Shown: in pieces, positions 1-64,000 of the stretch | How positions within the stretch are numbered: the first letter of the stretch is position 1 | How the letters are laid out: each line of letters opens with the position of its first letter | Translations under genes and position numbers: made by a program | Notes under the pieces: generated by a model | Seen by the model: only the letters and a program-made list of their open reading frames with translations | Databases searched by the model: none | What the model was told of the DNA's origin: nothing | Assembly: GCF_023078375.1 (NCBI RefSeq) | Contig: NZ_CP095554.1 | Span: 2,344,501 to 2,408,500, forward strand | Source: Roseomonas gilardii subsp. gilardii | Lineage (GTDB): Bacteria > Pseudomonadota > Alphaproteobacteria > Acetobacterales > Acetobacteraceae | Length of the DNA stretch: 64,000 bases | Reading direction: 5' to 3'

Positions 1-1
1 C

Positions 2-175
2 GCCCGCGAGGTCGCCGACCGCGTGGTCTTCATGCGCGACGGGGTGGTGGTGGAGGAGGGGCCGGCGCGGCAGGTGATCGACGCCCCGCGCGAGGCCGCC
101 ACGCGCACCTTCCTGTCGCATTTCCATCGCCAGGGGGGACTGCCGGAAAGCCCCTCTCCTGGCATCACGGCCTGA
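2..175 (+). CDS. ABC transporter ATP-binding protein, C-terminal end (partial)
   Basis: Only the last 57 residues are in the window; the gene begins upstream. The visible part matches the end of a polar amino-acid (GlnQ/HisP-type) importer ATPase: the segment after the H-loop reads FMRDGVVVEEGP, followed by a P-R-E-A-A-T-R-TFL stretch, which is where these ATPases carry the D/N-P-x-x-x-R-T-x-x-FL signature. It would power uptake at the inner membrane. The next gene starts 12 bases later on the same strand, so the two are probably co-transcribed, and the transporter may import the substrate or related compounds of that enzyme. The Walker motifs lie outside the window. Confidence 0.8.
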   Translation, partial: AREVADRVVFMRDGVVVEEGPARQVIDAPREAATRTFLSHFHRQGGLPESPSPGITA

Positions 176-187
176 GCAGACAGAGAC

Positions 188-1309
188 ATGATCATCGACC
201 GCATGCGGCTCTTCCTGGTGGAGAGCCCGATCAGGATGGCCCGCGCACAGGGCGTGGGTTCGGTGAAGGGCAGCGTGAAGCGCGTGCTGATCGCCCTGTC
301 CACCGCCGAGGGGCTGACCGGCTGGGGCGAGGCCGCGCCCTGGGAGGTCTTCACCGGCACGCCGGAGGGCGCCTTCTCCGCCCTCGACACCTATCTGCGC
401 GCCCATGTGGTCGGCCATCCGGCGTTGCGGCTGCGCGAGATGCTGGCGCGGATGGACCGCGCCCTGATCGGCCATACCGATGCCAAGGCGGGCGTCGAGA
501 TGGCGGTGCTGGATCTTCTGGGCCAGGCGAAGGGACTTTCGGTCGCCGACCTCCTGGGCGGCCGGGTGCGCGACACGATCCCGCTTTCCTTCTCCATCGC
601 CGATCCGGATTTCGAGGCCGACATGGCGCGGATGCGGGCCATGGTCCCGGCGGGGCACCGGCTCTTCAAGGTGAAGACGGGCGTGAAGCCGCACCACGAG
701 GACATGGCGCATCTGGAGGCGATCCGCAGTGCCTTCGGCGACGCCGTGGACCTGCGCCTCGACTACAACCAGGCGCTGGAGCCCTTCGCCGCGATGACGG
801 TGCTGCGCGACGTGGACCGCTTCCGCCCCACCTTCATCGAGCAGCCGGTGCCGCGCCGCCATCTCGACGCCATGGCCGGCTTCGCCGCCGCGCTGGACAC
901 GCCGGTGCTGGCGGATGAGAGCTGCTACGACGCGGTGGACCTGCTGGAGGTGGTACGCCGCCGCGCGGCGGACGCCATCTCGGTGAAGCTGATGAAATGC
1001 GGCGGCATGCTGAAGGCGCAGGCGATGATGGCCATCGCCGACACGGCCGGGTTGCCGGGCTATGGCGGCACGCTCTGGGAGGGCGGGATCGCGCTGGCCG
1101 CCGGGACACAACTGATCGCGGCGACGCCCGGCATCTCGCTGGGCTGCGAGTTCTACATGCCGCACCACGTCCTGACCGAGGATGTGCTGGAGGAGCGCGT
1201 GCCCAACCGCGATGGCGCCGTGGTGGTGCCGGAGGGTCCGGGCCTGGGAATCCGGGTCAGCGAGGCGTCCGTCCGCAACGGCGCGCGCATCCTGGCCGAG
1301 GCGGGCTGA
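188..1309 (+). CDS. Enolase-superfamily enzyme, muconate cycloisomerase-like
   Basis: A 373-residue protein with both enolase-superfamily domains: an alpha/beta capping domain (about 1-125) and a TIM-barrel (about 130-365). Visible active-site residues fit the muconate-lactonizing subgroup: the K-x-K base pair at K161/K163 (FKVKTG), metal ligands D192 (DYNQ), E218 (FIEQP) and D243 (ADES), and the second base lysine at K267 (SVKLMKCGG). Such enzymes cycloisomerise muconate, or epimerise dipeptides or N-succinyl amino acids; sequence alone does not settle the substrate. The location just behind an amino-acid-type ABC ATPase gene makes a dipeptide or amino-acid derivative as plausible as cis,cis-muconate. 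No catechol pathway genes are visible here. Confidence 0.8.
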   Translation: MIIDRMRLFLVESPIRMARAQGVGSVKGSVKRVLIALSTAEGLTGWGEAAPWEVFTGTPEGAFSALDTYLRAHVVGHPALRLREMLARMDRALIGHTDAKAGVEMAVLDLLGQAKGLSVADLLGGRVRDTIPLSFSIADPDFEADMARMRAMVPAGHRLFKVKTGVKPHHEDMAHLEAIRSAFGDAVDLRLDYNQALEPFAAMTVLRDVDRFRPTFIEQPVPRRHLDAMAGFAAALDTPVLADESCYDAVDLLEVVRRRAADAISVKLMKCGGMLKAQAMMAIADTAGLPGYGGTLWEGGIALAAGTQLIAATPGISLGCEFYMPHHVLTEDVLEERVPNRDGAVVVPEGPGLGIRVSEASVRNGARILAEAG

Positions 1310-1550
1310 GAGGGGGGCTGCCGCAGGTCCGTCCCGTCGGCCGGTGCGGCGGGGTGCGGTCCTGTGCCACCATGGGCGGCGACGGGCGATTCCGTTGCCA
1401 ATCCGGACCAGCGTGACCCTGCCATGATACTGCGCCGCGCCATCTTCCGCCCGCGCCGCCCGGGACGGCCCAGCCCGCCCGGCGGGTGCGGCCGCGGAAG
1501 GAGGGCGGCCCTGCCTCGCCCAGCCCTCGCCGGCCCCGGCGGAGCCGCCA

Positions 1551-3224
1551 TTGCCTGATCGCAGCCCGGGGGATGCCGGTATCGTCCTGATCCTCGCTCC
1601 GAACGAGCGGGACGGGCTCGGCCTGTCCCGCCTCCTGGACAGCGAGGGGATCGGGAACCAGCGCGTCGAATCCCTGCCGGCCCTGGCCGGGGCCATCGGC
1701 GAGGCCACCGGGCTGGTGCTGGTCACGGACGAGCTGCTGTTCCACGCCGATCTCGGGCCGCTGACCGAACGCCTCTCGCGCCAGCCGCCCTGGTCGGACC
1801 TGCCCTTCATCGTGCTGAGCCAGATGGGCACGCTGGCGCGGCGCCAGTTGGACGAGATCCGGCTGGCGGACAGGCTCGGCAATGTCCTCTTCATCGAGCG
1901 GCCGCTGAATGCCATCACCCTGGTCAGCGCGGTGAAGACCTCGCTGCGCGCCCGTTCCTGGCAGCGCCGCCTGCGTGGCCACATGGAGGCGGAGGCCGCC
2001 GAGGCGGAGCGCATGGCGGAGCTGCTGGAGGAACGCGTGCGCCAGCGCACCGCCGCGCTGGAGGCCGCCGAGGCCGAGCGCCGCCGCATCGCCGCCGCCC
2101 TGGCCCAGTCGCAGAAGATGGAGGCGGTCGGCCAGCTCACCGGCGGCATCGCGCATGACTTCAACAACATGCTGACGGGCGTGCTCGGCAGCCTCGACCT
2201 GATGCAGGCGCGGCTGGCGAAGGGCCGCTTCTCGGAGCTGGAACGTTTCCTCGGCCTGGCGCGCACCGGGGCGGAGCGCGCCGCCGCGCTGACCCAGCGC
2301 CTGCTGGCCTTCTCCCGCCGTCAGGTCCTGACGCCGCAGCCGGTGGAGCTGCAGCGGCTGGTGGCCGGGATGGAGGAGCTGATCCGCTCCACGATCGGGC
2401 CGGAGATCACCATCGAGGTCACCGCGCCCGCGGAATCCTGGCCCGTGCTCTGCGATCCGCACCAGATGGAGAGTGCGCTGCTGAACCTCTGCATCAATGC
2501 GCGCGACGCCATGCCGGGTGGCGGCCGGCTGGGCATCGCTGTGGACAACCTTCCGGGCAGCGACGAAGCCGGGGGCGACCAGGTGATGCTGTCGGTGCGC
2601 GACACCGGCAGCGGTATGACGCCGGAGGTGATGCGGCGTGCCTTCGACCCCTTCTTCACCACCAAGCCGATCGGGCAGGGCACGGGGCTGGGCCTGTCGA
2701 TGATCTATGGCTTCGTGCAGCAGTCCGGCGGTCATGTCACCATCGACAGCGCGCCGGGCCAGGGCACCACCCTGCGCCTCCTCTTCCCCCGGCACAGGGG
2801 CGACATACCGGCGGCAGCCGAGGCCGGAAGGCCGGGAGCCACCGATGCCGGGCCGGGCGGTACCGTGCTGGTGGTCGATGACGAACCATCGCTGCGCCTG
2901 CTGGCGGCGGAGGTGCTGCGCGAACGGGGCTATGGCGTGCTGGACGCGGCGGATGCGGCCTCGGCCCTGGAGATCCTGCGCAGCGGCGTGGCGATCGACC
3001 TGCTCGTCACCGATATCGGCATGCCGGGCGGGATGAACGGGCGCGATCTGGCCCTGGCGGCCCGCGAGCTGCGCGGCAGGCTGCGGGTGCTCTTCATCAC
3101 GGGCTATCCCGAGGCGGCGCTGGAGGGCGTGGCCCTTTCCGATATGGACACGCAGCTCCTGACCAAGCCCTTCACGATGGAACTGCTGGCCGAACGCATC
3201 CGGCACATGATGGCGAAGGAATGA
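1551..3224 (+). CDS. Hybrid histidine kinase with N-terminal receiver-like and C-terminal receiver domains
   Basis: 557 residues, no membrane segment, so a soluble sensor kinase. An N-terminal receiver-like domain (about 8-130) is followed by a coiled coil (about 140-190). The HisKA domain has phospho-acceptor H202 in GGIAHDFNN, and the HATPase domain shows the N box (NLCINARDAM), G1 (DTGSGM) and G2 (GTGLGLS). A C-terminal receiver has acid pocket D443/D444, phospho-acceptor D488 and K539. The start is a TTG, supported by GGAG six bases upstream (1541-1544). The architecture suits a kinase that passes phosphate to its own receiver, or removes it from a partner. No output domain or partner regulator lies next to it, and the stimulus is unknown. 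Confidence 0.85.
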   Translation: MPDRSPGDAGIVLILAPNERDGLGLSRLLDSEGIGNQRVESLPALAGAIGEATGLVLVTDELLFHADLGPLTERLSRQPPWSDLPFIVLSQMGTLARRQLDEIRLADRLGNVLFIERPLNAITLVSAVKTSLRARSWQRRLRGHMEAEAAEAERMAELLEERVRQRTAALEAAEAERRRIAAALAQSQKMEAVGQLTGGIAHDFNNMLTGVLGSLDLMQARLAKGRFSELERFLGLARTGAERAAALTQRLLAFSRRQVLTPQPVELQRLVAGMEELIRSTIGPEITIEVTAPAESWPVLCDPHQMESALLNLCINARDAMPGGGRLGIAVDNLPGSDEAGGDQVMLSVRDTGSGMTPEVMRRAFDPFFTTKPIGQGTGLGLSMIYGFVQQSGGHVTIDSAPGQGTTLRLLFPRHRGDIPAAAEAGRPGATDAGPGGTVLVVDDEPSLRLLAAEVLRERGYGVLDAADAASALEILRSGVAIDLLVTDIGMPGGMNGRDLALAARELRGRLRVLFITGYPEAALEGVALSDMDTQLLTKPFTMELLAERIRHMMAKE

Positions 3225-3234
3225 CCGCGGCGCC

Positions 3235-4044
3235 TCAGGCGGTGATCTCGGTCGCACGGTTCAGTGCCAGCGTTTCCCAGCCCTGGCCGTTCCAGGCCCG
3301 TGGCTCGCAGGCAATGCCCACGGAGCCAACCCCGGGACCTATGGTGAGGCGGTTATAGGTGTTCACCTCGTTGCGCAGCCTGAGGGAGGTGGCGGAGCCG
3401 GCGCTGACGATCTGCAGGCCGCCCCCTTCCTCCACGATGTTCTCGTATTGCGAGGTGTAGGTGCGGTGCAGGTGCCCGCTGAGAACCAGCCGCACCCCCG
3501 CCTGGGACAGGATGGCCAGTGCCTTGCGCGCCCGCCCGGCCAGCACCGTGTCCGGCGCCCAGGGCGGGGCCAGGAAGGGATGGTGCGCCACGATGATCCG
3601 CACCGCCCCGGCGGGCAGGGCGCGGAGGCGTTCCAGCAGCCGCGACAGCCCCCCCAGATGCACCGTGCCATCGGCCCAGTTCATCCGCAGGCCGCCCCGG
3701 CTGACGGTGTTCAGCCCCAGCACCGCGATCTCCTGGTCCACCCAGGCGGGCTCGATGTCCTCGTGGATGAAGCGGCGCCAGCGGGCATAGGGGTTGGTGA
3801 AGCGTTCCCAGGGGTCGTAATAGGGAATGTCGTGGTTGCCCGGCACGGCGATCCAGGGCGCCTTCAGCGCGTGCAGGAACTCCGCCGCCGCGGCGTATTC
3901 GCGGCGCCGGGCGCGCATGGTGAGATCGCCCGAGACCGCCACCAGATCCGCCGGCGCGGCATTCAGCTCGTCCAGCAGCCCGGCCACCACCGCCTCGTCC
4001 ACCCGGCCGAAATGCAGGTCGGAGATATGGTCGATCCGCCTCAT
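3235..4044 (-). CDS. Metallophosphoesterase (calcineurin-like, cyclic-nucleotide phosphodiesterase type)
   Basis: 269 residues with the full set of calcineurin-like metal motifs in order: D-L-H (SDLHFG) near the N-terminus, G-D (VSGDLT), G-N-H-D (PGNHDIPYY), an isolated histidine in VAHHPF and G-H-L-H (SGHLHR). This two-metal centre hydrolyses phosphate mono- or diesters; CpdA-like cAMP phosphodiesterases share the layout, but the substrate cannot be read from sequence. The start ATG overlaps the stop of the upstream lipid-kinase gene (ATGA, 4041-4044), so the two are translationally coupled. An open frame runs further upstream, but it lies within the kinase gene and is low-complexity Pro/Arg/Gly, so I took the ATG at the overlap. 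Confidence 0.85.
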   Translation of the reverse strand: MRRIDHISDLHFGRVDEAVVAGLLDELNAAPADLVAVSGDLTMRARRREYAAAAEFLHALKAPWIAVPGNHDIPYYDPWERFTNPYARWRRFIHEDIEPAWVDQEIAVLGLNTVSRGGLRMNWADGTVHLGGLSRLLERLRALPAGAVRIIVAHHPFLAPPWAPDTVLAGRARKALAILSQAGVRLVLSGHLHRTYTSQYENIVEEGGGLQIVSAGSATSLRLRNEVNTYNRLTIGPGVGSVGIACEPRAWNGQGWETLALNRATEITA

Positions 4045-5009
4045 GCCGGCTGGGGTTCGCTCTGCGCCGTCACCTCCGCCTCCGCCACGGGGGCGAGGGA
4101 GAGCACGCGCAGGGCCCGGGGGTGGATGCGGAACCGCAGGGGCGTCGGCAGGATCTGGATCTCCCCATCGGTGGCGACGCGCAGGCTGACGCGGCGCGAT
4201 TCGATGGTCAGGGCGGGGGTGAGGAAGTGGTCCACCTCCTCCGTGCGCCGCCACAGGCCGAGGCCCATGGCCACCAGCATCACCAGCGACCAGAACAGGC
4301 CGAAGCGTTTCGGGCGGTGCACGGCCAGGACCCCGGTGTCGAGCCGGGGGCGATGGAAGAAGCTGCCCAGCGCCTCCTCATAGGGATTGTTGACCACGGA
4401 CAGCGCCCGGGCCCGGACGTGCCGGCGGACCGGCGGCGCGCCCGGCTGTTCGGACCAGGCGAGGTTCAGGCTCAGGGGCGGGCGGCCAAAGGCCCGCAGG
4501 GTCCCGAGGATGGTGCGCATCCGCGCGGCGATGCCGGGGATGCGCCGGTTCGCCTGCCGCAGCCGCGCGAAGCGGTTCGGCAGGCCCAGCACGGCCTGGC
4601 AGGTGAAGACCTCGCCATTCACCTCGCCGATATCGATCCGCCGTGTTTCCGCGCCGGCGAGGGCCATGGCGGCCTCCAGCGGATCGAGTGGCATGCCGAG
4701 GTCGCGGGCGAGGATGTTGAGCGTGCCGAGCGGCAGGATACCCAGGGCGATCCCGGTGCCGGCCAGCCTGCCTGCGGCGCCCCGCACCGTGCCGTCACCG
4801 CCGCCGACGATCACCAGCGGTGCCGGCAGGCTGCGCGCGGCCGCGACGGCGGCCTCGATACGGCCCTCCATGTCGGGGGCGGCATCCTCGGCGATGATAT
4901 GGAGGTCGAAGCCGGACTCGCGCAGGGCGTCTTCGATCTGTCCGGGCAGTTCCGGCCGGCCGTCGAGCGTTCCGGCACGGTTGTTCATCACGAGTACGGC
5001 GCGCGTCAT
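4041..5009 (-). CDS. Diacylglycerol/sphingosine kinase-family lipid kinase (YegS-like)
   Basis: 322 residues, cytosolic. It starts with the MNNRAG motif of the DAGK catalytic domain and carries the nucleotide-binding GGGDGT motif about 80 residues in, followed by LPLGTLN, the family's conserved G-T-x-N segment. The C-terminal half is the beta-sandwich with an ATDGE motif typical of the family. These enzymes phosphorylate lipids such as diacylglycerol or phosphatidylglycerol; the substrate here is unknown. I chose the ATG at 5009 because the core begins there and an upstream extension (to 5081) is low complexity. It is coupled to the phosphoesterase gene behind it, which suggests a paired phosphorylation/dephosphorylation function, although that is only inference. 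Confidence 0.85.
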   Translation of the reverse strand: MTRAVLVMNNRAGTLDGRPELPGQIEDALRESGFDLHIIAEDAAPDMEGRIEAAVAAARSLPAPLVIVGGGDGTVRGAAGRLAGTGIALGILPLGTLNILARDLGMPLDPLEAAMALAGAETRRIDIGEVNGEVFTCQAVLGLPNRFARLRQANRRIPGIAARMRTILGTLRAFGRPPLSLNLAWSEQPGAPPVRRHVRARALSVVNNPYEEALGSFFHRPRLDTGVLAVHRPKRFGLFWSLVMLVAMGLGLWRRTEEVDHFLTPALTIESRRVSLRVATDGEIQILPTPLRFRIHPRALRVLSLAPVAEAEVTAQSEPQPA

Positions 5010-5128
5010 CCCGGTCCCCCTGCCTGTCCCAGCGCGGGCAGCCGGGGCGGCAACGCGGCCCCGGGCAGGATGGTTGCCCATCCCGCCCGTAAGCGGCCGG
5101 GGGGAATGGCCCCCCGGCGGAAGCGCGA

Positions 5129-7834
<2,706 letters not shown>

Positions 7835-7939
7835 GGCGCGTAAAACCCCTGCCTGACGTTGGTGACGTTTAACCGGCTTGAAGCATGGCGGCCGGTGCGG
7901 GTCCAGGGGGACCACGGAAGCAGTCATAAGGTGGGGGCC

Positions 7940-8530
7940 GTGCTGACGGCGGAAAAGCTGCATTTGCGCCGCGGGGGCCATGACGTGGTCGCGGATTTGG
8001 ACTTCACTGTGAGTCCTGGCGAAGCGATAGTAATTCTCGGTCGCAACGGTGCCGGCAAGTCCTCGCTTCTTCGCGCCCTGGCCGGGCTGCTGCGCCCCGC
8101 CGGGGGGCGGGTGGCCTGGGACGGCGCCGACATCGCCGCCCACCCCGCCGCCCATGCCCGGCGCCTGCGCTGGGTCGGGCATCTCGATGCCGCCAAGCCT
8201 TCCCTCACCGTGCGGGAGAACCTGGAATTCCTGGCGCGCCTCCTCGGCGGGTCGGTGCAGGCGGCGCTGGACGCCCTGGCGCTGAACGCCATCGCCGAGC
8301 AGCCGGCCCGTGCCCTGTCCTCCGGCCAGAAGCGCCGCCTCGCCCTGGCGCGGCTGGCGCTCTCGCCCGTTCCGCTCTGGCTGCTGGACGAGCCGACGGT
8401 GGGGCTGGACACGGCCTCCGTCGCGCGGCTCGGCCCGCTGCTGGCGCGGCACAGGGCGGGCGGCGGCATGGTGCTGGCCGCGACGCATCTGCCGCTGCCC
8501 CTGCCGGACATGCGGGAGATCACGCTGTGA
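7940..8530 (+). CDS. ccmA: Heme exporter ATP-binding protein CcmA
   Basis: 196 residues, the usual length of CcmA. It is the ATPase of the CcmABCD complex that releases heme-loaded CcmE during cytochrome c maturation at the inner membrane. Walker A is GRNGAGKSS, the ABC signature is LSSGQKRR and Walker B is LWLLDEP followed by the D-loop GLD. I chose the GTG at 7940 because an AAGGTGG-like ribosome site sits six bases upstream; GTG 7931 and a TTG at 7859 are possible but would add residues not expected before the first beta strand ([11 protein letters not shown]). ccmB follows 28 bases downstream. Confidence 0.93.
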
Positions 8531-8558
8531 GGCGCCGCGCGGATGCGGGAGAAAGGCT

Positions 8559-9218
8559 GTGAAGCCCTGGCTCGCCGTGCTGTCGCGGGAACTGCGCCTC
8601 GCGGTTCGCCACCCAGGCGATGCACTGGCCGCAATGCTGTTCTTCCTCGTGGTCTGCTCTCTCTTTCCCTTCGGCGTGGGCCCAAGTCCGGAGGCTCTGG
8701 CGCGCCTCGCGCCCGGCGCGCTGGTGGCGGCCGGGCTGCTGGCCGCCCTGCTGCCGCTGGACCGGCTCTTCGGCGCGGAGGCGGAGGATGGGTCGCTCGA
8801 CCTGCTGCTCCTGTCCGGCCTTTCGCCGGCCGCCCTGGCCCTGGCCAAGGCCGCCGGCCACTGGCTGACCACGGGCCTGCCACTGGTGATGGCGGTGCCG
8901 CTGGCCGGCGCCATGCTGAACCTCGACCCCGCGGCCTGGCCCACCGCCTGTGCCGCCCTGGCCCTGGCCGGCGTGGTGCTGTCGCTGCTCGGCACCCTCG
9001 GCGCGGCGCTGACGCTGGGCGCGCGGCGCGGCGCGGCCCTGCTGCCCGTGCTGGTGCTGCCCCTGTCCGTGCCGGTGGCCATCTTTGCCGCCGCCGCCAT
9101 CGAGGCCACCACCGCCGGCCTGTCGCCACGCCCTTATCTGCTGCTCCTGGCCGCCCTCGCGGCGCTGGCGGCGCCGCTGGCACCGCTGGCGGCCGGCGCC
9201 GCCCTGCGGAGCGACTGA
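8559..9218 (+). CDS. ccmB: Heme exporter permease CcmB
   Basis: 219 residues, dominated by about six hydrophobic segments, matching CcmB, the integral membrane partner of CcmA. The N-terminal [12 protein letters not shown] followed by a first helix with FPFGVG is characteristic of the family, as is the R-L-F[12 protein letters not shown] stretch after the second helix. The GTG start is chosen because GGGAGAAAGG lies just upstream. Together with ccmA it forms an operon; ccmC and the rest of the maturation genes are not in the window, so they must lie elsewhere on the chromosome. Confidence 0.93.
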
Positions 9219-9319
9219 GGCCGGCCACGCCGCACAGGGGTGCCACAGGTGGGGCGCATGAGTCCCTTGAATCCCGTCGCCAGCCGGTTCATTCGGAAGG
9301 CCAAGGAGAAACCACGGTC

Positions 9320-9736
9320 ATGCCGACCTTCAAGGGCAAGCCGCCCGGCGCCGGCGCCGGCGAGATTTCCCGGCGCACCGCCGCCCTGCGCCCATCGATC
9401 GCCTTGGAGCCGAAGCAGCGGGACAAGGCGCGCCAGTTGCGCCGCCAGGGCCATGAGCCCGAACAGATCGCCAAGGCGCTGAACGTGCCGCTGGAGGAGG
9501 TCGAGAAGGCGCTGGTGCAGATGCGCATGCCGCGCCCCGAGACCACGCGGGGCACGCTGAACGTCACGCTGGACGCGCACCGCCTGGTGATGAAGGAGCG
9601 CAAGGGCGACGAGCCCGTCTGGGTCACCATGGACCGGCTGCTGGGTGAGCTGCTGCGCCTGCGGGCGGAGCGGGACCGGCCGAAGCGGCTGAAGGAAAGC
9701 CAGGCCGCACTGCCGCTGTTCAGCAACGAGGCGTGA
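9320..9736 (+). CDS. Small basic protein with HTH-like segment
   Basis: 138 residues, unrecognised. A stretch at about 34-66 (KARQLRRQGHEPEQIAKAL, then NVPLEEVEKAL) has the spacing of a homeodomain-like helix-turn-helix, as in resolvases and small DNA-binding proteins. The rest is basic with a leucine/arginine-rich C-terminal helix (about 105-130). The ATG at 9320 has AAGGAG upstream. The stop overlaps a possible GTG start of the next gene, so the two may be translated together. A DNA-binding role is inference from the helix pattern only. Confidence 0.6.
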   Translation: MPTFKGKPPGAGAGEISRRTAALRPSIALEPKQRDKARQLRRQGHEPEQIAKALNVPLEEVEKALVQMRMPRPETTRGTLNVTLDAHRLVMKERKGDEPVWVTMDRLLGELLRLRAERDRPKRLKESQAALPLFSNEA

Positions 9737-10887
9737 CGGCACCGACCATGGCACGGGGCGGGGCGATGGCGGCCCCGGCTCGGAAGCCCCGGCTTGCCAT
9801 GGCCGGGCTGGCCCTGCTGCTCCTGTCGGCGGGCGCCGGGGCGGCGGAACCGCTGCGGACGCCCTTCGCGCCCTTGCCGCCCGCGACAGGGCCGGCGGCG
9901 GACTGCCCCGCGCCCCCGGAGGCGATGCGTAACATCGAGGGCGTGTCCTTCTACGCCGACCCGGCCTTCTCCCGCCCCGATCCGGAGCGGCTGGCCGCCG
10001 ATGCCGCCGTGCAGAAGCGGCTGGATGTCTGGCTGGACGCGGTGCAGGCCGCCGTGGAACGCGCCCGGGGCGGGGAGGCGGGGGCTGCCGCCTGCGCCCT
10101 GTCCCTGCTCGACGACTGGGCCAAGTCCGGCGCCATGCTGGGGGCGGTGAACCAGCAGGGTGCCTATCACCGCGTCTGGGCCCTGGCCGGGGCCGGGCTC
10201 GCCTTCCTGCAGATCCGTGACACGGCGGGGCTGGAGCCGGTTTCGGTCGGCCGCGTCGGCCGCTGGATGCGGGAGGTCGCGACGGCCATCCAGCCGCGCT
10301 ACGACCGGGAATCGCGGGCGCTGATCAGCGATGTGCGCAACAACCACGCTGCCTGGGCGGGGCTGGCCGTGGCGGCGGCCGGCATCGCCAGCGACAGCCG
10401 GGCGCATTTCGACTGGGGCCTGGCGCGGCTGCACGCGCAGCTCGCCCAGGTGACGGGGGAGGGGGCGCTGCCGCAGGAACTCGCCCGCGGCGCCCTGGCC
10501 CTGCACTACCACCTCTTCGCCCTGGAGCCGATCGCGGCGCTGGAACGCCTCGCCGCCGCCAATGGCGTGGTCCTGCCGCCCGGGGATCAGGTGGCGCTGG
10601 AGCGCCTGACCGGTTTCGTCCTGGCCGCGACGCAGGACCCGTCGCGGATCGAGGCCCTGGCCGGCGTGGCGCAGTCCGATCCCTGGCTGCACGGGAAGCC
10701 GCCGCTTTCCGACGGCGCGGGCCTGGAGATCCGTGCCCAGGCGCGGCCCGACCCAGCCCTGGACGCGGCGCTCGCGCCGTTCCGGCCCTATCGCGCCCGA
10801 TGGCTCGGGGGGATGGTCACGGGGCGGTGGATGCCTGTTCCTCCCGTGCGGGAGGGAGGACCCGTCGCGGCCCCGGGAAGGCGATAG
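9733..10887 (+). CDS. Exported alginate-lyase-like protein (PL5 family type)
   Basis: 384 residues from the GTG that overlaps the preceding stop codon (GTGA); ATG 9748 or 9766 would also keep the signal peptide. A basic N-terminus, the hydrophobic run LAMAGLALLLLSAG and a cleavable AxA site near residue 38 predict export. The body is alpha-helical, and the segment VRNNHAAWAG (NNH at 203-205) matches the N-N-H substrate-binding motif of the (alpha/alpha)6-toroid polysaccharide lyase family 5 (AlgL), which cleaves mannuronate-rich polymers by beta-elimination in the periplasm. No alginate synthesis genes are nearby, so it may act on another uronic-acid polymer or be a degradative enzyme. Confidence 0.75.
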   Translation: MTAPTMARGGAMAAPARKPRLAMAGLALLLLSAGAGAAEPLRTPFAPLPPATGPAADCPAPPEAMRNIEGVSFYADPAFSRPDPERLAADAAVQKRLDVWLDAVQAAVERARGGEAGAAACALSLLDDWAKSGAMLGAVNQQGAYHRVWALAGAGLAFLQIRDTAGLEPVSVGRVGRWMREVATAIQPRYDRESRALISDVRNNHAAWAGLAVAAAGIASDSRAHFDWGLARLHAQLAQVTGEGALPQELARGALALHYHLFALEPIAALERLAAANGVVLPPGDQVALERLTGFVLAATQDPSRIEALAGVAQSDPWLHGKPPLSDGAGLEIRAQARPDPALDAALAPFRPYRARWLGGMVTGRWMPVPPVREGGPVAAPGRR

Positions 10888-11045
10888 ACCCTGATTCGCG
10901 CTCATGGAAGCGCGGATCAGGATCTACCCCTTTGTTTGAGAGCATGATTCACCGCTTCGGCGATACCGCCTGCGCGGATCGTGCTCCAGGGCAGCGCTCT
11001 CCCTGTCCGGCGACCTGCACATGTTGCCAAAAGGACATGCACTGA

Positions 11046-11100
11046 AACATTCCGCATCATGCGTATTGAGATTGAGAATTCTTCTGAATAAGAACCCGGC
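11046..11100 (+). promoter_or_regulatory. AT-rich control region of the siderophore receptor gene
   Basis: The 236-bp stretch between 10888 and 11123 has no gene. Its second half is clearly AT-richer than the surroundings and contains an 8-bp perfect dyad, AGAATTCT (11075-11082), within TTGAGAATTCTTCTGAA. That resembles the iron-responsive operators of alphaproteobacteria (Irr/ICE-type TTAGAA-n-TTCTAA elements, or a degenerate Fur box). The position directly before a TonB-dependent receptor gene suggests iron control. Which regulator binds is not shown by sequence. Confidence 0.4.
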
Positions 11101-11123
11101 AGAAAATCCGCCGGAGACTGGAA

Positions 11124-13310
11124 TTGACCACCGCACCGAAGCGCTCCGGCGCCCCGGGGCTGATAAACCTTGCGCTGCTGGCCATGCCGCTGGCGCTGGC
11201 CCCCCGGGCCGCCATGGCCCAGGATGGCATGGTGCAGCTGCCTGAAGTCCAGGTGCAGGGGCAGCAACGGACCTCCACCGGGCCGGTGCAGGGCTATGTC
11301 GCGACACAGAGCGCCTCCGCCACCAAGACCGACACGCCGCTGATCGAAACGCCGCAATCCGTCACCGTCGTCACCCGCGACCAGATGGACGACCGCGCGG
11401 TGCGCAATGTGGAGGAGGCGCTGGCCTATGTGCCGGGCCTCGCCACCGGCTTCTCCGGCAACGACACGCGCTTCGACAGCTTCCGCCTGCGTGGCTTCGA
11501 CGCGCGGTCGAGCCAGTTCCTCGACGGGCTGCGCCTACTGCGGCAATTCGGACCGACCTCGATCGAGCAGTACGGGCTGGAGCGGATCGAGGTGATCCGC
11601 GGCCCCAACTCGGTGCTCTACGGCCAGACGCCGCCGGGCGGCATGATCAACATGATCAGCAAGCGCCCCACCGAACGCCCCTTCGGCGAGGTGAACCTGC
11701 AGGCTGGCTCCTATGACCGCTACCAGGGCAGCTTCGACCTGGGCGGGCCGCTGACCCAGGACGGGCAGTTCCTCTACCGGCTGACCGGGCTGGTGCGGCA
11801 GAGCGGGACCCAGGTCGATCACGTCGATGACGACCGGTACTTCATCGCCCCCGCCATCACCTGGCGGCCCAGCGCGGATACGGTGCTGACCCTGCTCGGG
11901 CGATTCCAGTACGACCAGGGCGGCTCGCCCATCGGCCTGCCGGCCGTGGGCACGCTGCTGCCGAACCGCAACGGCCAGATCAAGCGCAACTGGTTCGCTG
12001 GCGAGCCGGGCTTCAACAACTCCGACATCACCACCACCAGCATCGGCTGGAACTTCGAACACCGCTTCGACGATGTCTGGAGCGTGCGGCAGAACGCCCG
12101 CTACATGCACAACCGCGTGGCTTACGAAACCATGTATGTCAGCGGCCTCTCGGCCGACCAGCGGCGCCTGACGCGCGGCAGCCTGCTGCAGCGGGAAAGC
12201 TCCGACACGGTCAACCTCGACAACAGCGTCGAGGCGCGCTTCGACACCGGGCCGTTGCGGCACACGGTCCTCGCCGGCTACGACTTCCGGCAGTACTGGG
12301 GGCGCTACCAGGCCAATTTCGGCCAGACCGGGACTGTCCCGTCGCTCGACATCTTCGCCCGTAACTACGGCGCTGCGGTTCCCGACCCGCGCCTCGGCAC
12401 GGGCGCGAAGACCGACCGCAACGACGACTACGGCCAGCACGGCATCTACCTGCAGGACCAGGTCCGGCTCGACCGGCTGCTGATCACCGGCGGGCTGCGG
12501 CAGGACTGGTCCACCACCAGCCAGACCGCCCGCCGCACCGGGGTGCGCACGCGTTCCAACGACGATGCGCTGACCGGGCGGATCGCGGTGATGTACCTCT
12601 TCGACTTCGGCCTCTCGCCCTATGCGAGCTATACCACCTCCTTCGACCCCGTGATCGGCGCCACCGCGGCCCAGCGCGGCGCCACGCCGTTCAAGCCGAC
12701 CGAGGGTGAGCAGTACGAGCTCGGCGTGAAATACCAGCCGCCGGGCCGCAACAGCTTCGTCACCGCGGCGGTGTTCGAGCTGACGCAGACCAACGTGACC
12801 ACCCGCGATCCGGTCTATACCTCCTCCCAGATCCAGACAGGCGAGGTGCGCTCGCGCGGCGTGGAGCTGGAGGCGGTGGCGAGCCTGGCGGAGGGCCTCG
12901 ACCTGACCGCCTCCTACACCTACCTCGATGCCGAGATCACCAAGAGCAACACGCTGATCACCGGCACGACGCGCACCACCAGGGGCAACCGTCCGGGGCT
13001 GGTGCCGGCGCATACGGCCAATCTCTGGATGAAGTACCGCTTCGACCGGGATTCCAGGCTGGCCGGCCTCGGCCTGGGCGGCGGCGTGCGCTACATCGGC
13101 AACCTCTACGGCGAGGATGCCAACCAGTACCTCTCGCCTTCGGTGACGCTGTTCGACGCCTCGGTGAGCTACGATCTCGGCCAGTACCGGCTGTCGGTGA
13201 ACGCGAGCAACCTCTTCGACAAGGAGTATGTCTCCTCCTGCACCGGCACCTACTACTGCTACTGGGGCAATGGCCGCACGGTGATCGGCAACGTCTCCTA
13301 TCGCTGGTGA
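11124..13310 (+). CDS. TonB-dependent siderophore receptor
   Basis: 728 residues. A signal peptide (about 1-32, ending AAMAQ) precedes a plug domain with TDTPLIETPQSVTVVTRDQM and GFDARSSQFLDGLR, the pattern of FhuA/FoxA-type ferric-hydroxamate receptors, and a 22-strand barrel whose last strand ends NVSYRW, the aromatic C-terminus needed for BAM recognition. A C-terminal cysteine pair (SSCTGTYYCYW) occurs in the FhuA group. It would take up ferric siderophores across the outer membrane using TonB. The start is TTG with GGAG seven bases before. It faces the siderophore-binding protein gene tail to tail; a TonB system and an inner-membrane permease are not present. Confidence 0.93.
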   Translation: MTTAPKRSGAPGLINLALLAMPLALAPRAAMAQDGMVQLPEVQVQGQQRTSTGPVQGYVATQSASATKTDTPLIETPQSVTVVTRDQMDDRAVRNVEEALAYVPGLATGFSGNDTRFDSFRLRGFDARSSQFLDGLRLLRQFGPTSIEQYGLERIEVIRGPNSVLYGQTPPGGMINMISKRPTERPFGEVNLQAGSYDRYQGSFDLGGPLTQDGQFLYRLTGLVRQSGTQVDHVDDDRYFIAPAITWRPSADTVLTLLGRFQYDQGGSPIGLPAVGTLLPNRNGQIKRNWFAGEPGFNNSDITTTSIGWNFEHRFDDVWSVRQNARYMHNRVAYETMYVSGLSADQRRLTRGSLLQRESSDTVNLDNSVEARFDTGPLRHTVLAGYDFRQYWGRYQANFGQTGTVPSLDIFARNYGAAVPDPRLGTGAKTDRNDDYGQHGIYLQDQVRLDRLLITGGLRQDWSTTSQTARRTGVRTRSNDDALTGRIAVMYLFDFGLSPYASYTTSFDPVIGATAAQRGATPFKPTEGEQYELGVKYQPPGRNSFVTAAVFELTQTNVTTRDPVYTSSQIQTGEVRSRGVELEAVASLAEGLDLTASYTYLDAEITKSNTLITGTTRTTRGNRPGLVPAHTANLWMKYRFDRDSRLAGLGLGGGVRYIGNLYGEDANQYLSPSVTLFDASVSYDLGQYRLSVNASNLFDKEYVSSCTGTYYCYWGNGRTVIGNVSYRW

Positions 13311-13316
13311 GAAGCG

Positions 13317-13344
13317 GGCCGGGGAGCCACCGGGTCCCCCGGCC
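13317..13344. terminator. Hairpin between convergent receptor and binding-protein genes
   Basis: An 8-bp GC stem (GGCCGGGG at 13317-13324 with CCCCGGCC at 13337-13344) sits in the 36-bp gap between two stop codons. There is no U-run on either side, so it may act with Rho or simply protect both transcript ends. Confidence 0.4.
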
Positions 13345-13346
13345 GC

Positions 13347-14489
13347 CTATCCGGGGCCGACCCAGTAGGTCCCCTGGAAGGGTACGGCGGCGAAGCGGCG
13401 GTTGATCTCCGCCAGCGTTGCCTCCGGGTCGAGATCCGCGAAGAGGTCGGGCCGCAGCCAGCGCGCCATCGCCTCCAGCGCGGCGATCCCGACCGGGCTG
13501 CCGAAGACCGGGTTCCACAACCCATAGACGCGCTTGTCCCGCGTGGCGGGCAGGGCCACGAATTCCGGCGAGGCCATCAGCGCCTCCAGCGAGGCTCTTG
13601 CCTCGGCCAGCGTGACGCCGGTGCCGACGCGCAGGCCCTGCTGGTCCTCGTCATGGCGGTTGCCGGTGTTCACGACGATCCCCGGCGCCACGGCGAGAAG
13701 CTGCTCCAGGTTGATCTCGCCGCCGCGCGGGCCGGGCAGCAGGCCATCGGACAGGTTCCGCACGCCCACCAGCGAGAGCATCTGTCCCGTGCCGTCATTC
13801 CCCGCCACCCAGCAGCAGGGACGCCGCCCGGCGAAGGCATTCATGATCACCCCTGGCCTCGGGCCGGCATGCGCGGCGACACGCTCGCGGATGCGCGCCA
13901 GCCGCTCCTCCTGGAAGCCGATCACCGCCTCGGCCCGTTCCTCGCAACCCAGCGCCCGGCCCAGCAGGCGGGTGCTCGGGATGCCGTTGCTGAGCGGCCG
14001 CTGGAAGTTGTCGATGAAGACAACCGGAATGCCGGCGGAGGCGAGGTGCTCGACATTCTGCCGCGTCTCGGCCGAACCGAGCTGCCATGTGCTGAGGATC
14101 ACCAGATCCGGCCGCAGCGCCAGCGCCCGCTCCACCGAAAGGCCCTGTCCCACCGCGCTGGTGAGTTCCGGCACCTGGCTCATCGCCGGGAAGCGGCGGC
14201 GGAAGGCCTGGTCGCTGCCCTGATCGTGCTGCTTCAGGTCGCCGCCCATGCCGACCAGCAGGGAGACCGGGTCGGGCAGCAGCACCGACAGGGTCAGGAG
14301 CTGGAAGTTCTCGGCCAGCAGGATCGCCTGGGGCTGTCGCGGAAGCGTCACCTCGCGCCCCGCCAGATCCGTGACCCGGCGTGGCCATCCGCCATCCTTC
14401 CGCTCCTGGGCGCTCGCGGCCGGAGCGAGCCAGGGCAGAAGCGGCAACAGAGGCAAGGCGAGGCGGAGGCGGGACGGAACGAGGGCCAA
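13347..14489 (-). CDS. Iron-siderophore ABC transporter substrate-binding protein
   Basis: 380 residues. A TTG start at 14489 is preceded by GGAGG eight bases upstream and opens an excellent signal peptide (LPLLPLLPWLAPAASAQ); a longer frame up to 14573 would run through the inverted repeats of the leader. The mature protein has the class III periplasmic binding-protein fold: RRVTDLAGREVTLP at the N-terminus, ALRPDLVILSTWQ in lobe one, VFIDNF, and a long connecting helix. This is the FhuD/FepB-like family that collects ferric siderophores in the periplasm. It is convergent with the TonB receptor gene, which supports the substrate assignment. No permease or ATPase follows. Confidence 0.88.
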   Translation of the reverse strand: MALVPSRLRLALPLLPLLPWLAPAASAQERKDGGWPRRVTDLAGREVTLPRQPQAILLAENFQLLTLSVLLPDPVSLLVGMGGDLKQHDQGSDQAFRRRFPAMSQVPELTSAVGQGLSVERALALRPDLVILSTWQLGSAETRQNVEHLASAGIPVVFIDNFQRPLSNGIPSTRLLGRALGCEERAEAVIGFQEERLARIRERVAAHAGPRPGVIMNAFAGRRPCCWVAGNDGTGQMLSLVGVRNLSDGLLPGPRGGEINLEQLLAVAPGIVVNTGNRHDEDQQGLRVGTGVTLAEARASLEALMASPEFVALPATRDKRVYGLWNPVFGSPVGIAALEAMARWLRPDLFADLDPEATLAEINRRFAAVPFQGTYWVGPG

Positions 14490-14511
14490 GGGCAGGGCCT
14501 CCTGGAAGCGA

Positions 14512-14570
14512 GAACGGCTCGCAATAAAGGGCGCCCGGCCCGCAGTACAAGCCGTTCGCCCTTTATTGCG
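14512..14570 (-). repeat. Interleaved inverted repeats in the leader of the siderophore-binding protein gene
   Basis: Two pairs of inverted repeats alternate. Arm A (GAACGGCT, 14512-14519) pairs with A-prime (AGCCGTTC, 14550-14557), and arm B (CGCAATAAAGGGCG, 14520-14533) pairs with B-prime (14557-14570), giving the order A-B-A'-B' with a 16-base spacer. The B pair is a perfect 14-bp stem. In the minus-strand transcript the last arm ends some 20 bases before the TTG start, just upstream of the ribosome site. The two stems overlap in space, so both cannot form as simple hairpins; alternative structures or a double protein-binding site are possible. Confidence 0.75.
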
Positions 14571-14575
14571 CACCG

Positions 14576-15556
14576 CTACTCGCTCCGGCGCGGGCGCTCC
14601 ATCAGCCGCCCGACCGCCTGGGCCACGCTGAGCCGCCCTTCCAGCACGGCGGCGACGGTGGCACTGACCGGCATCTCCACCCCGGCCGCCTCGGCCCGGG
14701 CGAGCAGGGCAGGGGCGGTGGCGGCCCCCTCCGCGACGCCACGGCTGTCCGCCAGCGCCTTGGCCGGGCTGAGCCCGCGCCCCAGCGCATGCCCCAGGGC
14801 GAAGTTGCGGCTGCTCGGCCCGGTGCAGGTCAGCAGCAGATCCCCCAGCCCCGACAGCCCGGCGGCGGTCTCGGCCTTCCCGCCCAGCGCCACCACGAGG
14901 CGGGAGATCTCGGCCAGGGTGCGCGTGACCAGCGCGGCGCGGGCGTTCTCGCCCAGCCCGGCTCCCATGGCGGCCCCGGCGGCGATGGCCGCGACATTCT
15001 TGGCCGCGCCGCAGAGCTGCACGCCGAGCACGTCCTCGCCCTCGTAGAGACGGAAGGCGGAGGTGGCGAGGCGGGCGCAGGCGGCGGCGCGCAGCACCGG
15101 ATCGCTGCTGGCCAGCACGGCGGCGGCGGGCAGGCCGGCCGCCACCTCATGCGCGAAATTCGGCCCGGACAGCACGGCCGTGGGCAGGCCCGGCCGCAGT
15201 TCCGCCAGGACCTCCAGCGGCAGCAGCCGCGAGGCGCTCTCCACCCCCTTGGCCACCGCCACCACCGGCGGCAGGTCCGGCATGGCGGCGACGGCGGCGC
15301 GCAGCGGCTGCATCGGCACGGCCAGCACGGCGAGGCTCGCCCCCGCCAGCGCCTCGGCGGCATCGGCGGTCACGTCCAGCCCCTCCAGCACCGCATCCGG
15401 CAGGCGCGGGTTCCGCCGCGCCCCGCGCATCGCCGCCGCCTTGTCCGGGTCGCGTGCCCAGAGCGTCACCCGGTTGCCCGCCCGCACCGCCTGAAGCGCC
15501 AGGGCCGTGCCCCAGGCCCCGGCGCCCATCACGGCCAACCTGTTCGCCTCACTCAT
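14576..15556 (-). CDS. gpsA: Glycerol-3-phosphate dehydrogenase [NAD(P)+]
   Basis: 326 residues. It reduces dihydroxyacetone phosphate to sn-glycerol 3-phosphate for phospholipid synthesis in the cytosol. The N-terminal Rossmann motif is GAGAWGTALA, followed by WARDPDKA. The family motifs VAKGVE, LSGPNFAHEVA and the catalytic lysine region CGAAKNVAAIAAG are all present, as are the substrate-binding GLGDLLLTCT and SRNFALG segments. The start ATG lies 8 bases inside the end of rlmJ, so it is the last gene of the tsaD-rlmJ-gpsA operon. Confidence 0.96.
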   Translation of the reverse strand: MSEANRLAVMGAGAWGTALALQAVRAGNRVTLWARDPDKAAAMRGARRNPRLPDAVLEGLDVTADAAEALAGASLAVLAVPMQPLRAAVAAMPDLPPVVAVAKGVESASRLLPLEVLAELRPGLPTAVLSGPNFAHEVAAGLPAAAVLASSDPVLRAAACARLATSAFRLYEGEDVLGVQLCGAAKNVAAIAAGAAMGAGLGENARAALVTRTLAEISRLVVALGGKAETAAGLSGLGDLLLTCTGPSSRNFALGHALGRGLSPAKALADSRGVAEGAATAPALLARAEAAGVEMPVSATVAAVLEGRLSVAQAVGRLMERPRRSE

Positions 15557-16388
15557 CGCTCAGCCTCGTCACGGCGCAGCCCTGGCCCAGCTCACCCCGG
15601 CCCAGATGCTCCAGCAGGGCGCGCAGGATATCGCCGGCCACGGTCTCGAAACTTCCCTCCGGCACCCAGGGGCCGTTGCAGACCACCAGCCCGCAGCCGT
15701 TGAGCCGCGTCGGGTCGGTGGGTTCGCGCAGCCAGAGCTCGCAGGCCAGCAGGTCCCGCACCCCGGAGGCGCGGAGCCTGTCGTGGAAGTCGCGCACCGG
15801 GGCGCGGTGCTTCACCGGATACCAGGCCGCCTGGATGCAGCCGCGGAAGCGCCCCGAGACGGCGGTGATCGTGTCGGCGAGGCGGCCGAACTCGCCCTCC
15901 TGCTCGAAGGGCGGGTCCATCAGCAGCAGCCCGCGCTTTTCCGGGAAGGGGGTGAGGGCGGTGGCGGCCTCCCAGCCATCGCGCGCATGCACCGCCACGC
16001 GCCGGTCGCGGCCGATCCGGGTCCGCAACTCCTCCTGGTCCTCCGGATGCAGCTCGCAGAGCACCAGCCGGTCCTGCTCGCGCAGCATCGCCTGGCTCAG
16101 CGCCGGGCTGCCGGGATAGAGCGGCGGCCAGCCGAAGCTCCGCACCATGGAGAGCCAGGGGGCGAGCGGCCCCTCCGCGATCCCCTCCAGCCGCCCGATC
16201 CCGGCCCGCCATTCCCCGGTGCGCTCGGCCCTTTCCTCGCGCAGGTCATAGGCGCCGATCCCGGCATGGGTGTCGAGCACGCGGAAGGGCGCCGGCTTGC
16301 GCCGCAGGGCGGCGAGGATGTGGTGCTGCAGGACGTGCTTCACGCAATCGGCGAAGTTCCCGGCATGGTAGGCGTGACGGTAGTTCAT
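15549..16388 (-). CDS. rlmJ: 23S rRNA (adenine(2030)-N6)-methyltransferase RlmJ
   Basis: 279 residues. It opens with MNYRHAYHAGNFADCVKH, the hallmark N-terminus of RlmJ, which also supports the start. The SAM site is the VLDTHAGIGAYDL segment (about 37-49), and the amino-methyltransferase catalytic motif is D-P-P-F in LLLMDPPFE. It methylates A2030 of 23S rRNA. The start overlaps the tsaD stop (ATGA), and the gpsA start overlaps its own end, so translation of the three genes is coupled. Confidence 0.95.
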   Translation of the reverse strand: MNYRHAYHAGNFADCVKHVLQHHILAALRRKPAPFRVLDTHAGIGAYDLREERAERTGEWRAGIGRLEGIAEGPLAPWLSMVRSFGWPPLYPGSPALSQAMLREQDRLVLCELHPEDQEELRTRIGRDRRVAVHARDGWEAATALTPFPEKRGLLLMDPPFEQEGEFGRLADTITAVSGRFRGCIQAAWYPVKHRAPVRDFHDRLRASGVRDLLACELWLREPTDPTRLNGCGLVVCNGPWVPEGSFETVAGDILRALLEHLGRGELGQGCAVTRLSDE

Positions 16389-17446
16389 GCGGCCTGCTCC
16401 GCCGCCAGCTCCGCCAGTGGCCAGCGCGGGCGCGGCGCGTGTTCCACCGGGTCGGTGAGGCCGGCGCGCAGCCGCTCGATCCCGGCCCAGGCCACCATCA
16501 CCGCATTGTCCGTGCAGAGGCGGATGGGCGGGGCGATCAGCGGCAGCCCGGCCCGTTCCGCCACGCCGCGCAGCGCCTCCCGCACCCCGCCATTGGCGGC
16601 CACACCGCCGGACACCACCAGCGCCGTGGCGCCGCGCATCATGCCGAGGGCGTTGCGCGCGCGGTCGGCCATCACGGCGGCGACGCTGGCCTGGAAGGCG
16701 GCGGCGATGTCGGCCTTCCCGGCCTCGTCGGCCAGCCGGCCTACCGCCTGCGCCACGGCGGTCTTGAGGCCGGAGAAGGAGAAGTCGCAGCCCGGCCGCC
16801 CCAGCATCGGGCGGGGCAGGGGGATGCGCTTCGGGTCCCCCGAACCCGCCAGCCGTTCCAGATGCGGCCCGCCAGGCCAGGGCAGGCCGAGCAGCTTGGC
16901 GGATTTGTCGAAGGCCTCGCCCACCGCGTCGTCCAGGGTCGAGCCGAGGCGGCGGTAGCGGCCCAGCCCCTCCACCGCCACGCACTGGCAATGCCCGCCG
17001 GAGAGCAGCAGCAGCAGATAGGGGAAGGCCGGCGCCTCGGGCAGCAATCCATCTTCCACGAGCTGGGGCAGGCGCGGCGTCAGCGCATGCGCCTCCAGGT
17101 GGTTCACCGCCACGAAGGGCAGGTCCTGCGCCAGCGCCATGCCCTTGCCGAAGCTGGCGCCCACGATCAGCCCGCCGATCAGCCCGGGGCCGGAGGTGGC
17201 GGCGATGCCGCCCAGCTCCGACGGGGCGATCCCGGCCTCCTCGAAGACCTGGGCGGCGAGGCGCGGCATGTGGTGCAGATGCGCCCGCGCCGCGACCTCC
17301 GGCACCACGCCGCCGAAGCGCGCATGCTCCGCCACCTGGCTCAGCAGTGCCTCCGCCAGCACGCGCCCGTCCGGGGCCAGCAGGGCCGCCGCCGTCTCGT
17401 CGCAACTGCTCTCCAGGCCCAGGACAGGCCCCTTGAGTTCCATCAT
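16385..17446 (-). CDS. tsaD: tRNA N6-adenosine threonylcarbamoyltransferase TsaD
   Basis: 353 residues. It transfers the threonylcarbamoyl group from TC-AMP to A37 of ANN-decoding tRNAs, working with TsaB and TsaE. The N-terminal LGLESSCDETA is the ASKHA phosphate-1 motif, the iron/zinc ligands are H116 and H120 (NHLEAH) and a later aspartate in LCTDNAVM, and the SGGH and SGGVAANG nucleotide motifs are intact. It is the first gene of the minus-strand operon and diverges from hemC across a 150-bp spacer, a common alphaproteobacterial arrangement. Confidence 0.97.
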   Translation of the reverse strand: MMELKGPVLGLESSCDETAAALLAPDGRVLAEALLSQVAEHARFGGVVPEVAARAHLHHMPRLAAQVFEEAGIAPSELGGIAATSGPGLIGGLIVGASFGKGMALAQDLPFVAVNHLEAHALTPRLPQLVEDGLLPEAPAFPYLLLLLSGGHCQCVAVEGLGRYRRLGSTLDDAVGEAFDKSAKLLGLPWPGGPHLERLAGSGDPKRIPLPRPMLGRPGCDFSFSGLKTAVAQAVGRLADEAGKADIAAAFQASVAAVMADRARNALGMMRGATALVVSGGVAANGGVREALRGVAERAGLPLIAPPIRLCTDNAVMVAWAGIERLRAGLTDPVEHAPRPRWPLAELAAEQAA

Positions 17447-17522
17447 GCCATCCTCTCGGCCGGCGCGGGCCTCGCCCGCCTTCCGCCTTCCTCAGCCACC
17501 AGCCCCGGCCCGTGGGAGGGTG

Positions 17523-17539
17523 TGGGACATTCTGTCCCA
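17523..17539. promoter_or_regulatory. Palindromic site between tsaD and hemC
   Basis: TGGGACA-TTC-TGTCCCA is a perfect 7-bp dyad with a 3-base centre; the flanking GGTG and CACACC extend it imperfectly. It lies in the divergent promoter spacer, 58 bases before the hemC start and 77 bases from tsaD. It looks like an operator for a dimeric regulator, but no regulator is identified. Confidence 0.45.
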
Positions 17540-17596
17540 GTCACACCCGCAACAAGCCCGCTTCCACGGAGGGCAGGGCGGTTCTATGACGCGCCG

Positions 17597-18631
17597 ATGC
17601 TTCCTGCCCACCCCGCAGCACCCGGGATCAAGCCCGGCGTCTTCTCCTCCGAGGCCAGACCGCGCGTGCAGCCGCATGCGGGGCGGAACCTGCCGCTGCG
17701 CGTCGGCACGCGGGGCTCGCCCCTGGCGCTGTGGCAGACGCGGCATTTCCTGCAGAAGATCCTGCATTTCTGCCCGGTTCTGCGCATGGCCGAGGCTTTC
17801 GACGAGCATGTGATCGCCACCTCGGGCGACAAGATCCAGGACCGGCGCCTCGCCGATATCGGGGGCAAGGGGCTTTTCGCCAAGGAGATCCACGAGGCGC
17901 TGCTGGACGGGCGGATCGACTTCGCCGTGCACAGCCTCAAGGACCTGGAGACGGAGATGCCGCCGGGCATCGTCCTCGCCTGCACCCTGAAGCGCGAGGA
18001 TGCGCGGGACGTGCTGATCCCCGGCCCCGGTTGCGGCGCGCTCGATCCGACGGACCCGCTGGGCTCGCTGCCGGCGGGCATCCTGCTCGGCACGGCCAGC
18101 CTGCGGCGGCAGAGCCAGGTGCTGCATGCGCGGCCGGACCTGCGGGTGACGATGATCCGCGGCAACGTCCAGTCGCGCCTCGGCAAGCTCGCCGCGGGCG
18201 AGGTGGATGCCACGATGCTGGCCCTGGCGGGGCTGAAGCGGCTGGAGATCGTCCCCGAGGGCATGGTGATCCTGGACCCGGAGGCCATGGTGCCCGCCGC
18301 CGGCCAGGGAATCGTCGGCGTGACGGTGCGCGAGGGCGATACGGAGCTGCGCCAGCTCCTCGCCGCCATCGAGAACCCGGAGGCCCGCGCCGTGTCCCGG
18401 GCCGAGCGCGCGCTGCTCTCGGCGCTCGACGGTTCCTGCCGCACCCCGATCGGCGGCCATGCCAAGCTGCTGCCGGATGGGCAGTTGCGCCTGACCGGGC
18501 TGGTGGCGCGGCCGGACGGCTCCTTCCTGCTCAAGCGCACCGTGCATGGCCAGGCCCGGGATGCCGAGCGGCTTGGCGACGCGCTGGGGCAGGAATTGCG
18601 GCTGGACAGCCCGGCCGACCTCTTCACCTGA
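17597..18631 (+). CDS. hemC: Porphobilinogen deaminase (hydroxymethylbilane synthase)
   Basis: 344 residues, about 30 longer than usual at the N-terminus; the core starts at PLRVGTRGSPLALWQT, so a GTG at 17666 is a real alternative start. It polymerises four porphobilinogens into hydroxymethylbilane, using a dipyrromethane cofactor attached to C281 in LDGSCRTPIG. Other family motifs are GDKIQDRRLADIGGKGLF, VHSLKDLE and the arginines of TASLRRQSQ and IRGNVQSRL. The hemD frame follows directly, so hemC-hemD-mitofilin-like-hemY form one operon. Confidence 0.96.
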   Translation: MLPAHPAAPGIKPGVFSSEARPRVQPHAGRNLPLRVGTRGSPLALWQTRHFLQKILHFCPVLRMAEAFDEHVIATSGDKIQDRRLADIGGKGLFAKEIHEALLDGRIDFAVHSLKDLETEMPPGIVLACTLKREDARDVLIPGPGCGALDPTDPLGSLPAGILLGTASLRRQSQVLHARPDLRVTMIRGNVQSRLGKLAAGEVDATMLALAGLKRLEIVPEGMVILDPEAMVPAAGQGIVGVTVREGDTELRQLLAAIENPEARAVSRAERALLSALDGSCRTPIGGHAKLLPDGQLRLTGLVARPDGSFLLKRTVHGQARDAERLGDALGQELRLDSPADLFT

Positions 18632-18669
18632 ACGGCGCCGCGGAAGCCGGGAAGGCGCCCGGCTGCCTC

Positions 18670-19377
18670 GTGACGCGGCCGGAGCCCGGGGCGGCCGAGA
18701 CCGCCATCCGCGTCGCCGCCCTCGGCTGGCATCCCGTCCTGGCGCCTGCCCTGGTGCTGGAACCCCGCCCCGTGCCGCTGCCGGCGGCCCAGGCCCTGCT
18801 GCTGACCAGCCGCGCCGCCGCCCGTGCCCTGGCGGGCCGCTTTCCCGATCTGCCGGTGCTGGCCGTGGGCGAGGCCACGGCGGCGGAGGCGCGCCGGGCC
18901 GGCGCCACCCGCCTTCACGCGGCAACGGGCGATGCCCGGAGCCTCGCGGATCTCGCCACCACCGTGCTGGAGCCAAGGGAGGGACCACTCCTGCTGGTGG
19001 CGGGGCGTGGCTATGCGCTTGATCTGGCCGAAATATTGCGGTGGAGGGGATTCCGCGTGCGGCGCCGGGTGGTCTATGACGCCCACCCCGCAAGGCACCT
19101 GCCGGAGGAGGCGCTGCTGGCGCTTCGGGCGGGGAAGATCGGCTCGGCCCTGTTCTTCTCGCCACGCTCCGCGGAGGTTACGCTGTCACTGATGCGGGAC
19201 GCGGGCCTGGCCGCGGCGGCAACAACCGTCGAAGCCCTCGCGTTGAGCGCGCGTGTCGCGACGACGCTCCGGGGCCTCCCCTGGCGCGCCGTCCGCGTCG
19301 CGTCCGATCTGAACCAGAATGCCTTGTTGGCCCTGTTGGGTCCGGCAGGCCAAACAGGAGAGCCGCCGCCCTCATGA
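18670..19377 (+). CDS. hemD: Uroporphyrinogen-III synthase
   Basis: 235 residues from GTG 18670. It closes hydroxymethylbilane with ring-D inversion to give uroporphyrinogen III. Family signs are the N-terminal TRPEPGAAETA, LLTSRAAARALAG, AVGEATAAEARRAG and FFSPRSAEVTLSLM. The first beta strand (CLVTRPE) would be partly cut with this start. The only upstream in-frame candidate is a CTG at 18628 that overlaps the hemC stop (CTGA), so initiation at a rare CTG by coupling is possible. The stop overlaps the next start (ATGA). Confidence 0.9.
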   Translation: MTRPEPGAAETAIRVAALGWHPVLAPALVLEPRPVPLPAAQALLLTSRAAARALAGRFPDLPVLAVGEATAAEARRAGATRLHAATGDARSLADLATTVLEPREGPLLLVAGRGYALDLAEILRWRGFRVRRRVVYDAHPARHLPEEALLALRAGKIGSALFFSPRSAEVTLSLMRDAGLAAAATTVEALALSARVATTLRGLPWRAVRVASDLNQNALLALLGPAGQTGEPPPS

Positions 19378-20708
19378 GCGATTCCCCCGACAAGGACACG
19401 GCCCCAGGGGCACAGGAGCCGCAGGCGGCCTCCGGCCCCGCCGGGTCCGCCCCGCCGGCACGCTCCACGCTTCCGCCCGCGCCGCCACCCCGGAAACTCG
19501 ATCCGGCGGTGCTGCCCATCCTGATCGGCGTGCTGGTGCTGGGCGGCGCCCTGGCCTTCCTGTTCCTGACACCCTCCGGCACCGTCAATTCCGGGGAAAC
19601 CAACCGGGTCCGGATCGCGGCGCTGGAGGAGAAGCTCGCCTCCGTCACCGAGCGCATGCAGGCCGACGAACGCCGCATGGCGGCGCTGGAGCAGCAGGCG
19701 CAGCAGCTCGCGGCCCGCCCCGCCGGCGACCCGGCCGCCCTTCAGGATCTCGCGGCCCGGCTGCAGGGCATCGAGACCCGGGACAGCGAGAGCACCAAGC
19801 GGCTGACCGACAGCCTCGCCGGGCTGGAGAACGACCTGCAGCAGCGCCGCCAGGCCAACGAGGCCCGGCTGTCGGCCATCGAGAAGAATGCGGGCGAGGC
19901 CAGCCAGCAGAATGCCCAGCGCATCCAGGCCATCGAGGGCCGGGTCGGCGAGGTGGAGAACCGTGCCGCCGCCCGCGCCGCGGAGGCCGAGCGCAGCCTG
20001 TCGCAGCGCATCGCCGAGGCGGAGAAGCAGATCGCCCAGCGCGTCGCCGATGCCGAGGCCGCCATCGCGCCGCGGCTGGCGGCGCTGGACCAGAGCATCG
20101 CGCAGCGGGTGCAGGCCGCGACGCAGGAGCTGGACCGCCGCGTCAACGCGCAGAACACCGCGCTGGACCAGCGCCTCGCGGGTTTCGACGCCCGGGTGAA
20201 GCAGGCCGAGAGCGCCGAGCGCCGCGTGGGCTTCCTGGCCGCGCGCGGGGCCATCCAGTCCGCGCTGGAGGCCGGGCAGCCGCTGAAGCAGGCCCTGTCC
20301 GGCCTGCCCGGCACGCCGCCACCCGCGCTGCAACGCTATGCCGAGGTGGCACCGCCGACCGAGGCCGCGCTGCGGCTGAGCTTCGAGGACGCCGCCCGCG
20401 CCGCCCGCGCCGCCGCCGAGCCGCAGGGCCAGGGGGTGATGGATTCCGCCCTGGCGCGCATCCAGGGGCTGGTGACCGTGCGCCGGGGCGATCAGGTGGT
20501 GGTGGGCGACACCGCCGCCGGCCATCTGGAAGCCGCGCGGCGCGCGCTGGATGCCGGGGATCTCGCCGCGGCGCTGCAACGGCTCGACGCGTTACCGCCC
20601 GAATCCAAGGCCGCCATGCGCGGCTGGCTGGATCAGGCCCAGGGGCTGCTGGCGGCGCAGACCGCGCTGCGCACCCTTTCCGCTGACCGCAACGGGGGCG
20701 CCGGCTGA
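19374..20708 (+). CDS. Mitofilin/HemX-like inner-membrane coiled-coil protein
   Basis: 444 residues. A Pro/Ala-rich cytosolic tail (1-40), one transmembrane helix (about 46-66, VLPILIGVLVLGGALAFLFL) and a long periplasmic coiled coil (about 75-295) rich in Ala, Glu, Gln and Arg, then a helical C-terminal domain with a mitofilin-like end (AGDLAAALQRLDALP near 405). Alphaproteobacterial homologues of mitofilin sit between hemD and hemY, as here, and are thought to shape the inner membrane or contact outer-membrane proteins. It is coupled to hemD and hemY by overlapping stop and start codons. Confidence 0.85.
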   Translation: MSDSPDKDTAPGAQEPQAASGPAGSAPPARSTLPPAPPPRKLDPAVLPILIGVLVLGGALAFLFLTPSGTVNSGETNRVRIAALEEKLASVTERMQADERRMAALEQQAQQLAARPAGDPAALQDLAARLQGIETRDSESTKRLTDSLAGLENDLQQRRQANEARLSAIEKNAGEASQQNAQRIQAIEGRVGEVENRAAARAAEAERSLSQRIAEAEKQIAQRVADAEAAIAPRLAALDQSIAQRVQAATQELDRRVNAQNTALDQRLAGFDARVKQAESAERRVGFLAARGAIQSALEAGQPLKQALSGLPGTPPPALQRYAEVAPPTEAALRLSFEDAARAARAAAEPQGQGVMDSALARIQGLVTVRRGDQVVVGDTAAGHLEAARRALDAGDLAAALQRLDALPPESKAAMRGWLDQAQGLLAAQTALRTLSADRNGGAG

Positions 20709-21991
20709 TGCTTCGCGCCATCTGGCTGCTGATCGTCCTCGCGGTCGGCGTCGCTTTCGCCTGGTATCTGCGGAACCTGGGCGGCGCCGTCGAGATGCGG
20801 GTGGGCGATGTCTTCATCGGCCTGCCGCTCTGGGTCCTGCTGCTGATCCTCGTGGTCGGCTTCGTGGTGCTGCATGGGCTGCTGCGGGGCTGGGCCCTGC
20901 TGCGTGCCTGGCCGCAGCGCATCCGTGACCGCCGCGCCGCCCGCTACCGCGCGGAGGGCGATGTCGCCGTGACCCGCGCCCTGGTGGCGCTGGCCTCCGG
21001 CGCGGCCGATCAGGCGCGGATGGAGATCCGCCGCGCCCGCAGGCTGCTGGGGGACACGCCGCACACGCTGCTGCTGACCGCCGAGGCGGAGCGCATGAGC
21101 GGGCGCGAGGAAGCGGCCAATGCCGCTTTCCAGGCCCTGGCCGAGCGCGAGGATGCCCGCTTCCTGGGCCTGCGGGGGCTGCTGCGCTCCGCGATGCAAC
21201 GGGAGGACTGGCCCGAGGCGCAGCGTCTGGCTCGCGAGGCCGAAGCGGCCCAGCCCGGTGCCTCCTGGGTGAGGGAGGAGCGCGCGCTGCTCGCCATGCG
21301 CACGCACCATTGGGGCGAGGCGCTGGCGCTGCGGGCTCCGGGCCTCTCCGAATCCGCCCTGGCTCTGGCCGCGGCGGAAGAGGAACAGGCCCCGACCCGC
21401 AAGGCCGAGCTGGAGAAGCGGGCCTTCCAGGCCGATCCGGGCTTCGCCCCCGCCGCCCTGGCCTATGCCGCCCAGTTGCGCGAGATGGGCTCCCCCCGCC
21501 GTTCGCGCGCGGTGCTGGAGGAAAGCTGGAAGGCCGCCCCACACCCGGACCTGGCCCGTGCCTATCTGGCCGGCGAGGGTGATGTCCTGGCCCGGGTGCG
21601 GGCGGCCGAGACCCTGGTGGAGCCGAACCGCACCCACCCGGAAAGCCGCCTGCTGCTCGGCCGGCTGGCGCTGGAGGCCTCGCTGGTCGGCCGGGCCCGC
21701 ACGGAACTGGAGGCGCTGGCGGCCAGCGGCGAGGCCGATCGCCGCGCCTATCTGGCCCTGGTGGATCTGGAGCGGGTAGAGCAGGGGGACACCCCGGCCG
21801 GCCGCGCCGGAGAGGCGAAATGGCTGCGTGCCGCCGCCACCGCGGCGCCGGAGCCGCGCTGGGTCTGTGGCCAGTGCGGGCAGGAACACGGAGCCTGGGC
21901 GCCGGTCTGCGACCATTGCGGCACCACCGGCCGCATCGGCTGGACGGCGCCCTATCAGCGCCCGCCCGTCCCGCGTGCGGAAAAGGTGTAA
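20708..21991 (+). CDS. hemY: HemY-type TPR membrane protein
   Basis: 427 residues. Two N-terminal membrane helices (about 4-20 and 40-62) are followed by the HemY_N segment with WPQRIRDRRAARYRAEGD and a TPR superhelix (about 85-380). The end carries a zinc-ribbon-like CxxC pair (VCGQCGQ and CDHCG), which alphaproteobacterial HemY proteins typically have. Despite the name, this is not protoporphyrinogen oxidase; its role in late heme synthesis is unproven. The start ATG shares its A with the previous TGA. It is the last gene of the hem operon. Confidence 0.9.
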   Translation: MLRAIWLLIVLAVGVAFAWYLRNLGGAVEMRVGDVFIGLPLWVLLLILVVGFVVLHGLLRGWALLRAWPQRIRDRRAARYRAEGDVAVTRALVALASGAADQARMEIRRARRLLGDTPHTLLLTAEAERMSGREEAANAAFQALAEREDARFLGLRGLLRSAMQREDWPEAQRLAREAEAAQPGASWVREERALLAMRTHHWGEALALRAPGLSESALALAAAEEEQAPTRKAELEKRAFQADPGFAPAALAYAAQLREMGSPRRSRAVLEESWKAAPHPDLARAYLAGEGDVLARVRAAETLVEPNRTHPESRLLLGRLALEASLVGRARTELEALAASGEADRRAYLALVDLERVEQGDTPAGRAGEAKWLRAAATAAPEPRWVCGQCGQEHGAWAPVCDHCGTTGRIGWTAPYQRPPVPRAEKV

Positions 21992-22049
21992 ACCGGAGTT
22001 GCCGAAGTCGGCGGGCGAGGGTAGATAGCGCGCCACGCCGCTTCGGCAG

Positions 22050-22527
<478 letters not shown>

Positions 22528-22604
22528 GCGCGTCTCCTTGCCGGAACAGTCTGCCGGCAAGGTCTGAAGCAAACATGAAGGCCGCAAGGCCCGGACGGTG
22601 CGCG

Positions 22605-22970
22605 TCAGCGCAGGGGGAAACGATCCGCCCGGGAAGGATTTCCCCACAGCCCGGCCTGCGTCCCGATCGGAGGCGGCCGCGATACGATGGGCGGAGCCAC
22701 GGGGAAGACGGCCGCCGCGCCACAGCCCACCCCGCCTCCCGGTTCGTCGCAGAAGCGCGAGATATAGGCCGCGTCGATCTCGGCGGGCGAAAGCTGGATC
22801 GGCCCGTCGCCCCACAGGTCCTCATTGGTCCAGACCGCTTCGGCCGGCTTCCACAGCATCGGCCGGGGCGTGCAGGCCCGCCCGGTATGGGAGGCCGAAA
22901 GCTGAAGCCAGTGCCAGGATTCCGTCTGGCGCCACTCGGCTGGTGGATATCCATCCCAATCCGATCGCAT
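22605..22970 (-). CDS. Unknown tryptophan-rich small protein
   Basis: 121 residues, unrecognised. The start ATG at 22970 has GGAGGGGG seven bases upstream, better than the ATG 30 bases further out. Tryptophan is frequent in the first half (SWHWLQ, ALWKPAEAVW, NEDLWGDG), an amino-acid pattern unlikely in a chance open frame of a GC-rich genome. No signal peptide or membrane segment is obvious. It lies in the same direction as the antisense-tRNA gene downstream, 77 bases away. Confidence 0.5.
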   Translation of the reverse strand: MRSDWDGYPPAEWRQTESWHWLQLSASHTGRACTPRPMLWKPAEAVWTNEDLWGDGPIQLSPAEIDAAYISRFCDEPGGGVGCGAAAVFPVAPPIVSRPPPIGTQAGLWGNPSRADRFPLR

Positions 22971-23179
22971 CGCTGGGCCCCCTCCATCCTTGTCTGGCAT
23001 CCTCCGCCATTCGCTGGCGTTGCCGAATCAAAACGCGAATTGGGAAGGAACAAGCAAATCAATTGTTTGTATTGATGGCTCGATATTCCTCCCAGAGTTG
23101 CAAATCCGCCATCCCACGGACATGCAGCTCGAATAATCGGCGCATTCCTGGGAGGAGGCCGTGACCGAACCGGGCGGCG

Positions 23180-23308
23180 TCAGCAGAAGCCGCCACGCAG
23201 TTCGATCACCAGGACGATCACGACCAGCCAGCAGACGATGCCGATCACGGCGGCCCAGGCGAGGCCCTTGCGCAGCCGGCCCTCGGGAAACTCCGGTGGT
23301 TCCGGCAT
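23180..23308 (-). CDS. Small single-pass membrane protein
   Basis: 42 residues from an internal ATG: an acidic and proline-rich start (MPEPPEFPEG), an R-L-R-K positive patch, then one hydrophobic helix (GLAWAAVIGIVCWLVVIVLVI). This fits a small inner-membrane protein with its N-terminus in the cytosol. The ribosome site is weak; a TTG at 23446 would extend it to 88 residues with an unstructured N-terminus. No family is recognised. The AT-richer 209 bases between 22971 and 23179 contain nothing I can assign. Confidence 0.45.
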   Translation of the reverse strand: MPEPPEFPEGRLRKGLAWAAVIGIVCWLVVIVLVIELRGGFC

Positions 23309-23673
23309 GGGGGCGGGTTGCGGCGTCCCCTCCGGCCCCGCGCCCTCCCCATGGCCCCGATGATCCCGGTCGTCCTGCTTTCCTGCGATCCCGAGCCCTC
23401 CGCCAGTTCCGGGGCGGTATGCCCCGGGGTGAAACTCCCCTCGCAATTCGGGTGCCAGTCATCCCTCGCATGGGATGGGAGCGGGTCTGAAGGCAGTGGG
23501 ATGACGCTGTGGTGAAGACGGAAGGGGACAAGAGGAGACCCATCCCGGTCCTGTGAAAGGGATCCGGCAAGCCTCTCGCAACCTCGGCCCTGTAGGCTGG
23601 TTGCCGAACCGGGCGATCCAGGCCAGGCGCCCTGGCACGGACCCTCCCGGCAAGGAAATGGACACCGCAGACC
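23309..23673. other. Gene-poor spacer before the CDC48-like gene
   Basis: 365 bases without a convincing gene. Short open frames on both strands lack ribosome sites and recognisable content. The sequence must contain the promoter of the plus-strand AAA+ gene, but no clear -35/-10 pair is visible. A small hairpin (CATCCC at 23460-23465 with GGGATG at 23472-23477) is the only structure seen. Confidence 0.5.
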
Positions 23674-25947
<2,274 letters not shown>

Positions 25948-25953
25948 GCAGTT

Positions 25954-25990
25954 CCCTCCTGGCCCGGCGTCTCCGCCCGGGCCAGGAGGG
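25954..25990. terminator. Bidirectional terminator between CDC48-like gene and marC-like gene
   Basis: A perfect 14-bp stem (25954-25967 with 25977-25990) and a 9-base loop fill most of the 48-bp gap between two convergent stop codons. It lacks a U-run but is the strongest hairpin in this region. Confidence 0.7.
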
Positions 25991-25995
25991 CATCC

Positions 25996-26664
25996 TCAGG
26001 GCTGCGGGCGCCAGGCCAGGATGAATTCGTGGATGCCCGAGGCGATGAACTGCACCGCGATGCAGGTCAGCAGGAAGCCCATGATCTTCGTCATGGCCAT
26101 CACGCCGTGCTTGCCCAGAAGCTGCGCGATCCGGAAGGACGAGGAGAGGACCAGCCAGGCGATGAAGAGCGTGACGGCGATGCCAAGCGTGATCACGAGA
26201 TAGCCCAGCACCATCCGCCCCGGGGGGATCTGCGAACTGTAGCCGAGCACGGCGGCGATGGAGCCGGGGCCGCTGAGGCTGGGCATGGCCAGGGGCGTGA
26301 AGGCGATGTCGGGCTGGCCGGGGCGGCTGGCGGTCTCCACCGTCTCCCGGGTCGGGCCGGTCTCGTCCTGCCCGGTGAAGATCATGCGGAAGCCGAGCGC
26401 CAGGATGATCAGCCCGCCGGCGACGCGGATGCCGGGCAGGGAGATGCCGAAGCCGCTGATGATGAGCTGCCCGGCCAGCAGGAAGGCGATCAGGATCGAG
26501 GCGGCATAGACCGTGGACAGCCGGATCTGCCGCTTGCGTTCCTCGGCGGGCATGGTGCGGGTCAGCGCGATCACCAGCGGGACCGTGCTGAGCGGGTTCA
26601 TGATGGGCAGGATGCCGATCACAACGATGCCGACATAATAGGGGACTTGCAGCAGCTCCGACAT
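25996..26664 (-). CDS. MarC/UPF0056-family membrane protein
   Basis: 222 residues with six predicted membrane helices. IMNPLSTVPLVIALT in the first helix region and AMPSLSGPGSIAAVL before the fourth are the family's repeated N-P and G-P-G signatures. MarC proteins are inner-membrane proteins of unproven transport function; the old link to multiple antibiotic resistance was withdrawn for E. coli MarC. I chose ATG 26664 because the first helix starts right after it; ATG 26694 would add ten residues. The 164 bases up to the next gene on the plus strand hold the divergent promoters. Confidence 0.88.
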   Translation of the reverse strand: MSELLQVPYYVGIVVIGILPIMNPLSTVPLVIALTRTMPAEERKRQIRLSTVYAASILIAFLLAGQLIISGFGISLPGIRVAGGLIILALGFRMIFTGQDETGPTRETVETASRPGQPDIAFTPLAMPSLSGPGSIAAVLGYSSQIPPGRMVLGYLVITLGIAVTLFIAWLVLSSSFRIAQLLGKHGVMAMTKIMGFLLTCIAVQFIASGIHEFILAWRPQP

Positions 26665-26828
26665 GGCGGCTGTCTTGCCGGTATGCCGCATCGCGGCAAG
26701 CCCGGAAATGGACCGGGCGCCGCGGATCAGCCCTGCGGCACCGATGCCCCGCATGCCGGCCGCATATCGTGGCAACCCGCCCGGACGGCCCGGCGCTCTG
26801 TCAGGAATGGCGATGGAGAAGGCCGGCC

Positions 26829-27962
26829 GTGACCCCGTTTCGTGTGGATTGGACCCCTGAAAGCGTCACGCCCGTGCTGGAGCAGGTGCGGCGCCATGAA
26901 TTCCCCCCGGTGCCCGAGGGGGAGGGGTGGCGCTACGGCTGCGATGCCGGCTTCCTCCGCGAATTCTGCCGCTTCTGGGCGGAGGAATATGACTGGCGGG
27001 TGGCGGCGGCGCGGCTGAACCGCTTCCCGCAATTCGTGGCGGAGGTGGATGGGGTGGAGATCCACTTCCTGCATCTGGTGGGCGAGGCCCAGGGGAGGCG
27101 CCCCCTGCTGATGAGCCATGGCTGGCCTGGCTCGCACCGGGAATTCTGGAAGGTGGCCGAACCGCTGGCCTATCCTTCGCGCCATGGCGGGCGGGCGGAG
27201 GATGCCTTCGACCTGGTGATCCCCTCGCTGCCGAATTTCGGCTTCTCGGCCAAGCCGGCGAAGACGGTCGACCAGCGGCGGGTGGCGGCGCTGTTCGACG
27301 GGCTGATGACGCGCGTGCTGGGCTATCGCCGCTACCGCGCCCATGGCGGCGACTGGGGCGCGCTGGTGACCTCCATGCTGGGGCTTCACCATGCCTCCAG
27401 CCTGGAGGCGATCCACCTGACCATGCTCTTCCCCCGCCCCGCCGCCGTGCCGGAAACGGAGGAGGAGGTGGCCTGGGCGGCGAAGTTCCCGGAGATCGAG
27501 CAGCGGTTGGGCGGCTACCGGCATCTCCAGGGCAGCAAGCCGCAGAGCCTGTCCTGGGCGCTGGGCAACAGCCCTGTGGGGCAGGCCGCCTGGATCCTGG
27601 AGCGGTTCCATGACTGGTCGGACAGGCGGGAGCGGGCCTTCGAGGCGGTGTTCAGCCGCGAGGAGCTGCTCGACAACATCATGATCTATGTGATGACGGG
27701 GGCCTTCCATTCCTCCATCCGCTTCTATGCGGCGGCGATGGAGGGCGGCTACCGCAGCCTGCCGGAGGGCGCGCGGGTGGAGGTGCCTACCGCCTTCGCC
27801 TGCTTCCCGGACCCGCTGCATCCCTGGGCGCCGCGGGGCTTCGCGGAGAAGGGGTTCAATGTCTCCCGCTACACGCCCATGCCGCGGGGCGGGCATTTCG
27901 CGGCGCTGGAGGCACCGGATCTGCTGGTGGCGGATCTGCGGGAATGGGGCCGGACTGGCTGA
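26829..27962 (+). CDS. Epoxide hydrolase-family alpha/beta hydrolase
   Basis: 377 residues. The N-terminal EHN domain (about 1-105, PFRVDWTPESV...) packs on an alpha/beta-hydrolase fold with the oxyanion motif HGWPGS, nucleophile aspartate in HGGDWGA, and the catalytic histidine in PRGGHFAALE. The tyrosine-rich lid (about 205-320) completes a microsomal-epoxide-hydrolase-like active site that opens epoxides to diols through an ester intermediate. The GTG start has GGAGAAGG upstream. No signal peptide is seen, so it is cytosolic. The substrate is unknown. Confidence 0.88.
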   Translation: MTPFRVDWTPESVTPVLEQVRRHEFPPVPEGEGWRYGCDAGFLREFCRFWAEEYDWRVAAARLNRFPQFVAEVDGVEIHFLHLVGEAQGRRPLLMSHGWPGSHREFWKVAEPLAYPSRHGGRAEDAFDLVIPSLPNFGFSAKPAKTVDQRRVAALFDGLMTRVLGYRRYRAHGGDWGALVTSMLGLHHASSLEAIHLTMLFPRPAAVPETEEEVAWAAKFPEIEQRLGGYRHLQGSKPQSLSWALGNSPVGQAAWILERFHDWSDRRERAFEAVFSREELLDNIMIYVMTGAFHSSIRFYAAAMEGGYRSLPEGARVEVPTAFACFPDPLHPWAPRGFAEKGFNVSRYTPMPRGGHFAALEAPDLLVADLREWGRTG

Positions 27963-28013
27963 ACGCCGGAGCATGGCGGGGAGGCTGGCCTGTGCCGGCC
28001 TTCCCGGTGACGG

Positions 28014-29105
28014 TCAGACCGCCCCATGAACCTCGACGGTCAGGGCATAGATCGAATGCGAACTGGCCATGTAGAGGCGGTTGTTCTTCGGCCCGCCGAA
28101 GACCAGGTTCGGACAGCGTTCCGGCAGGCGGATGAAGCCGACCGCCTTGCCCAGCGGGTTGAAGATCATCACCCCGTCGAGGTCCTCCGGCTTGCCGCGC
28201 AGTTCGTAGACCTTGCGGCCTCCGGCCTCGCGCGGCTCGGCTTCCAGCAGCCCGTTGCTGCCCCAGCCGCACCAGAGGTTGCCCTCCCGGTCCACCTTGA
28301 ACCCATCCAGCGCGCCCTGGTCGGCGGCGTCGATCAGCTTGGCCTTGCCGGTGAGCGTGCCGTCCGGCTGCACGTCATAGCTCCAGATGCTGCGGTTGGG
28401 CGTACCCTTCCACTCGACGACATAGAGCTTCTTCTCATCCGGGGAGAAGGCGAGACCGTTGGGGTTCACCAGATCGGTGAGGACGGCCGTCAGCGTCCCG
28501 TCCGTGCCGATGCGGTAGACATTGGTGGTCGGCTGCTCCGGCGTGGCGCGGAACCCCTCCCATTCGCCGTTGATGCCGAAGGTCGGGTCGGTGAACCAGA
28601 TCGTGTCGTCCGACTTCACCACGATGTCGTTTGGGGCATTGAGCCGCTTGCCCTGGTAGCCGTCGGCCAGGACGGTGATGGAGCCGTCCTTCTCCGTGCG
28701 GGTGACGCGGCGGGTGACGGAATGCTCACAGGTGACGAGCCGTCCCTGCCGGTCGCGCACATTGCCGTTGGAGAAGTTGGAAGGAGCACGGAAGACGGTG
28801 AAGCTGCCGTCCTTCTCGCTGTACTTCATGATCCGATTGTTGGGGATGTCGCTGCACAGAAGGTAGCCCCCCTCGGGGAAGTAGGCCGGCCCCTCGGCCC
28901 AGCGCATTCCCGTGGCGACCTGTTCCAGCGTGCTGCTGTAGATCCGGTACTTCGCGAAGCCCGGATCGAGGATCTGCACCGCCGGATCAGGATAGCGCTG
29001 GTTCGGTGCGAAGGCGAAGGACTGCGCCAGCGCGGGGCGCGCCAGGGCCGCGGTCACGGCGATGCCGCCGGCGGCGGCCAGCAGGCCGCGTCGTGTGGTG
29101 TTCAT
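28014..29105 (-). CDS. SMP-30/gluconolactonase-family protein with Tat signal
   Basis: 363 residues. A twin-arginine signal (TTRRGLLAAAGG...) ending ALAQ sends the folded protein to the periplasm. The mature part is a six-bladed propeller with the SMP-30 metal ligands: E in RWAEGPAYF, N in NAPNDIVV, N/D in VNPNGLAFSPDE and D in LDGFKVDREGNLW. It hydrolyses sugar lactones such as gluconolactone. The start ATG is followed by the Tat motif; a longer frame upstream is low complexity and rejected. The next minus-strand gene ends 92 bases upstream, so they may share a transcript. Confidence 0.9.
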   Translation of the reverse strand: MNTTRRGLLAAAGGIAVTAALARPALAQSFAFAPNQRYPDPAVQILDPGFAKYRIYSSTLEQVATGMRWAEGPAYFPEGGYLLCSDIPNNRIMKYSEKDGSFTVFRAPSNFSNGNVRDRQGRLVTCEHSVTRRVTRTEKDGSITVLADGYQGKRLNAPNDIVVKSDDTIWFTDPTFGINGEWEGFRATPEQPTTNVYRIGTDGTLTAVLTDLVNPNGLAFSPDEKKLYVVEWKGTPNRSIWSYDVQPDGTLTGKAKLIDAADQGALDGFKVDREGNLWCGWGSNGLLEAEPREAGGRKVYELRGKPEDLDGVMIFNPLGKAVGFIRLPERCPNLVFGGPKNNRLYMASSHSIYALTVEVHGAV

Positions 29106-29197
29106 TCCTGTCTGCTCCTCCCGATGCGGCGAAGGGTGGCCGCGAGCGGAGGAAGGGTGTGCCGCGGCCGCCGGGCTGGCAAGGAGGCGCGGTAGAC

Positions 29198-29941
29198 TTA
29201 TCGGCCGCCGGGCGCAGGGGCAGGGGGCGCAGGGGCAGGGGGCGCAGGGGCGACGGATGCGGGGGCAACGGTCACGGTAAAGGTCTGGACGGCGCCCGTG
29301 GCGGCAGGGCCGGGCGGCGGGGCGGTGGCCGCATCGGGCTTGGGTGGGTTCGCCGCCCAGGCGAAAAGGGCGAAGCCCAGGATCGCGACGGGCGATGCGC
29401 GCCACAGGGCCCGGACGAGCTGCTCGAAGCGAGCCCGGACGAAGAGGAAGCTGCCATCGGCGCCGAAGAGGGTGTTGTCCTCCCTGGCCCGGGCGAGGAG
29501 CTGTGCCGTGGCTGGCGTCTGCGGGTTGGTGCCGCGCGCCTCGTCCACGAGCCTGACGTAATCCGCGAAGGACGCCGCCCCGGGGGGCAGCCGGTCCCTG
29601 TAGCGTTCGAGCAGCTTTGCCCGGACCGTGACCCAGTCGGGGAGGTTGTCGTGGCCGGCCGCGGCGATCTCGCGGAAGGTCATGCTTTCGCGGGTCAGGA
29701 CCGCTATGGCGCGATGGAGGATCATGGCCAGCGCCCCGAAGCCGGCCAGGAGCCCGGCGACCGCCAGGACCAGCCGCGGCATGTTCGCCACCGGGTCCAG
29801 CGAGCCGAAGGCGGTCAGCGAACTGCCGGCGAAGATGCCCGCCGCGGTTCCCACCACGCCGCCCACCATCCAGCGGGCGGTGTCGCGCAGGGACTGCGCG
29901 GCCGTCGCCATCGCGGAGGCGACGGGATCGGGGTCGCTCAT
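29198..29941 (-). CDS. Unknown membrane protein
   Basis: 247 residues, unrecognised. Two hydrophobic helices in the first third (about 25-47 and 57-78), a soluble helical middle (about 85-175), a third hydrophobic helix (about 185-200, SPVAILGFALFAWAA) and a low-complexity Pro/Ala tail that would face the periplasm. The start overlaps the stop of the upstream small gene (ATGA), so the two are coupled and probably work together. No enzymatic motif is visible. Confidence 0.7.
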   Translation of the reverse strand: MSDPDPVASAMATAAQSLRDTARWMVGGVVGTAAGIFAGSSLTAFGSLDPVANMPRLVLAVAGLLAGFGALAMILHRAIAVLTRESMTFREIAAAGHDNLPDWVTVRAKLLERYRDRLPPGAASFADYVRLVDEARGTNPQTPATAQLLARAREDNTLFGADGSFLFVRARFEQLVRALWRASPVAILGFALFAWAANPPKPDAATAPPPGPAATGAVQTFTVTVAPASVAPAPPAPAPPAPAPGGR

Positions 29942-30318
29942 GGCTTGCGCGGTTTGCCGAAGTCGATGGCGAGAAGCAGTTGCGGGAGCACCTGGGCGAT
30001 CTGCGCCACGGCGCGGGTGATCTCGTGCAGATCGGCGGTCTCGGCGTTCAGGACCGCGGCGGCGGGGGCGGGGCTGGACGCGTCGGCGATCTGGCTCCGG
30101 GCGGATGCCACCAGCCGGTCGATGTCCGGCTTGCCGTCCCGCTTGTGCTGAACGCTGATATAGGCCCCGGGCGTCCCGAAGGGATCGGGCAGGGGGAAGA
30201 AGCGCGGCGCTCCGCCCGCGGGCTGCGCCCCCTGCACCTCGATCTCCAGGATGTCGCCCCCGCAGGAGATGCGGATGAGACCGTTCGCGTCGGGGATGGC
30301 GATGATGCGTGTGGCCAT
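29938..30318 (-). CDS. Unknown small soluble protein coupled to a membrane protein
   Basis: 126 residues, unrecognised. The first half is beta-rich (IIAIPDANGLIRISCGGDILEI) and the C-terminal 35 residues form a probable amphipathic helix (ADLHEITRAVAQIAQVLPQL) which could pair with the helical middle of the coupled membrane protein. The ATG has GAGGAG upstream. The 104 bases behind its start hold the end of the neighbouring unit and a hairpin. Confidence 0.65.
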   Translation of the reverse strand: MATRIIAIPDANGLIRISCGGDILEIEVQGAQPAGGAPRFFPLPDPFGTPGAYISVQHKRDGKPDIDRLVASARSQIADASSPAPAAAVLNAETADLHEITRAVAQIAQVLPQLLLAIDFGKPRKP

Positions 30319-30392
30319 GACAGGCTGCTCCTCTGGCGAAGCGCAGCCTGTCATGATGTTTCTGAAACGGAAAGAACTAAGCGATTTGGCTT

Positions 30393-30413
30393 CAGGGAGG
30401 CTGGGCCTCCCTG
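30393..30413 (-). terminator. Hairpin after the dapA-like gene
   Basis: A perfect 9-bp stem (CAGGGAGGC/GCCTCCCTG) with a 3-base loop lies nine bases beyond the stop of the dapA-like gene in its reading direction. No U-run follows, so it may be a Rho-assisted end or a stabilising hairpin. Confidence 0.45.
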
Positions 30414-30422
30414 GGCGGCGGG

Positions 30423-31346
30423 TCAGGCCGCCTTGCGCGCGGTAAGGCCCCAGTCCCGCACCAGCCGCACCAGCGTGGCCTGCGCCTCTTCCGTGAGCGG
30501 CCAGGCGGCGGGCGGACGGGCCGGGCCGACATCCTCGCCCATCAGTTGCAGCGCGGCCTTGACCACGGAAACATTGGCGCCGCCGAGTTCCTGCGCGCGC
30601 AGCACCTCGAAGGGATCGATCGCCTCGATATTCTCGCGCGCCGTGGCAAGGTTGCCGCTCTCCAGCGCCGCATGGATGGCGACGGAGCGCTCGGGCACGA
30701 CATTGATCAGGCCGGAGGTGAAGCCGCGCGCCCCGACGCCGTACATCGGCGGCGCCCAGGGCTCGGCCAGGCCGCAGGTCCAGTTGACGCCGAGATGCGC
30801 CGTGCGGCGCACGGCCTGGGCCAGCAGCATGACATTGGGGGTGGCCCATTTCACGCCCACGACGCCGGGCAGGCTGGCGAGCTCGACGATGCGGTCGATG
30901 CCCATGCTGTCATTGCGCAGGTAGAGGATCAGCGGCAGTTCGCCGGCTTCGGCCACGCGCTGGAGATAGGCCTTGATGCCACGCGGGGCGCAGAAGGGGT
31001 CGGGCGGCTGGTGCACCATCAGCATGTCGGCGCCGGCCTTCTTCGCCACGCGGGCGAGCTTCTCGGCCTCGACGATGGAGCGGCCGATGCCGGCGATGAC
31101 TGCGGCGCGGCCATTCACCATGCCGGGGACCTCGGCCTGCATGCGCTCGGCCTCGGCGAAGGAGAGCGAGTAGAACTCGCCGGTGTTGCCGTTCACGGTC
31201 AGGCCATGGACGCCGGCCTTGGCGGCGCGGGCGATGATGGGCTCCAGCGCGGCGGGGTTGATGGCGCCGTCGCGGTCATACGGTGTCACCAGGATGCCGG
31301 AGATGCCGCGCAGGGCGGTGAGGCATTCTTCCCGGGTCTTCGTCAC
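30423..31346 (-). CDS. DapA-family aldolase/dehydratase
   Basis: 307 residues, a TIM-barrel of the dihydrodipicolinate synthase / N-acetylneuraminate lyase family. The Schiff-base lysine is in GVKWATPN, the catalytic tyrosine in LILYLRND and the G-x-x-G-E motif reads NGNTGEFYSL. These class I lyases cleave or build 2-keto acids. The isolated genetic setting with a GntR regulator rather than lysine genes suggests a catabolic keto-acid aldolase or a sugar-acid dehydratase rather than lysine synthesis. The GTG start follows AGGAGG and overlaps the regulator's stop (GTGA). Confidence 0.88.
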   Translation of the reverse strand: MTKTREECLTALRGISGILVTPYDRDGAINPAALEPIIARAAKAGVHGLTVNGNTGEFYSLSFAEAERMQAEVPGMVNGRAAVIAGIGRSIVEAEKLARVAKKAGADMLMVHQPPDPFCAPRGIKAYLQRVAEAGELPLILYLRNDSMGIDRIVELASLPGVVGVKWATPNVMLLAQAVRRTAHLGVNWTCGLAEPWAPPMYGVGARGFTSGLINVVPERSVAIHAALESGNLATARENIEAIDPFEVLRAQELGGANVSVVKAALQLMGEDVGPARPPAAWPLTEEAQATLVRLVRDWGLTARKAA

Positions 31347-32086
31347 GTCATCCTCCTGTTCTGGTTGGGGCTGCTCTGGTCGAGGGGCGCGAGGCCATCG
31401 GCGGAGATGGCCCCGGCCGGTTCGGCAGGGTGTTGCGTGGCGGATTGCAGGGAGCGCAGGCCATGCGCGCGCATCAGCAACTCGGCACGGTCCTGGTCGC
31501 CCAGGCGCAGGGCGTCCAGCAGTTCGGTATGTTCCGCCAGGGCGCGGGCGAATTCGCCCGGGGCGGCGAGACTGCGCTGGCGGCCCACCCGGTCGTAGCC
31601 GCGGAGGGAGCGCAGGGTCGTTTCCAGCATGGCGTTGCCGGCCATGTCGCGGATCATCTCGTGGAAGCGGGTATTGGCCTCGGCGAGGCGGGCGGCATCA
31701 CCGGCCTCTGTGGCGGCGCGCATGGCATCAAGCTGCCCGGCGAGGCGGGCGATGGCCTCGGGCGTGGCGTTGCGGGCGGCTAGGCCGGCGGCGACGGATT
31801 CCAGGGCGACGCGGATGCGCCCCATCTCCTCAAGCTGGCCGGGGCCGAAATCGGCGACAAGCGTGCCACGGCGTGGCAGGGTGATGACGAGCCCCTCCAT
31901 CTCCAGCCGCCGCAGGGCTTCGCGGACCGGGGCGGGGGAAACACCCAGCTGGGCGGCGAGGCCGCGCTCGGACACGCGGGTGCGGGGCGCGAGGCTGCCC
32001 ATGGCGATGGCATCACGAAGCCGGCGATAGACACGTTCCGAAAGCGACGCCGTTTCGCTTCGGGAGAGCGGCTCAAGCGCGTTCAT
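31343..32086 (-). CDS. GntR-family transcriptional regulator (FCD type)
   Basis: 247 residues. The N-terminal winged helix-turn-helix reads LSERVYRRLRDAI... with recognition helix SPAPVREALRRLE (about 50-62), and the C-terminal FCD domain (about 85-215) has the metal-binding D/H pattern (ANTRFHEMI, AEHTELLDAL). FCD regulators sense small acids and usually repress. The start was set at ATG 32086 because a 12-bp palindrome lies immediately upstream; an earlier ATG (32122) would put the operator inside the coding region. It is coupled to the dapA-like gene, its probable target. Confidence 0.88.
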   Translation of the reverse strand: MNALEPLSRSETASLSERVYRRLRDAIAMGSLAPRTRVSERGLAAQLGVSPAPVREALRRLEMEGLVITLPRRGTLVADFGPGQLEEMGRIRVALESVAAGLAARNATPEAIARLAGQLDAMRAATEAGDAARLAEANTRFHEMIRDMAGNAMLETTLRSLRGYDRVGRQRSLAAPGEFARALAEHTELLDALRLGDQDRAELLMRAHGLRSLQSATQHPAEPAGAISADGLAPLDQSSPNQNRRMT

Positions 32087-32091
32087 GCCAT

Positions 32092-32103
32092 CTGATATAT
32101 CAG
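32092..32103. promoter_or_regulatory. Probable GntR operator
   Basis: CTGATATATCAG is a perfect 12-bp palindrome, five bases upstream of the gntR start. AT-rich dyads of this type are typical FadR-subfamily operators. Its position suggests autoregulation of the gntR-dapA-like operon. Confidence 0.65.
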
Positions 32104-32164
32104 TACGGGCGGGCTGCCGCAAGCGCTTCCGTCCATGGCCTGCTTCAGAGCGGCGCGCGAACCG

Positions 32165-34026
32165 TCAGAGCCGGGCGCCGGATGCCATTGAGCCATGGGC
32201 CGGCGCCAGCACGGCGGTCAGGCGGCGGGCGAGCTCCTCGGTGCGGAAGGGTTTCTGGAGGATCCTGTCCTTGCTCTCGCCGGCCATGGCGGGAGCTTCG
32301 GCGTAGCCGGTGAGAAACATGATCGGCAATTGGGGGCGCCGGCTGCGCGCGGCCCGGGCGACCTCGACGCCGTTCATGCCCGGCATGGCAAAGTCCAGCA
32401 GCAGCAGGTCGAAGCGGGTGTCACCATCCAGCAGGTTCAGCGCCGCGAGTCCATCACGGGCCTCGACCACGTCATAGCCGAGGTCCCGTAGGGTGAGGGC
32501 GGTGATCTCCCGCACGGGCTCCTCGTCATCCACCAGCAGGATGGTCCGGTCGTCCTTGTCCCGTTTCCCGGCCGGGGCGGGCGCGGCCGGGCGTGCCTGG
32601 GCCCGGGGCAGATAGAGATGGATGGCCGTGCCCCGGCCGGGCGCCGTCTCGACCCGCAGCCCACCGCCGGACTGCTGGACGAAGCCGAGCACCTGGCTGA
32701 GGCCGAGGCCCGAGCCCTGTCCGACATCCTTGGTGGTGAAGAAGGGCTCGAAGGCCCGCGCCCGGACCTCCGGCGGCATACCGGTCCCGGTGTCGCGGAC
32801 CGTGATCGCGATATACTCCCCCGCCGGCGGCTCCTCGGGATGCTCCGGCGGGCCGAGGGTGACGTTGCTGGTGGCGATGCGGATCGTGCCGGTGCCCTGC
32901 ATGGCATCGCGGGCATTCAGCACGAGGTTCACCAGCGCGAGCTCGATCTGGGTCGGGTCGGCCATGGCGAGCCAGGGCACGCCCGCCGCGCCGGTGTCGA
33001 GGCTGGTGTCCAGGCGGATGCTGCCGCCGACGGTGGTGCCCAGCAGCCCGACCATCTCGCGGATCAGCGCGCTCATGTCCAAGGGGCGGGGGTCGAGCCG
33101 CTGGCGGCGGGAGAAGGCGAGGAGCTGCGAGGTGAGCAGGGCGCCGCGCTCGGCGGCCAGGCGGACCGCTTCCAGCCGCCGCGCGAGGGGAGGGGACGAC
33201 AGGCACTGCGAAGGGGCTGGCGCTGCAGCAGCCGCAGGTTGCCGAGGATGACAGTCAGCAGGTTGTTGAAGTCATGCGACACGCCGGCGGTGAGCTGGCC
33301 CAGCGCCTCGGCGCGCTGCATCTGCCGGAGCGAGGCTTCCAGCCGGTTGCGCTCCTCGATCTGCTCCTTCAGGCGCCGGTTGGCCTCGGACAGGTCCCTG
33401 GTGCGCTGCCGGACCAGGCGCTCCAGCGCCTCCTCCGTCCGGTGGCTCTCGGTCATGTCCGTGTCGATGCCGACGAAGCCGAGGAACTCCCCATCAGCCG
33501 ACAGGCGCGGGGCGGCATCCACCCGGACCCAGTAGAGCCGGCCATCCCGCGCCCGCAGCCTCAGGACGGTCTGGAAGGGCTCCCGCCGGGCAAGGGCGCG
33601 GTCCACCGTCGCGGTATAGGCATCCAGGTCCTCCGGATGGACCAGATGGCGCCAGCCCTGCCCCAGCAGTTCGCTGACCGGATAGCCCAGCGTTTCCTCG
33701 TGGTGGCGATTGGCGAAGAGGCAGTTTCCATGCTGGTCGGAGAACCAGATCATGGAAGGGGTGCAGTTGGCGATGCGGCGGAAGGCTTCTTCCCCCTCCG
33801 TCTCCGCCGCAAGGCCCTGGGCCGGGGTGCCCGGGTTCGGGGCATCCGGAGGAGGCGTGCCCAGGGGCGGCACATCCGGGAATGAGGCGGACGGGGAGGC
33901 TTCCCCCGCGGCGGGCTGGTCGTCGTCAGGCGGGCCGGAATGGCTCCTGGAACTGCGTCCCGATGGGCTGGGCCGGGTCGTCGGGCGGTGGGCGGGCCTT
34001 AATCGATCGGACGAGGACAGGGCCAT
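32165..34026 (-). pseudogene. Hybrid histidine kinase (PAS-HisKA-HATPase-receiver) split by a frameshift
   Basis: The 5-prime part, read from about ATG 34026, encodes a Pro/Ser-rich N-terminus, a PAS domain (IANCTPSMIWFSDQHGNCLF to VGIDTDMTE), a coiled coil and the HisKA box with its phospho-histidine (AGVSHDFNNLL). This frame then turns into arginine/serine-rich noise and stops at 33073. The frame that begins about 33215 carries the rest: LARRLEAVRLAAERGAL, N box NLVLNARDAM, DTGTGM, GSGLGLS and a full receiver (DLLLLDFAMPGMNG). The two halves differ by -1, and the switch falls in 33181-33215, near two GGGG runs on the plus strand. It is a recent mutation, an assembly error or, less likely, programmed frameshifting. 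The domain content is intact on both sides. Confidence 0.8.
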
Positions 34027-34104
34027 GATCCAAGGACAGGAGACGCGGTCGACATTCTGGGACATCATTGTCCGTGAGGGCGGCAAGCTAGGGCCCGGAC
34101 GGAG

Positions 34105-34122
34105 CTCCTGCAATTGCAGGAG
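34105..34122. promoter_or_regulatory. 18-bp perfect palindrome in a divergent promoter region
   Basis: CTCCTGCAATTGCAGGAG reads the same on both strands. It lies in the 251-bp spacer between the broken kinase and the metallo-hydrolase gene, which also contains a GGACA-TCAT-TGTCC dyad (34060-34073) and an 8-bp hairpin (34181-34204). It is probably an operator or a transcript hairpin. Confidence 0.5.
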
Positions 34123-34277
34123 AGGCCGATGGCACCGCAACAGGCATCACCCTCGCGTGACGACGGCGAACCGGCCCTGCCACGGCCCTCTGCACGGGGC
34201 CGTGCACTGGCCTGCGGTGCCGGCACGTGCCAGTTCTGGCGGCCAGCACAGACACCAGCGAATGTGAGGGCCATGCC

Positions 34278-34934
34278 ATGACATCTTCCGAGGCGCTGCG
34301 CGGCGCGATCCTGCCGGTCACGCCCTTCGGCCAGAACTGCCTGATCCTCTGGGACGAGGCGACGAAGCGCGGGGCGGTGGTCGATCCCGGGGAGGCCGGG
34401 CCGGTGCTCGCCGCGCTGGAGAAACTGGGCGTGACGGCGGAGAAGGTCCTGCTGACCCATGGGCACCTGGACCATGCGGCGGGGGCCGCGGAGGTCAGCG
34501 AGACGCTCGGCATCCCGGTCGAAGGACCGCACGAGGCGGACCGCTTCCTGCTGGACGGGCTGGCGCAGTCGGCGGCGCAGTACGGCTTTCCGGGGCGGCC
34601 GGTGGTGCCGGACCGCTGGCTGGCCGAGGGCGACACGGTGGAGGTCGCCGGGCGCCGCTTCGAGGTGCTGCATTGCCCCGGCCACACGCCGGGCCATGTG
34701 GTGTTCTTCGATCCGGCAGGGCGCTTCGCCGTGGTGGGGGACGTGATCTTCCGTGGCTCCGTGGGGCGGACGGACTTTCCCTATGGCGACGGGCCGGGGC
34801 TGATCCGGGCAATCCGGGAGAAGCTCTTCCCGCTCGGCGACGACGTCGCCTTCCACTGCGGACACGGCTCGGGCGGGACGCTGGGTGAGGAGCGGCGCAG
34901 CAACCCCTATGCCGGGGATGGAGCGGCCGCTTGA
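34278..34934 (+). CDS. Metallo-beta-lactamase-fold hydrolase (glyoxalase II-like)
   Basis: 218 residues. The metal motif THGHLDH is followed by the second-shell histidines and aspartate in HCPGHTPGH, VVGDVIFRGSVGRTD and CGHG, the signature of single-domain hydroxyacylglutathione-hydrolase-like proteins (YcbL type). It would hydrolyse a thioester such as S-lactoylglutathione. The second of two ATGs is used, with GAGGG seven bases upstream, because the first is followed at once by a stop. Its end overlaps the Nudix gene start. Confidence 0.9.
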   Translation: MTSSEALRGAILPVTPFGQNCLILWDEATKRGAVVDPGEAGPVLAALEKLGVTAEKVLLTHGHLDHAAGAAEVSETLGIPVEGPHEADRFLLDGLAQSAAQYGFPGRPVVPDRWLAEGDTVEVAGRRFEVLHCPGHTPGHVVFFDPAGRFAVVGDVIFRGSVGRTDFPYGDGPGLIRAIREKLFPLGDDVAFHCGHGSGGTLGEERRSNPYAGDGAAA

Positions 34935-35482
34935 GCGGGGAGGAGCCCGATATCGTCTGTACGGGCAGCCGGCTGGTCTATGAGAACCGCTGGATGCGGC
35001 TGCGCGAGGACAGGGTGCAGCGGCGCGACGGCTCGCCCGGCCTGTTCGGCGTGGTGGAGAAGACCGATTTCGTGACCGTGGCGGCGGTGCAGGACGGCAT
35101 GGTCCATCTGGTCGAGCAGTTCCGCTACCCGGTGGGCCGCCGGTGCTGGGAGTTCGTGCAAGGCATGTGGGAATACGCGCCCGGCACCGACCCGCTGGAG
35201 CTGGCGCGGGCCGAGCTGCGGGAGGAGACGGGGCTGCGCGCGGCGGAGATGCGCTATGCCGGGCGGCTCTTCCTCGCTTACGGCTTCTGCACCCAGGCGA
35301 ACCACGTCTTCCTCGCCACCGGCCTCACGCCGGGCGAGGCGGCGCTGGAGGTGGAGGAACAGGACCTGGTGACACGGGCCATGCCCCTGGCGGAGCTGGA
35401 AGCGATGATCCGGGACGGCGTGATCGAGGACCAGTCCACCGTGGCAGCCTTCGGCCTGCTGCGGCTGAAGGGCCTGTTGTGA
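34931..35482 (+). CDS. Nudix hydrolase (ADP-ribose pyrophosphatase-like)
   Basis: 183 residues. The complete Nudix box (G-x5-E-x7-R-E-x2-E-E-x-G) spans the GMWEYAPG to REETGL segment (about 78-100). The preceding QFRYPVGRRCWEF is typical of the ADP-sugar pyrophosphatase group, which hydrolyses ADP-ribose and NDP-sugars. The TTG start overlaps the previous stop (TTGA), giving translational coupling with the metallo-hydrolase. Both are probably house-cleaning enzymes. Confidence 0.88.
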   Translation: MSGEEPDIVCTGSRLVYENRWMRLREDRVQRRDGSPGLFGVVEKTDFVTVAAVQDGMVHLVEQFRYPVGRRCWEFVQGMWEYAPGTDPLELARAELREETGLRAAEMRYAGRLFLAYGFCTQANHVFLATGLTPGEAALEVEEQDLVTRAMPLAELEAMIRDGVIEDQSTVAAFGLLRLKGLL

Positions 35483-35558
35483 GGATGCCGGTTTCGCGCT
35501 TGCGGCGCCGGGGCGGCGGGAAGACACCTCTCGTGTCTGTGATCAGGATGGAATGGCG

Positions 35559-35861
35559 ATGAGCGGCGAGGACGAGGACTACGTGTATGACGAGGCCACA
35601 GGCGAGTGGCGCCCGGCCAGCGAGATGAAGGCGGCGGCGCAGGCCCGGCCGGAGGTGCGCGACGCCTCCGGCAACCTCCTCGCCGACGGGGATTCCGTCA
35701 CGCTGATCAAGGACCTGAAGGTGAAGGGGGCGAACCAGACCCTGAAGCAGGGCACCGTCATCCGCTCGATCCGCCTGACCGGCGATCCGGAGGAGATCGA
35801 CTGCCGCCACGACACGATCAAGGGGCTGGTGCTGCGCACGGAGTTCGTGCGCAAGCGCTGA
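35559..35861 (+). CDS. PhnA/YjdM-like protein lacking the zinc ribbon
   Basis: 100 residues. The C-terminal 65 residues (VRDASGNLLADGDSVTLIKDL, then KVKG, KQGTVIRSIRL and HDTIKGLVLRTEFVRK) match the PhnA domain, an SH3-like barrel. Full PhnA proteins have an N-terminal four-cysteine zinc ribbon; here it is replaced by an acidic segment with VYDEATGEW. Despite the name, PhnA/YjdM is not required for phosphonate breakdown, and its role is unknown. ATG 35559 is better spaced from AGGA than ATG 35553. Confidence 0.85.
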   Translation: MSGEDEDYVYDEATGEWRPASEMKAAAQARPEVRDASGNLLADGDSVTLIKDLKVKGANQTLKQGTVIRSIRLTGDPEEIDCRHDTIKGLVLRTEFVRKR

Positions 35862-35874
35862 ACCGCCTCACCGC

Positions 35875-36447
35875 TCAGGCCGCGCCCCGGGGCGAGAGGC
35901 GCAACTCGCAGCAGCCCCGGTCGCCCGGCTTCCAGGTCCGCGCCGCGAAGCCGATGCCGCTGGCCCCGAAGACACCGTGATCGGCACGGCCGGCGATGCG
36001 GCAGAGCAGGGCGATCTCCTCCGGCGTCCGCCCGTCCTCCTCCCAGGCGTCCTTCAGCGGGCAGCGCTCGACCTGCACGACGACCGTGCCATCCGCTTCC
36101 TCGCGCAGCCTGTGCGGGAAGAGCCGGCCCCAGTCCGGGCTGGCGCGGGTCAGGAAGGTTTCCGCCACGGAATGGGGCGTGGGGTCGCCGAGCCCGGCGA
36201 AGAGGGCGGCGCCCGCGGCCGCGCCCCGCCGCTCGATGGCCAGGGAGAGGAGGCGTTCGGCCTCCGCCTCCCCATGGGCTTCCCGCAGCGTGGAGAGCAG
36301 GTCCCAGTAGAGGCGGCCACGGGCCTTGAAGGCGGCGTCGAGCTCGGCGGCGAGGCGGGCCGCGCGCTCGTCCGGGGCGGGCTCCCGGGTGGGATGGGCG
36401 GGGGAGGGAATCTCGCGCGATTCGGGCATGCTGCGGAGAAGGCTCAT
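35875..36447 (-). CDS. L-2-amino-thiazoline-4-carboxylate hydrolase-like protein
   Basis: 190 residues. The motif RCPLKDAWEEDG and the following ALLCRIAGRADHGVFG with GCCELRLS match the ATC hydrolase family (PF14196-type), which opens the thiazoline ring to form cysteine derivatives. Cysteine residues of these motifs are present. The family includes enzymes and also uncharacterised members, so activity is uncertain. It diverges from the peroxiredoxin gene, and a cysteine synthase gene follows that, so a link to sulphur metabolism is attractive but unproven. Confidence 0.75.
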   Translation of the reverse strand: MSLLRSMPESREIPSPAHPTREPAPDERAARLAAELDAAFKARGRLYWDLLSTLREAHGEAEAERLLSLAIERRGAAAGAALFAGLGDPTPHSVAETFLTRASPDWGRLFPHRLREEADGTVVVQVERCPLKDAWEEDGRTPEEIALLCRIAGRADHGVFGASGIGFAARTWKPGDRGCCELRLSPRGAA

Positions 36448-36573
36448 GCCTGGCCCGCCCCTCTGTCCACACGGATTTTTCCCCGTCTCCACCCCGTGGA
36501 GGAGGATCTCCCCGCGGTTGCGAAAAGACCGGGCCCGTGGACAGAGTGTTTCCTTCCAGCAGGAGAGAGCCGC

Positions 36574-37206
36574 ATGCTGCAACTCGGTCAGGTCGCGCCC
36601 GATTTCGAGGCGGAGACCACGCAGGGGCGTATCCGCTTCCACGACTGGCTCGGTGGTTCCTGGGGCGTGCTGTTCAGCCACCCCAAGGATTTCACGCCGG
36701 TCTGCACCACGGAGCTGGGCATGACGGCGCGGCTGAAGCCGGAATTCGAGAAGCGGGGCGTGAAGGTGATCGGGCTGAGCGTGGACACGCTCGACCGCCA
36801 CGTCGGCTGGGATGCCGATATCGCCGAGACCCAGGGCGTGGCGGTGAACTTCCCGATGATCTCGGACCCGGACCGGGCCGTCGCCAGCCTCTACGGCATG
36901 ATCCATCCGGAGGCCGACCCCTCCGTGACCGTGCGGACGGTCTTCGTGGTCGATCCTCAGAAGAAGATCCGGCTGATGCTGGTCTATCCGCCGAGCGCGG
37001 GGCGGAACTTCGACGAAGTCCTCCGGGTGATCGACAGCCTGCAGACCACCGACCGGCACAAGGTGGCCACGCCGGTGAACTGGCAGCCGGGCGATCGCGC
37101 CATCGTGCTCGCCTCGCTCAGCGACGAACAGGCGAAGCAGCAGTTCCCCCAGGGTTTCACGACGGAGAAGCCCTATCTCCGCTGGGTCGAACTGCCGAAG
37201 GAGTGA
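36574..37206 (+). CDS. 1-Cys peroxiredoxin (Prx6 type)
   Basis: 210 residues. The peroxidatic cysteine is C44 in HPKDFTPVCTTELG, and the Prx6-specific C-terminal domain (about 150-210, with ATPVNWQPGDRAIV) is complete. There is no resolving cysteine in the usual 2-Cys position, so it relies on an outside thiol. It reduces peroxides and organic hydroperoxides in the cytosol. A strong AGGAG precedes the ATG. The cysteine synthase gene begins four bases after its stop, so the two form an operon. Confidence 0.94.
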   Translation: MLQLGQVAPDFEAETTQGRIRFHDWLGGSWGVLFSHPKDFTPVCTTELGMTARLKPEFEKRGVKVIGLSVDTLDRHVGWDADIAETQGVAVNFPMISDPDRAVASLYGMIHPEADPSVTVRTVFVVDPQKKIRLMLVYPPSAGRNFDEVLRVIDSLQTTDRHKVATPVNWQPGDRAIVLASLSDEQAKQQFPQGFTTEKPYLRWVELPKE

Positions 37207-37210
37207 TGTC

Positions 37211-38227
37211 TTGAACCTGCCCGGTCCCGTCGATGGCTTCTGGGGTGCGGTCGGCCGCACCCCGATGATCCGGTTGAAGCGTGCCTCGGAACTGACGGGC
37301 TGCGACATCTTCGCCAAGGCGGAATTCATGAACCCCGGCGGCAGCGTGAAGGACCGCGCGGCCCTGGGCATCCTGGGCGATGCGGTGGACCGGGGGCTGC
37401 TCACCCCCTACCGCCCGGGCACGGTGGTGGAGGGAACGGCCGGGAACACCGGCATCGGCCTGGCGCTGGCGGCGAATGCGCGCGGCTGGCGCTCGGTGAT
37501 CGTGGTGCCGGAAACGCAGAGCCGGGAGAAGATCGACTTCCTGTGCATGATCGGCGCCGATGTCCGGCTGGTGAAGGCGGTGCCCTATGCCGATCCGGGC
37601 AATTACGTGCATGTCTCGCGCCGGCTGGCGGAGGAGCTGGCGGCCGAGGGGCCGACCATCTGGGCGAACCAGTTCGACAACCTCGCCAACATGCATGCGC
37701 ATGAGCGCACCACCGGGGCGGAGATCTGGGACGATCTTGGCGGCCGCATCCATGCCTTCACCTGCTCCTGCGGCACGGGCGGCACGCTGGCCGGCGTGGC
37801 CCGGGCGCTGAAGTCCCGGAACCCGGAGGTACGGATCGTGCTGGCCGACCCGATGGGCAGCGCGCTCTATTCCTGGGTGAAGACCGGGCGGTTGAAGGCC
37901 GAAGGGAGTTCGATCACCGAGGGGATCGGGCAGGCGGCCCGGGTGCCGGGCAACCTGGAGGGCGCGCCGATCGACGATGCCGTGCAGGTGCATGACGGGG
38001 CCATGCTGGCCGAGGTCTATGCCCTGCTGGCCGGGGAAGGGCTGAGCGTCGGCGGCAGCGCCGGTCTGAACGTGGCCGCCGCGATCCAGGTGGCGCGCGA
38101 CCTGGGGCCGGGGCACACGGTGGCGACCATCCTCTGCGACGGCGGGGCGCGCTACCAGTCCAAGTTGTTCAATCCGGAATTCCTGGCCTCCAGGGGCCTG
38201 CCGGCGCCACCCTGGCTGCGGAGCTAG
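37211..38227 (+). CDS. Cysteine synthase (O-acetylserine sulfhydrylase family)
   Basis: 338 residues of the fold-type II PLP family. The PLP lysine is K47 in PGGSVKDRAA, the asparagine loop reads EGTAGNTGIGLA and the phosphate-binding loop is CGTGGTLAG. This enzyme group joins O-acetylserine with sulfide; the first domain has the T-A-G-N-T substrate loop rather than the classical T-S-G-N-T, so a cystathionine-synthase-like or other beta-replacement activity cannot be excluded. The TTG start has GGAG upstream. It is co-transcribed with the peroxiredoxin, tying cysteine supply to peroxide defence. Confidence 0.88.
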   Translation: MNLPGPVDGFWGAVGRTPMIRLKRASELTGCDIFAKAEFMNPGGSVKDRAALGILGDAVDRGLLTPYRPGTVVEGTAGNTGIGLALAANARGWRSVIVVPETQSREKIDFLCMIGADVRLVKAVPYADPGNYVHVSRRLAEELAAEGPTIWANQFDNLANMHAHERTTGAEIWDDLGGRIHAFTCSCGTGGTLAGVARALKSRNPEVRIVLADPMGSALYSWVKTGRLKAEGSSITEGIGQAARVPGNLEGAPIDDAVQVHDGAMLAEVYALLAGEGLSVGGSAGLNVAAAIQVARDLGPGHTVATILCDGGARYQSKLFNPEFLASRGLPAPPWLRS

Positions 38228-38254
38228 GGCACGAAAGGCTGCCGGAAAAAGAAA

Positions 38255-38274
38255 GGCGGCTCCGAGGAGCCGCC
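38255..38274. terminator. Rho-independent terminator between cysteine synthase and bestrophin-like genes
   Basis: A 9-bp stem (GGCGGCTCC, 38255-38263, with GGAGCCGCC, 38266-38274). On the minus strand it is followed by a U-rich tail (complement of AAAAAGAAA), so it is a proper terminator for the bestrophin-like gene. On the plus strand it has only a short AAGTTT tail. The remaining bases up to 38427 show nothing else. Confidence 0.75.
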
Positions 38275-38427
38275 AAGTTTAGGGAGGAAACGTCCAAGAA
38301 ATGCAGCCTCACATCTCTGCGATGCTGCACAGCGATAATATGGACTGTCCGGTCGATGCATGCAAGCCCAAAATCACCGTCCGGCTTGCCGAATATGCAT
38401 TCCCGCGTTGCGGGAACCGGGCCTTTC

Positions 38428-39330
38428 TCACCACAGAACATCGCCCACGGGCTGCAAAGGTTTCGGCACGTCCAGCTCGCCGATCGATTGCAGCAGGTCG
38501 ATCTCGATGGTCCGGCAGATGGCGGTGAGGGGCACGTCGTTGGGCGTGTTCTCGAAAGGATCCTGGATGTCGTCGCCGATCTGCTCCATCACCAGCAGCA
38601 TGAAACCCACCACCGTGGAAGCGAGCGGGGTGTAGAGGCCCAGGCTCTCCACCAGCCCGAGCGGCAGCAGCACGCAGAAGAGGTGGACGAAGAAGCGCGG
38701 ATAGAAAGTGTATTGCCGGGGCAGGGGCGTGTTCTTGATGCGCTCCATGCCGCCCTGGGCATTGGCCATGTCCACCATCGTCGCCTCGATGCGGGACTGC
38801 CGGATATTGTCCAGCCAGCCGCGTTCCAGCGCATCGCCGACCAGACGGGCGGAGCCCGTGAGGATGGCGTTGGGCACGTTGTTGAAGCGGTGGAGATGGG
38901 CCACCTCCTCCGGCTCCAGATGCCGGGCGAGTTCGTCCCAGCATTCGTGCTTGCGGAGCTGGCAGCGCAGGGCATGGGCATAGGCGATCTGCCGCTGCAC
39001 CAGCCGGCGCTTCAGCGGCACTGCCTCCGGCGTGTCGGGGATGAAGGCCAGGATCTGCCGCCCATAGGAGCGCGAAGCATTGACCATGGCGCCCCAGAGG
39101 GTCCGGGCCTCCCACCAGCGGGCATAGGCGCTGTTGTTGCGGAAGCCCAGAAAGAGCACCAGGGCGGAGCCGAGCAGGGGCAGCGGAAGCACCGGCAGAT
39201 AGACGCTGAAATCGTGGTGGAGCGTGACATAGGAGACCACGATCAGGACGTCCCAGACCAGGAAGATGACCAGGGGCCAGCCCAGCCGGGCCATCATGCG
39301 GTGGAGCTGAACGTCCTTCGGAACGATCAT
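38428..39330 (-). CDS. Bestrophin-like (UPF0187) chloride-channel-family membrane protein
   Basis: 300 residues, four membrane helices. The signature GFRNNSAYARWWEARTLWG follows the second helix, and the C-terminal helix ends in EQIGDDIQDPFENTPND, the family's conserved D-P-F. Bacterial bestrophins are pentameric anion or cation channels in the inner membrane. The start ATG precedes VPKDVQLHRM, typical of the family. It is divergent from the beta-propeller gene across a 209-bp spacer. Confidence 0.92.
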   Translation of the reverse strand: MIVPKDVQLHRMMARLGWPLVIFLVWDVLIVVSYVTLHHDFSVYLPVLPLPLLGSALVLFLGFRNNSAYARWWEARTLWGAMVNASRSYGRQILAFIPDTPEAVPLKRRLVQRQIAYAHALRCQLRKHECWDELARHLEPEEVAHLHRFNNVPNAILTGSARLVGDALERGWLDNIRQSRIEATMVDMANAQGGMERIKNTPLPRQYTFYPRFFVHLFCVLLPLGLVESLGLYTPLASTVVGFMLLVMEQIGDDIQDPFENTPNDVPLTAICRTIEIDLLQSIGELDVPKPLQPVGDVLW

Positions 39331-39539
39331 GCGGCTCGGTTCTTCTCCGTTGTCCGGCAGCAGGGCTTTGAGGCTTCCCGGCGCCCCTGCTGCTGTTGCA
39401 ACGCAGCATGATCGAGCGGGTTGAACCCAGGAATAGGAGCGTTACCGCGGCAACCCCTTCTCCGGGCGCGCGTCATGGACGCAGCACCTGCCATTCGCGC
39501 GTGTCGAGAGGCCCCTATGAGAGGCTGGAGAGACATCAC

Positions 39540-40574
39540 ATGATCGAGAGACGCGGCGTGCTCGCCAGCATGGTCTCGGCCGCGGGCCTGCCCATGGCAA
39601 TGACCGGGCAGGCGCGGGCGCAGAGCGGGAACAACGGGGGCAACGGGCCCGCCTCGATGCTGCTGGTGATGGAGAAGAATGCCGGCAAGCTCGCCTTCTT
39701 CGATGCGTCGGACGGCACGCGGACCGGCGAGGTCGGGCTGCCGGCCTATCCGCATGAATTCACCGTCGATGCGAAAGGCCGCTTCGCCTATGTCGGCCAT
39801 TACGGCCTGCCGAGCTCCGACAGGCCGGGCGAGGGCGGGCATTCCGTGCTCGTGGTGGATCTGGGGGAGCGCCGCGTGGCCAGGACCATCGACTGCGCGC
39901 CCTTCAACCGGCTCCACGGGATCGCGATGGACGGGCAGGGGCGTCTCGGCGTGCTGAGCGAAGGGCGCGATACGCTGCTGATCCTGGAGGACCCCACCCG
40001 GGCGGTGCGCCCCGACCAGCAGGTCGCCACGGGTGGGCGGAAGACGCATCTCTTCTCCTTCAGCCGGAATGGCGAGCGCGCCTATGTCACCGGCCTGGAA
40101 TCCGGCACGGCCAGCCTGCTGCGCCCCCATGACCGGGGCGCGAAGCCGGTGGTCGTGAAGACGGGGCAGATGCCGGAAGGCAACTGCCTGAGCCCGGACG
40201 GGCGGGTCCTCTATGTCGGCAACCGGCGGAGCCGGACGGTGAGCGCACTGGATGCCGAGAGCATGAAGCTCAAGAACCAGAGGGATGTCGGCGGCGACCC
40301 GCTGCGTCTCTACGCGCTGCCGGACGGGCGGCTCCTGCTCGCGGATCTGGAGCGCGAGAGCATCAGCCTGCTGCGGCCGGACCTGCGCGAGATCTGGCGC
40401 CTGCCGCTGGGCGCCAGGCCGAGCGCGGCCTCCCTGCGTCCGGGCAAGGCGGTGGCCTTCGTCTCGCTGGCCTCGGACGAGGTGGTGGCGGTGGACCTGG
40501 AGGCGAAGCGTATCGAGCAGCGCATCAGGACCGGCCCGGGCGCGGATGTGAGCCGGTTGCTGCTGCAGGGCTGA
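39540..40574 (+). CDS. Exported YncE-like beta-propeller protein
   Basis: 344 residues. It starts with a short positively charged segment (IERRGVLASMVSAAG), probably a Tat or Sec signal ending near QARAQ. The mature chain shows repeated propeller blades with Y-V-G and V-L-D-V/E patterns: FAYVGHYG, VLVVDLG, AYVTGLESG, VLYVGNRRS, LLLADLE. These YncE/lactonase-like seven-blade propellers are periplasmic and bind small molecules, quinone cofactors or DNA; no catalytic set can be read here. The ATG has GGAGAG upstream. Confidence 0.8.
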   Translation: MIERRGVLASMVSAAGLPMAMTGQARAQSGNNGGNGPASMLLVMEKNAGKLAFFDASDGTRTGEVGLPAYPHEFTVDAKGRFAYVGHYGLPSSDRPGEGGHSVLVVDLGERRVARTIDCAPFNRLHGIAMDGQGRLGVLSEGRDTLLILEDPTRAVRPDQQVATGGRKTHLFSFSRNGERAYVTGLESGTASLLRPHDRGAKPVVVKTGQMPEGNCLSPDGRVLYVGNRRSRTVSALDAESMKLKNQRDVGGDPLRLYALPDGRLLLADLERESISLLRPDLREIWRLPLGARPSAASLRPGKAVAFVSLASDEVVAVDLEAKRIEQRIRTGPGADVSRLLLQG

Positions 40575-40592
40575 GCCGGGCGGCCCGCGCCC

Positions 40593-40751
40593 TCAGCGCC
40601 GGATGATCAGCGCGATCGCCACGACGATGCAGGCAAAGGCCAGGATGCCGAACATCGCCTGGACGACGGAGTAGTTCTCCGCCCCGGCCGCCACGAAGAG
40701 GGAAGCCAGGCTGCCGCCCAGATAGAGGATCAGCCGGACGATCAGTCCCAT
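40593..40751 (-). CDS. Small two-helix membrane protein
   Basis: 52 residues, shorter than usual gene-finding limits. Two hydrophobic segments (LIVRLILYLGGSLASLFVAAG and MFGILAFACIVVAIALII) flank a short polar turn (ENYSVVQA), and the chain ends IRR, a typical positive-inside end. The start ATG has AAAGGAA upstream. It sits just behind malate synthase in the same direction, 84 bases apart, so it may be co-transcribed. No family recognised. Confidence 0.6.
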   Translation of the reverse strand: MGLIVRLILYLGGSLASLFVAAGAENYSVVQAMFGILAFACIVVAIALIIRR

Positions 40752-40835
40752 GGCGCGGCATTCCTTTCCGTGAGGCGCGGGCCAGGTTCCGGCGTCGCCG
40801 GGCCACGGGGCCCGGCGGTGCGCGGCGCAGCCATC

Positions 40836-42986
40836 TCAGCCTGCCTTCGCCTCGCGGCGGCGGCGGGTCAGAATGAACACGGTATAGCCGTTGGGCTGGG
40901 TCGTGCCCTCGAAGACGAGGTCGCAGGCGGCCTTGAAGGCGGGGCCGTCGAAACCCGGCGCCATCGGGCTGTAGTTCGGGTCGCCCGCATTCTGCTTGTC
41001 CACCACCCCCGCCATGCGGCGCAGGGTCTCCATCACCTGCTCCTTCGTGGTGACGCCGTGGCGCAGCCAGTTGGCGATGTGCTGGGCGGAGATGCGCAGC
41101 GTGGCGCGGTCCTCCATCAGAGCGACATCGTGGATGTCCGGTACCTTGGAGCAGCCGACGCCCTGGTCCACCCAGCGCACGACATAGCCGAGGATGCCCT
41201 GGGCATTGTTGTCCAGCTCCGCCTGCACGTCGGCGGGCGCCCAGTTGGTGTCCTTGGCCAGCGGCACGGTGAGGATGTCCGACAGCTTCGCCCTTGGCCC
41301 GCCGGCGGCGATCTCCTTCTGCCGCTCCATCACGTTCACCTGGTGGTAGTGCAGGGCGTGCAGCGTGGCGGCGGTGGGGGAGGGCACCCAGGCGGTGTTG
41401 GCACCGGCCTTCGGATGGCCGATCTTCTGCGCCAGCATGTCGGCCATGGCATCGGGCGCGGCCCACATGCCCTTGCCGATCTGCGCCCGGCCGGCGAGGC
41501 CGCAGGCGAGGCCGGTATCGACGTTCCAGTCCTCATAGGCCTTGATCCAGGGCTGGGCCTTCATGTCCGCCTTGCGGACGACGGCGCCGGCTTCCATGGA
41601 GGTGTGGATCTCGTCGCCGGTGCGGTCGAGGAAGCCGGTGTTGATGAAGACCACCCGCTCCTTCGCCGCGGCGATGCAGGACTTCAGGTTGGCGGTGGTC
41701 CGCCGCTCCTCGTCCATGATGCCCATCTTGAGCGTGTTGCGCGCCATGCCGAGGATGTCCTCGACCCGGCCGAACAGCTCCACGGCGAGGGCCACTTCCT
41801 CCGGCCCGTGCAGCTTGGGCTTCACGATATAGACGGAGCCGGCGCGGCTGTTCATGCGGCGGCCATTGGCCCCGATATCGTGCAGGGCGATGGCGCCGGT
41901 GATCAGCGCGTCGAGCATGGTCTCGGGCACCGGCTGGCCGTCCAGCGTCACCACATCGGTCAGCATGTGGTGGCCGACATTGCGCACCAGCATCAGCGAA
42001 CGCCCCGGCAGCGTCACCTTGCCCCCGTCCGGCGCCGTCCAGCTCCGGTCCGGGTTCAGCCTGCGGGTGACGGTCTTCCCGCCCTTCTCGAAGCTCTCGG
42101 CGAGGTCGCCCTTCATCAGGCCGAGCCAGTTCCGGTACACCACCACCTTGTCGGCGGCATCGACGGCGGCCACGGAATCCTCGCAGTCCTGGATGGTGCT
42201 GACGGCGGATTCCAGGACCAGGTCGGAAATGCCGGCGGCATCGTCCTTGCCGATCGGGCTCGCGCGGTCGAACACGATCTCCAGATGCAGCCCGTTCTTC
42301 CGCAGCAGCACGGCGGCGGGCGAGCCCGCCTCGCCGGAATAGCCGGCGAACTGGGCGGGATCGCGCAGCGCCGTGACGGCGCCGCCCTTCAGCGTGACGG
42401 CGAGGGCACCGTCCTTCACCACATAGCCCGTGGCGTCGGCATGCGAGCCCTGGGCGAGCGGCGCGGCCTCGTCCAGCGCGGCGCGGGCGCGGGCGATCAC
42501 CTGGGCACCCCGGGCGGGGTCGTAGCCCTTGGCCTTCGGGCCTTCCTGCGGGATGGCGTCGGTGCCGTAGAGGGCATCGTAGAGGCTGCCCCAGCGCGCA
42601 TTGGCGGCGTTGAGCGCATAGCGGGCGTTGTTCACCGGCACGACGAGCTGCGGCCCGGCGATGGTCGCGATCTCCGCATCCACATTCGCCGTGGAGACCC
42701 GCACCTCGCCCGGCGGGTCGAGGAGATAGCCGATCCCGCGCAGGAAGCTCTCATAGGCCGCGGCATCGATCGGCTTCGCGGGATGCTCGCGGTGCCAGGC
42801 ATCGATCTTCGCCTGGATCTCGTCGCGCTTCGCCAGCAGGGCGGCGTTGCGGGGGGCAAGGTCGCGCAGCAGGGATTCCATCCCGGCAAAGAAGGCATCC
42901 GGCGCGACGCCGGTGCCGGGCAGGGCTTCCTTGACCAGGAAGGCTTCCAGTTCGGGGGCCACCCGCAGGGCGCTGCTCGCCGCCAT
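40836..42986 (-). CDS. glcB: Malate synthase G
   Basis: 716 residues, the normal length of the G isoform (the A isoform is about 530). It condenses glyoxylate with acetyl-CoA to malate. Visible signatures are [28 protein letters not shown] (metal glutamate and aspartate), [26 protein letters not shown] and the catalytic aspartate region [25 protein letters not shown]. The ATG has GGAGGA upstream. Isocitrate lyase is not in the window; the enzyme may serve glycolate use or the glyoxylate shunt together with acnA. Confidence 0.96.
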
Positions 42987-43086
42987 GACCTGTTCCTCCG
43001 GAGATATGGTCCTGTCCAGGAGATAACCGCCTTCGCGGTGCCGGGCAAAGGGGGCGCCACAGCCCCCCACAGGGCCGGCCACGGAA

Positions 43087-43138
43087 GCGGCCCAGGCTTG
43101 CGGCCCAGGCTTGCGGCCCAGGCTTGCGGTCCAGGCTG
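43087..43138. repeat. Four tandem copies of a 13-bp unit
   Basis: GCGGCCCAGGCTT occurs at 43087-43099, 43100-43112 and 43113-43125 without change, and a fourth copy (43126-43138) differs at two bases. It lies between the divergent malate synthase and gamma-glutamyltransferase genes, so it could be a variable spacer or a cluster of binding sites. Confidence 0.9.
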
Positions 43139-43220
43139 TCGGGCGAAGGGAAAACCGGAACGGCAGGGGTTGCGGCATGGGGCGAGCGGACGGAGGCTGC
43201 CGCGCCGAAGGAGTGATGCC

Positions 43221-44834
43221 ATGTCCCAGAACCCCTCGCCGGGCCTCGCCGACTACCAGCCCAGGCCGCACCGCACCCAGAACTGGGCCGTGACCAAGCC
43301 CTCTGCGCGCGGCAGGCGCGGCATGGTGGTGTCGCAGAGCAAGGCGGCGGCCGAGGCGGGCGTGGCGGTGCTGGAGGCCGGTGGCAACGCGGCGGATGCG
43401 GCGGTGACGGCGGCCTTCGCCCTCGCCGTGGTGGAGCCCTGGAACAGCGGCCTGGGCGGCATCGGCTTCGGCCTGGTGCACCGCGCCGGGGCGGAGAAGG
43501 CCGAGGTGGTGGATTTCGGCCCGGTGGCGCCGAAGGGGGTGGACCCCGCCGCCTACAGGCTCACCGGGAAGGTCAAGAAGGACTTCTTCACCTGGCCGGA
43601 AGTCGAGGGCGACCGCAACATCCACGGGCCGCTCTCGGCGCTGATCCCTTCCTCGGTGGCGGGCTACGACCTGCTGCGCGAGCGTTTCGGCACGGGGATG
43701 CCGTTGTCGGAACTGCTCGGCCCGGCGGTGGCCCTGTCCCGGCGCGGCTTGCCGCAGGACTGGTTCACCCTGCTCAAGATCTCGTCCTCGGCGAAGATCA
43801 TCCGCCTCTATCCGGAAAGCGCGCGGATCTACCTGCCGGACGGGCTGCCGCCGGCGCCGCCCTACCAGGGCAATCCGGGCTTCTTCCGCCAGGGCAACCT
43901 CGCCGAGACGCTGGAGCGGCTGCGGCGCCATGGGCTGCGCGACTTCTACGAGGGGGTGGCCGCCGACCTCGTGGCGGATCTCCGGGAGGTAGGCAGCTTC
44001 GTGTCCGCCGAGGATCTGGCCGCCTGCCGCGCCACGGCGAGGCCGGCGATGGTGCTGGACTGGCGCGGGCGCTTCCGCGTGCAGTCGGCGGGCGGACTGA
44101 CCGCGGCGCCGACCCTGGCGGCGGTGATGCGGCAGATGGCGGAGACCCAGCCGGGCGGCGAACCGGATGCGGCCTGGTATGTGGCGCTGTCGCAGGCGAT
44201 GCGCGGCGCCTATGCGGAGCGGCTGACCAGCCTGGGCGCCGCCAATCCGCCGCCGGAGCCGGCGGAGACCTGCACCACGCATCTGACCGCCACGGATGCC
44301 GAGGGGAACATGGTGTCGCTGACCACCACGCTGCTCTCCTCCATGGGCAGCCGCATGGTGCTGCCGAAGACCGGCGTGCTGATGAACAACGGCATGATGT
44401 GGTTCGACCCGACGCCGGGCTCGGCCAATGCGATCCGCCCGGATGCGCGGCCGCTGTGCAACATGCTGCCGCTGACGGTGTCCGAGGTGGGCAAGGCCGG
44501 GCCGGTGATCGCCGTTGGCGCCTCGGGCGGGCGGCGCATCCTGGCCAGCGTGTACCAGATGCTGGCCTATTCGCTCGACTTCGGCATGGGGCCGGAGGCG
44601 GCGGCGGCCACGCCGCGCATCGACGTTTCCAGCCCCGACGCGACCAGTGCCGATCCGCGCCTGCCGGCCGCCGTGCTGGAGGCGCTGGCGGCGCAGGGCG
44701 GGCTGGAACTGGTGGAGCATTCCACCCTGCCGGTGAACTATGCCTGCCCGAACATCATCCGCTGGGAGGATGGCGAGGCGGTGGGAATCAGCGATGTGAT
44801 GTCGCCGAGCTCCGGCGCCGTGGCGGTGGGGTGA
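43221..44834 (+). CDS. Gamma-glutamyltransferase family protein
   Basis: 537 residues, an Ntn hydrolase. The autocatalytic nucleophile is T353 in [13 protein letters not shown], which is also the expected cleavage site between large and small subunits; [17 protein letters not shown] and PRPLCNM-type segments (here [13 protein letters not shown]) form the gamma-glutamyl pocket. There is no signal peptide, so it is a cytosolic member rather than the classical periplasmic GGT and may act on gamma-glutamyl amides or cephalosporin-like side chains. The start has GAAGGAG upstream. Confidence 0.88.
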
Positions 44835-44840
44835 GCCTCC

Positions 44841-44867
44841 TCCGGGGGAGGGATGTCCTCCCCCGGA
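44841..44867. terminator. Bidirectional hairpin between convergent genes
   Basis: A perfect 11-bp stem (TCCGGGGGAGG/CCTCCCCCGGA) with a 5-base loop lies in the 46-bp gap between the stops of the gamma-glutamyltransferase and deacetylase genes. Confidence 0.65.
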
Positions 44868-44880
44868 TGGCATCGCGGCC

Positions 44881-45786
44881 TCAGGCCGGGCTGGCGGCGT
44901 TCTCCTTGCAGTAGCGCGCCACCTGCTCATGCGTCAGGAAGCAGACGCTCTCGAAACCCTTGATGTATTCCACCAGCCGGTCAAGCAGCGCGATGCGCGA
45001 ACGATGGCCGATGATGTGCGGATGCATGGTGAGCAGGAAGAGCCCGCCCTCGGCATAGGCGCCATCGAACTCCGCCCTGAAGATCTCCTCCACCGCGGAA
45101 GGCGGCGTATAGGGGCGCAGGCCGCTGAAGCGCTGGAAGTTCAGATAGGGCGCGTCGTCCTTGATCCATTCCGGCGGCAGCTCGACGATGCCGGTGGGCA
45201 CGCCGTCGGCGACGATCTCATAGGGATCGTCGTCGGCCATCAGGCTGCTGTCGTAGAGCAGGCCCATCTCCCGGATGATATCCATCGTGTCGACGGAGAA
45301 ATCCCAGGAGGCGGTGCGGATGCCGACCGGGCGGCGTCCGGCGGTCTTCTCCAGCACATCGGCCGCGCGCATGGTCAGGTCGCGCTCCACACCGGGTGGC
45401 AGGGTGGTGTTGGCCTCGTGGATCCAGGAATGGATGCCGATCTCGTGGCCCTCATCGGCCAGGGCGCGCACCTCCTCCGGATAGATCAGCGCCGAGACCG
45501 CCGGATAGAAGAAGGAGGCCGGGATGCCGTAGCGCTTCAGCAGCGCGCGGATGCGGGGGATGCCGCGCCGGCTGCCGTACTGGCCCTGGCTGATGCGCAT
45601 CGGGCTCTCGTCGGCGTCGCGCAGCGGCGTGGTGTCATGGTCCGCATCGAAGGACAGGGCGACGCAGCAGCGCGCCCCGCCGGGCCACGAGGCAGGCGCC
45701 AGGGAACGGCCGGCGCGGGCGCGGTTGACCATCCTGCGCCAGCTCGGCTCCGGCCATTCCCAGGGTTTCAGCGTCTGCTCGCTCAT
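44881..45786 (-). CDS. Polysaccharide-deacetylase-family hydrolase (PuuE-like)
   Basis: 301 residues with the NodB-fold motifs: metal/catalytic aspartates in LSFDADHD, the H-x3-H metal pair in HSWIHE and the later R-TASWDFS and MHPHIIGH segments. The N-terminal arm ([19 protein letters not shown]) and overall length match the cyclic-imidase/allantoinase PuuE branch rather than peptidoglycan or chitin deacetylases, so a C-N bond of an imide or ureide is the likelier target. It diverges from rutA, which supports a place in pyrimidine or ureide use. AAGGTG precedes the ATG. Confidence 0.85.
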
Positions 45787-45936
45787 GGCCACACCTTTCG
45801 GGGTCGGAAGGCAGGCACGAGAGAACCGGGCGCGGCCCGCGTCAACACCCCCGGCGGCTGGAGGCGCGCCTGGCACGCCGATTGCTGCGCCGGGCGGTAT
45901 CGCAATCGCGCGCAGCGCCGCCGAGGGGGCCGTTCC

Positions 45937-47016
45937 ATGGATGTCGGTGTCTTCATCCCGATCAACAACAATGGCTGGATCATCTCGGAGACCTCGCCGC
46001 AATACAGGCCGAGCTTCGATCTCAACCGGCGCGTCGTGCAGAAGGCAGAGGGCTACGGCCTCGAATTCGCGCTGTCGATGATCAAGCTGCACGGCTTCGG
46101 CGGGAGGACGGAATACTGGGACTATGGGCTGGAGAGCTTCACCCTCATGGCCGGCCTGGCCTCGGTGACGAGCCGCATCCGCCTCTTCGCCTCGACCGCC
46201 GTGCTGACCCTGCCGCCGGCCATGGTGGCGCGCATGGCGGTCACCATCGACAGCATCTCGGGCGGGCGCTTCGGGGTGAACATCGTGTCCGGCTGGCACA
46301 AGACCGAGTACAGCCAGATGGGCCTCTGGCCGGGCGATGTGCATTTCGGCCGGCGCTACGACTACAGCACCGAATATGTGCGGATCATGAAGGAGCTGTG
46401 GGAGACCGGCGGGTCCGACTTCAAGGGCCGGTTCTTCCAGATGGACCACTGCATGCTGAAGCCGTTGCCGCAGGCGCCGATCCGGCTTGTCTCGGCCGGG
46501 CAGAGCGAGCGCGGCATGGAATTCGCCGCGCAGTACTGCGACTACAACTTCATCCTGGGGGAGGGCGTGAACGAGCCGAAGAAGTGCGCCCCGCTGCCCG
46601 CCCGCATGCTGGCCGCCGGGAAGAAGGCGGGCCGGGATGTCGGCTCCTATGTCCTCTACATGCTGATCGCCGAGGAGACCGAGGAGGACGCCTGGGCGAA
46701 GTGGGAGCTCTACCTCAAGGGCGCGGACCAGGAGGCGCTGGCCTATCTGCTCGGCCGGGCCTCCGACGACAAGGACGCGGCCGGGACCTCCATGGCGGCG
46801 GCGGTGCTGCGCTCCACCACGCCGGTCAACTGGAACATGGGCACGCTGGTCGGCAGCTATGAGCAGGTGGCGCGTATGCTGGACGATGCGGCGACGATGC
46901 CGGGCGTGAAGGGGCTGATGCTGACCTTCGACGACTTCCTGGAGGGCATGGACAAGTTCGGCCAGAAGATCCAGCCGCTGATGCGCAGCCGGGCGAAGGT
47001 GCTGGAAAAGGCGTGA
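45937..47016 (+). CDS. rutA: Pyrimidine monooxygenase RutA
   Basis: 359 residues of the bacterial-luciferase-like flavin family, closely following the known RutA pattern along its length: [54 protein letters not shown] (with T here preceded by V), [14 protein letters not shown] and [20 protein letters not shown]. RutA uses FMNH2 and oxygen to open the ring of uracil between N3 and C4, giving 3-ureidoacrylate. The other rut genes (rutB-rutG) are not next to it; the neighbours are a PuuE-like deacetylase and an amidase. GAGGGGG precedes the ATG. Confidence 0.9.
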
Positions 47017-47052
47017 AGCCCCCCAACGGGGCGGCGCCGGACGGCAGCCTGG

Positions 47053-47496
47053 TCACGTCCGCCAGGGCCGCCGCCCGAGCCCGGTGAAGAAGCGCAGCAG
47101 GTAGCCATCCCGATCGGCCAGGACGAACTGCCGGTTGCCGGCCTCGGTGTCGTCCTGGCGGTACCAGCGTTCCTCCATTGGGATGAGGATGGCGAGGCCA
47201 TGGGCCAGCGCCCTCTCATGCAGCGCCTCCACATCGGGGACCTCGATCTGGAGATTGATGCCGCGCCCATAAGGATGTTCCAGCGGCGCGGTTCGGAAGC
47301 GCCGGCCGGGGCCAGCGGCTTCCTGCAGCATCAGATGCACTTGCCGGTCCGCCTCGCCGCGCACGAGATAGGCGAAGCGCTCTTCAGGGCGCGTGATGTG
47401 GCAGCGGAAGCCGAGGGGGCCGCAATAGTCGGCAAGGGCGCGGCTGAGGTCGGCGACATCGAGTTCGGGCACCACGGGGGGAGGGTGGAAGGACAT
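47053..47496 (-). CDS. VOC-family (glyoxalase/bleomycin-resistance type) protein
   Basis: 147 residues with two beta-alpha-beta-beta-beta repeats: VPELDVADLSRALADYCGP opens the first and EVPDVEALHERALAHG the second; the end YLLRFFTG is the usual last strand. The second metal glutamate has no clear partner histidine, so it could bind ligands without catalysis, as bleomycin-binding members do. It faces rutA tail to tail. The start ribosome site is weak but the fold begins right after it. Confidence 0.82.
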   Translation of the reverse strand: MSFHPPPVVPELDVADLSRALADYCGPLGFRCHITRPEERFAYLVRGEADRQVHLMLQEAAGPGRRFRTAPLEHPYGRGINLQIEVPDVEALHERALAHGLAILIPMEERWYRQDDTEAGNRQFVLADRDGYLLRFFTGLGRRPWRT

Positions 47497-47612
47497 ACGG
47501 GCAGCCTGACATGGCGCGGCCTGACATGGCAGGGGCATGACAGCCCGCGCGCCGCAGCCATACCGGGCGCGGCCTATCCCGGCGGCGGACATGGGCGCAG
47601 GATGCGGGTGCG

Positions 47613-49046
47613 ATGGTGACAGCGATGACGACCAAGACCGATCCGGCGCTGATGAGCGCCGAGGAACTTCTCGCGCTCTATGCGCGCCGGGCGCTCAGCC
47701 CGGTCGAGACCCTGAAGGCGGTGACCGAACGGGTCGCGCGCTACAATCCCTGGGTGAATGCCTTCGCGGCGCTGAATCCGCGCGCCCTGGTGCAGGCGGG
47801 GGAGAGCGAGGCCCGCTGGGCCGCCGGGCGGCCGCTGGGGCCGCTGGACGGCGTGCCGGTGACGGTGAAGGACCTGCTGAACGTGGCGGGCTTCCCCACC
47901 CGGCGCGGCAGCAAGATCACCGATGCCGCCCCGGCGCCGGAGGATGCGCCCTCGGTCATGGGGCTGAAGGCGGCGGGCGCCGTCATCCTGGGCAAGACCA
48001 CCACCACGGAATTCGGCTGGAAGACGCCGGGCGACTGCCCGCTGCACGGCATCACCCGCAATCCCTGGGACCCGCGGCGGACGCCGGGCGGTTCCTCCTC
48101 CGGTGCCGGGGCGGCGGGGGCGGCCTGTTTCGGGCCGCTGCATGTCGGCACGGATGCGGGCGGATCGATCCGCATCCCGGCGGCCTATTGCGGGCTGGTG
48201 GGGATGAAGCCGACCTATGGCCGGGTGCCGCAATGGCCGCACAGCGCCTTCGGCAGCGTGTCCTGCGCCGGGCCGATGACGCGCAGCGTGCGCGACGCGG
48301 CGCTGATGCTGAGCGCCATGGCGCGGGCGGATGTGCGCGACCCCTTCTGCCTGCCGGACGAGCCACGCGACTGGCGCCAGGGCATCGAGGGCGGGGTGCG
48401 CGGGATGCGGGTGGCGGTGATGCGCCGCCCGGGCTTCGACGCGCCCCTGGATGCGGATGGCGAGGCCATGCTGCAACAGGCCGCCGACTGGCTGCGGCAG
48501 GAAGGCGCGCTGGTGGAGGAAGCCGATCCGGCCTTCCCCGACACGCGCGAGACCTTCGGCCGCGTCTGGGGCGTGGCGCTGGCGCGGATGGTGGCGCTGA
48601 CGCCGGAGGGCAAGCGCGGGATGCTGGATTCCGGGCTGGAGGAGGTGGCGCGCCGCGAGGGCGGGATGAGCGCCATCGACTTCCTCGGCGCCGAGGTGGC
48701 GCGCACCCAGGCGGCGCATGCGGCGGGACAGTTCCATCTGCGCTACGACCTGATCCTGGCGCCCTGCACGCCGACGGCGGCCTTCGCGGCGGACCAGCCC
48801 ACCCTGCACCCCACCCAGGCGCTGTGGCGCGACTGGGCGCCCTGGACCTTCGCCTTCAACCTGACGCGGCAGCCCGCGATCAGCGTGCCGGTGGGCCTGG
48901 ATGGGGAGGGCATGCCGCGCGCCGTGCAGGTGGCGGCGGCCCAGGGGCGGGACGACCTGTGCTTCCGCGCCGCGCGGGCGATCGAGCGGGCGGCGGGCTT
49001 CCCGCTGGCCGATCCGGACCTGGCGGCGAAGGCGCCGCGCGGCTGA
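47613..49046 (+). CDS. Amidase (amidase-signature family)
   Basis: 477 residues. The Ser-cisSer-Lys triad is visible: K86 in PVTVKDLL, the cis-serine in the GGSSSG loop (159-164) and nucleophile S185 in GTDAGGSIRIPA. Family members hydrolyse carboxamides, including aryl and short-chain amides; the substrate is unknown. It lies in a district rich in C-N hydrolases, so a role in nitrogen scavenging fits. An ATG four codons in (47625) is an alternative start. A G/C hairpin follows the stop. Confidence 0.9.
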   Translation: MVTAMTTKTDPALMSAEELLALYARRALSPVETLKAVTERVARYNPWVNAFAALNPRALVQAGESEARWAAGRPLGPLDGVPVTVKDLLNVAGFPTRRGSKITDAAPAPEDAPSVMGLKAAGAVILGKTTTTEFGWKTPGDCPLHGITRNPWDPRRTPGGSSSGAGAAGAACFGPLHVGTDAGGSIRIPAAYCGLVGMKPTYGRVPQWPHSAFGSVSCAGPMTRSVRDAALMLSAMARADVRDPFCLPDEPRDWRQGIEGGVRGMRVAVMRRPGFDAPLDADGEAMLQQAADWLRQEGALVEEADPAFPDTRETFGRVWGVALARMVALTPEGKRGMLDSGLEEVARREGGMSAIDFLGAEVARTQAAHAAGQFHLRYDLILAPCTPTAAFAADQPTLHPTQALWRDWAPWTFAFNLTRQPAISVPVGLDGEGMPRAVQVAAAQGRDDLCFRAARAIERAAGFPLADPDLAAKAPRG

Positions 49047-49051
49047 GGACG

Positions 49052-49079
49052 GGCCGGGGGGGCGATCCCCCCCCCGGCC
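49052..49079. terminator. Bidirectional hairpin between amidase and tannase genes
   Basis: GGCCGGGGGGG (49052-49062), loop CGAT and the C-run with GGCC (to 49079) form an 11-bp stem in the 38-bp convergent gap. Confidence 0.65.
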
Positions 49080-49084
49080 TCGCC

Positions 49085-50743
49085 TCATTTCGGCATCGCG
49101 CAGGCGAAGCTCGACGCCTCGTCGGGATTGCCCTTGCCGTCATAGGCGGCGACCTGCGGATAGGGGCAGAGCGGCCGGGTGCGCGTGACGCGGTCGCCGG
49201 CGCGCTGCGCGGCGGGGATGCTGTCGGGTGCCTTGCCGGCCTCGACCCATTCCACCAGCGAGGTCATGGCGTCGAAACTGTCCGTGCCGAAGCCGCCTCG
49301 GCAGTGGAACATGCCGGGCACCATGAAGAGGCGGAAGAAATCGGGCGTGGAGGCGCCGTTCTTCGCGCTGGCCTTCTCGTAGTACTCCACGCTCATCAGC
49401 GGCGTCAGCGCTGTGTCGGCCCAGCCATGATACATGATCAGCTTGCCTCCGCGCCGGCGGAAGCCGGAGAGGTCCGGGTCGGTGGCGTTGATCAGGCCAC
49501 GGACGGCCTCCATGCGCGGCGGGTCGGCGGCGAAGTCGAAGCCGGCCGGGTCGAAGTCGGGGCGCGGCTTTCCGAAGGCCATGTTCTGCATGAAGGTCAT
49601 GGCGTATTCGAACTGGCGCGAGGACTGGCCCGGCAGGGGGATGATCCAGCGCGTCCAGCCGCCCGCGGAATCCGAACCCCCGGGCAGGCTGGGGCCGCTG
49701 GCCTCGGAACCCACCGGGAAGCCATGGAAATAGGGCTTGCCGTCCGGCAGGCGGATGCCGGTATTGATGGCGGAAATGGCGCGGGCCTGCGGTGCGGTCA
49801 GGCAGTCGTCGCCATCCTGCCCCGCCGCGCATTGCTTCACGTCGCGCGCCGGATCGAAGTCGCAGCGGCGCGGATCGGAGAGCAATCCGTCCTTCAGCCC
49901 GTCGGCGGCGTCGCAGCGTGCCATCACCGCCTGCGACACGGTGCTCATCTTGGCCGGGGTGAGGCCGCTGCCGCGCAGCGCGCGGTCGTTCCAGATATAG
50001 TTCACCATGGTATCGACGAAGTTCGAGACCGGCGCGCCGGCCAGGATGCCGTCGAAATCGCCGGGGAAGCGCTGCGCCGAGATCAGCCCCTGGCGGCCGC
50101 CGGTGGAACAGGCGTCCCAGTAGGAATAGGCGGGCGGGCGGCCGTAATAGGCGGCGGTGGCGCGCTTGGATTCCTCGACGGTGCGGTGCACGGCGCGGAA
50201 GGCGTAATCGACCATCTTCGCGGCGCTGCCGGCGAAACTGCCCAGCGGCTCGCGCTCCGCGTCATGGCCCGTGTTGTTGCTGGCCACCACGAAGCCCCGG
50301 CGCAGCGCGGCCTCGCGCGTGTCGCGCCGCGCGGGGGCGTCGAGATCCTCGCCGGCATAGCCGCCATTGCCGAACATGTAGAAGCGGCGGTTCCAGTGCT
50401 CCGGCAGGTTCACCTCGAACTGGATCTCGGGCGCGATGACGCCGCGCAGGCGGCAATAGGCGGGGATGTCGCCCGCGGCCGGGAAGCTGGTGGCGGAGGC
50501 GATGGTGACCTCGCCGCCGGAAAGCCCGGCGCGCAGGGCGTCGCAGCTCTGCTGCGGCTGCTGCGGCGCCAGGGTATAGGGCACGCCGGATTGCGCGGCG
50601 CGGGAGAAGGTGCCGGTGCCCGCGCTTTCCGAGATGCCCCGCGCCGCGCCCGATGGCTGCGGCGCGGGCTGGGCCGCGAGCGGCGCAGCGCCCAGCAGCG
50701 TGGCGGCGACGGCCAGGCGCAGGCCGGCTCTGCCATGGGTCAT
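49085..50743 (-). CDS. Tannase/feruloyl esterase-family exported hydrolase
   Basis: 552 residues. A signal peptide (about 1-24, LRLAVAATLLGAAPLAAQ) precedes an alpha/beta-hydrolase core with the family nucleophile motif C-S-T-G-G (S213), acid residue in HGWADTALTP and histidine in VPGMFHCRGG; the C212 and the cysteine next to that histidine would form the disulfide that characterises this family. A lid domain with paired cysteines (CDAADGLKDG, CDFDP, CLTAPQ) binds calcium in relatives. It cleaves galloyl or feruloyl esters of plant phenolics in the periplasm. GGAGGA precedes the ATG. Confidence 0.93.
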   Translation of the reverse strand: MTHGRAGLRLAVAATLLGAAPLAAQPAPQPSGAARGISESAGTGTFSRAAQSGVPYTLAPQQPQQSCDALRAGLSGGEVTIASATSFPAAGDIPAYCRLRGVIAPEIQFEVNLPEHWNRRFYMFGNGGYAGEDLDAPARRDTREAALRRGFVVASNNTGHDAEREPLGSFAGSAAKMVDYAFRAVHRTVEESKRATAAYYGRPPAYSYWDACSTGGRQGLISAQRFPGDFDGILAGAPVSNFVDTMVNYIWNDRALRGSGLTPAKMSTVSQAVMARCDAADGLKDGLLSDPRRCDFDPARDVKQCAAGQDGDDCLTAPQARAISAINTGIRLPDGKPYFHGFPVGSEASGPSLPGGSDSAGGWTRWIIPLPGQSSRQFEYAMTFMQNMAFGKPRPDFDPAGFDFAADPPRMEAVRGLINATDPDLSGFRRRGGKLIMYHGWADTALTPLMSVEYYEKASAKNGASTPDFFRLFMVPGMFHCRGGFGTDSFDAMTSLVEWVEAGKAPDSIPAAQRAGDRVTRTRPLCPYPQVAAYDGKGNPDEASSFACAMPK

Positions 50744-50906
50744 GTCTTTTCCTCCCCGATCGGGATGGCGGATTCGTGCCGCCGTGGCTGGAAGGCTAGC
50801 CCACGCGTGCCGGAAGCGTGAACCGCAGGCCGGGACGGCGCGGCATCTCCCGGGCATGCCGTGCTTCTGCTACGACCACGGACCACCGCAGGTGAGGAGA
50901 GCAGGC

Positions 50907-52100
50907 ATGGCCGCAGACGCTACCGAGACCCGGATTCTGGATTGGCTGCAGCAGCACGAGTCCGAGATGGTCGCGCTGCTGGAGGCCATGGTGAACACGG
51001 ATGGCGGCTCCTACGACAAGGCGGGCGTGGATGCGGTGGGCGCCATCGTCAGCCGCTTCCTGGCGGAGCACGGCATCCCTGTGGAAACCGTGCCGGGCGA
51101 GCGTTTCGGCGACTGCCTGCGCGCCACGGTCGAGGCGGGCGAGGGCGCGGGCGCGGCCAGCGGCAACCGGCAGCGCAACATCGTGCTGATGGGGCACCGC
51201 GACACGGTCTTCCCGAAGGGCGAGCCGCAGCGCCGGCCCTTCCGCATCGAGGATGGGCGTGCCTATGGCCCCGGCGTGGCCGACATGAAGGCCGGGCTGG
51301 TGATGAACATGTTCGTGCTGGCGGCCTTCAAGGCGGTCGGCGGCGCGCCGGGCCCGCTGGTCGGGCTGTTCACGGGCGACGAGGAGATCGGCTCGCCGGA
51401 AGGGCGCCCGGTGATCGAGGCGGAGGCACGCAACGCCCGCGTCGTCTTCAACAGCGAGCCGGGGCGGCCCACCGGCAATGTGGTGACGGGCCGCAAGGGC
51501 GGCGTCTTCATGGTGATGGATATCGAGGGCCGGGCCGCGCATTCCGGCGGCAATTTCGAGCGCGGCATCAGCGCCATCGGCGAACTGGCGCAGAAGATCG
51601 TGGCGATCCACGCGCTGACCGACCTGAAGCAGGGCATCACGCTGAATGTCGGGCTGGTGAGCGGCGGGCAGAGCGTGAACACCGTGGCGCCGCATGCCCA
51701 GGGGCAGATCGACCTGCGCTATGTCGATCCGGCGGACCGCGAGGAGATCATGGGGAAGATCCACGAGATCATCGCGACCTCCTACGTGCCCGGCACCAGG
51801 GCGAGCCTGACCATCAAGGGCGAGTTCCTGCCGCTGGTGCAGGACGCGGCGGCGAAGCGGCTCTTCGACGCCTATCGCGGCGCGGCGGCCGAGACCGGGC
51901 TCAAGGTGGAAGGGGAATTCGCCGGCGGCTGCGCCGACAGCGGCTTCACCGCCGCCGTGGGCGCGCCGACCCTCTGCTCGGTCGGGCCGGTGGGCGGGCT
52001 GGCGCACAGCCCGGAGGAGTACCTGGAGATCGGCAGCATCGTGCCCCGCGCCCAGGCGCTGGCGCGGGCCATCCTGGGGCTGGAGAAGGCCGGGCTCTGA
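50907..52100 (+). CDS. M20-family metallopeptidase (carboxypeptidase G2-like)
   Basis: 397 residues. The di-zinc ligands and bases fall in the expected order: GHRDTVFPKG, GPGVADMKAG, GDEEIGSPEG (base E then metal E), NSEPGRPTG and, near the end, a histidine in GGLAHSPEEY. The inserted dimerisation domain (about 185-300) has the A-H-S-G motif. CPG2-like enzymes release C-terminal glutamate from peptides or folate-like molecules. The true start is the ATG with GAGGAG upstream; an extended frame upstream is promoter DNA. No signal peptide is visible, so it is cytosolic. Confidence 0.92.
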   Translation: MAADATETRILDWLQQHESEMVALLEAMVNTDGGSYDKAGVDAVGAIVSRFLAEHGIPVETVPGERFGDCLRATVEAGEGAGAASGNRQRNIVLMGHRDTVFPKGEPQRRPFRIEDGRAYGPGVADMKAGLVMNMFVLAAFKAVGGAPGPLVGLFTGDEEIGSPEGRPVIEAEARNARVVFNSEPGRPTGNVVTGRKGGVFMVMDIEGRAAHSGGNFERGISAIGELAQKIVAIHALTDLKQGITLNVGLVSGGQSVNTVAPHAQGQIDLRYVDPADREEIMGKIHEIIATSYVPGTRASLTIKGEFLPLVQDAAAKRLFDAYRGAAAETGLKVEGEFAGGCADSGFTAAVGAPTLCSVGPVGGLAHSPEEYLEIGSIVPRAQALARAILGLEKAGL

Positions 52101-52240
52101 AGCCGGTCGCATCCGGGTGGCGGCTTCCGGATGCGCGACGGCGCCGAGGAACGGCAGGCCGGGCGAAAGCGCCTGCCCCGCCCCGGCGCAGCCAATGGGC
52201 GGGGGCGGCGTTGTGCCCATGGAAGCAGGGGAGGGCCGCG

Positions 52241-52531
52241 ATGCGATACCGGGATGAGGCGGCCCTGGCCGGGCTGGCGATGGGCCTGCTCGCCGCCTGC
52301 GGAACGGCGGATGATGTGCCGGGACAGGCGCGGGCCACCGCCGGTGCCAGGACCGGCCCCGCCACCGGCATGCCCAACCCCGCCTCGGTCCATTGCCGCG
52401 ACCAGGGCGGCAGCCTGGAACTCCGGCAACAGGCCGGCGGTGGCGTCATCGGGATGTGCCGTTTCCCGGATGGCCGGGTCTGCGAGGAGTGGGCCTTTTT
52501 CCGCAGCGGGGCCTGTCTGCCTCCAAGCTGA
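52241..52531 (+). CDS. Small lipoprotein with DUF333-type domain
   Basis: 96 residues. The lipobox L-L-A-A-C (about 16-20) marks a lipid-anchored protein. The mature end (MPNPASVHC, RDQGGSLEL, GMCRFPDGRVCEEWAFFRSGAC) matches the DUF333 domain, found in small bacterial lipoproteins and once called putative hemolysins; its four cysteines likely form disulfides. GGGGAGGG precedes the ATG. It stands alone, convergent with the next gene. Confidence 0.82.
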   Translation: MRYRDEAALAGLAMGLLAACGTADDVPGQARATAGARTGPATGMPNPASVHCRDQGGSLELRQQAGGGVIGMCRFPDGRVCEEWAFFRSGACLPPS

Positions 52532-52540
52532 GACGGACGC

Positions 52541-52885
52541 TCAGCGTGAGGCCGGACCGCGTTCCGACAGGCGCGGCGTGGCGCTTTCCAGGAGGCGCGC
52601 CTTCTCCGCCTGCCAGGCCATGCGGCGCAGCCGGCGCCCTTCCTCCTCGCGCTCGGCGGAATCGCTGCCGGGCAGGGCGCGCGAACGCGGCCGGGGAGAA
52701 CTGTCCTCGGCGAAAAGATTGCCGAAGCTGCGGTCGAACAGGCTGTCCATGGTGGAGGCTGCCGCCGGGGCGGCAAGAGCCGTCAGGAATGGCAGAAGCA
52801 GAAGAACGGATGCCCGGTGCCCCTGAGGCGCCGGCACTTGAGAGGCCGGCACTGCCGCTGGCTGCTGTGGTTCTGTCCGAAACAT
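52541..52885 (-). CDS. Unknown secreted or membrane-anchored protein
   Basis: 114 residues, unrecognised. A proline-rich cytosolic start is followed by a hydrophobic stretch (ASVLLLLPFLTALAAPAAAS) that is a signal anchor or signal peptide, and then an acidic/arginine-rich helical tail (SAEREEEGRRLRRMAWQAEKARLL). The ATG has AGGAAGG upstream. Convergent with the lipoprotein gene. Confidence 0.55.
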   Translation of the reverse strand: MFRTEPQQPAAVPASQVPAPQGHRASVLLLLPFLTALAAPAAASTMDSLFDRSFGNLFAEDSSPRPRSRALPGSDSAEREEEGRRLRRMAWQAEKARLLESATPRLSERGPASR

Positions 52886-53017
52886 GGCCTTCCTGGGATT
52901 CCGGGCCGGTTGCCCACGGCCCACGCCGAGGCCCGCGCCGCTGTAGCACCGGTCAGGCGGGCGGGCGATGGGGGTGTCCGGTCGCGCGGCGTGGATCATG
53001 GCTGGATGGCCTGGATG

Positions 53018-53410
53018 TCAACGCAGGCGCTGTTGCAGCAGCGGCGTTGCCTCCGGTTCCCCGGCCTGCGGGCCGGTGCCGGGGGGCCGCTGGAGATGCG
53101 CGCCGCCACGGATATTGTCGCCCGGTGCGCCGAGCTGGTTGAGGTCCGGCGCGCGCTCGGCCTCCACGGCATCGGCCCGGGTGGTGGCGCCGGCCCGGTT
53201 CTGCGGGGAGCCCGTCGAGGGCTGCCGGTTGATGATGTTGTTCTCCTGCTCGCGCCGGAATTCCTGGTTCAACTGCTGCTGGGCCCGGCCGGAGGCGCTC
53301 GGGGCCGTGCCCTGTGGACCGCTCTGGGTTCCGGTCTGGGCGCTGGCCGAGCCGATCATGGCCGGCCCGGCCAGGCTGGCGGCAAGAAGTGCCATGGCGA
53401 TGCGTGTCAT
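53018..53410 (-). CDS. Unknown exported glutamine-rich protein
   Basis: 130 residues, unrecognised. A clear signal peptide (MTRIAMALLAASLAGPAMIGSASAQ) is followed by a Gln/Pro/Gly/Arg-rich, probably disordered mature chain containing an N-terminal-like helix LNQEFRREQENNIINRQ. An ATG five codons upstream (53425) would also work. It may be a periplasmic or cell-surface small protein; nothing indicates function. Confidence 0.6.
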   Translation of the reverse strand: MTRIAMALLAASLAGPAMIGSASAQTGTQSGPQGTAPSASGRAQQQLNQEFRREQENNIINRQPSTGSPQNRAGATTRADAVEAERAPDLNQLGAPGDNIRGGAHLQRPPGTGPQAGEPEATPLLQQRLR

Positions 53411-53542
53411 GGGTTGAGGCCCCATCCCTGTTCCCGTTTCGGAAGCAACGCGGGAGGACGGGCATCGTTCCCGCCCTCCCCAACACGGCAGAGGGGGGCA
53501 CGGAAGGAGAGCCCCCTTCCGCGCACCGTCAGGGCCGGCGCC

Positions 53543-54508
53543 TCAGCGCGAAGGCGTCCAGGAAGGCGGCGCGACCGAGCCCACCTGCTCCACGATGCGG
53601 CCATAGGCCTCCGGGCGGCGATGGGCGGCGAAGTTGAAGATGGTGGTGCGGCCGAGCTGGCACATGTCCAGGTCGCAATCCGCCACGATCAGCTCGTCGT
53701 CCCAGGAAGTCGCCTGGGCCATGATTTCGCCCTGCGGGTTGCAGATGATGGAATGGCCGAACAACTCGTGCCCATCCTCCACGCCGCCCTTGGCCACGCC
53801 GACGCCGAAGCAGGCATTCTGGTAGCAGCCGGACTGGATCGACAGATGGCTGTGCAGCACGCGCAGGTGGTGCGCCTCGAAGCCGCGCCGGTCCTGGTTG
53901 ATGCTGGGGGTGTTGTATCCGAGCATGACCAGCTCGACCTGCTGCAACCCGAGCACGCGCCAGGCCTCGGGCCAGCGGCGGTCGTTGCAGATCAGCATGC
54001 CAAGATTCACTTCCTGGCCGCCGACCGGGGCGCGGACCACGGGGAAGCCGAGATCGCCGACCTCGAAATAGCGCTTCTCCAGATGCTGCACCTGCCGGAC
54101 CGGGTCGTAGTCCTTATGCCCGGGCAGATGGATCTTGCGGTACTTCAGGACAATCTCGCCCGAGGGATGGACGAAGACGGCGGTGTTGAAGCGGCGCCCG
54201 TCGGGCGTCTTCTCGGCATAGCCCAGGTGGAAGGCGATGCCGTATTTGCGGGCGGCCTGGAAGAGCGGCGCGGTCTCGTTGGAGGGCAGCGCCGTCTCGT
54301 ACCAGTGGTCGGCGTTGGCGATGTCCTCCTCGTACCAGCGCGGGAAGAAGGTGGTCAGCGCCAGCTCGGGGAAGACGACCACCTGGGCGCCGCGCTGATG
54401 GGCGCGCTCCATGAGCCGGACCATGCGGCCGACCGCGACGTCGCGGCCCTCCGCCTTCTGGATGGGGCCAAGCTGGGCGCCGGCCACGGTGATGAGTCGC
54501 TGGGTCAT
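53543..54508 (-). CDS. N-carbamoyl-amino-acid hydrolase (D-carbamoylase-like)
   Basis: 321 residues of the nitrilase superfamily. The Glu-Lys-Cys triad is E48 (FPELALTTFFPRW), K125 (KYRKIHLPGHK) and C174 (MLICNDRRWPEAWR). These three segments, and HLEKRYFEVGDLGFPV and FGHSIICNPQGEI, follow the Agrobacterium N-carbamoyl-D-amino acid amidohydrolase closely. The enzyme removes the carbamoyl group of N-carbamoyl-D-amino acids, the products of hydantoin opening. The cyclic-amidohydrolase gene lies just upstream, with a GNAT gene between, giving the classical hydantoinase-carbamoylase pair in one direction. Confidence 0.92.
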   Translation of the reverse strand: MTQRLITVAGAQLGPIQKAEGRDVAVGRMVRLMERAHQRGAQVVVFPELALTTFFPRWYEEDIANADHWYETALPSNETAPLFQAARKYGIAFHLGYAEKTPDGRRFNTAVFVHPSGEIVLKYRKIHLPGHKDYDPVRQVQHLEKRYFEVGDLGFPVVRAPVGGQEVNLGMLICNDRRWPEAWRVLGLQQVELVMLGYNTPSINQDRRGFEAHHLRVLHSHLSIQSGCYQNACFGVGVAKGGVEDGHELFGHSIICNPQGEIMAQATSWDDELIVADCDLDMCQLGRTTIFNFAAHRRPEAYGRIVEQVGSVAPPSWTPSR

Positions 54509-54549
54509 GGGGGCAGGGAGGTACACCCGGTTCCTCCCCGCGCCAATGC

Positions 54550-55044
54550 TCAGGATGTGGGCGAGATGGCCTCCAGAGTGATCTTCATGCCGCAATGCGT
54601 GGCAAAAAATCCGATCTGCTCATAGAATCGGCGGGCCTGCTCGCGGCTGGCATGGGTGGTGAGCTGCACCATGACGCAGCCCGCTTGCCGCGCCCTGTCG
54701 ATGGCATGGTTCATGAGCGCCGTGCCCAGGCCCTGCCCACGATGGGTGGAGGCGATGCGGACGCTTTCCACCTGCGCCCGCATCCCGCCCTGGTGCGACA
54801 GATGCGGCAGCAGCATGAACTGCAGGCAGCCGACCAGCCGGCCCTGCGCATCCTCCGCCACGATCACCGACCAGCCGGGCAGGGCGGCGATGGCGGCAAA
54901 GGCCTGCCCATAGGAAGCCGGCAGGGCACCATCCGGCGAGGCGGCCTCGCGTGCGGCGCCGAAGCCGTCATCGGCCATCAGCCGCACGATGGCGGGAAGG
55001 TCCGCGGCGGTGGCGTCGCGGAAGCGCGGCGCGGCGGCGCTCAT
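54550..55044 (-). CDS. GNAT-family N-acetyltransferase
   Basis: 164 residues. The acetyl-CoA pyrophosphate loop reads HRGQGLGTALM (R/Q-x-x-G-x-G/A), preceded by strand beta4 QVESVRIAS and followed by the AREQARRFYEQIGF segment. The start overlaps the stop of the cyclic amidohydrolase gene (ATGA), and the carbamoylase gene begins 41 bases later, so it is part of the same operon. An amino-acid product of the pathway is a natural substrate candidate, for example N-acetylation of a released D-amino acid; this is inference. Confidence 0.88.
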   Translation of the reverse strand: MSAAAPRFRDATAADLPAIVRLMADDGFGAAREAASPDGALPASYGQAFAAIAALPGWSVIVAEDAQGRLVGCLQFMLLPHLSHQGGMRAQVESVRIASTHRGQGLGTALMNHAIDRARQAGCVMVQLTTHASREQARRFYEQIGFFATHCGMKITLEAISPTS

Positions 55045-56426
55045 GCCGCACCGAGATAGGTGTCGCGGTGCTGGCGCGGCACGAAGCCGCCGGTGCCGGG
55101 CTTCGCCAGAACCTCCCGGCCATTCCAGATGCAGGCGCCGCGCAGATAGGTGGCGGCGACGCGCGCCTTCACCGGGCGCCCGTCATAGGGCGACCAGCGG
55201 GCATCCTCGCGGTCCCGGATCTCCGCCGCGTCGAAGGTGAAGTCGCCACGCTCCATCACGCAGAGATCGGCATCCGCGCCGATGCGGATGGCGCCCTTCT
55301 TCGGGAAGAGGCCGTGGAAGCGGGCCGGCCGCTCGGCGCAGTAGAGCGCCATGAGCTGCGGGGACAGGCCACGCTCGGCCAGCAGCGTGTACATGACGGG
55401 CGCGAAGGATTGCATCCCGGTGAGGCCGGCGCCGACGGCGAAGATGTCGCCCCGGTAGACCTTCTTCTCGCGCGGCCAGGGCGCATGGTCGGTGGAGACA
55501 TAGGCGATGCGCCCGGCCAGCAGCTCCTCCCACATGCGCTCCACCTCCTCCGCCGTGCGGAAGGGCGGGTTGCACTTGCCGAAGCCTTCCAGGCGGACCA
55601 GATCCTCCTCGGTCATGCAGAGATACTGTAGGCAGGCCTCGCCGCTGGCCTTGCCCCCCGCGCGGCGGAAATCCTCTGCCATGCGGAAGCCGCGGGCGAT
55701 GGAGGAATGCGCCATGTGGACATGCGCGCCCGTCTCCAGCCCGATCTCGAAGATCTCGCCATCCGCCATGCTCTCGGCCAACGGCGGGCGGGTGCGGCAA
55801 TGCATGATCGGATCGGTGCGCCCCTCCGCCTTCGCCTGGGCGGTCAGGTATTCGACCAGCTCCTGGTCCTCGTTGTGGACGGAAACCATCAGGCCGGTCT
55901 TCGCGATCTCGCGGAAGGCCTCGGTCATGGTGATGTGGTCGATCCGCGGGAAGCGGTTCTCGTCGTACTCGTAGGTCGAAAGCTTGAAGGAGCAGGCGCC
56001 CGCCTCGGCCAGGGCGGGGATCGCCTCCACCCCACCGCGCTTGCGGATGGTGCCGTAGAGGGCGACGTCCACATGCGCCAGCCGTTCCACCCACTCCACC
56101 TTCTCGCGGAAGATCGCCGCATCCGTCACCGCGCGCGGCACGTCATAGGGCATGTCCACGCAGGTGGTGACGCCGCCCGCAGCGGCCGACATGGTCGCGC
56201 CCTCGATGCCGGGAAAGCCGACAGCGCTGCCGGTGTGCATATGCCCGTCCACCAGGCCCGGCAGCACGAGATGGCCGCGATGGTCGGCCACGCTGCGGGC
56301 GGCAGGCGGCTCGCCCTCGCCGATTCCCGCGATGCGGCCGGCGCTGACGGCCACCCAGCCATCGGCGAGGATCTGGTCGGAAAGCACCAGCTCTCCCCGG
56401 ATCAGGGAGTCGTAGGTCTGGCTCAT
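55041..56426 (-). CDS. Cyclic amidohydrolase (dihydropyrimidinase/hydantoinase/allantoinase family)
   Basis: 461 residues, a metal-dependent TIM-barrel with a flanking beta-sandwich. The metal ligands are HMHT, the carboxylated lysine in CSFKLSTYEYD, HNED, HMAHSS and D in STDHAPW. The product is an N-carbamoyl amino acid if the substrate is a hydantoin or dihydropyrimidine, or allantoate if it is allantoin; the coupled carbamoylase gene favours hydantoin or dihydropyrimidine. The ATG has GAGGCAG upstream. It is the first gene of the operon with the GNAT and carbamoylase genes. Confidence 0.92.
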   Translation of the reverse strand: MSQTYDSLIRGELVLSDQILADGWVAVSAGRIAGIGEGEPPAARSVADHRGHLVLPGLVDGHMHTGSAVGFPGIEGATMSAAAGGVTTCVDMPYDVPRAVTDAAIFREKVEWVERLAHVDVALYGTIRKRGGVEAIPALAEAGACSFKLSTYEYDENRFPRIDHITMTEAFREIAKTGLMVSVHNEDQELVEYLTAQAKAEGRTDPIMHCRTRPPLAESMADGEIFEIGLETGAHVHMAHSSIARGFRMAEDFRRAGGKASGEACLQYLCMTEEDLVRLEGFGKCNPPFRTAEEVERMWEELLAGRIAYVSTDHAPWPREKKVYRGDIFAVGAGLTGMQSFAPVMYTLLAERGLSPQLMALYCAERPARFHGLFPKKGAIRIGADADLCVMERGDFTFDAAEIRDREDARWSPYDGRPVKARVAATYLRGACIWNGREVLAKPGTGGFVPRQHRDTYLGAA

Positions 56427-57222
56427 TGGGGCTGCCTCACGGTTGATCGCGTCATCGTGTCTGCGGATGGACGCGACGCTAGACCCGTTGCGTCGGGAGC
56501 GCGAGGGCGGAGCGCGACAGGACGGGCCGGGCGGATGGCGGTGCCGCAGCGGTGCGGCGACAGGGCGAACCGGGCGAGCGCCGCGCGGTACCGGAGAAAC
56601 GCCGAGATCCCTTTCGTGCAAAAGCCGGAAGCAAAGATGCGCATGACGGCTGGGGCATGGCGGAGGCCGGAACGGGTGATCGCCGGGATGCCGGACCGGC
56701 AGCCTGACGCGGGCGTCGTGCCCCTCGCGGCGGTGGCGCGACGCGCGGCGGCATGGCGACGATCATGTCCGTGCCGTGCATCCGGCGACATGCAGCGGAG
56801 CGCGTGGAACAGAGGTGGCGCGCGTTTTCGTTGACAAGCATCGGGTGCATCCCGATAGCGTGCGTCACGCGCCATGATTGCGCGATTCGCTGGAAGCGAC
56901 GCACGGCTGGGTGTCGGATGCGGCTTCGGCGAAGAGCTTCAGCAGGTGGTGTCGCGGAACGAGGAACGGTTCGGAACCAAGAGCCGGAATGGAAGCCGGT
57001 CAGGCATCCCGCAGCCGGATGGTTGCCCCCGGTGGGCAGGTTCGGGATGCGTTGTCCGGATGCGACCCCGGTTTGCGGGACGATCCGCCGGACAGGCCCA
57101 GTGACGTTCGGGCTGGCGCTTCAAGACATTCCTTTCGCGCGGGTTGCAGCCGAGGACGGCATGACGCGTTGCCGTTCCGGGCAGACAGACAACATCTTTC
57201 AGAATCGAGCAGGAGACCAGTC
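56427..57222. other. Long non-coding stretch before the histone-like gene
   Basis: 796 bases without a believable gene: open frames in both directions have no ribosome sites, no domain motifs and a shifted amino-acid mix rich in Arg/Pro/Ala. The only signal is a possible promoter at 56831-56859. It may hold a long leader or a small RNA. Confidence 0.55.
56831..56859 (+). promoter_or_regulatory. Possible sigma-70 promoter
   Basis: TTGACA (56831-56836), then a 17-base spacer and GATAGC (56854-56859). The -35 box is perfect and the spacing is ideal, while the -10 is weak, as is common in GC-rich alphaproteobacteria. It points toward the histone-like gene, with about 360 bases between it and the start codon. 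Confidence 0.4.
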
Positions 57223-58104
57223 ATGAGTGAAGAAACCGGCGACAAGGCCCCGCGGGCCCAGGCCATGGCGGTGAGCACCACCCGCCGCAGCACCAGCGCG
57301 CGCCGTGGCACCACCACCGCCCGCAAGGCTCCGGCGGCGGCGAAGAAGCCCGCCGCGAAGAAGGCCGCGACGACCCGCACGGCGGCGGCGAAGAAGCCGG
57401 CTGCGAAGAAGGCGACGGCGACCCGCGCCGCCACCACGCGCACCGCCGCGAAGAAGCCCGCCGCGAAGAAGGCGACGGCGACGACCCGCCGCGCGGCCAC
57501 CACGCGCACCGCCACGGCGAAGAAGCCCGCCGCGCGGAAGACCGCCACCGCCGCCCGCGCCACCACGGCGCGCAAGCCGGCCGCGCGGAAGACCGCCACG
57601 GCAACGACCCGCCGCGCCGCCACCACGCGCACCGCCGCGAAGAAGCCCGCCGCGAAGAAGGCGACGACGACGACCCGCCGCGCCGCCGCCACGCGCACCG
57701 CCACGGCGAAGAAGCCCGCCGCGCGGAAGACGACCACCGCCGCCCGCAAGGCGCCCGCCCGCACCACCGCCAAGGCTGCTGCGCCGAAGCGCGCCACCAC
57801 CGCCCGCAAGGCGACGACGCGCAGCGCCGCCGCCAAGCCCGCCACGCGCCGCGTCGCCACGGCCCGCAAGCCGGCGACCCGTACGGCGGCGGCGAAGCCC
57901 GCCACGGCGCGCAGCACGTCCCGCAAGCCCGCGGCCGCCAAGCCCGCCAGCACGTCCAGCAGCGCGCGCTCCGAAGCCGCGAAGAAGGCCGCCGCGACGC
58001 GCGCGCGCCGCAAGGCCGAGGCCGCTGCGGTGATGCCGGCGCCGGAGCCGGTGATGGACCTGCCGCCCGTCGTCGCCAATGATGGCGAGCCGCAGGAGGA
58101 TTGA
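57223..58104 (+). CDS. Histone H1-like, lysine/alanine/arginine/threonine-rich nucleoid protein
   Basis: 293 residues, mostly built from short repeated units such as KKPAAKKA, TTRRAATTRTA and KKPAARKTA, with very few acidic or aromatic residues between about 20 and 260. This is the composition of histone H1-like bacterial proteins (Hc1/Hc2, BpH1 and AlgR3-type tails), which bind DNA through charge. The N-terminal acidic leader (SEETGDK) and the C-terminal tail (PAPEPVMDLPPVVANDGEPQED) are distinctive. The ATG has AGGAGACC upstream. The frame is open up to 56878, but that part differs in composition, so I use the site with a ribosome binding sequence. Confidence 0.85.
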   Translation: MSEETGDKAPRAQAMAVSTTRRSTSARRGTTTARKAPAAAKKPAAKKAATTRTAAAKKPAAKKATATRAATTRTAAKKPAAKKATATTRRAATTRTATAKKPAARKTATAARATTARKPAARKTATATTRRAATTRTAAKKPAAKKATTTTRRAAATRTATAKKPAARKTTTAARKAPARTTAKAAAPKRATTARKATTRSAAAKPATRRVATARKPATRTAAAKPATARSTSRKPAAAKPASTSSSARSEAAKKAAATRARRKAEAAAVMPAPEPVMDLPPVVANDGEPQED

Positions 58105-58148
58105 GCCGGATCGCCTGACGGGCACTCCGCCTGTCAGGCCCCAGCAGC

Positions 58149-58183
58149 AAGGGGGTGCCGCAGCGATGTGGCACCCCTTTTTT
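58149..58183 (+). terminator. Rho-independent terminator of the histone-like gene
   Basis: A GGGGTGCC/GGCACCCC stem (58152-58159 with 58170-58177) and a 10-base loop are followed by six T. A second, 7-bp hairpin (GCCTGAC, 58113-58119, with GTCAGGC, about 58133-58139) lies just upstream. It is the best terminator in the window. Confidence 0.9.
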
Positions 58184-58186
58184 GCG

Positions 58187-59443
58187 TCAGCCGATCTCCT
58201 CGAAGGCGCGCAGGAACATGTCGCGCCCGCCGAAATTGCCGGATTTCAGCGCGAGGTGCAGGCCGGGAGGATCGGCGAAGGTCCAGGGGACACCGGGCGC
58301 GATCTCGCCGCCGATGCGCAGGCTGCGCAGGCCCAGGCGCTGCGCCACGGCCCCCGAGGTTTCCCCGCCCGCCACGACCAGCCGGCCGACGCCACGCTCC
58401 ACCAGCCCCGCCGCGATGGCGGCCAGTGCTTCCTCCACCATCGCGCCCGCTGCCTCGCGCCCCAGGCGCCGTTGCAGCAGCGCCACGCGGTCGGGCATGG
58501 CGGAGGCGGCGATCACCACGGGGCGGTCCTCCCGCAGCTTGCCATCCACCCATCCGAGCGCGGCGGAGACCATCGCCGGGCCGTCCTGCGCCAACGGATC
58601 GAGCTCCAGCACCGGCACATGGTCGCGCGCGAAGCCGATCTGCCCCAGCGTGGCGCGGGAGCAGGAGCCCGCGAGCACGGCGCCATATCCCCGCATGGGC
58701 GGCAGCGCATCGGCATCGTCGCGAGGCGGCAACAGCCCGGCGCGGCGGAAATTCTCCGGCAGGCCCATGGCGATGCCGGAGCCGCCGATGAGCAGCGGAT
58801 GCGCCGCCGCAGCCTCGCCGATCGCGACCAGATGCGCGTCGGTCAGGGCATCGAGGATGGCATAGCGGCGGCCGGATTCCGCGAGGCGCGTCATGGCCTG
58901 GCGGATCGCTCCCGCGCCCTGTTCCACCGTGGCGAAGCCCACCAGCCCGACACCGCCATCCGTCTGGCGCGACAGCACGCGCACCAGGTCGGGGTCGCGC
59001 ATCGGGGTGAGGGGATGGTCCTGCATCCCGCTCTCGCTCAGTAGCCGGCTGCCGACGAAGAGATGGCCCTGGTACACGGTGCGGCCATTCGCCGGAAAGG
59101 CCGGGCAGGCGAGGGCGAAACCCGCCTGGAGACGGCGCAGCAGCGTATCCGCCACCGGGCCGATATTGCCCGCATCGGTGCTGTCGAAGGTGGAGCAGAC
59201 CTTGAACAGGATCTGGCGCGCGCCCGCCGCCAGCAGGGCCTCCAGCGCCGCCTGGGATTGCGCCATCGCCTCCGGCGCCGGGACGGTGCGGGATTTCAGT
59301 GCCACCACCACGGCATCGGCCTCGGGGAGCGGCGCATCCGGCACGCCGATCACCTGGATGGTGCGCATGCCATGGCGCACCAGCATGGAGGCGAGGTCGG
59401 TCGCCCCGGTGAAGTCATCCGCGATGCAGCCCAGAAGAGGCAC
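58187..59443 (-). CDS. otnK: Four-carbon acid sugar kinase (OtnK/DUF1537 type)
   Basis: 418 residues with both domains of the family: the N-terminal substrate domain starts at GCIADDFTGATDLASMLVRHG, including the D-D-F-T-G-A motif, and the C-terminal nucleotide domain has LVVAGGETSGAVAQRLG. OtnK enzymes phosphorylate 3-oxo-tetronates such as 3-dehydro-threonate. No aldolase or dehydrogenase of that pathway adjoins it; instead it ends a minus-strand run with methyltransferase, glycosyltransferase and pterin-type genes, starting 32 bases after the methyltransferase stop. The GTG start has GGAG upstream; the frame continuing up to 60373 is antisense to nothing coding but overlaps the next gene and is rejected. 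Confidence 0.87.
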   Translation of the reverse strand: MPLLGCIADDFTGATDLASMLVRHGMRTIQVIGVPDAPLPEADAVVVALKSRTVPAPEAMAQSQAALEALLAAGARQILFKVCSTFDSTDAGNIGPVADTLLRRLQAGFALACPAFPANGRTVYQGHLFVGSRLLSESGMQDHPLTPMRDPDLVRVLSRQTDGGVGLVGFATVEQGAGAIRQAMTRLAESGRRYAILDALTDAHLVAIGEAAAAHPLLIGGSGIAMGLPENFRRAGLLPPRDDADALPPMRGYGAVLAGSCSRATLGQIGFARDHVPVLELDPLAQDGPAMVSAALGWVDGKLREDRPVVIAASAMPDRVALLQRRLGREAAGAMVEEALAAIAAGLVERGVGRLVVAGGETSGAVAQRLGLRSLRIGGEIAPGVPWTFADPPGLHLALKSGNFGGRDMFLRAFEEIG

Positions 59444-59475
59444 GGTGCGGTCTCCGCGTACGAGGAAGGGTTGGA

Positions 59476-60342
59476 TCAGCCAGCGGCGGGAACCGCCAGC
59501 AGATCGCGATGCCCGATCACCGCCCGCAGGCGGTTCTGCTGCCATTGGCGGCTGCGCGCCTCGGTCCAGGCCTCGATGCGGCGCGGCTGGCGCAGATGGG
59601 CGCTCGCCGCATCGGCATGGCCCAGCATCAGCTCCAGCAGCAGCTCGCGATGGCGCCGCGGGCCGAGCTCCCAGGTCGATCCCGCCTGCTCCACGGCGAA
59701 GCCGCGCGCGGCGAAGGCACGTGCCGCCGCCGCCGTGGCCCCGCCGCCCAGGGCCGGCCCGTCGAAGCCCTTGTCGCGGCGCTGGTCGCGCCGGAAGCCC
59801 TGCGCCACCACGCCGTCGAGCGGATGCGGCGGCAGGAAGCGGTCGCGCCCGTCCACGGTCATGGAGGCATAGAAAGGGCATTCGACCACATCGGCCAGAT
59901 CCTCCATCCAGTCCTCGGACACGAGGTCCAGCAGGGCGGAGCAGACCACCGCATCGGCGCCGCGCTTCGGCAGCCAGTCCGGCGCGTCGGCGAGATCGGC
60001 GATCAGCCCCTCCACCCGCCAGGCGCCGCCGGGCGTATGGATCAGCAGGGTCCGCTTGTTCGGGGCGCTCACCGTCAGGCCGATACTGTCCGCGCGGCGG
60101 GCGATGGTGTCGAAGGCCTCCTCCACCAGCGCGGCGTCGCCGTCTACCAGCGTCCAGACCTGCGCGCCGCCGATCTGCGGGGCGAGCCAGCGGAACAGGC
60201 TGCCGGTTCCGGCGCCGAGATCGACCAGATGCGGCCGCTGCGGCAGCAGGGAGACGAGATGCGCCGCCAGGGCGGGATCGCGCGCCCAGGCATCGGCGGG
60301 TTCGCGCAGCGCCAGCCAGGTGGCGTCGAAGCTCTCGCTCAC
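59476..60342 (-). CDS. Class I SAM-dependent methyltransferase
   Basis: 288 residues. Motif I is HLVDLGAGTGSLFRWLA (the VDLGAGTGS glycine loop, about 38-48), followed by the acidic post-I residue in WTLVDGD and motif IV-like GADAVVCSALLDLVSEDW. The later part is long and unlike rRNA or protein methyltransferases, so a small-molecule substrate is likely. The GTG overlaps the glycosyltransferase stop (GTGA) and has GGAGGG upstream, so synthesis of the two enzymes is coupled. Confidence 0.85.
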   Translation of the reverse strand: MSESFDATWLALREPADAWARDPALAAHLVSLLPQRPHLVDLGAGTGSLFRWLAPQIGGAQVWTLVDGDAALVEEAFDTIARRADSIGLTVSAPNKRTLLIHTPGGAWRVEGLIADLADAPDWLPKRGADAVVCSALLDLVSEDWMEDLADVVECPFYASMTVDGRDRFLPPHPLDGVVAQGFRRDQRRDKGFDGPALGGGATAAAARAFAARGFAVEQAGSTWELGPRRHRELLLELMLGHADAASAHLRQPRRIEAWTEARSRQWQQNRLRAVIGHRDLLAVPAAG

Positions 60343-61379
60343 GCCGCGCCCTCCATGAGCGCCGCGAAGGCATCGGCGCGGTCCTCCCAGCGCGGCAGCC
60401 GCTGCCCGGCGGCCCAGGAGGCGTCGGCCATCTTCCGGCGCAGCGAGCGGTCGAAGATCACCCGCCGCATCGCCTTCGAGAGGCTGGCGAAGTCGCCCGG
60501 CGGCGAGGCGACGCCGGCTCCGGGTGGCATCAGATCGGCCAGCGCGCCGCCCTTGGTGATCGCCAGCGGCAGGCCGCGCGCCATGGCCTCGGCCACCGCC
60601 ATGCCATAGCCCTCCCAGTGGGAGGCGAGGGTGAAGACATCGCTGCGGGCATAGAGCGCCTCCAGCGCCGCGCCAGTGACGGGGCCGGCGAAGGTGACGC
60701 GTTCCTCCAGGCCCAGATCCTTCGACAGAGCGCGCAGCGCGGCGGCGCAGGCGGGATCGGCATCCGGCCCGGCGATGGTCAGGTGCCAATCGAGATCCAT
60801 CAGCCGCGCCACGGCGCGCAACAGCACGTCATGCCCCTTGCGCGGCACCAGCACGCCGACGGCGAGGAGCTGGCAGGTCTCGCCGCCCGATCCCGGGGCG
60901 CGCGGTGCCGGATCGGTGCCCGGCTCCACCACCGCGACGCGGCCGGGCTCCACGCCGAATTCCCGCGGCAGGCTCCCGGCGGTCAGCGGCGAGGTGGCAA
61001 CGAGGCGCGACAGGCGCGGATAAAGGATCTCCTCCCGCCGCCGCAGCTCCGCGCGGGTGGCCTCGTCATGGCCCGTCTCGATGCAGGTGGGATGGTGGAT
61101 CAGCCCGATGGCGCCGCGCACCGCCAACTTCTCCACCAGCGGCGCGAAGGCGGGCAGGCCGAGGCTGTCCAGCACGATCCGCTCCTCCGCCACGCAGGAG
61201 GAGAGCGCCTCACGCGCCGAGGCTTCCGCCGCCGCATCGGGCACCGGATGCCGGCCGGCGAGTTCCACCACGCGCACCGCATGGCCACGCTCGCGCAGCC
61301 CGGCGGTGATGCGGCGGTCATAGCCGTAGCCGCCACTCACCGCATCGAAAGGGGCGGGGACGAGGAAGGCGATGTTCAT
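60339..61379 (-). CDS. GT4-family glycosyltransferase
   Basis: 346 residues with a GT-B fold. The N-terminal MNIAFLVPAPFDAVSGGYGYDRR glycine loop is typical of GT4 donors and acceptors, and the C-terminal nucleotide-sugar site reads SHWEGYGMAVAEAMARGLPLAIT with the E-x7-E motif. It transfers a sugar, retaining its anomeric configuration, to an unknown acceptor; no membrane segment is visible. The start overlaps the PTPS-like gene stop (ATGA). Its position between a PTPS-like and a methyltransferase gene suggests a small-molecule acceptor rather than a polysaccharide. Confidence 0.88.
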   Translation of the reverse strand: MNIAFLVPAPFDAVSGGYGYDRRITAGLRERGHAVRVVELAGRHPVPDAAAEASAREALSSCVAEERIVLDSLGLPAFAPLVEKLAVRGAIGLIHHPTCIETGHDEATRAELRRREEILYPRLSRLVATSPLTAGSLPREFGVEPGRVAVVEPGTDPAPRAPGSGGETCQLLAVGVLVPRKGHDVLLRAVARLMDLDWHLTIAGPDADPACAAALRALSKDLGLEERVTFAGPVTGAALEALYARSDVFTLASHWEGYGMAVAEAMARGLPLAITKGGALADLMPPGAGVASPPGDFASLSKAMRRVIFDRSLRRKMADASWAAGQRLPRWEDRADAFAALMEGAA

Positions 61380-61777
61380 GCCACCGCGCCCTCATAGGCG
61401 GCCCAGGCCAGCGGACTTTCGCGCAGCAGGATCTTCAGCGACTGCACGGCGCGTCCGCTCTCGCCCAGTTTCCCGTCCCGCAGGGCGGCCGACAGCAGCC
61501 CGTGGATATGCGCGCAGAGGAATTCCGTGGTGGTGTTCTGCCCGGCCAGTTCCGGCACCTCGTCGAGGTTGCGGTAGTCCAGCCCGTCGAGGACCCGGCG
61601 CAGTTCGACCCGCGCGGCGGCGATGTCCACCAGCAGGTTCGCGCCATCCAGGCGCGCGGCGCGGAATTCCGCCTCCACGACGAAGGTCGCGCCATGGACG
61701 CGCTGGGCGGGGCCAAATTCCTCGCCGCGAAAGGAATGGGCGATCATGATGTGGTCGGCGACGGTCAGGCTGTACAC
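61376..61777 (-). CDS. 6-pyruvoyl-tetrahydropterin synthase/QueD-like protein
   Basis: 133 residues. It follows the T-fold PTPS/6-carboxytetrahydropterin synthase pattern: a first strand ending in DHIMIAHSF with a histidine, VHGATFVVEAEF where relatives have the H-x-H metal site (HGATF here), VDIAAARVELRRVLDGLDYRNLDEV and NTTTEFLCAHIHGLL, in which the P-T-A/S-E motif is replaced by T-T-T-E. The GTG start lies about ten bases after GGAGG. The nonstandard metal motif means activity could differ from QueD. It is coupled to the glycosyltransferase gene and 144 bases after the dehydrogenase gene. Confidence 0.82.
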   Translation of the reverse strand: MYSLTVADHIMIAHSFRGEEFGPAQRVHGATFVVEAEFRAARLDGANLLVDIAAARVELRRVLDGLDYRNLDEVPELAGQNTTTEFLCAHIHGLLSAALRDGKLGESGRAVQSLKILLRESPLAWAAYEGAVA

Positions 61778-61921
61778 GCGGAAGGAGCCTCCAGGCGAAG
61801 GGTTGGCGCGGCCGCCGGGCAAGGGTGTGGCCGGGTTTGCGGACAGAATTAAGGCGTGGCGCGCCGGCCCGGCAACGCGCGGCAGGAGGGTCGCGGCGCC
61901 GGGCGGCTCATAGCGGAAGAC

Positions 61922-62899
61922 TCAATAGATGACGACCGGGCAGAGCGGCGCATCCTGGCCGGGCGCCGGTTCGAGCAGGCGTGGCAAGGCCCGCGGCAGT
62001 TCGGCGAAGGGCAGCACCGGGCCACAGAGCGCATCCAGCGCGGGATCGTCCAGCAGCGACAGGGCCAGCGCCAGGCGTTCCGCATGCGTGCGGCGGCCAC
62101 GCATGGCGGGAGAGACCTGTCCGACCTGGGTGGAGAGGAGGCGCAGGCGGCGCGCGTGGAAGGCTTCGCCGAGCGGCAGGCCGATCTCGGCATCGCCGAA
62201 CCAGGAGGCCTCCAGGATGCGTGCCTCCGGCGCCGCGCAGCGGAGCGCGAGGCGCAGCCCCTCCGCGCTGGCGCTGGCATGGATGACCAGTTCCCGTTCC
62301 GCCGGCGCCTCCTCCGGCATGGCGAAGCGCAGGCCGAGCCCTTCCGCCACCGCGCGCCGCGCGGGGTCACGGTCCAGGATATGGAGTTCGACACCGGGAA
62401 TGCGCGACAGCAGGAAGGCGGTGAGCAGCCCGACCACGCCGGCACCGATCACCAGGGCGCGCTCGCCCATCAGCGGCGCGGCATCCCAGAGGATATTGAG
62501 GGCCGTCTCCATATTCGCGGCCAGCACGGCACGGCGGTCGGGGATGCGGCCGGGCACGGGGATGCACATCGCGGCCGGCGCCACGAAACGGTCCTGGTGC
62601 GGATGCAGGCAGAAGACCCGGCGCCCGCGCAGCCGCTCCGGCCCGGACTCCACCACACCAACCGCCGCATAGCCGTATTTCACGGGGAAGGGGAAGGCGC
62701 CGCCCATCAGCGGCGCGGCCATGATCCCCCACTGGCTTTCCGGCACGCGCCCGGCGAGCACGAGGCGTTCCGTGCCGCGCGAGATGCCGCTGGCGAGGCT
62801 GCGCACCAGCGCTTCCTCCGCGCCCGGTGGCGGCAGGGTCTCGCGGCGCAGCTCGGCCCGGCCGGGCGCGACGCTCCAGAGCGCCGTCGCCTCCGTCAC
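61922..62899 (-). CDS. MDR-family alcohol dehydrogenase-like protein
   Basis: 325 residues of the medium-chain dehydrogenase/reductase family. The N-terminal GroES-like part has SGISRGTERLVLAGR and GYAAVGVVE, and the Rossmann motif is GAGVVGLLTAFLL. The catalytic zinc ligands (C-GHE) of true alcohol dehydrogenases and the four-cysteine structural zinc loop are not seen, so it is likely a zinc-free reductase, such as those related to bacteriochlorophyllide or quinone reduction. The GTG overlaps the stop of the RibD-like gene (GTGA), placing it second in the operon. Confidence 0.82.
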   Translation of the reverse strand: MTEATALWSVAPGRAELRRETLPPPGAEEALVRSLASGISRGTERLVLAGRVPESQWGIMAAPLMGGAFPFPVKYGYAAVGVVESGPERLRGRRVFCLHPHQDRFVAPAAMCIPVPGRIPDRRAVLAANMETALNILWDAAPLMGERALVIGAGVVGLLTAFLLSRIPGVELHILDRDPARRAVAEGLGLRFAMPEEAPAERELVIHASASAEGLRLALRCAAPEARILEASWFGDAEIGLPLGEAFHARRLRLLSTQVGQVSPAMRGRRTHAERLALALSLLDDPALDALCGPVLPFAELPRALPRLLEPAPGQDAPLCPVVIY

Positions 62900-63693
62900 G
62901 CCGTGGCTTCCCGGATGGGCGGCGCATCCTGGCAGATGCCGGGCCTGGCCCGGTCCAGGGGGATATCGAAGAGCACATCGTCGCCAAGCGGATGCACCGT
63001 CCAGGCGAAGCGCAGACCCTCGGCGATGCGCGCGACCTGCGGCAGCACGAAGGCGGGCCGGCCGGAACCCAGGATGACCGGCGCCACGGTCAGGTGCAGC
63101 CGGTCCAGCAGCCCCGCCGCCAGGAAGCGGGACACGGTGACGCCGCCTCCTTCCACGAAGACGCGGTGCAGGCCACGGGCGAAGAGCTCGCACAGCAGGG
63201 CGGGCAGGAAGCCGCCGCGCGGCAGGCGCAGGATCTCGGCGCTGCCGTGATGCGTGCCGCCATCGCCTGGCGCGTCCTCGGCGCAGGCCAGCAGGGTGCG
63301 CGGCGGACCGGAGAAGACGCGGTAGCCGGTGCCCAGCCGCCGTTCCGTGTCGATCACCACGCGCACGGGGTTCGGGCCATCCACCTCCCGCGTCGTGAGC
63401 TGCGGGTTGTCGGCGGCGACCGTGCCCGCGCCGACCACCACGGCATCGAAGAGCGCGCGCAGCCGGTGCGTGTGCAGGATGTCGCCCCGGCCGCCGATCC
63501 AGTGGCTGGCGCCGCAGGCGGTGGCGATGCGCCCGTCCAGCGTCTGGGCGAGGCGGCCGAGCACGAGGCAGCGCCCGGCCCCGTCCCTGGCGGGGCGCAG
63601 CAGCGGCATGAAGAGGCGCGCGAGCGGATGGTCCGGTGGTGGCCCGCCGGAAGCAGCCCGCATCAGCATGGCCCAGGCGTCGTCATCTCCCAT
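62896..63693 (-). CDS. RibD C-terminal-domain (DHFR-like) reductase
   Basis: 265 residues, corresponding to the reductase half of RibD without the deaminase half. LGRLAQTLDGRIA, SHWIGGRGD, ALFDAVVVGAGTVAADNPQLT, VFVEGGGVTVSRFLAAGLLD and the end ILGSGRPAF are the family's NADPH and substrate motifs. RibD reductases act on the ribose side chain of pyrimidine intermediates in riboflavin synthesis; stand-alone versions reduce other pterin- or flavin-like compounds. It is the first gene of the cluster; a GTP-cyclohydrolase gene would be expected beside it but is not in the window. GGAGG lies very close to the ATG. Confidence 0.88.
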   Translation of the reverse strand: MGDDDAWAMLMRAASGGPPPDHPLARLFMPLLRPARDGAGRCLVLGRLAQTLDGRIATACGASHWIGGRGDILHTHRLRALFDAVVVGAGTVAADNPQLTTREVDGPNPVRVVIDTERRLGTGYRVFSGPPRTLLACAEDAPGDGGTHHGSAEILRLPRGGFLPALLCELFARGLHRVFVEGGGVTVSRFLAAGLLDRLHLTVAPVILGSGRPAFVLPQVARIAEGLRFAWTVHPLGDDVLFDIPLDRARPGICQDAPPIREATA

Positions 63694-63787
63694 GCCTCCG
63701 GCTATGCCGCAGGGCGGAACGGCGCGCCATCCCGGGCGTGGCATTCGCCCCGGCGGCTCGCGCGATTGTTCGGCGCGGCGCCGCCGT

Positions 63788-64000
63788 TCAGGCGCGGGTG
63801 CCGATGCTCAGGAAGGGAACCGGACGCAGCGGCGTGCGGCGGCCGGCGGTGGTGTAGGTGACGGGCTGCGCATGGGGCAGGGCGGCACCGGCGATGGTCT
63901 CGATCACCTTGGCCTGCAAGGCGATGGCGCGTTCCAGCAGGCGGCGGTTCTCGTCCGAAAGGTCCTTCAGGCGCAGGGACAGCCGCTCCGTTTCCGCACG
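63788..64000 (-). CDS. FlgN-like coiled-coil protein (partial)
   Basis: The last 70 residues are in the window; the gene starts outside. An alpha-helical segment (LRLKDLSDENRRLLERAIAL, then QAKVIETIA) is followed by a tail YTTAGRRTPLRPVPFLSIGTRA. This resembles the C-terminus of FlgN-type flagellar export chaperones of alphaproteobacteria, whose long helix holds the same N-x-x-L-L-x-x-A pattern. Without the rest of the protein or flagellar neighbours, the call is tentative. Confidence 0.45.
   Translation of the reverse strand, partial: RAETERLSLRLKDLSDENRRLLERAIALQAKVIETIAGAALPHAQPVTYTTAGRRTPLRPVPFLSIGTRA

Follow-up and report, generated by a model that had tools for sequence, protein, structure and literature searches.

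In archaea and fungi, the entry to riboflavin and F420 biosynthesis consists of GTP opening, a deformylase (ArfB) and a reductase (ArfC/Rib7). The RibD_C reductase domain has a dihydrofolate-reductase-like fold. In the PTPS/QueD family, SCO6650 of Streptomyces coelicolor has a solved structure, and the 2008 paper on it reportedly found that the protein has neither zinc nor the triad and is inactive as a PTPS. The accessible text of PMC5041015 gives CxxxHGH, CxxxxxHGH and ExxHGH as the signatures of subfamilies I, II and III of COG0720. The pteridine glycosyltransferase of Chlorobium uses tetrahydrobiopterin, according to the accessible part of PMC5683033, which implies folE and an active PTPS in that system.

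In the window, a stretch of 64,000 nucleotides from Roseomonas gilardii subsp. gilardii, ORF coordinates place six genes on the minus strand between positions 58187 and 63693, in the single direction and order described in the initial annotation. RIBD (62896-63693), a stand-alone RibD_C reductase without a deaminase domain, starts at an ATG at 63693 and is 265 aa long; an alternative upstream ATG at 63744 would give 282 aa, and 39 homologues from Acetobacteraceae have a median length of 269 aa. It is followed by MDR (61922-62899), a medium-chain dehydrogenase/reductase that lacks the usual zinc cysteines, by a PTPS-like gene of the SCO6650 family (61376-61777, GTG start), by a GT4 glycosyltransferase gene (60339-61379, 346 aa), by MT (59476-60342), encoding a class I SAM-methyltransferase-like protein, and by an OtnK 3-oxo-tetronate kinase gene (58187-59443, GTG start). 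The GTGA and ATGA overlaps previously ascribed to these genes are present at three of the five junctions (GTGA at RIBD/MDR and GT4/MT, ATGA at PTPS-like/GT4), whereas the other two are gaps, of 32 nt at MT/OtnK and of 144 nt at MDR/PTPS-like (61778-61921, no strand), the latter being the sole wide gap within the core. Judged by the spacing of match midpoints, the distance between MDR and the PTPS-like gene is shorter in most of 41 Acetobacteraceae loci. A scan of 57900-64000 for promoter and terminator consensus sequences returned no match. This copy of the cluster adjoins flagellar genes as well as OtnK, both seemingly unrelated to it.

We called a gene present near a cluster when a tblastn match of at least 45 bits had its midpoint no more than 10 kb away; because the sequence of some loci stops short and distant homologues may escape such a search, absences by this measure are not proof. 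The 161 loci collected (151 distinct) include 41 from Acetobacteraceae, namely that of the window and those of 40 among 66 further genomes that gave strong matches, and a non-random sample of 69 from outside that family, spanning other proteobacteria, actinobacteria, Gemmatimonadota and Acidobacteria. The 69 comprise L155-L184 (30 loci, the lower ranks among the best 80 out of at least 568 relatives) and 39 of the 40 loci L185-L224 (drawn from 44 other matched genomes, leaving out G201, G212, G383 and G406), L188 having been removed as a duplicate of L170. The counts omit another 50 loci (L105-L154) because they are seemingly Acetobacteraceae too, nine of them repeating the 41.

The grouping of these genes is far beyond chance, and the same genes recur adjacent to each other in most relatives examined. 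MDR and GT4 were each found in 40 of the 41 Acetobacteraceae loci, RIBD in 39 and MT in 33; outside the family, MDR was found in 68 of the 69 loci, GT4 in 66, MT in 60 and RIBD in 49, with all five core genes in 43. The 41 loci of L105-L154 that repeat no others gave similar numbers (MDR 39, GT4 38, RIBD 38, MT 32, OtnK 34). Conserved synteny of the core, in the 41 loci of Acetobacteraceae as well as the 69 from elsewhere, supports the shared pathway that had been suggested. Variation exists within this pattern: L073-L075, which belong to the 41, are divergent (41-56% identity to the window's proteins), L073 is placed apart from the main Acetobacteraceae group in the tree, and L068 carries the PTPS-like gene alone. 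Some lineages add genes for an LPG_synthase_TM family membrane protein, an FkbM-domain methyltransferase and a sulfatase-family protein. The three smallest cluster-bearing genomes among those examined (1.4-1.6 Mb) have exactly seven genes side by side, an island of creatininase (a creatininase-type amidohydrolase), MDR, PTPS, GT4, MT, RIBD and RIBA (the linked GTP cyclohydrolase II); the island loci have a GC content of 26-28%, two of the three genomes belong to one genus, and two were checked gene by gene.

The sixth gene of the window copy behaves differently from the core. OtnK scores well above cut-off as a 3-oxo-tetronate kinase (NF043035, 579.5 bits against 350), with Pfam SBD_N (254 bits) and NBD_C (140 bits) also over cut-off. 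It adjoins the cluster in 33 of the 41 Acetobacteraceae loci and lies beside it in none of the 69 others, an occurrence that does not support its earlier assignment as a pathway enzyme and on which we rejected that reading. OtnK is an ordinary kinase and probably a lineage-specific bystander.

The protein described as PTPS/QueD-like does match the Pfam PTPS family (77 bits, over cut-off) and has the T-fold, but the PTPS/QueD active site is absent. Its predicted model matches QueD/PTPS chains at ranks 3-29 with Foldseek TM scores (query) of 0.60-0.77, and the QueD/PTPS structures among the matches listed are 15-23% identical to it. The match to SCO6650 (3D7J) is far closer (E 1.4e-40 by sequence; 55% identity and an rmsd of 1.0 A for the predicted model), and by sequence and predicted fold the protein is placed with this orphan structure. 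We examined the active site in a set of 160 loci, half of them (80) collected by a search with two patterns that contain HGAT, and half (80; 41 from Acetobacteraceae and 39 from other alphaproteobacteria) chosen by protein or profile scores. No catalytic Cys occurs before the zinc motif (positions 19-29) in any of the 151 distinct loci, nor in the 160 before duplicate removal; the HGH zinc motif was likewise found in none of the 151, which have HGA (150) or HGC (1), and the catalytic His after Asp in an alignment to 2g64 was found in none, the position being Tyr in 142, Phe in eight and Leu in one. The window's protein has HGAT and Tyr at these sites, so that Ala stands at one of the zinc ligand positions. 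Throughout the family, replacements affect the catalytic Cys and His as well as one zinc His. On these residues we rejected PTPS or QueD identity, and the proposal in the initial annotation that this enzyme gives a tetrahydropterin is not supported. Other residues are constant: His14, His28, Asp51, Asp72, Glu85 and Glu120 are kept in all 151 distinct loci, Glu85 occupying what we take to be the pterin-binding (pterin-edge) Glu position, and a long motif, AHSxxGxxFGPAQxxHGAT, is near-invariant. Elsewhere, the window's genome encodes two further PTPS-family proteins, each with the HGH motif, and no match to the genome's own QueD was found in the 161 loci.

RIBD matches PF01872 (RibD_C) at 123 bits, over the Pfam cut-off, and is a paralogue of a separate housekeeping RibD in the same genome, with which it shares 20 of 23 family-conserved columns. 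The best solved chain, 6p8c, is named 2,5-diamino-6-ribosylamino-4(3H)-pyrimidinone 5'-phosphate reductase, which implies an undeaminated substrate; the name of the second solved match, 2azn, is that of a putative reductase acting on the deaminated substrate. NCBIfam models do not separate the subtypes, the archaeal (106.0 bits), eubacterial (105.1 bits) and general ribD_Cterm (129.3 bits) models all scoring below cut-off. A tblastn search found a RibD deaminase near none of the 161 clusters, and because RIBD is unaccompanied by this enzyme, a pterin-like (2-amino) product is plausible.

The source of the substrate is suggested by genes that accompany the cluster in other lineages. Outside Acetobacteraceae, 28 of the 69 loci encode GTP cyclohydrolase II within 10 kb, 20 encode a creatininase, 34 one or the other and 14 both; among the 46 of these loci whose two flanks each extend for at least 9 kb, the first two counts are 22 and 16. 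Neither gene was found within 10 kb in the 41 Acetobacteraceae loci, and the precursor gene is therefore unlinked in the window itself. A nearby folE or ribA-type gene had been proposed as a check, and the outcome outside Acetobacteraceae supports the initial annotation: the ribA type is what occurs there, whereas folE was found at a single locus (L211; one of 161, or one of 151 distinct). The window's genome has one folE elsewhere. This count does not support a folE-based route. In two of six cluster genomes searched, the GTP cyclohydrolase II gene is single and thus possibly shared with riboflavin synthesis.

Spoonamore et al. 2006 is said to have linked a Tyr change in GTP cyclohydrolase II to a formyl product. 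The canonical Tyr form of RIBA is found in 21 of the 28 loci (actinobacterial L176 and 20 non-actinobacterial loci, including L185), and His, Gln or Met replaces the Tyr in six actinobacterial loci (L164, L166, L169, L173, L179 and L181), all of which also carry a creatininase; the remaining enzyme, in L209, lacks the Tyr-site motif, and its best match in the window's genome is the RibBA copy. From these residues, the linked GTP cyclohydrolase II may yield a formyl product, a reading supported only in the six actinobacterial loci. Against our best explanation, a creatininase is also present in eight of the 21 Tyr-form loci, although the Tyr form should leave no formyl group. For the three creatininases compared with family models, the nearest model is mycofactocin MftE, with ArfB far below it and all under cut-off; the ArfB model NF033501 gave 40.3 bits (cut-off 180) for the L164 creatininase and no match at E 1e-5 for that of L161 or for L228 from the window's own genome. 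L228 is the best candidate among four creatininase genes in that genome, and its co-occurrence with the cluster is weak (at E 1e-50, 16 of 67 genomes with the cluster versus 9 of 83 without it).

The remaining core proteins are assigned at the level of family. MDR has Pfam and NCBIfam matches below cut-off only; none of its 56 columns conserved in at least 95% of 108 sequences is Cys, and its predicted model (pLDDT 93.5) matches MDR chains, with 12-20% identity among the 50 matches listed. BchC dehydrogenase, the best NCBIfam match, was rejected as its identity, TIGR01202 scoring 40.2 bits against a cut-off of 291.25 and all the fold matches listed being generic MDR relatives. GT4 matches PF00534 (Glycos_transf_1) at 102 bits, over cut-off, and has 28 columns at least 95% conserved in 106 sequences. 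MT has Methyltransf_25, Methyltransf_12 and Methyltransf_23 matches, all below cut-off, and 20 such columns in 92 sequences; a phmmer search at E 0.01 gave no relative of solved structure. That the product may be glycosylated and methylated is suggested solely by the family resemblance of GT4 and MT.

We regard it as an even call that RIBD, MDR, the PTPS-like protein, GT4 and MT form one widespread biosynthetic pathway that turns a GTP-derived 2-amino-4-oxo-pyrimidine into a pterin-type product bearing sugar and methyl groups. The entry step from GTP is proposed from gene linkage, and we infer the order of steps and the product. GTP cyclohydrolase II would open GTP to 2,5-diamino-6-ribosylamino-4(3H)-pyrimidinone 5'-phosphate, in the window's genome probably by the product of the canonical ribA copy at another chromosomal site; some actinobacteria may instead produce the formyl form, with the creatininase as deformylase. 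RIBD would then reduce the ribosyl to a ribityl group, the step that archaea and fungi use on their entry route to riboflavin and F420. With no deaminase, the guanine-derived 2-amino-4-oxo edge would stay, and the product would therefore be pterin-type rather than lumazine- or flavin-type. The PTPS-like protein may hold this edge through the invariant Glu85 and act on or present the ring without PTPS or QueD chemistry, after which MDR would alter the oxidation state of the side chain or ring, GT4 would glycosylate and MT would methylate. The membrane, FkbM-domain and sulfatase-family extras of some lineages would fit export or further decoration. We know of no description of the product of such a pathway.

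The T-fold also allows a different order of events, in which GTP cyclohydrolase II gives the ribosylaminopyrimidine, the PTPS-like protein aids its rearrangement and closure to a dihydropterin monophosphate, RIBD serves as a dihydropterin reductase and MDR, GT4 and MT modify the side chain. T-fold proteins include ring-closing GTP cyclohydrolases, one of which (5k95) is a weak structural match (E 7e-3), and the absent deaminase, the near absence of folE nearby and Glu85 at its presumed pterin-binding position would agree with such closure. We nevertheless consider it unlikely: RIBD keeps 20 of 23 columns of true RibD and has a ribosylaminopyrimidine reductase as best solved match, reduction of the ribosyl group would block the closure, and Ala occupies one zinc ligand position. 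Loss of the catalytic residues with retention of Glu85 in 151 of 151 distinct loci, together with the reported lack of zinc, triad and PTPS activity in SCO6650, could also describe a pterin binder or carrier whose ligand is made or modified by the other gene products, but the near-invariant motif and the constant co-location with enzymes suggest catalysis, and we hold this role to be more doubtful still.

Synthesis of a tetrahydropterin from dihydroneopterin triphosphate in PTPS/QueD fashion, to which the 77-bit Pfam score would point, is very improbable in a family with no Cys, no HGH and, in most members, Tyr for His; moreover, folE accompanies one of 151 distinct loci, the genome has two other PTPS-family genes with HGH, and SCO6650 is said to be inactive on this substrate. 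The seemingly unrelated flagellar and OtnK neighbours in the window might suggest genes brought together by chance or by a common regulator, with no shared pathway, yet the same core recurs in several phyla amid different surroundings, which makes this barely credible. For the pathway starting from GTP-derived pyrimidine, a fuller version, in which GTP cyclohydrolase II supplies the start, the 2-amino edge is kept and the T-fold PTPS site has been rebuilt (HGAT) for a new reaction, yielding a pterin-type cofactor or an exported glycoconjugate that proteobacteria, actinobacteria, Gemmatimonadota and Acidobacteria would make and that even genomes of 1.4-1.6 Mb would retain, is a tentative proposal that we would put somewhat short of even.

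Naming these proteins PTPS or QueD would mislead. Should the product be a new cofactor or signal, then many bacteria of soil and water contain it, hidden behind the name '6-pyruvoyl tetrahydropterin synthase'. Among the papers listed in our literature search, mostly without subscription journals, there was no apparent description of the gene set or of a function of SCO6650. The structure 3D7J, deposited with no function assigned, gains a testable pathway, with fixed partner enzymes, a likely GTP entry step and a minimal set in small genomes.

Compared with known systems, the PTPS-like protein is closest to SCO6650, which belongs to the same family and shares the motif HSFRG..FGPAQRLHGAT; 3D7J was deposited as an uncharacterized protein, and here its family is connected with a gene set that is conserved across several phyla. 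With PTPS and QueD it has the T-fold and Glu85 in common, whereas the CxxxHGH, CxxxxxHGH and ExxHGH signatures are absent. In contrast to BchC, the cluster is also present in actinobacteria, which to our knowledge do not make bacteriochlorophyll. The archaeal and fungal entry to riboflavin and F420 likewise combines a GTP cyclohydrolase, a creatininase-family protein and a RibD_C reductase without a deaminase, but the cluster adds the PTPS-like protein, MDR, GT4 and MT, and the three creatininases compared score far below the ArfB cut-off. The pterin glycosides of cyanobacteria and Chlorobium follow the same proposed logic of a pterin-type aglycone and a glycosyltransferase; unlike them, the cluster described here has a ribA-type linkage and an altered PTPS fold.

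The gene set that the initial annotation proposed as a pterin-glycoside operon is real, and it extends wider than could be seen there. In the window, which spans bases 2344501-2408500 of a 4.2 Mb Acetobacteraceae contig, its genes lie on the minus strand in the order RIBD, a stand-alone RibD_C reductase (62896-63693); MDR, a zinc-less medium-chain dehydrogenase/reductase (61922-62899); the PTPS-like gene (61376-61777); the glycosyltransferase GT4 (60339-61379); MT, a class I SAM-methyltransferase-like protein (59476-60342); and OtnK (58187-59443), a clear 3-oxo-tetronate kinase. RIBD/MDR and GT4/MT overlap at GTGA and PTPS-like/GT4 at ATGA, with 144 nt separating MDR from PTPS-like and 32 nt separating MT from OtnK. 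Directly upstream of RIBD, and co-directional with it, lie flagellar genes for a FlgN-like protein that scores below cut-off, a rod-binding protein and FlgI (L004:6289-8758, at and beyond the window end); FlgI occurs within 10 kb of the cluster in 18 of 41 Acetobacteraceae loci. Also in the window are a repeat protein rich in lysine, alanine and threonine (56878-58104, +), whose match to histone H1-like HC2 falls short of the cut-off (23.8 of 40 bits), and a consecutive carbon-nitrogen hydrolase, GNAT acetyltransferase and amidohydrolase (53543-56621, -), possibly a set for hydantoin, ureide or pyrimidine breakdown.

Counting the window's own genome each time, strong PTPS-like relatives were found in 67 of 150 Acetobacteraceae genomes (E 5.5e-30 or better), 45 of 385 alphaproteobacterial genomes (E 1e-15) and 27 of 398 genomes of the phylum (E 1e-15). 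The best 80 of at least 568 relatives from a scan of named genomes include Actinomadura, Lentzea, Amycolatopsis, Saccharopolyspora, Streptomyces and Micromonospora, as well as Gemmatimonadota, Acidobacteria, Lamprocystis, Thioalkalivibrio and a Burkholderiales bin. We examined the neighborhoods of these 80, of 40 further Acetobacteraceae and of 40 other alphaproteobacteria. The 41 Acetobacteraceae loci, window included, carry MDR (40), GT4 (40), RIBD (39), MT (33) and OtnK (33). Among 69 distinct loci outside these (30 named, 39 alphaproteobacterial), MDR is present in 68, GT4 in 66, MT in 60, RIBD in 49 and all five core genes (these four and PTPS-like) in 43; OtnK is beside the cluster in none of the 69. 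Another 41 distinct loci of L105-L154, in neither count, gave MDR 39, GT4 38, RIBD 38, MT 32 and OtnK 34. That the core genes serve one shared pathway is thus well supported. Since MT was not found in seven loci that retain MDR, PTPS-like and GT4 (L051, L055, L071, L072, L073, L074, L075), the methylation step may be optional. In a midpoint-rooted tree of concatenated MDR, PTPS-like and GT4 from 73 loci, read regardless of branch support, the actinobacteria form one group, and they, the Gemmatimonadota and the Acidobacteria are nested among the proteobacterial loci, a pattern compatible with ancient horizontal transfer of the set as one block.

Clustering the neighboring ORFs of the 30 named loci (L155-L184), together with family searches, revealed partner genes: GTP cyclohydrolase II (the L169 copy above ribA cut-offs), a creatininase-family amidohydrolase (PF02633), an LPG_synthase_TM membrane protein (PF03706), an FkbM-domain methyltransferase (PF05050) and a sulfatase-like protein. 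Pfam assigns the L157 copy of the latter to the sulfatases (33 bits against a cut-off of 25) and gives no match at 0.001 for the L161 copy. Of the 69 loci, 28 have GTP cyclohydrolase II within 10 kb, 20 have creatininase, 34 have either and 14 both; FkbM is equally close in 15 and the membrane protein in 14. The sulfatase-like protein likewise occurs in 15 (L156, L157, L158, L160, L161, L163, L164, L167, L170, L180, L184, L202, L208, L211, L220). Gene density, taken as 1-3 copies in a genome of 4-5 Mb, would predict about one GTP cyclohydrolase II per 69 stretches of 20 kb. As an internal control, folE turned up in 1 of 161 loci (151 distinct). Conserved synteny with a nearby ribA-type gene, the check suggested by the initial annotation, was therefore borne out outside the Acetobacteraceae, whereas within the family the ribA part was not: all five partners are absent within 10 kb in the 41 loci. 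In three alphaproteobacterial genomes of 1.4-1.6 Mb (L222, L223, L224; locus GC 26-28%; two in one genus), creatininase, MDR, PTPS-like, GT4, MT, RIBD and GTP cyclohydrolase II are consecutive. We read this row gene by gene in L222 and L223, whose flanking genes differ, and take these seven genes as a minimal set.

The window's own genome has three GTP cyclohydrolase II domains: one with the canonical motif (L225), one belonging to a RibBA-like protein in which the second domain appears degenerate by eye (L226) and one more distant (L227). Because L225 is 57-68% identical to the cluster-adjacent copy in nine loci of other alphaproteobacteria (L171, L185, L187, L196, L210, L213-L216), the pathway here probably uses ribA in common with riboflavin synthesis. 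In six actinobacterial loci (L164, L166, L169, L173, L179, L181), His, Gln or Met replaces the canonical Tyr of GRGIGLxxKxxxY in the linked GTP cyclohydrolase II, and creatininase is also present in all six. Spoonamore and colleagues reportedly found in 2006 that SCO6655 of Streptomyces coelicolor, with Met at this position, stops at the formylated product. In that genome, SCO6655 lies near the PTPS homologue SCO6650. In archaea, the deformylase ArfB completes this step, and a creatininase-type deformylase could do likewise here. However, the creatininases score closest to MftE and fall far short of the ArfB model, and eight Tyr-type loci also carry creatininase (L160, L180, L184, L192, L198, L222-L224).

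The best interpretation of the set is an undescribed pathway in which GTP is converted, by way of the 2,5-diamino-pyrimidine level, into a glycosylated and methylated molecule retaining a pterin-type 2-amino-4-oxo edge; our literature search, which covered few subscription journals, found no paper describing this gene set. Linkage, seen only outside the Acetobacteraceae, supports the entry at GTP, while the order of steps, ring system and product are what we infer, and the pterin-like product first proposed is plausible. RIBD is a RibD_C domain standing alone, the genome's bifunctional RibD lying elsewhere, and shares 20 of 23 conserved family columns with that RibD; no RibD deaminase domain was found by tblastn in the 161 loci. 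Among solved structures RIBD matches 6p8c best and 2azn next; the former takes its name from the undeaminated substrate, the latter from the deaminated substrate. NCBIfam models do not separate RIBD subtypes. GT4 and MT are conserved in a manner that points to no substrate. Across 108 MDR sequences, 56 columns reach at least 95% conservation, and Cys is not among the residues so conserved. The predicted structure (pLDDT 93.5) has the MDR fold, with the 50 listed PDB matches 12-20% identical; MDR resembles BchC only distantly.

The tetrahydropterin-forming role first suggested for the PTPS-like protein did not hold up, as all 151 distinct loci lack both an HGH motif and any Cys from position 19 to position 29. 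His14, His28, Gly29, Thr31, Asp51, Asp72, Glu85 and Glu120 are invariant in these loci, part of whose sequences came from a search with patterns including HGAT and the remainder from searches without such patterns. At position 68, where PTPS has its catalytic His, 142 loci have Tyr, 8 have Phe and 1 has Leu. The protein has none of the CxxxHGH, CxxxxxHGH and ExxHGH signatures given for PTPS-I, II and III in PMC5041015. Among the structures listed, QueD/PTPS chains are 15-23% identical to its predicted model, whereas SCO6650 (PDB 3D7J), which it matches at E 1.4e-40, is 55% identical with an rmsd of 1.0 Å, and it is to the SCO6650 family that the PTPS-like protein belongs.
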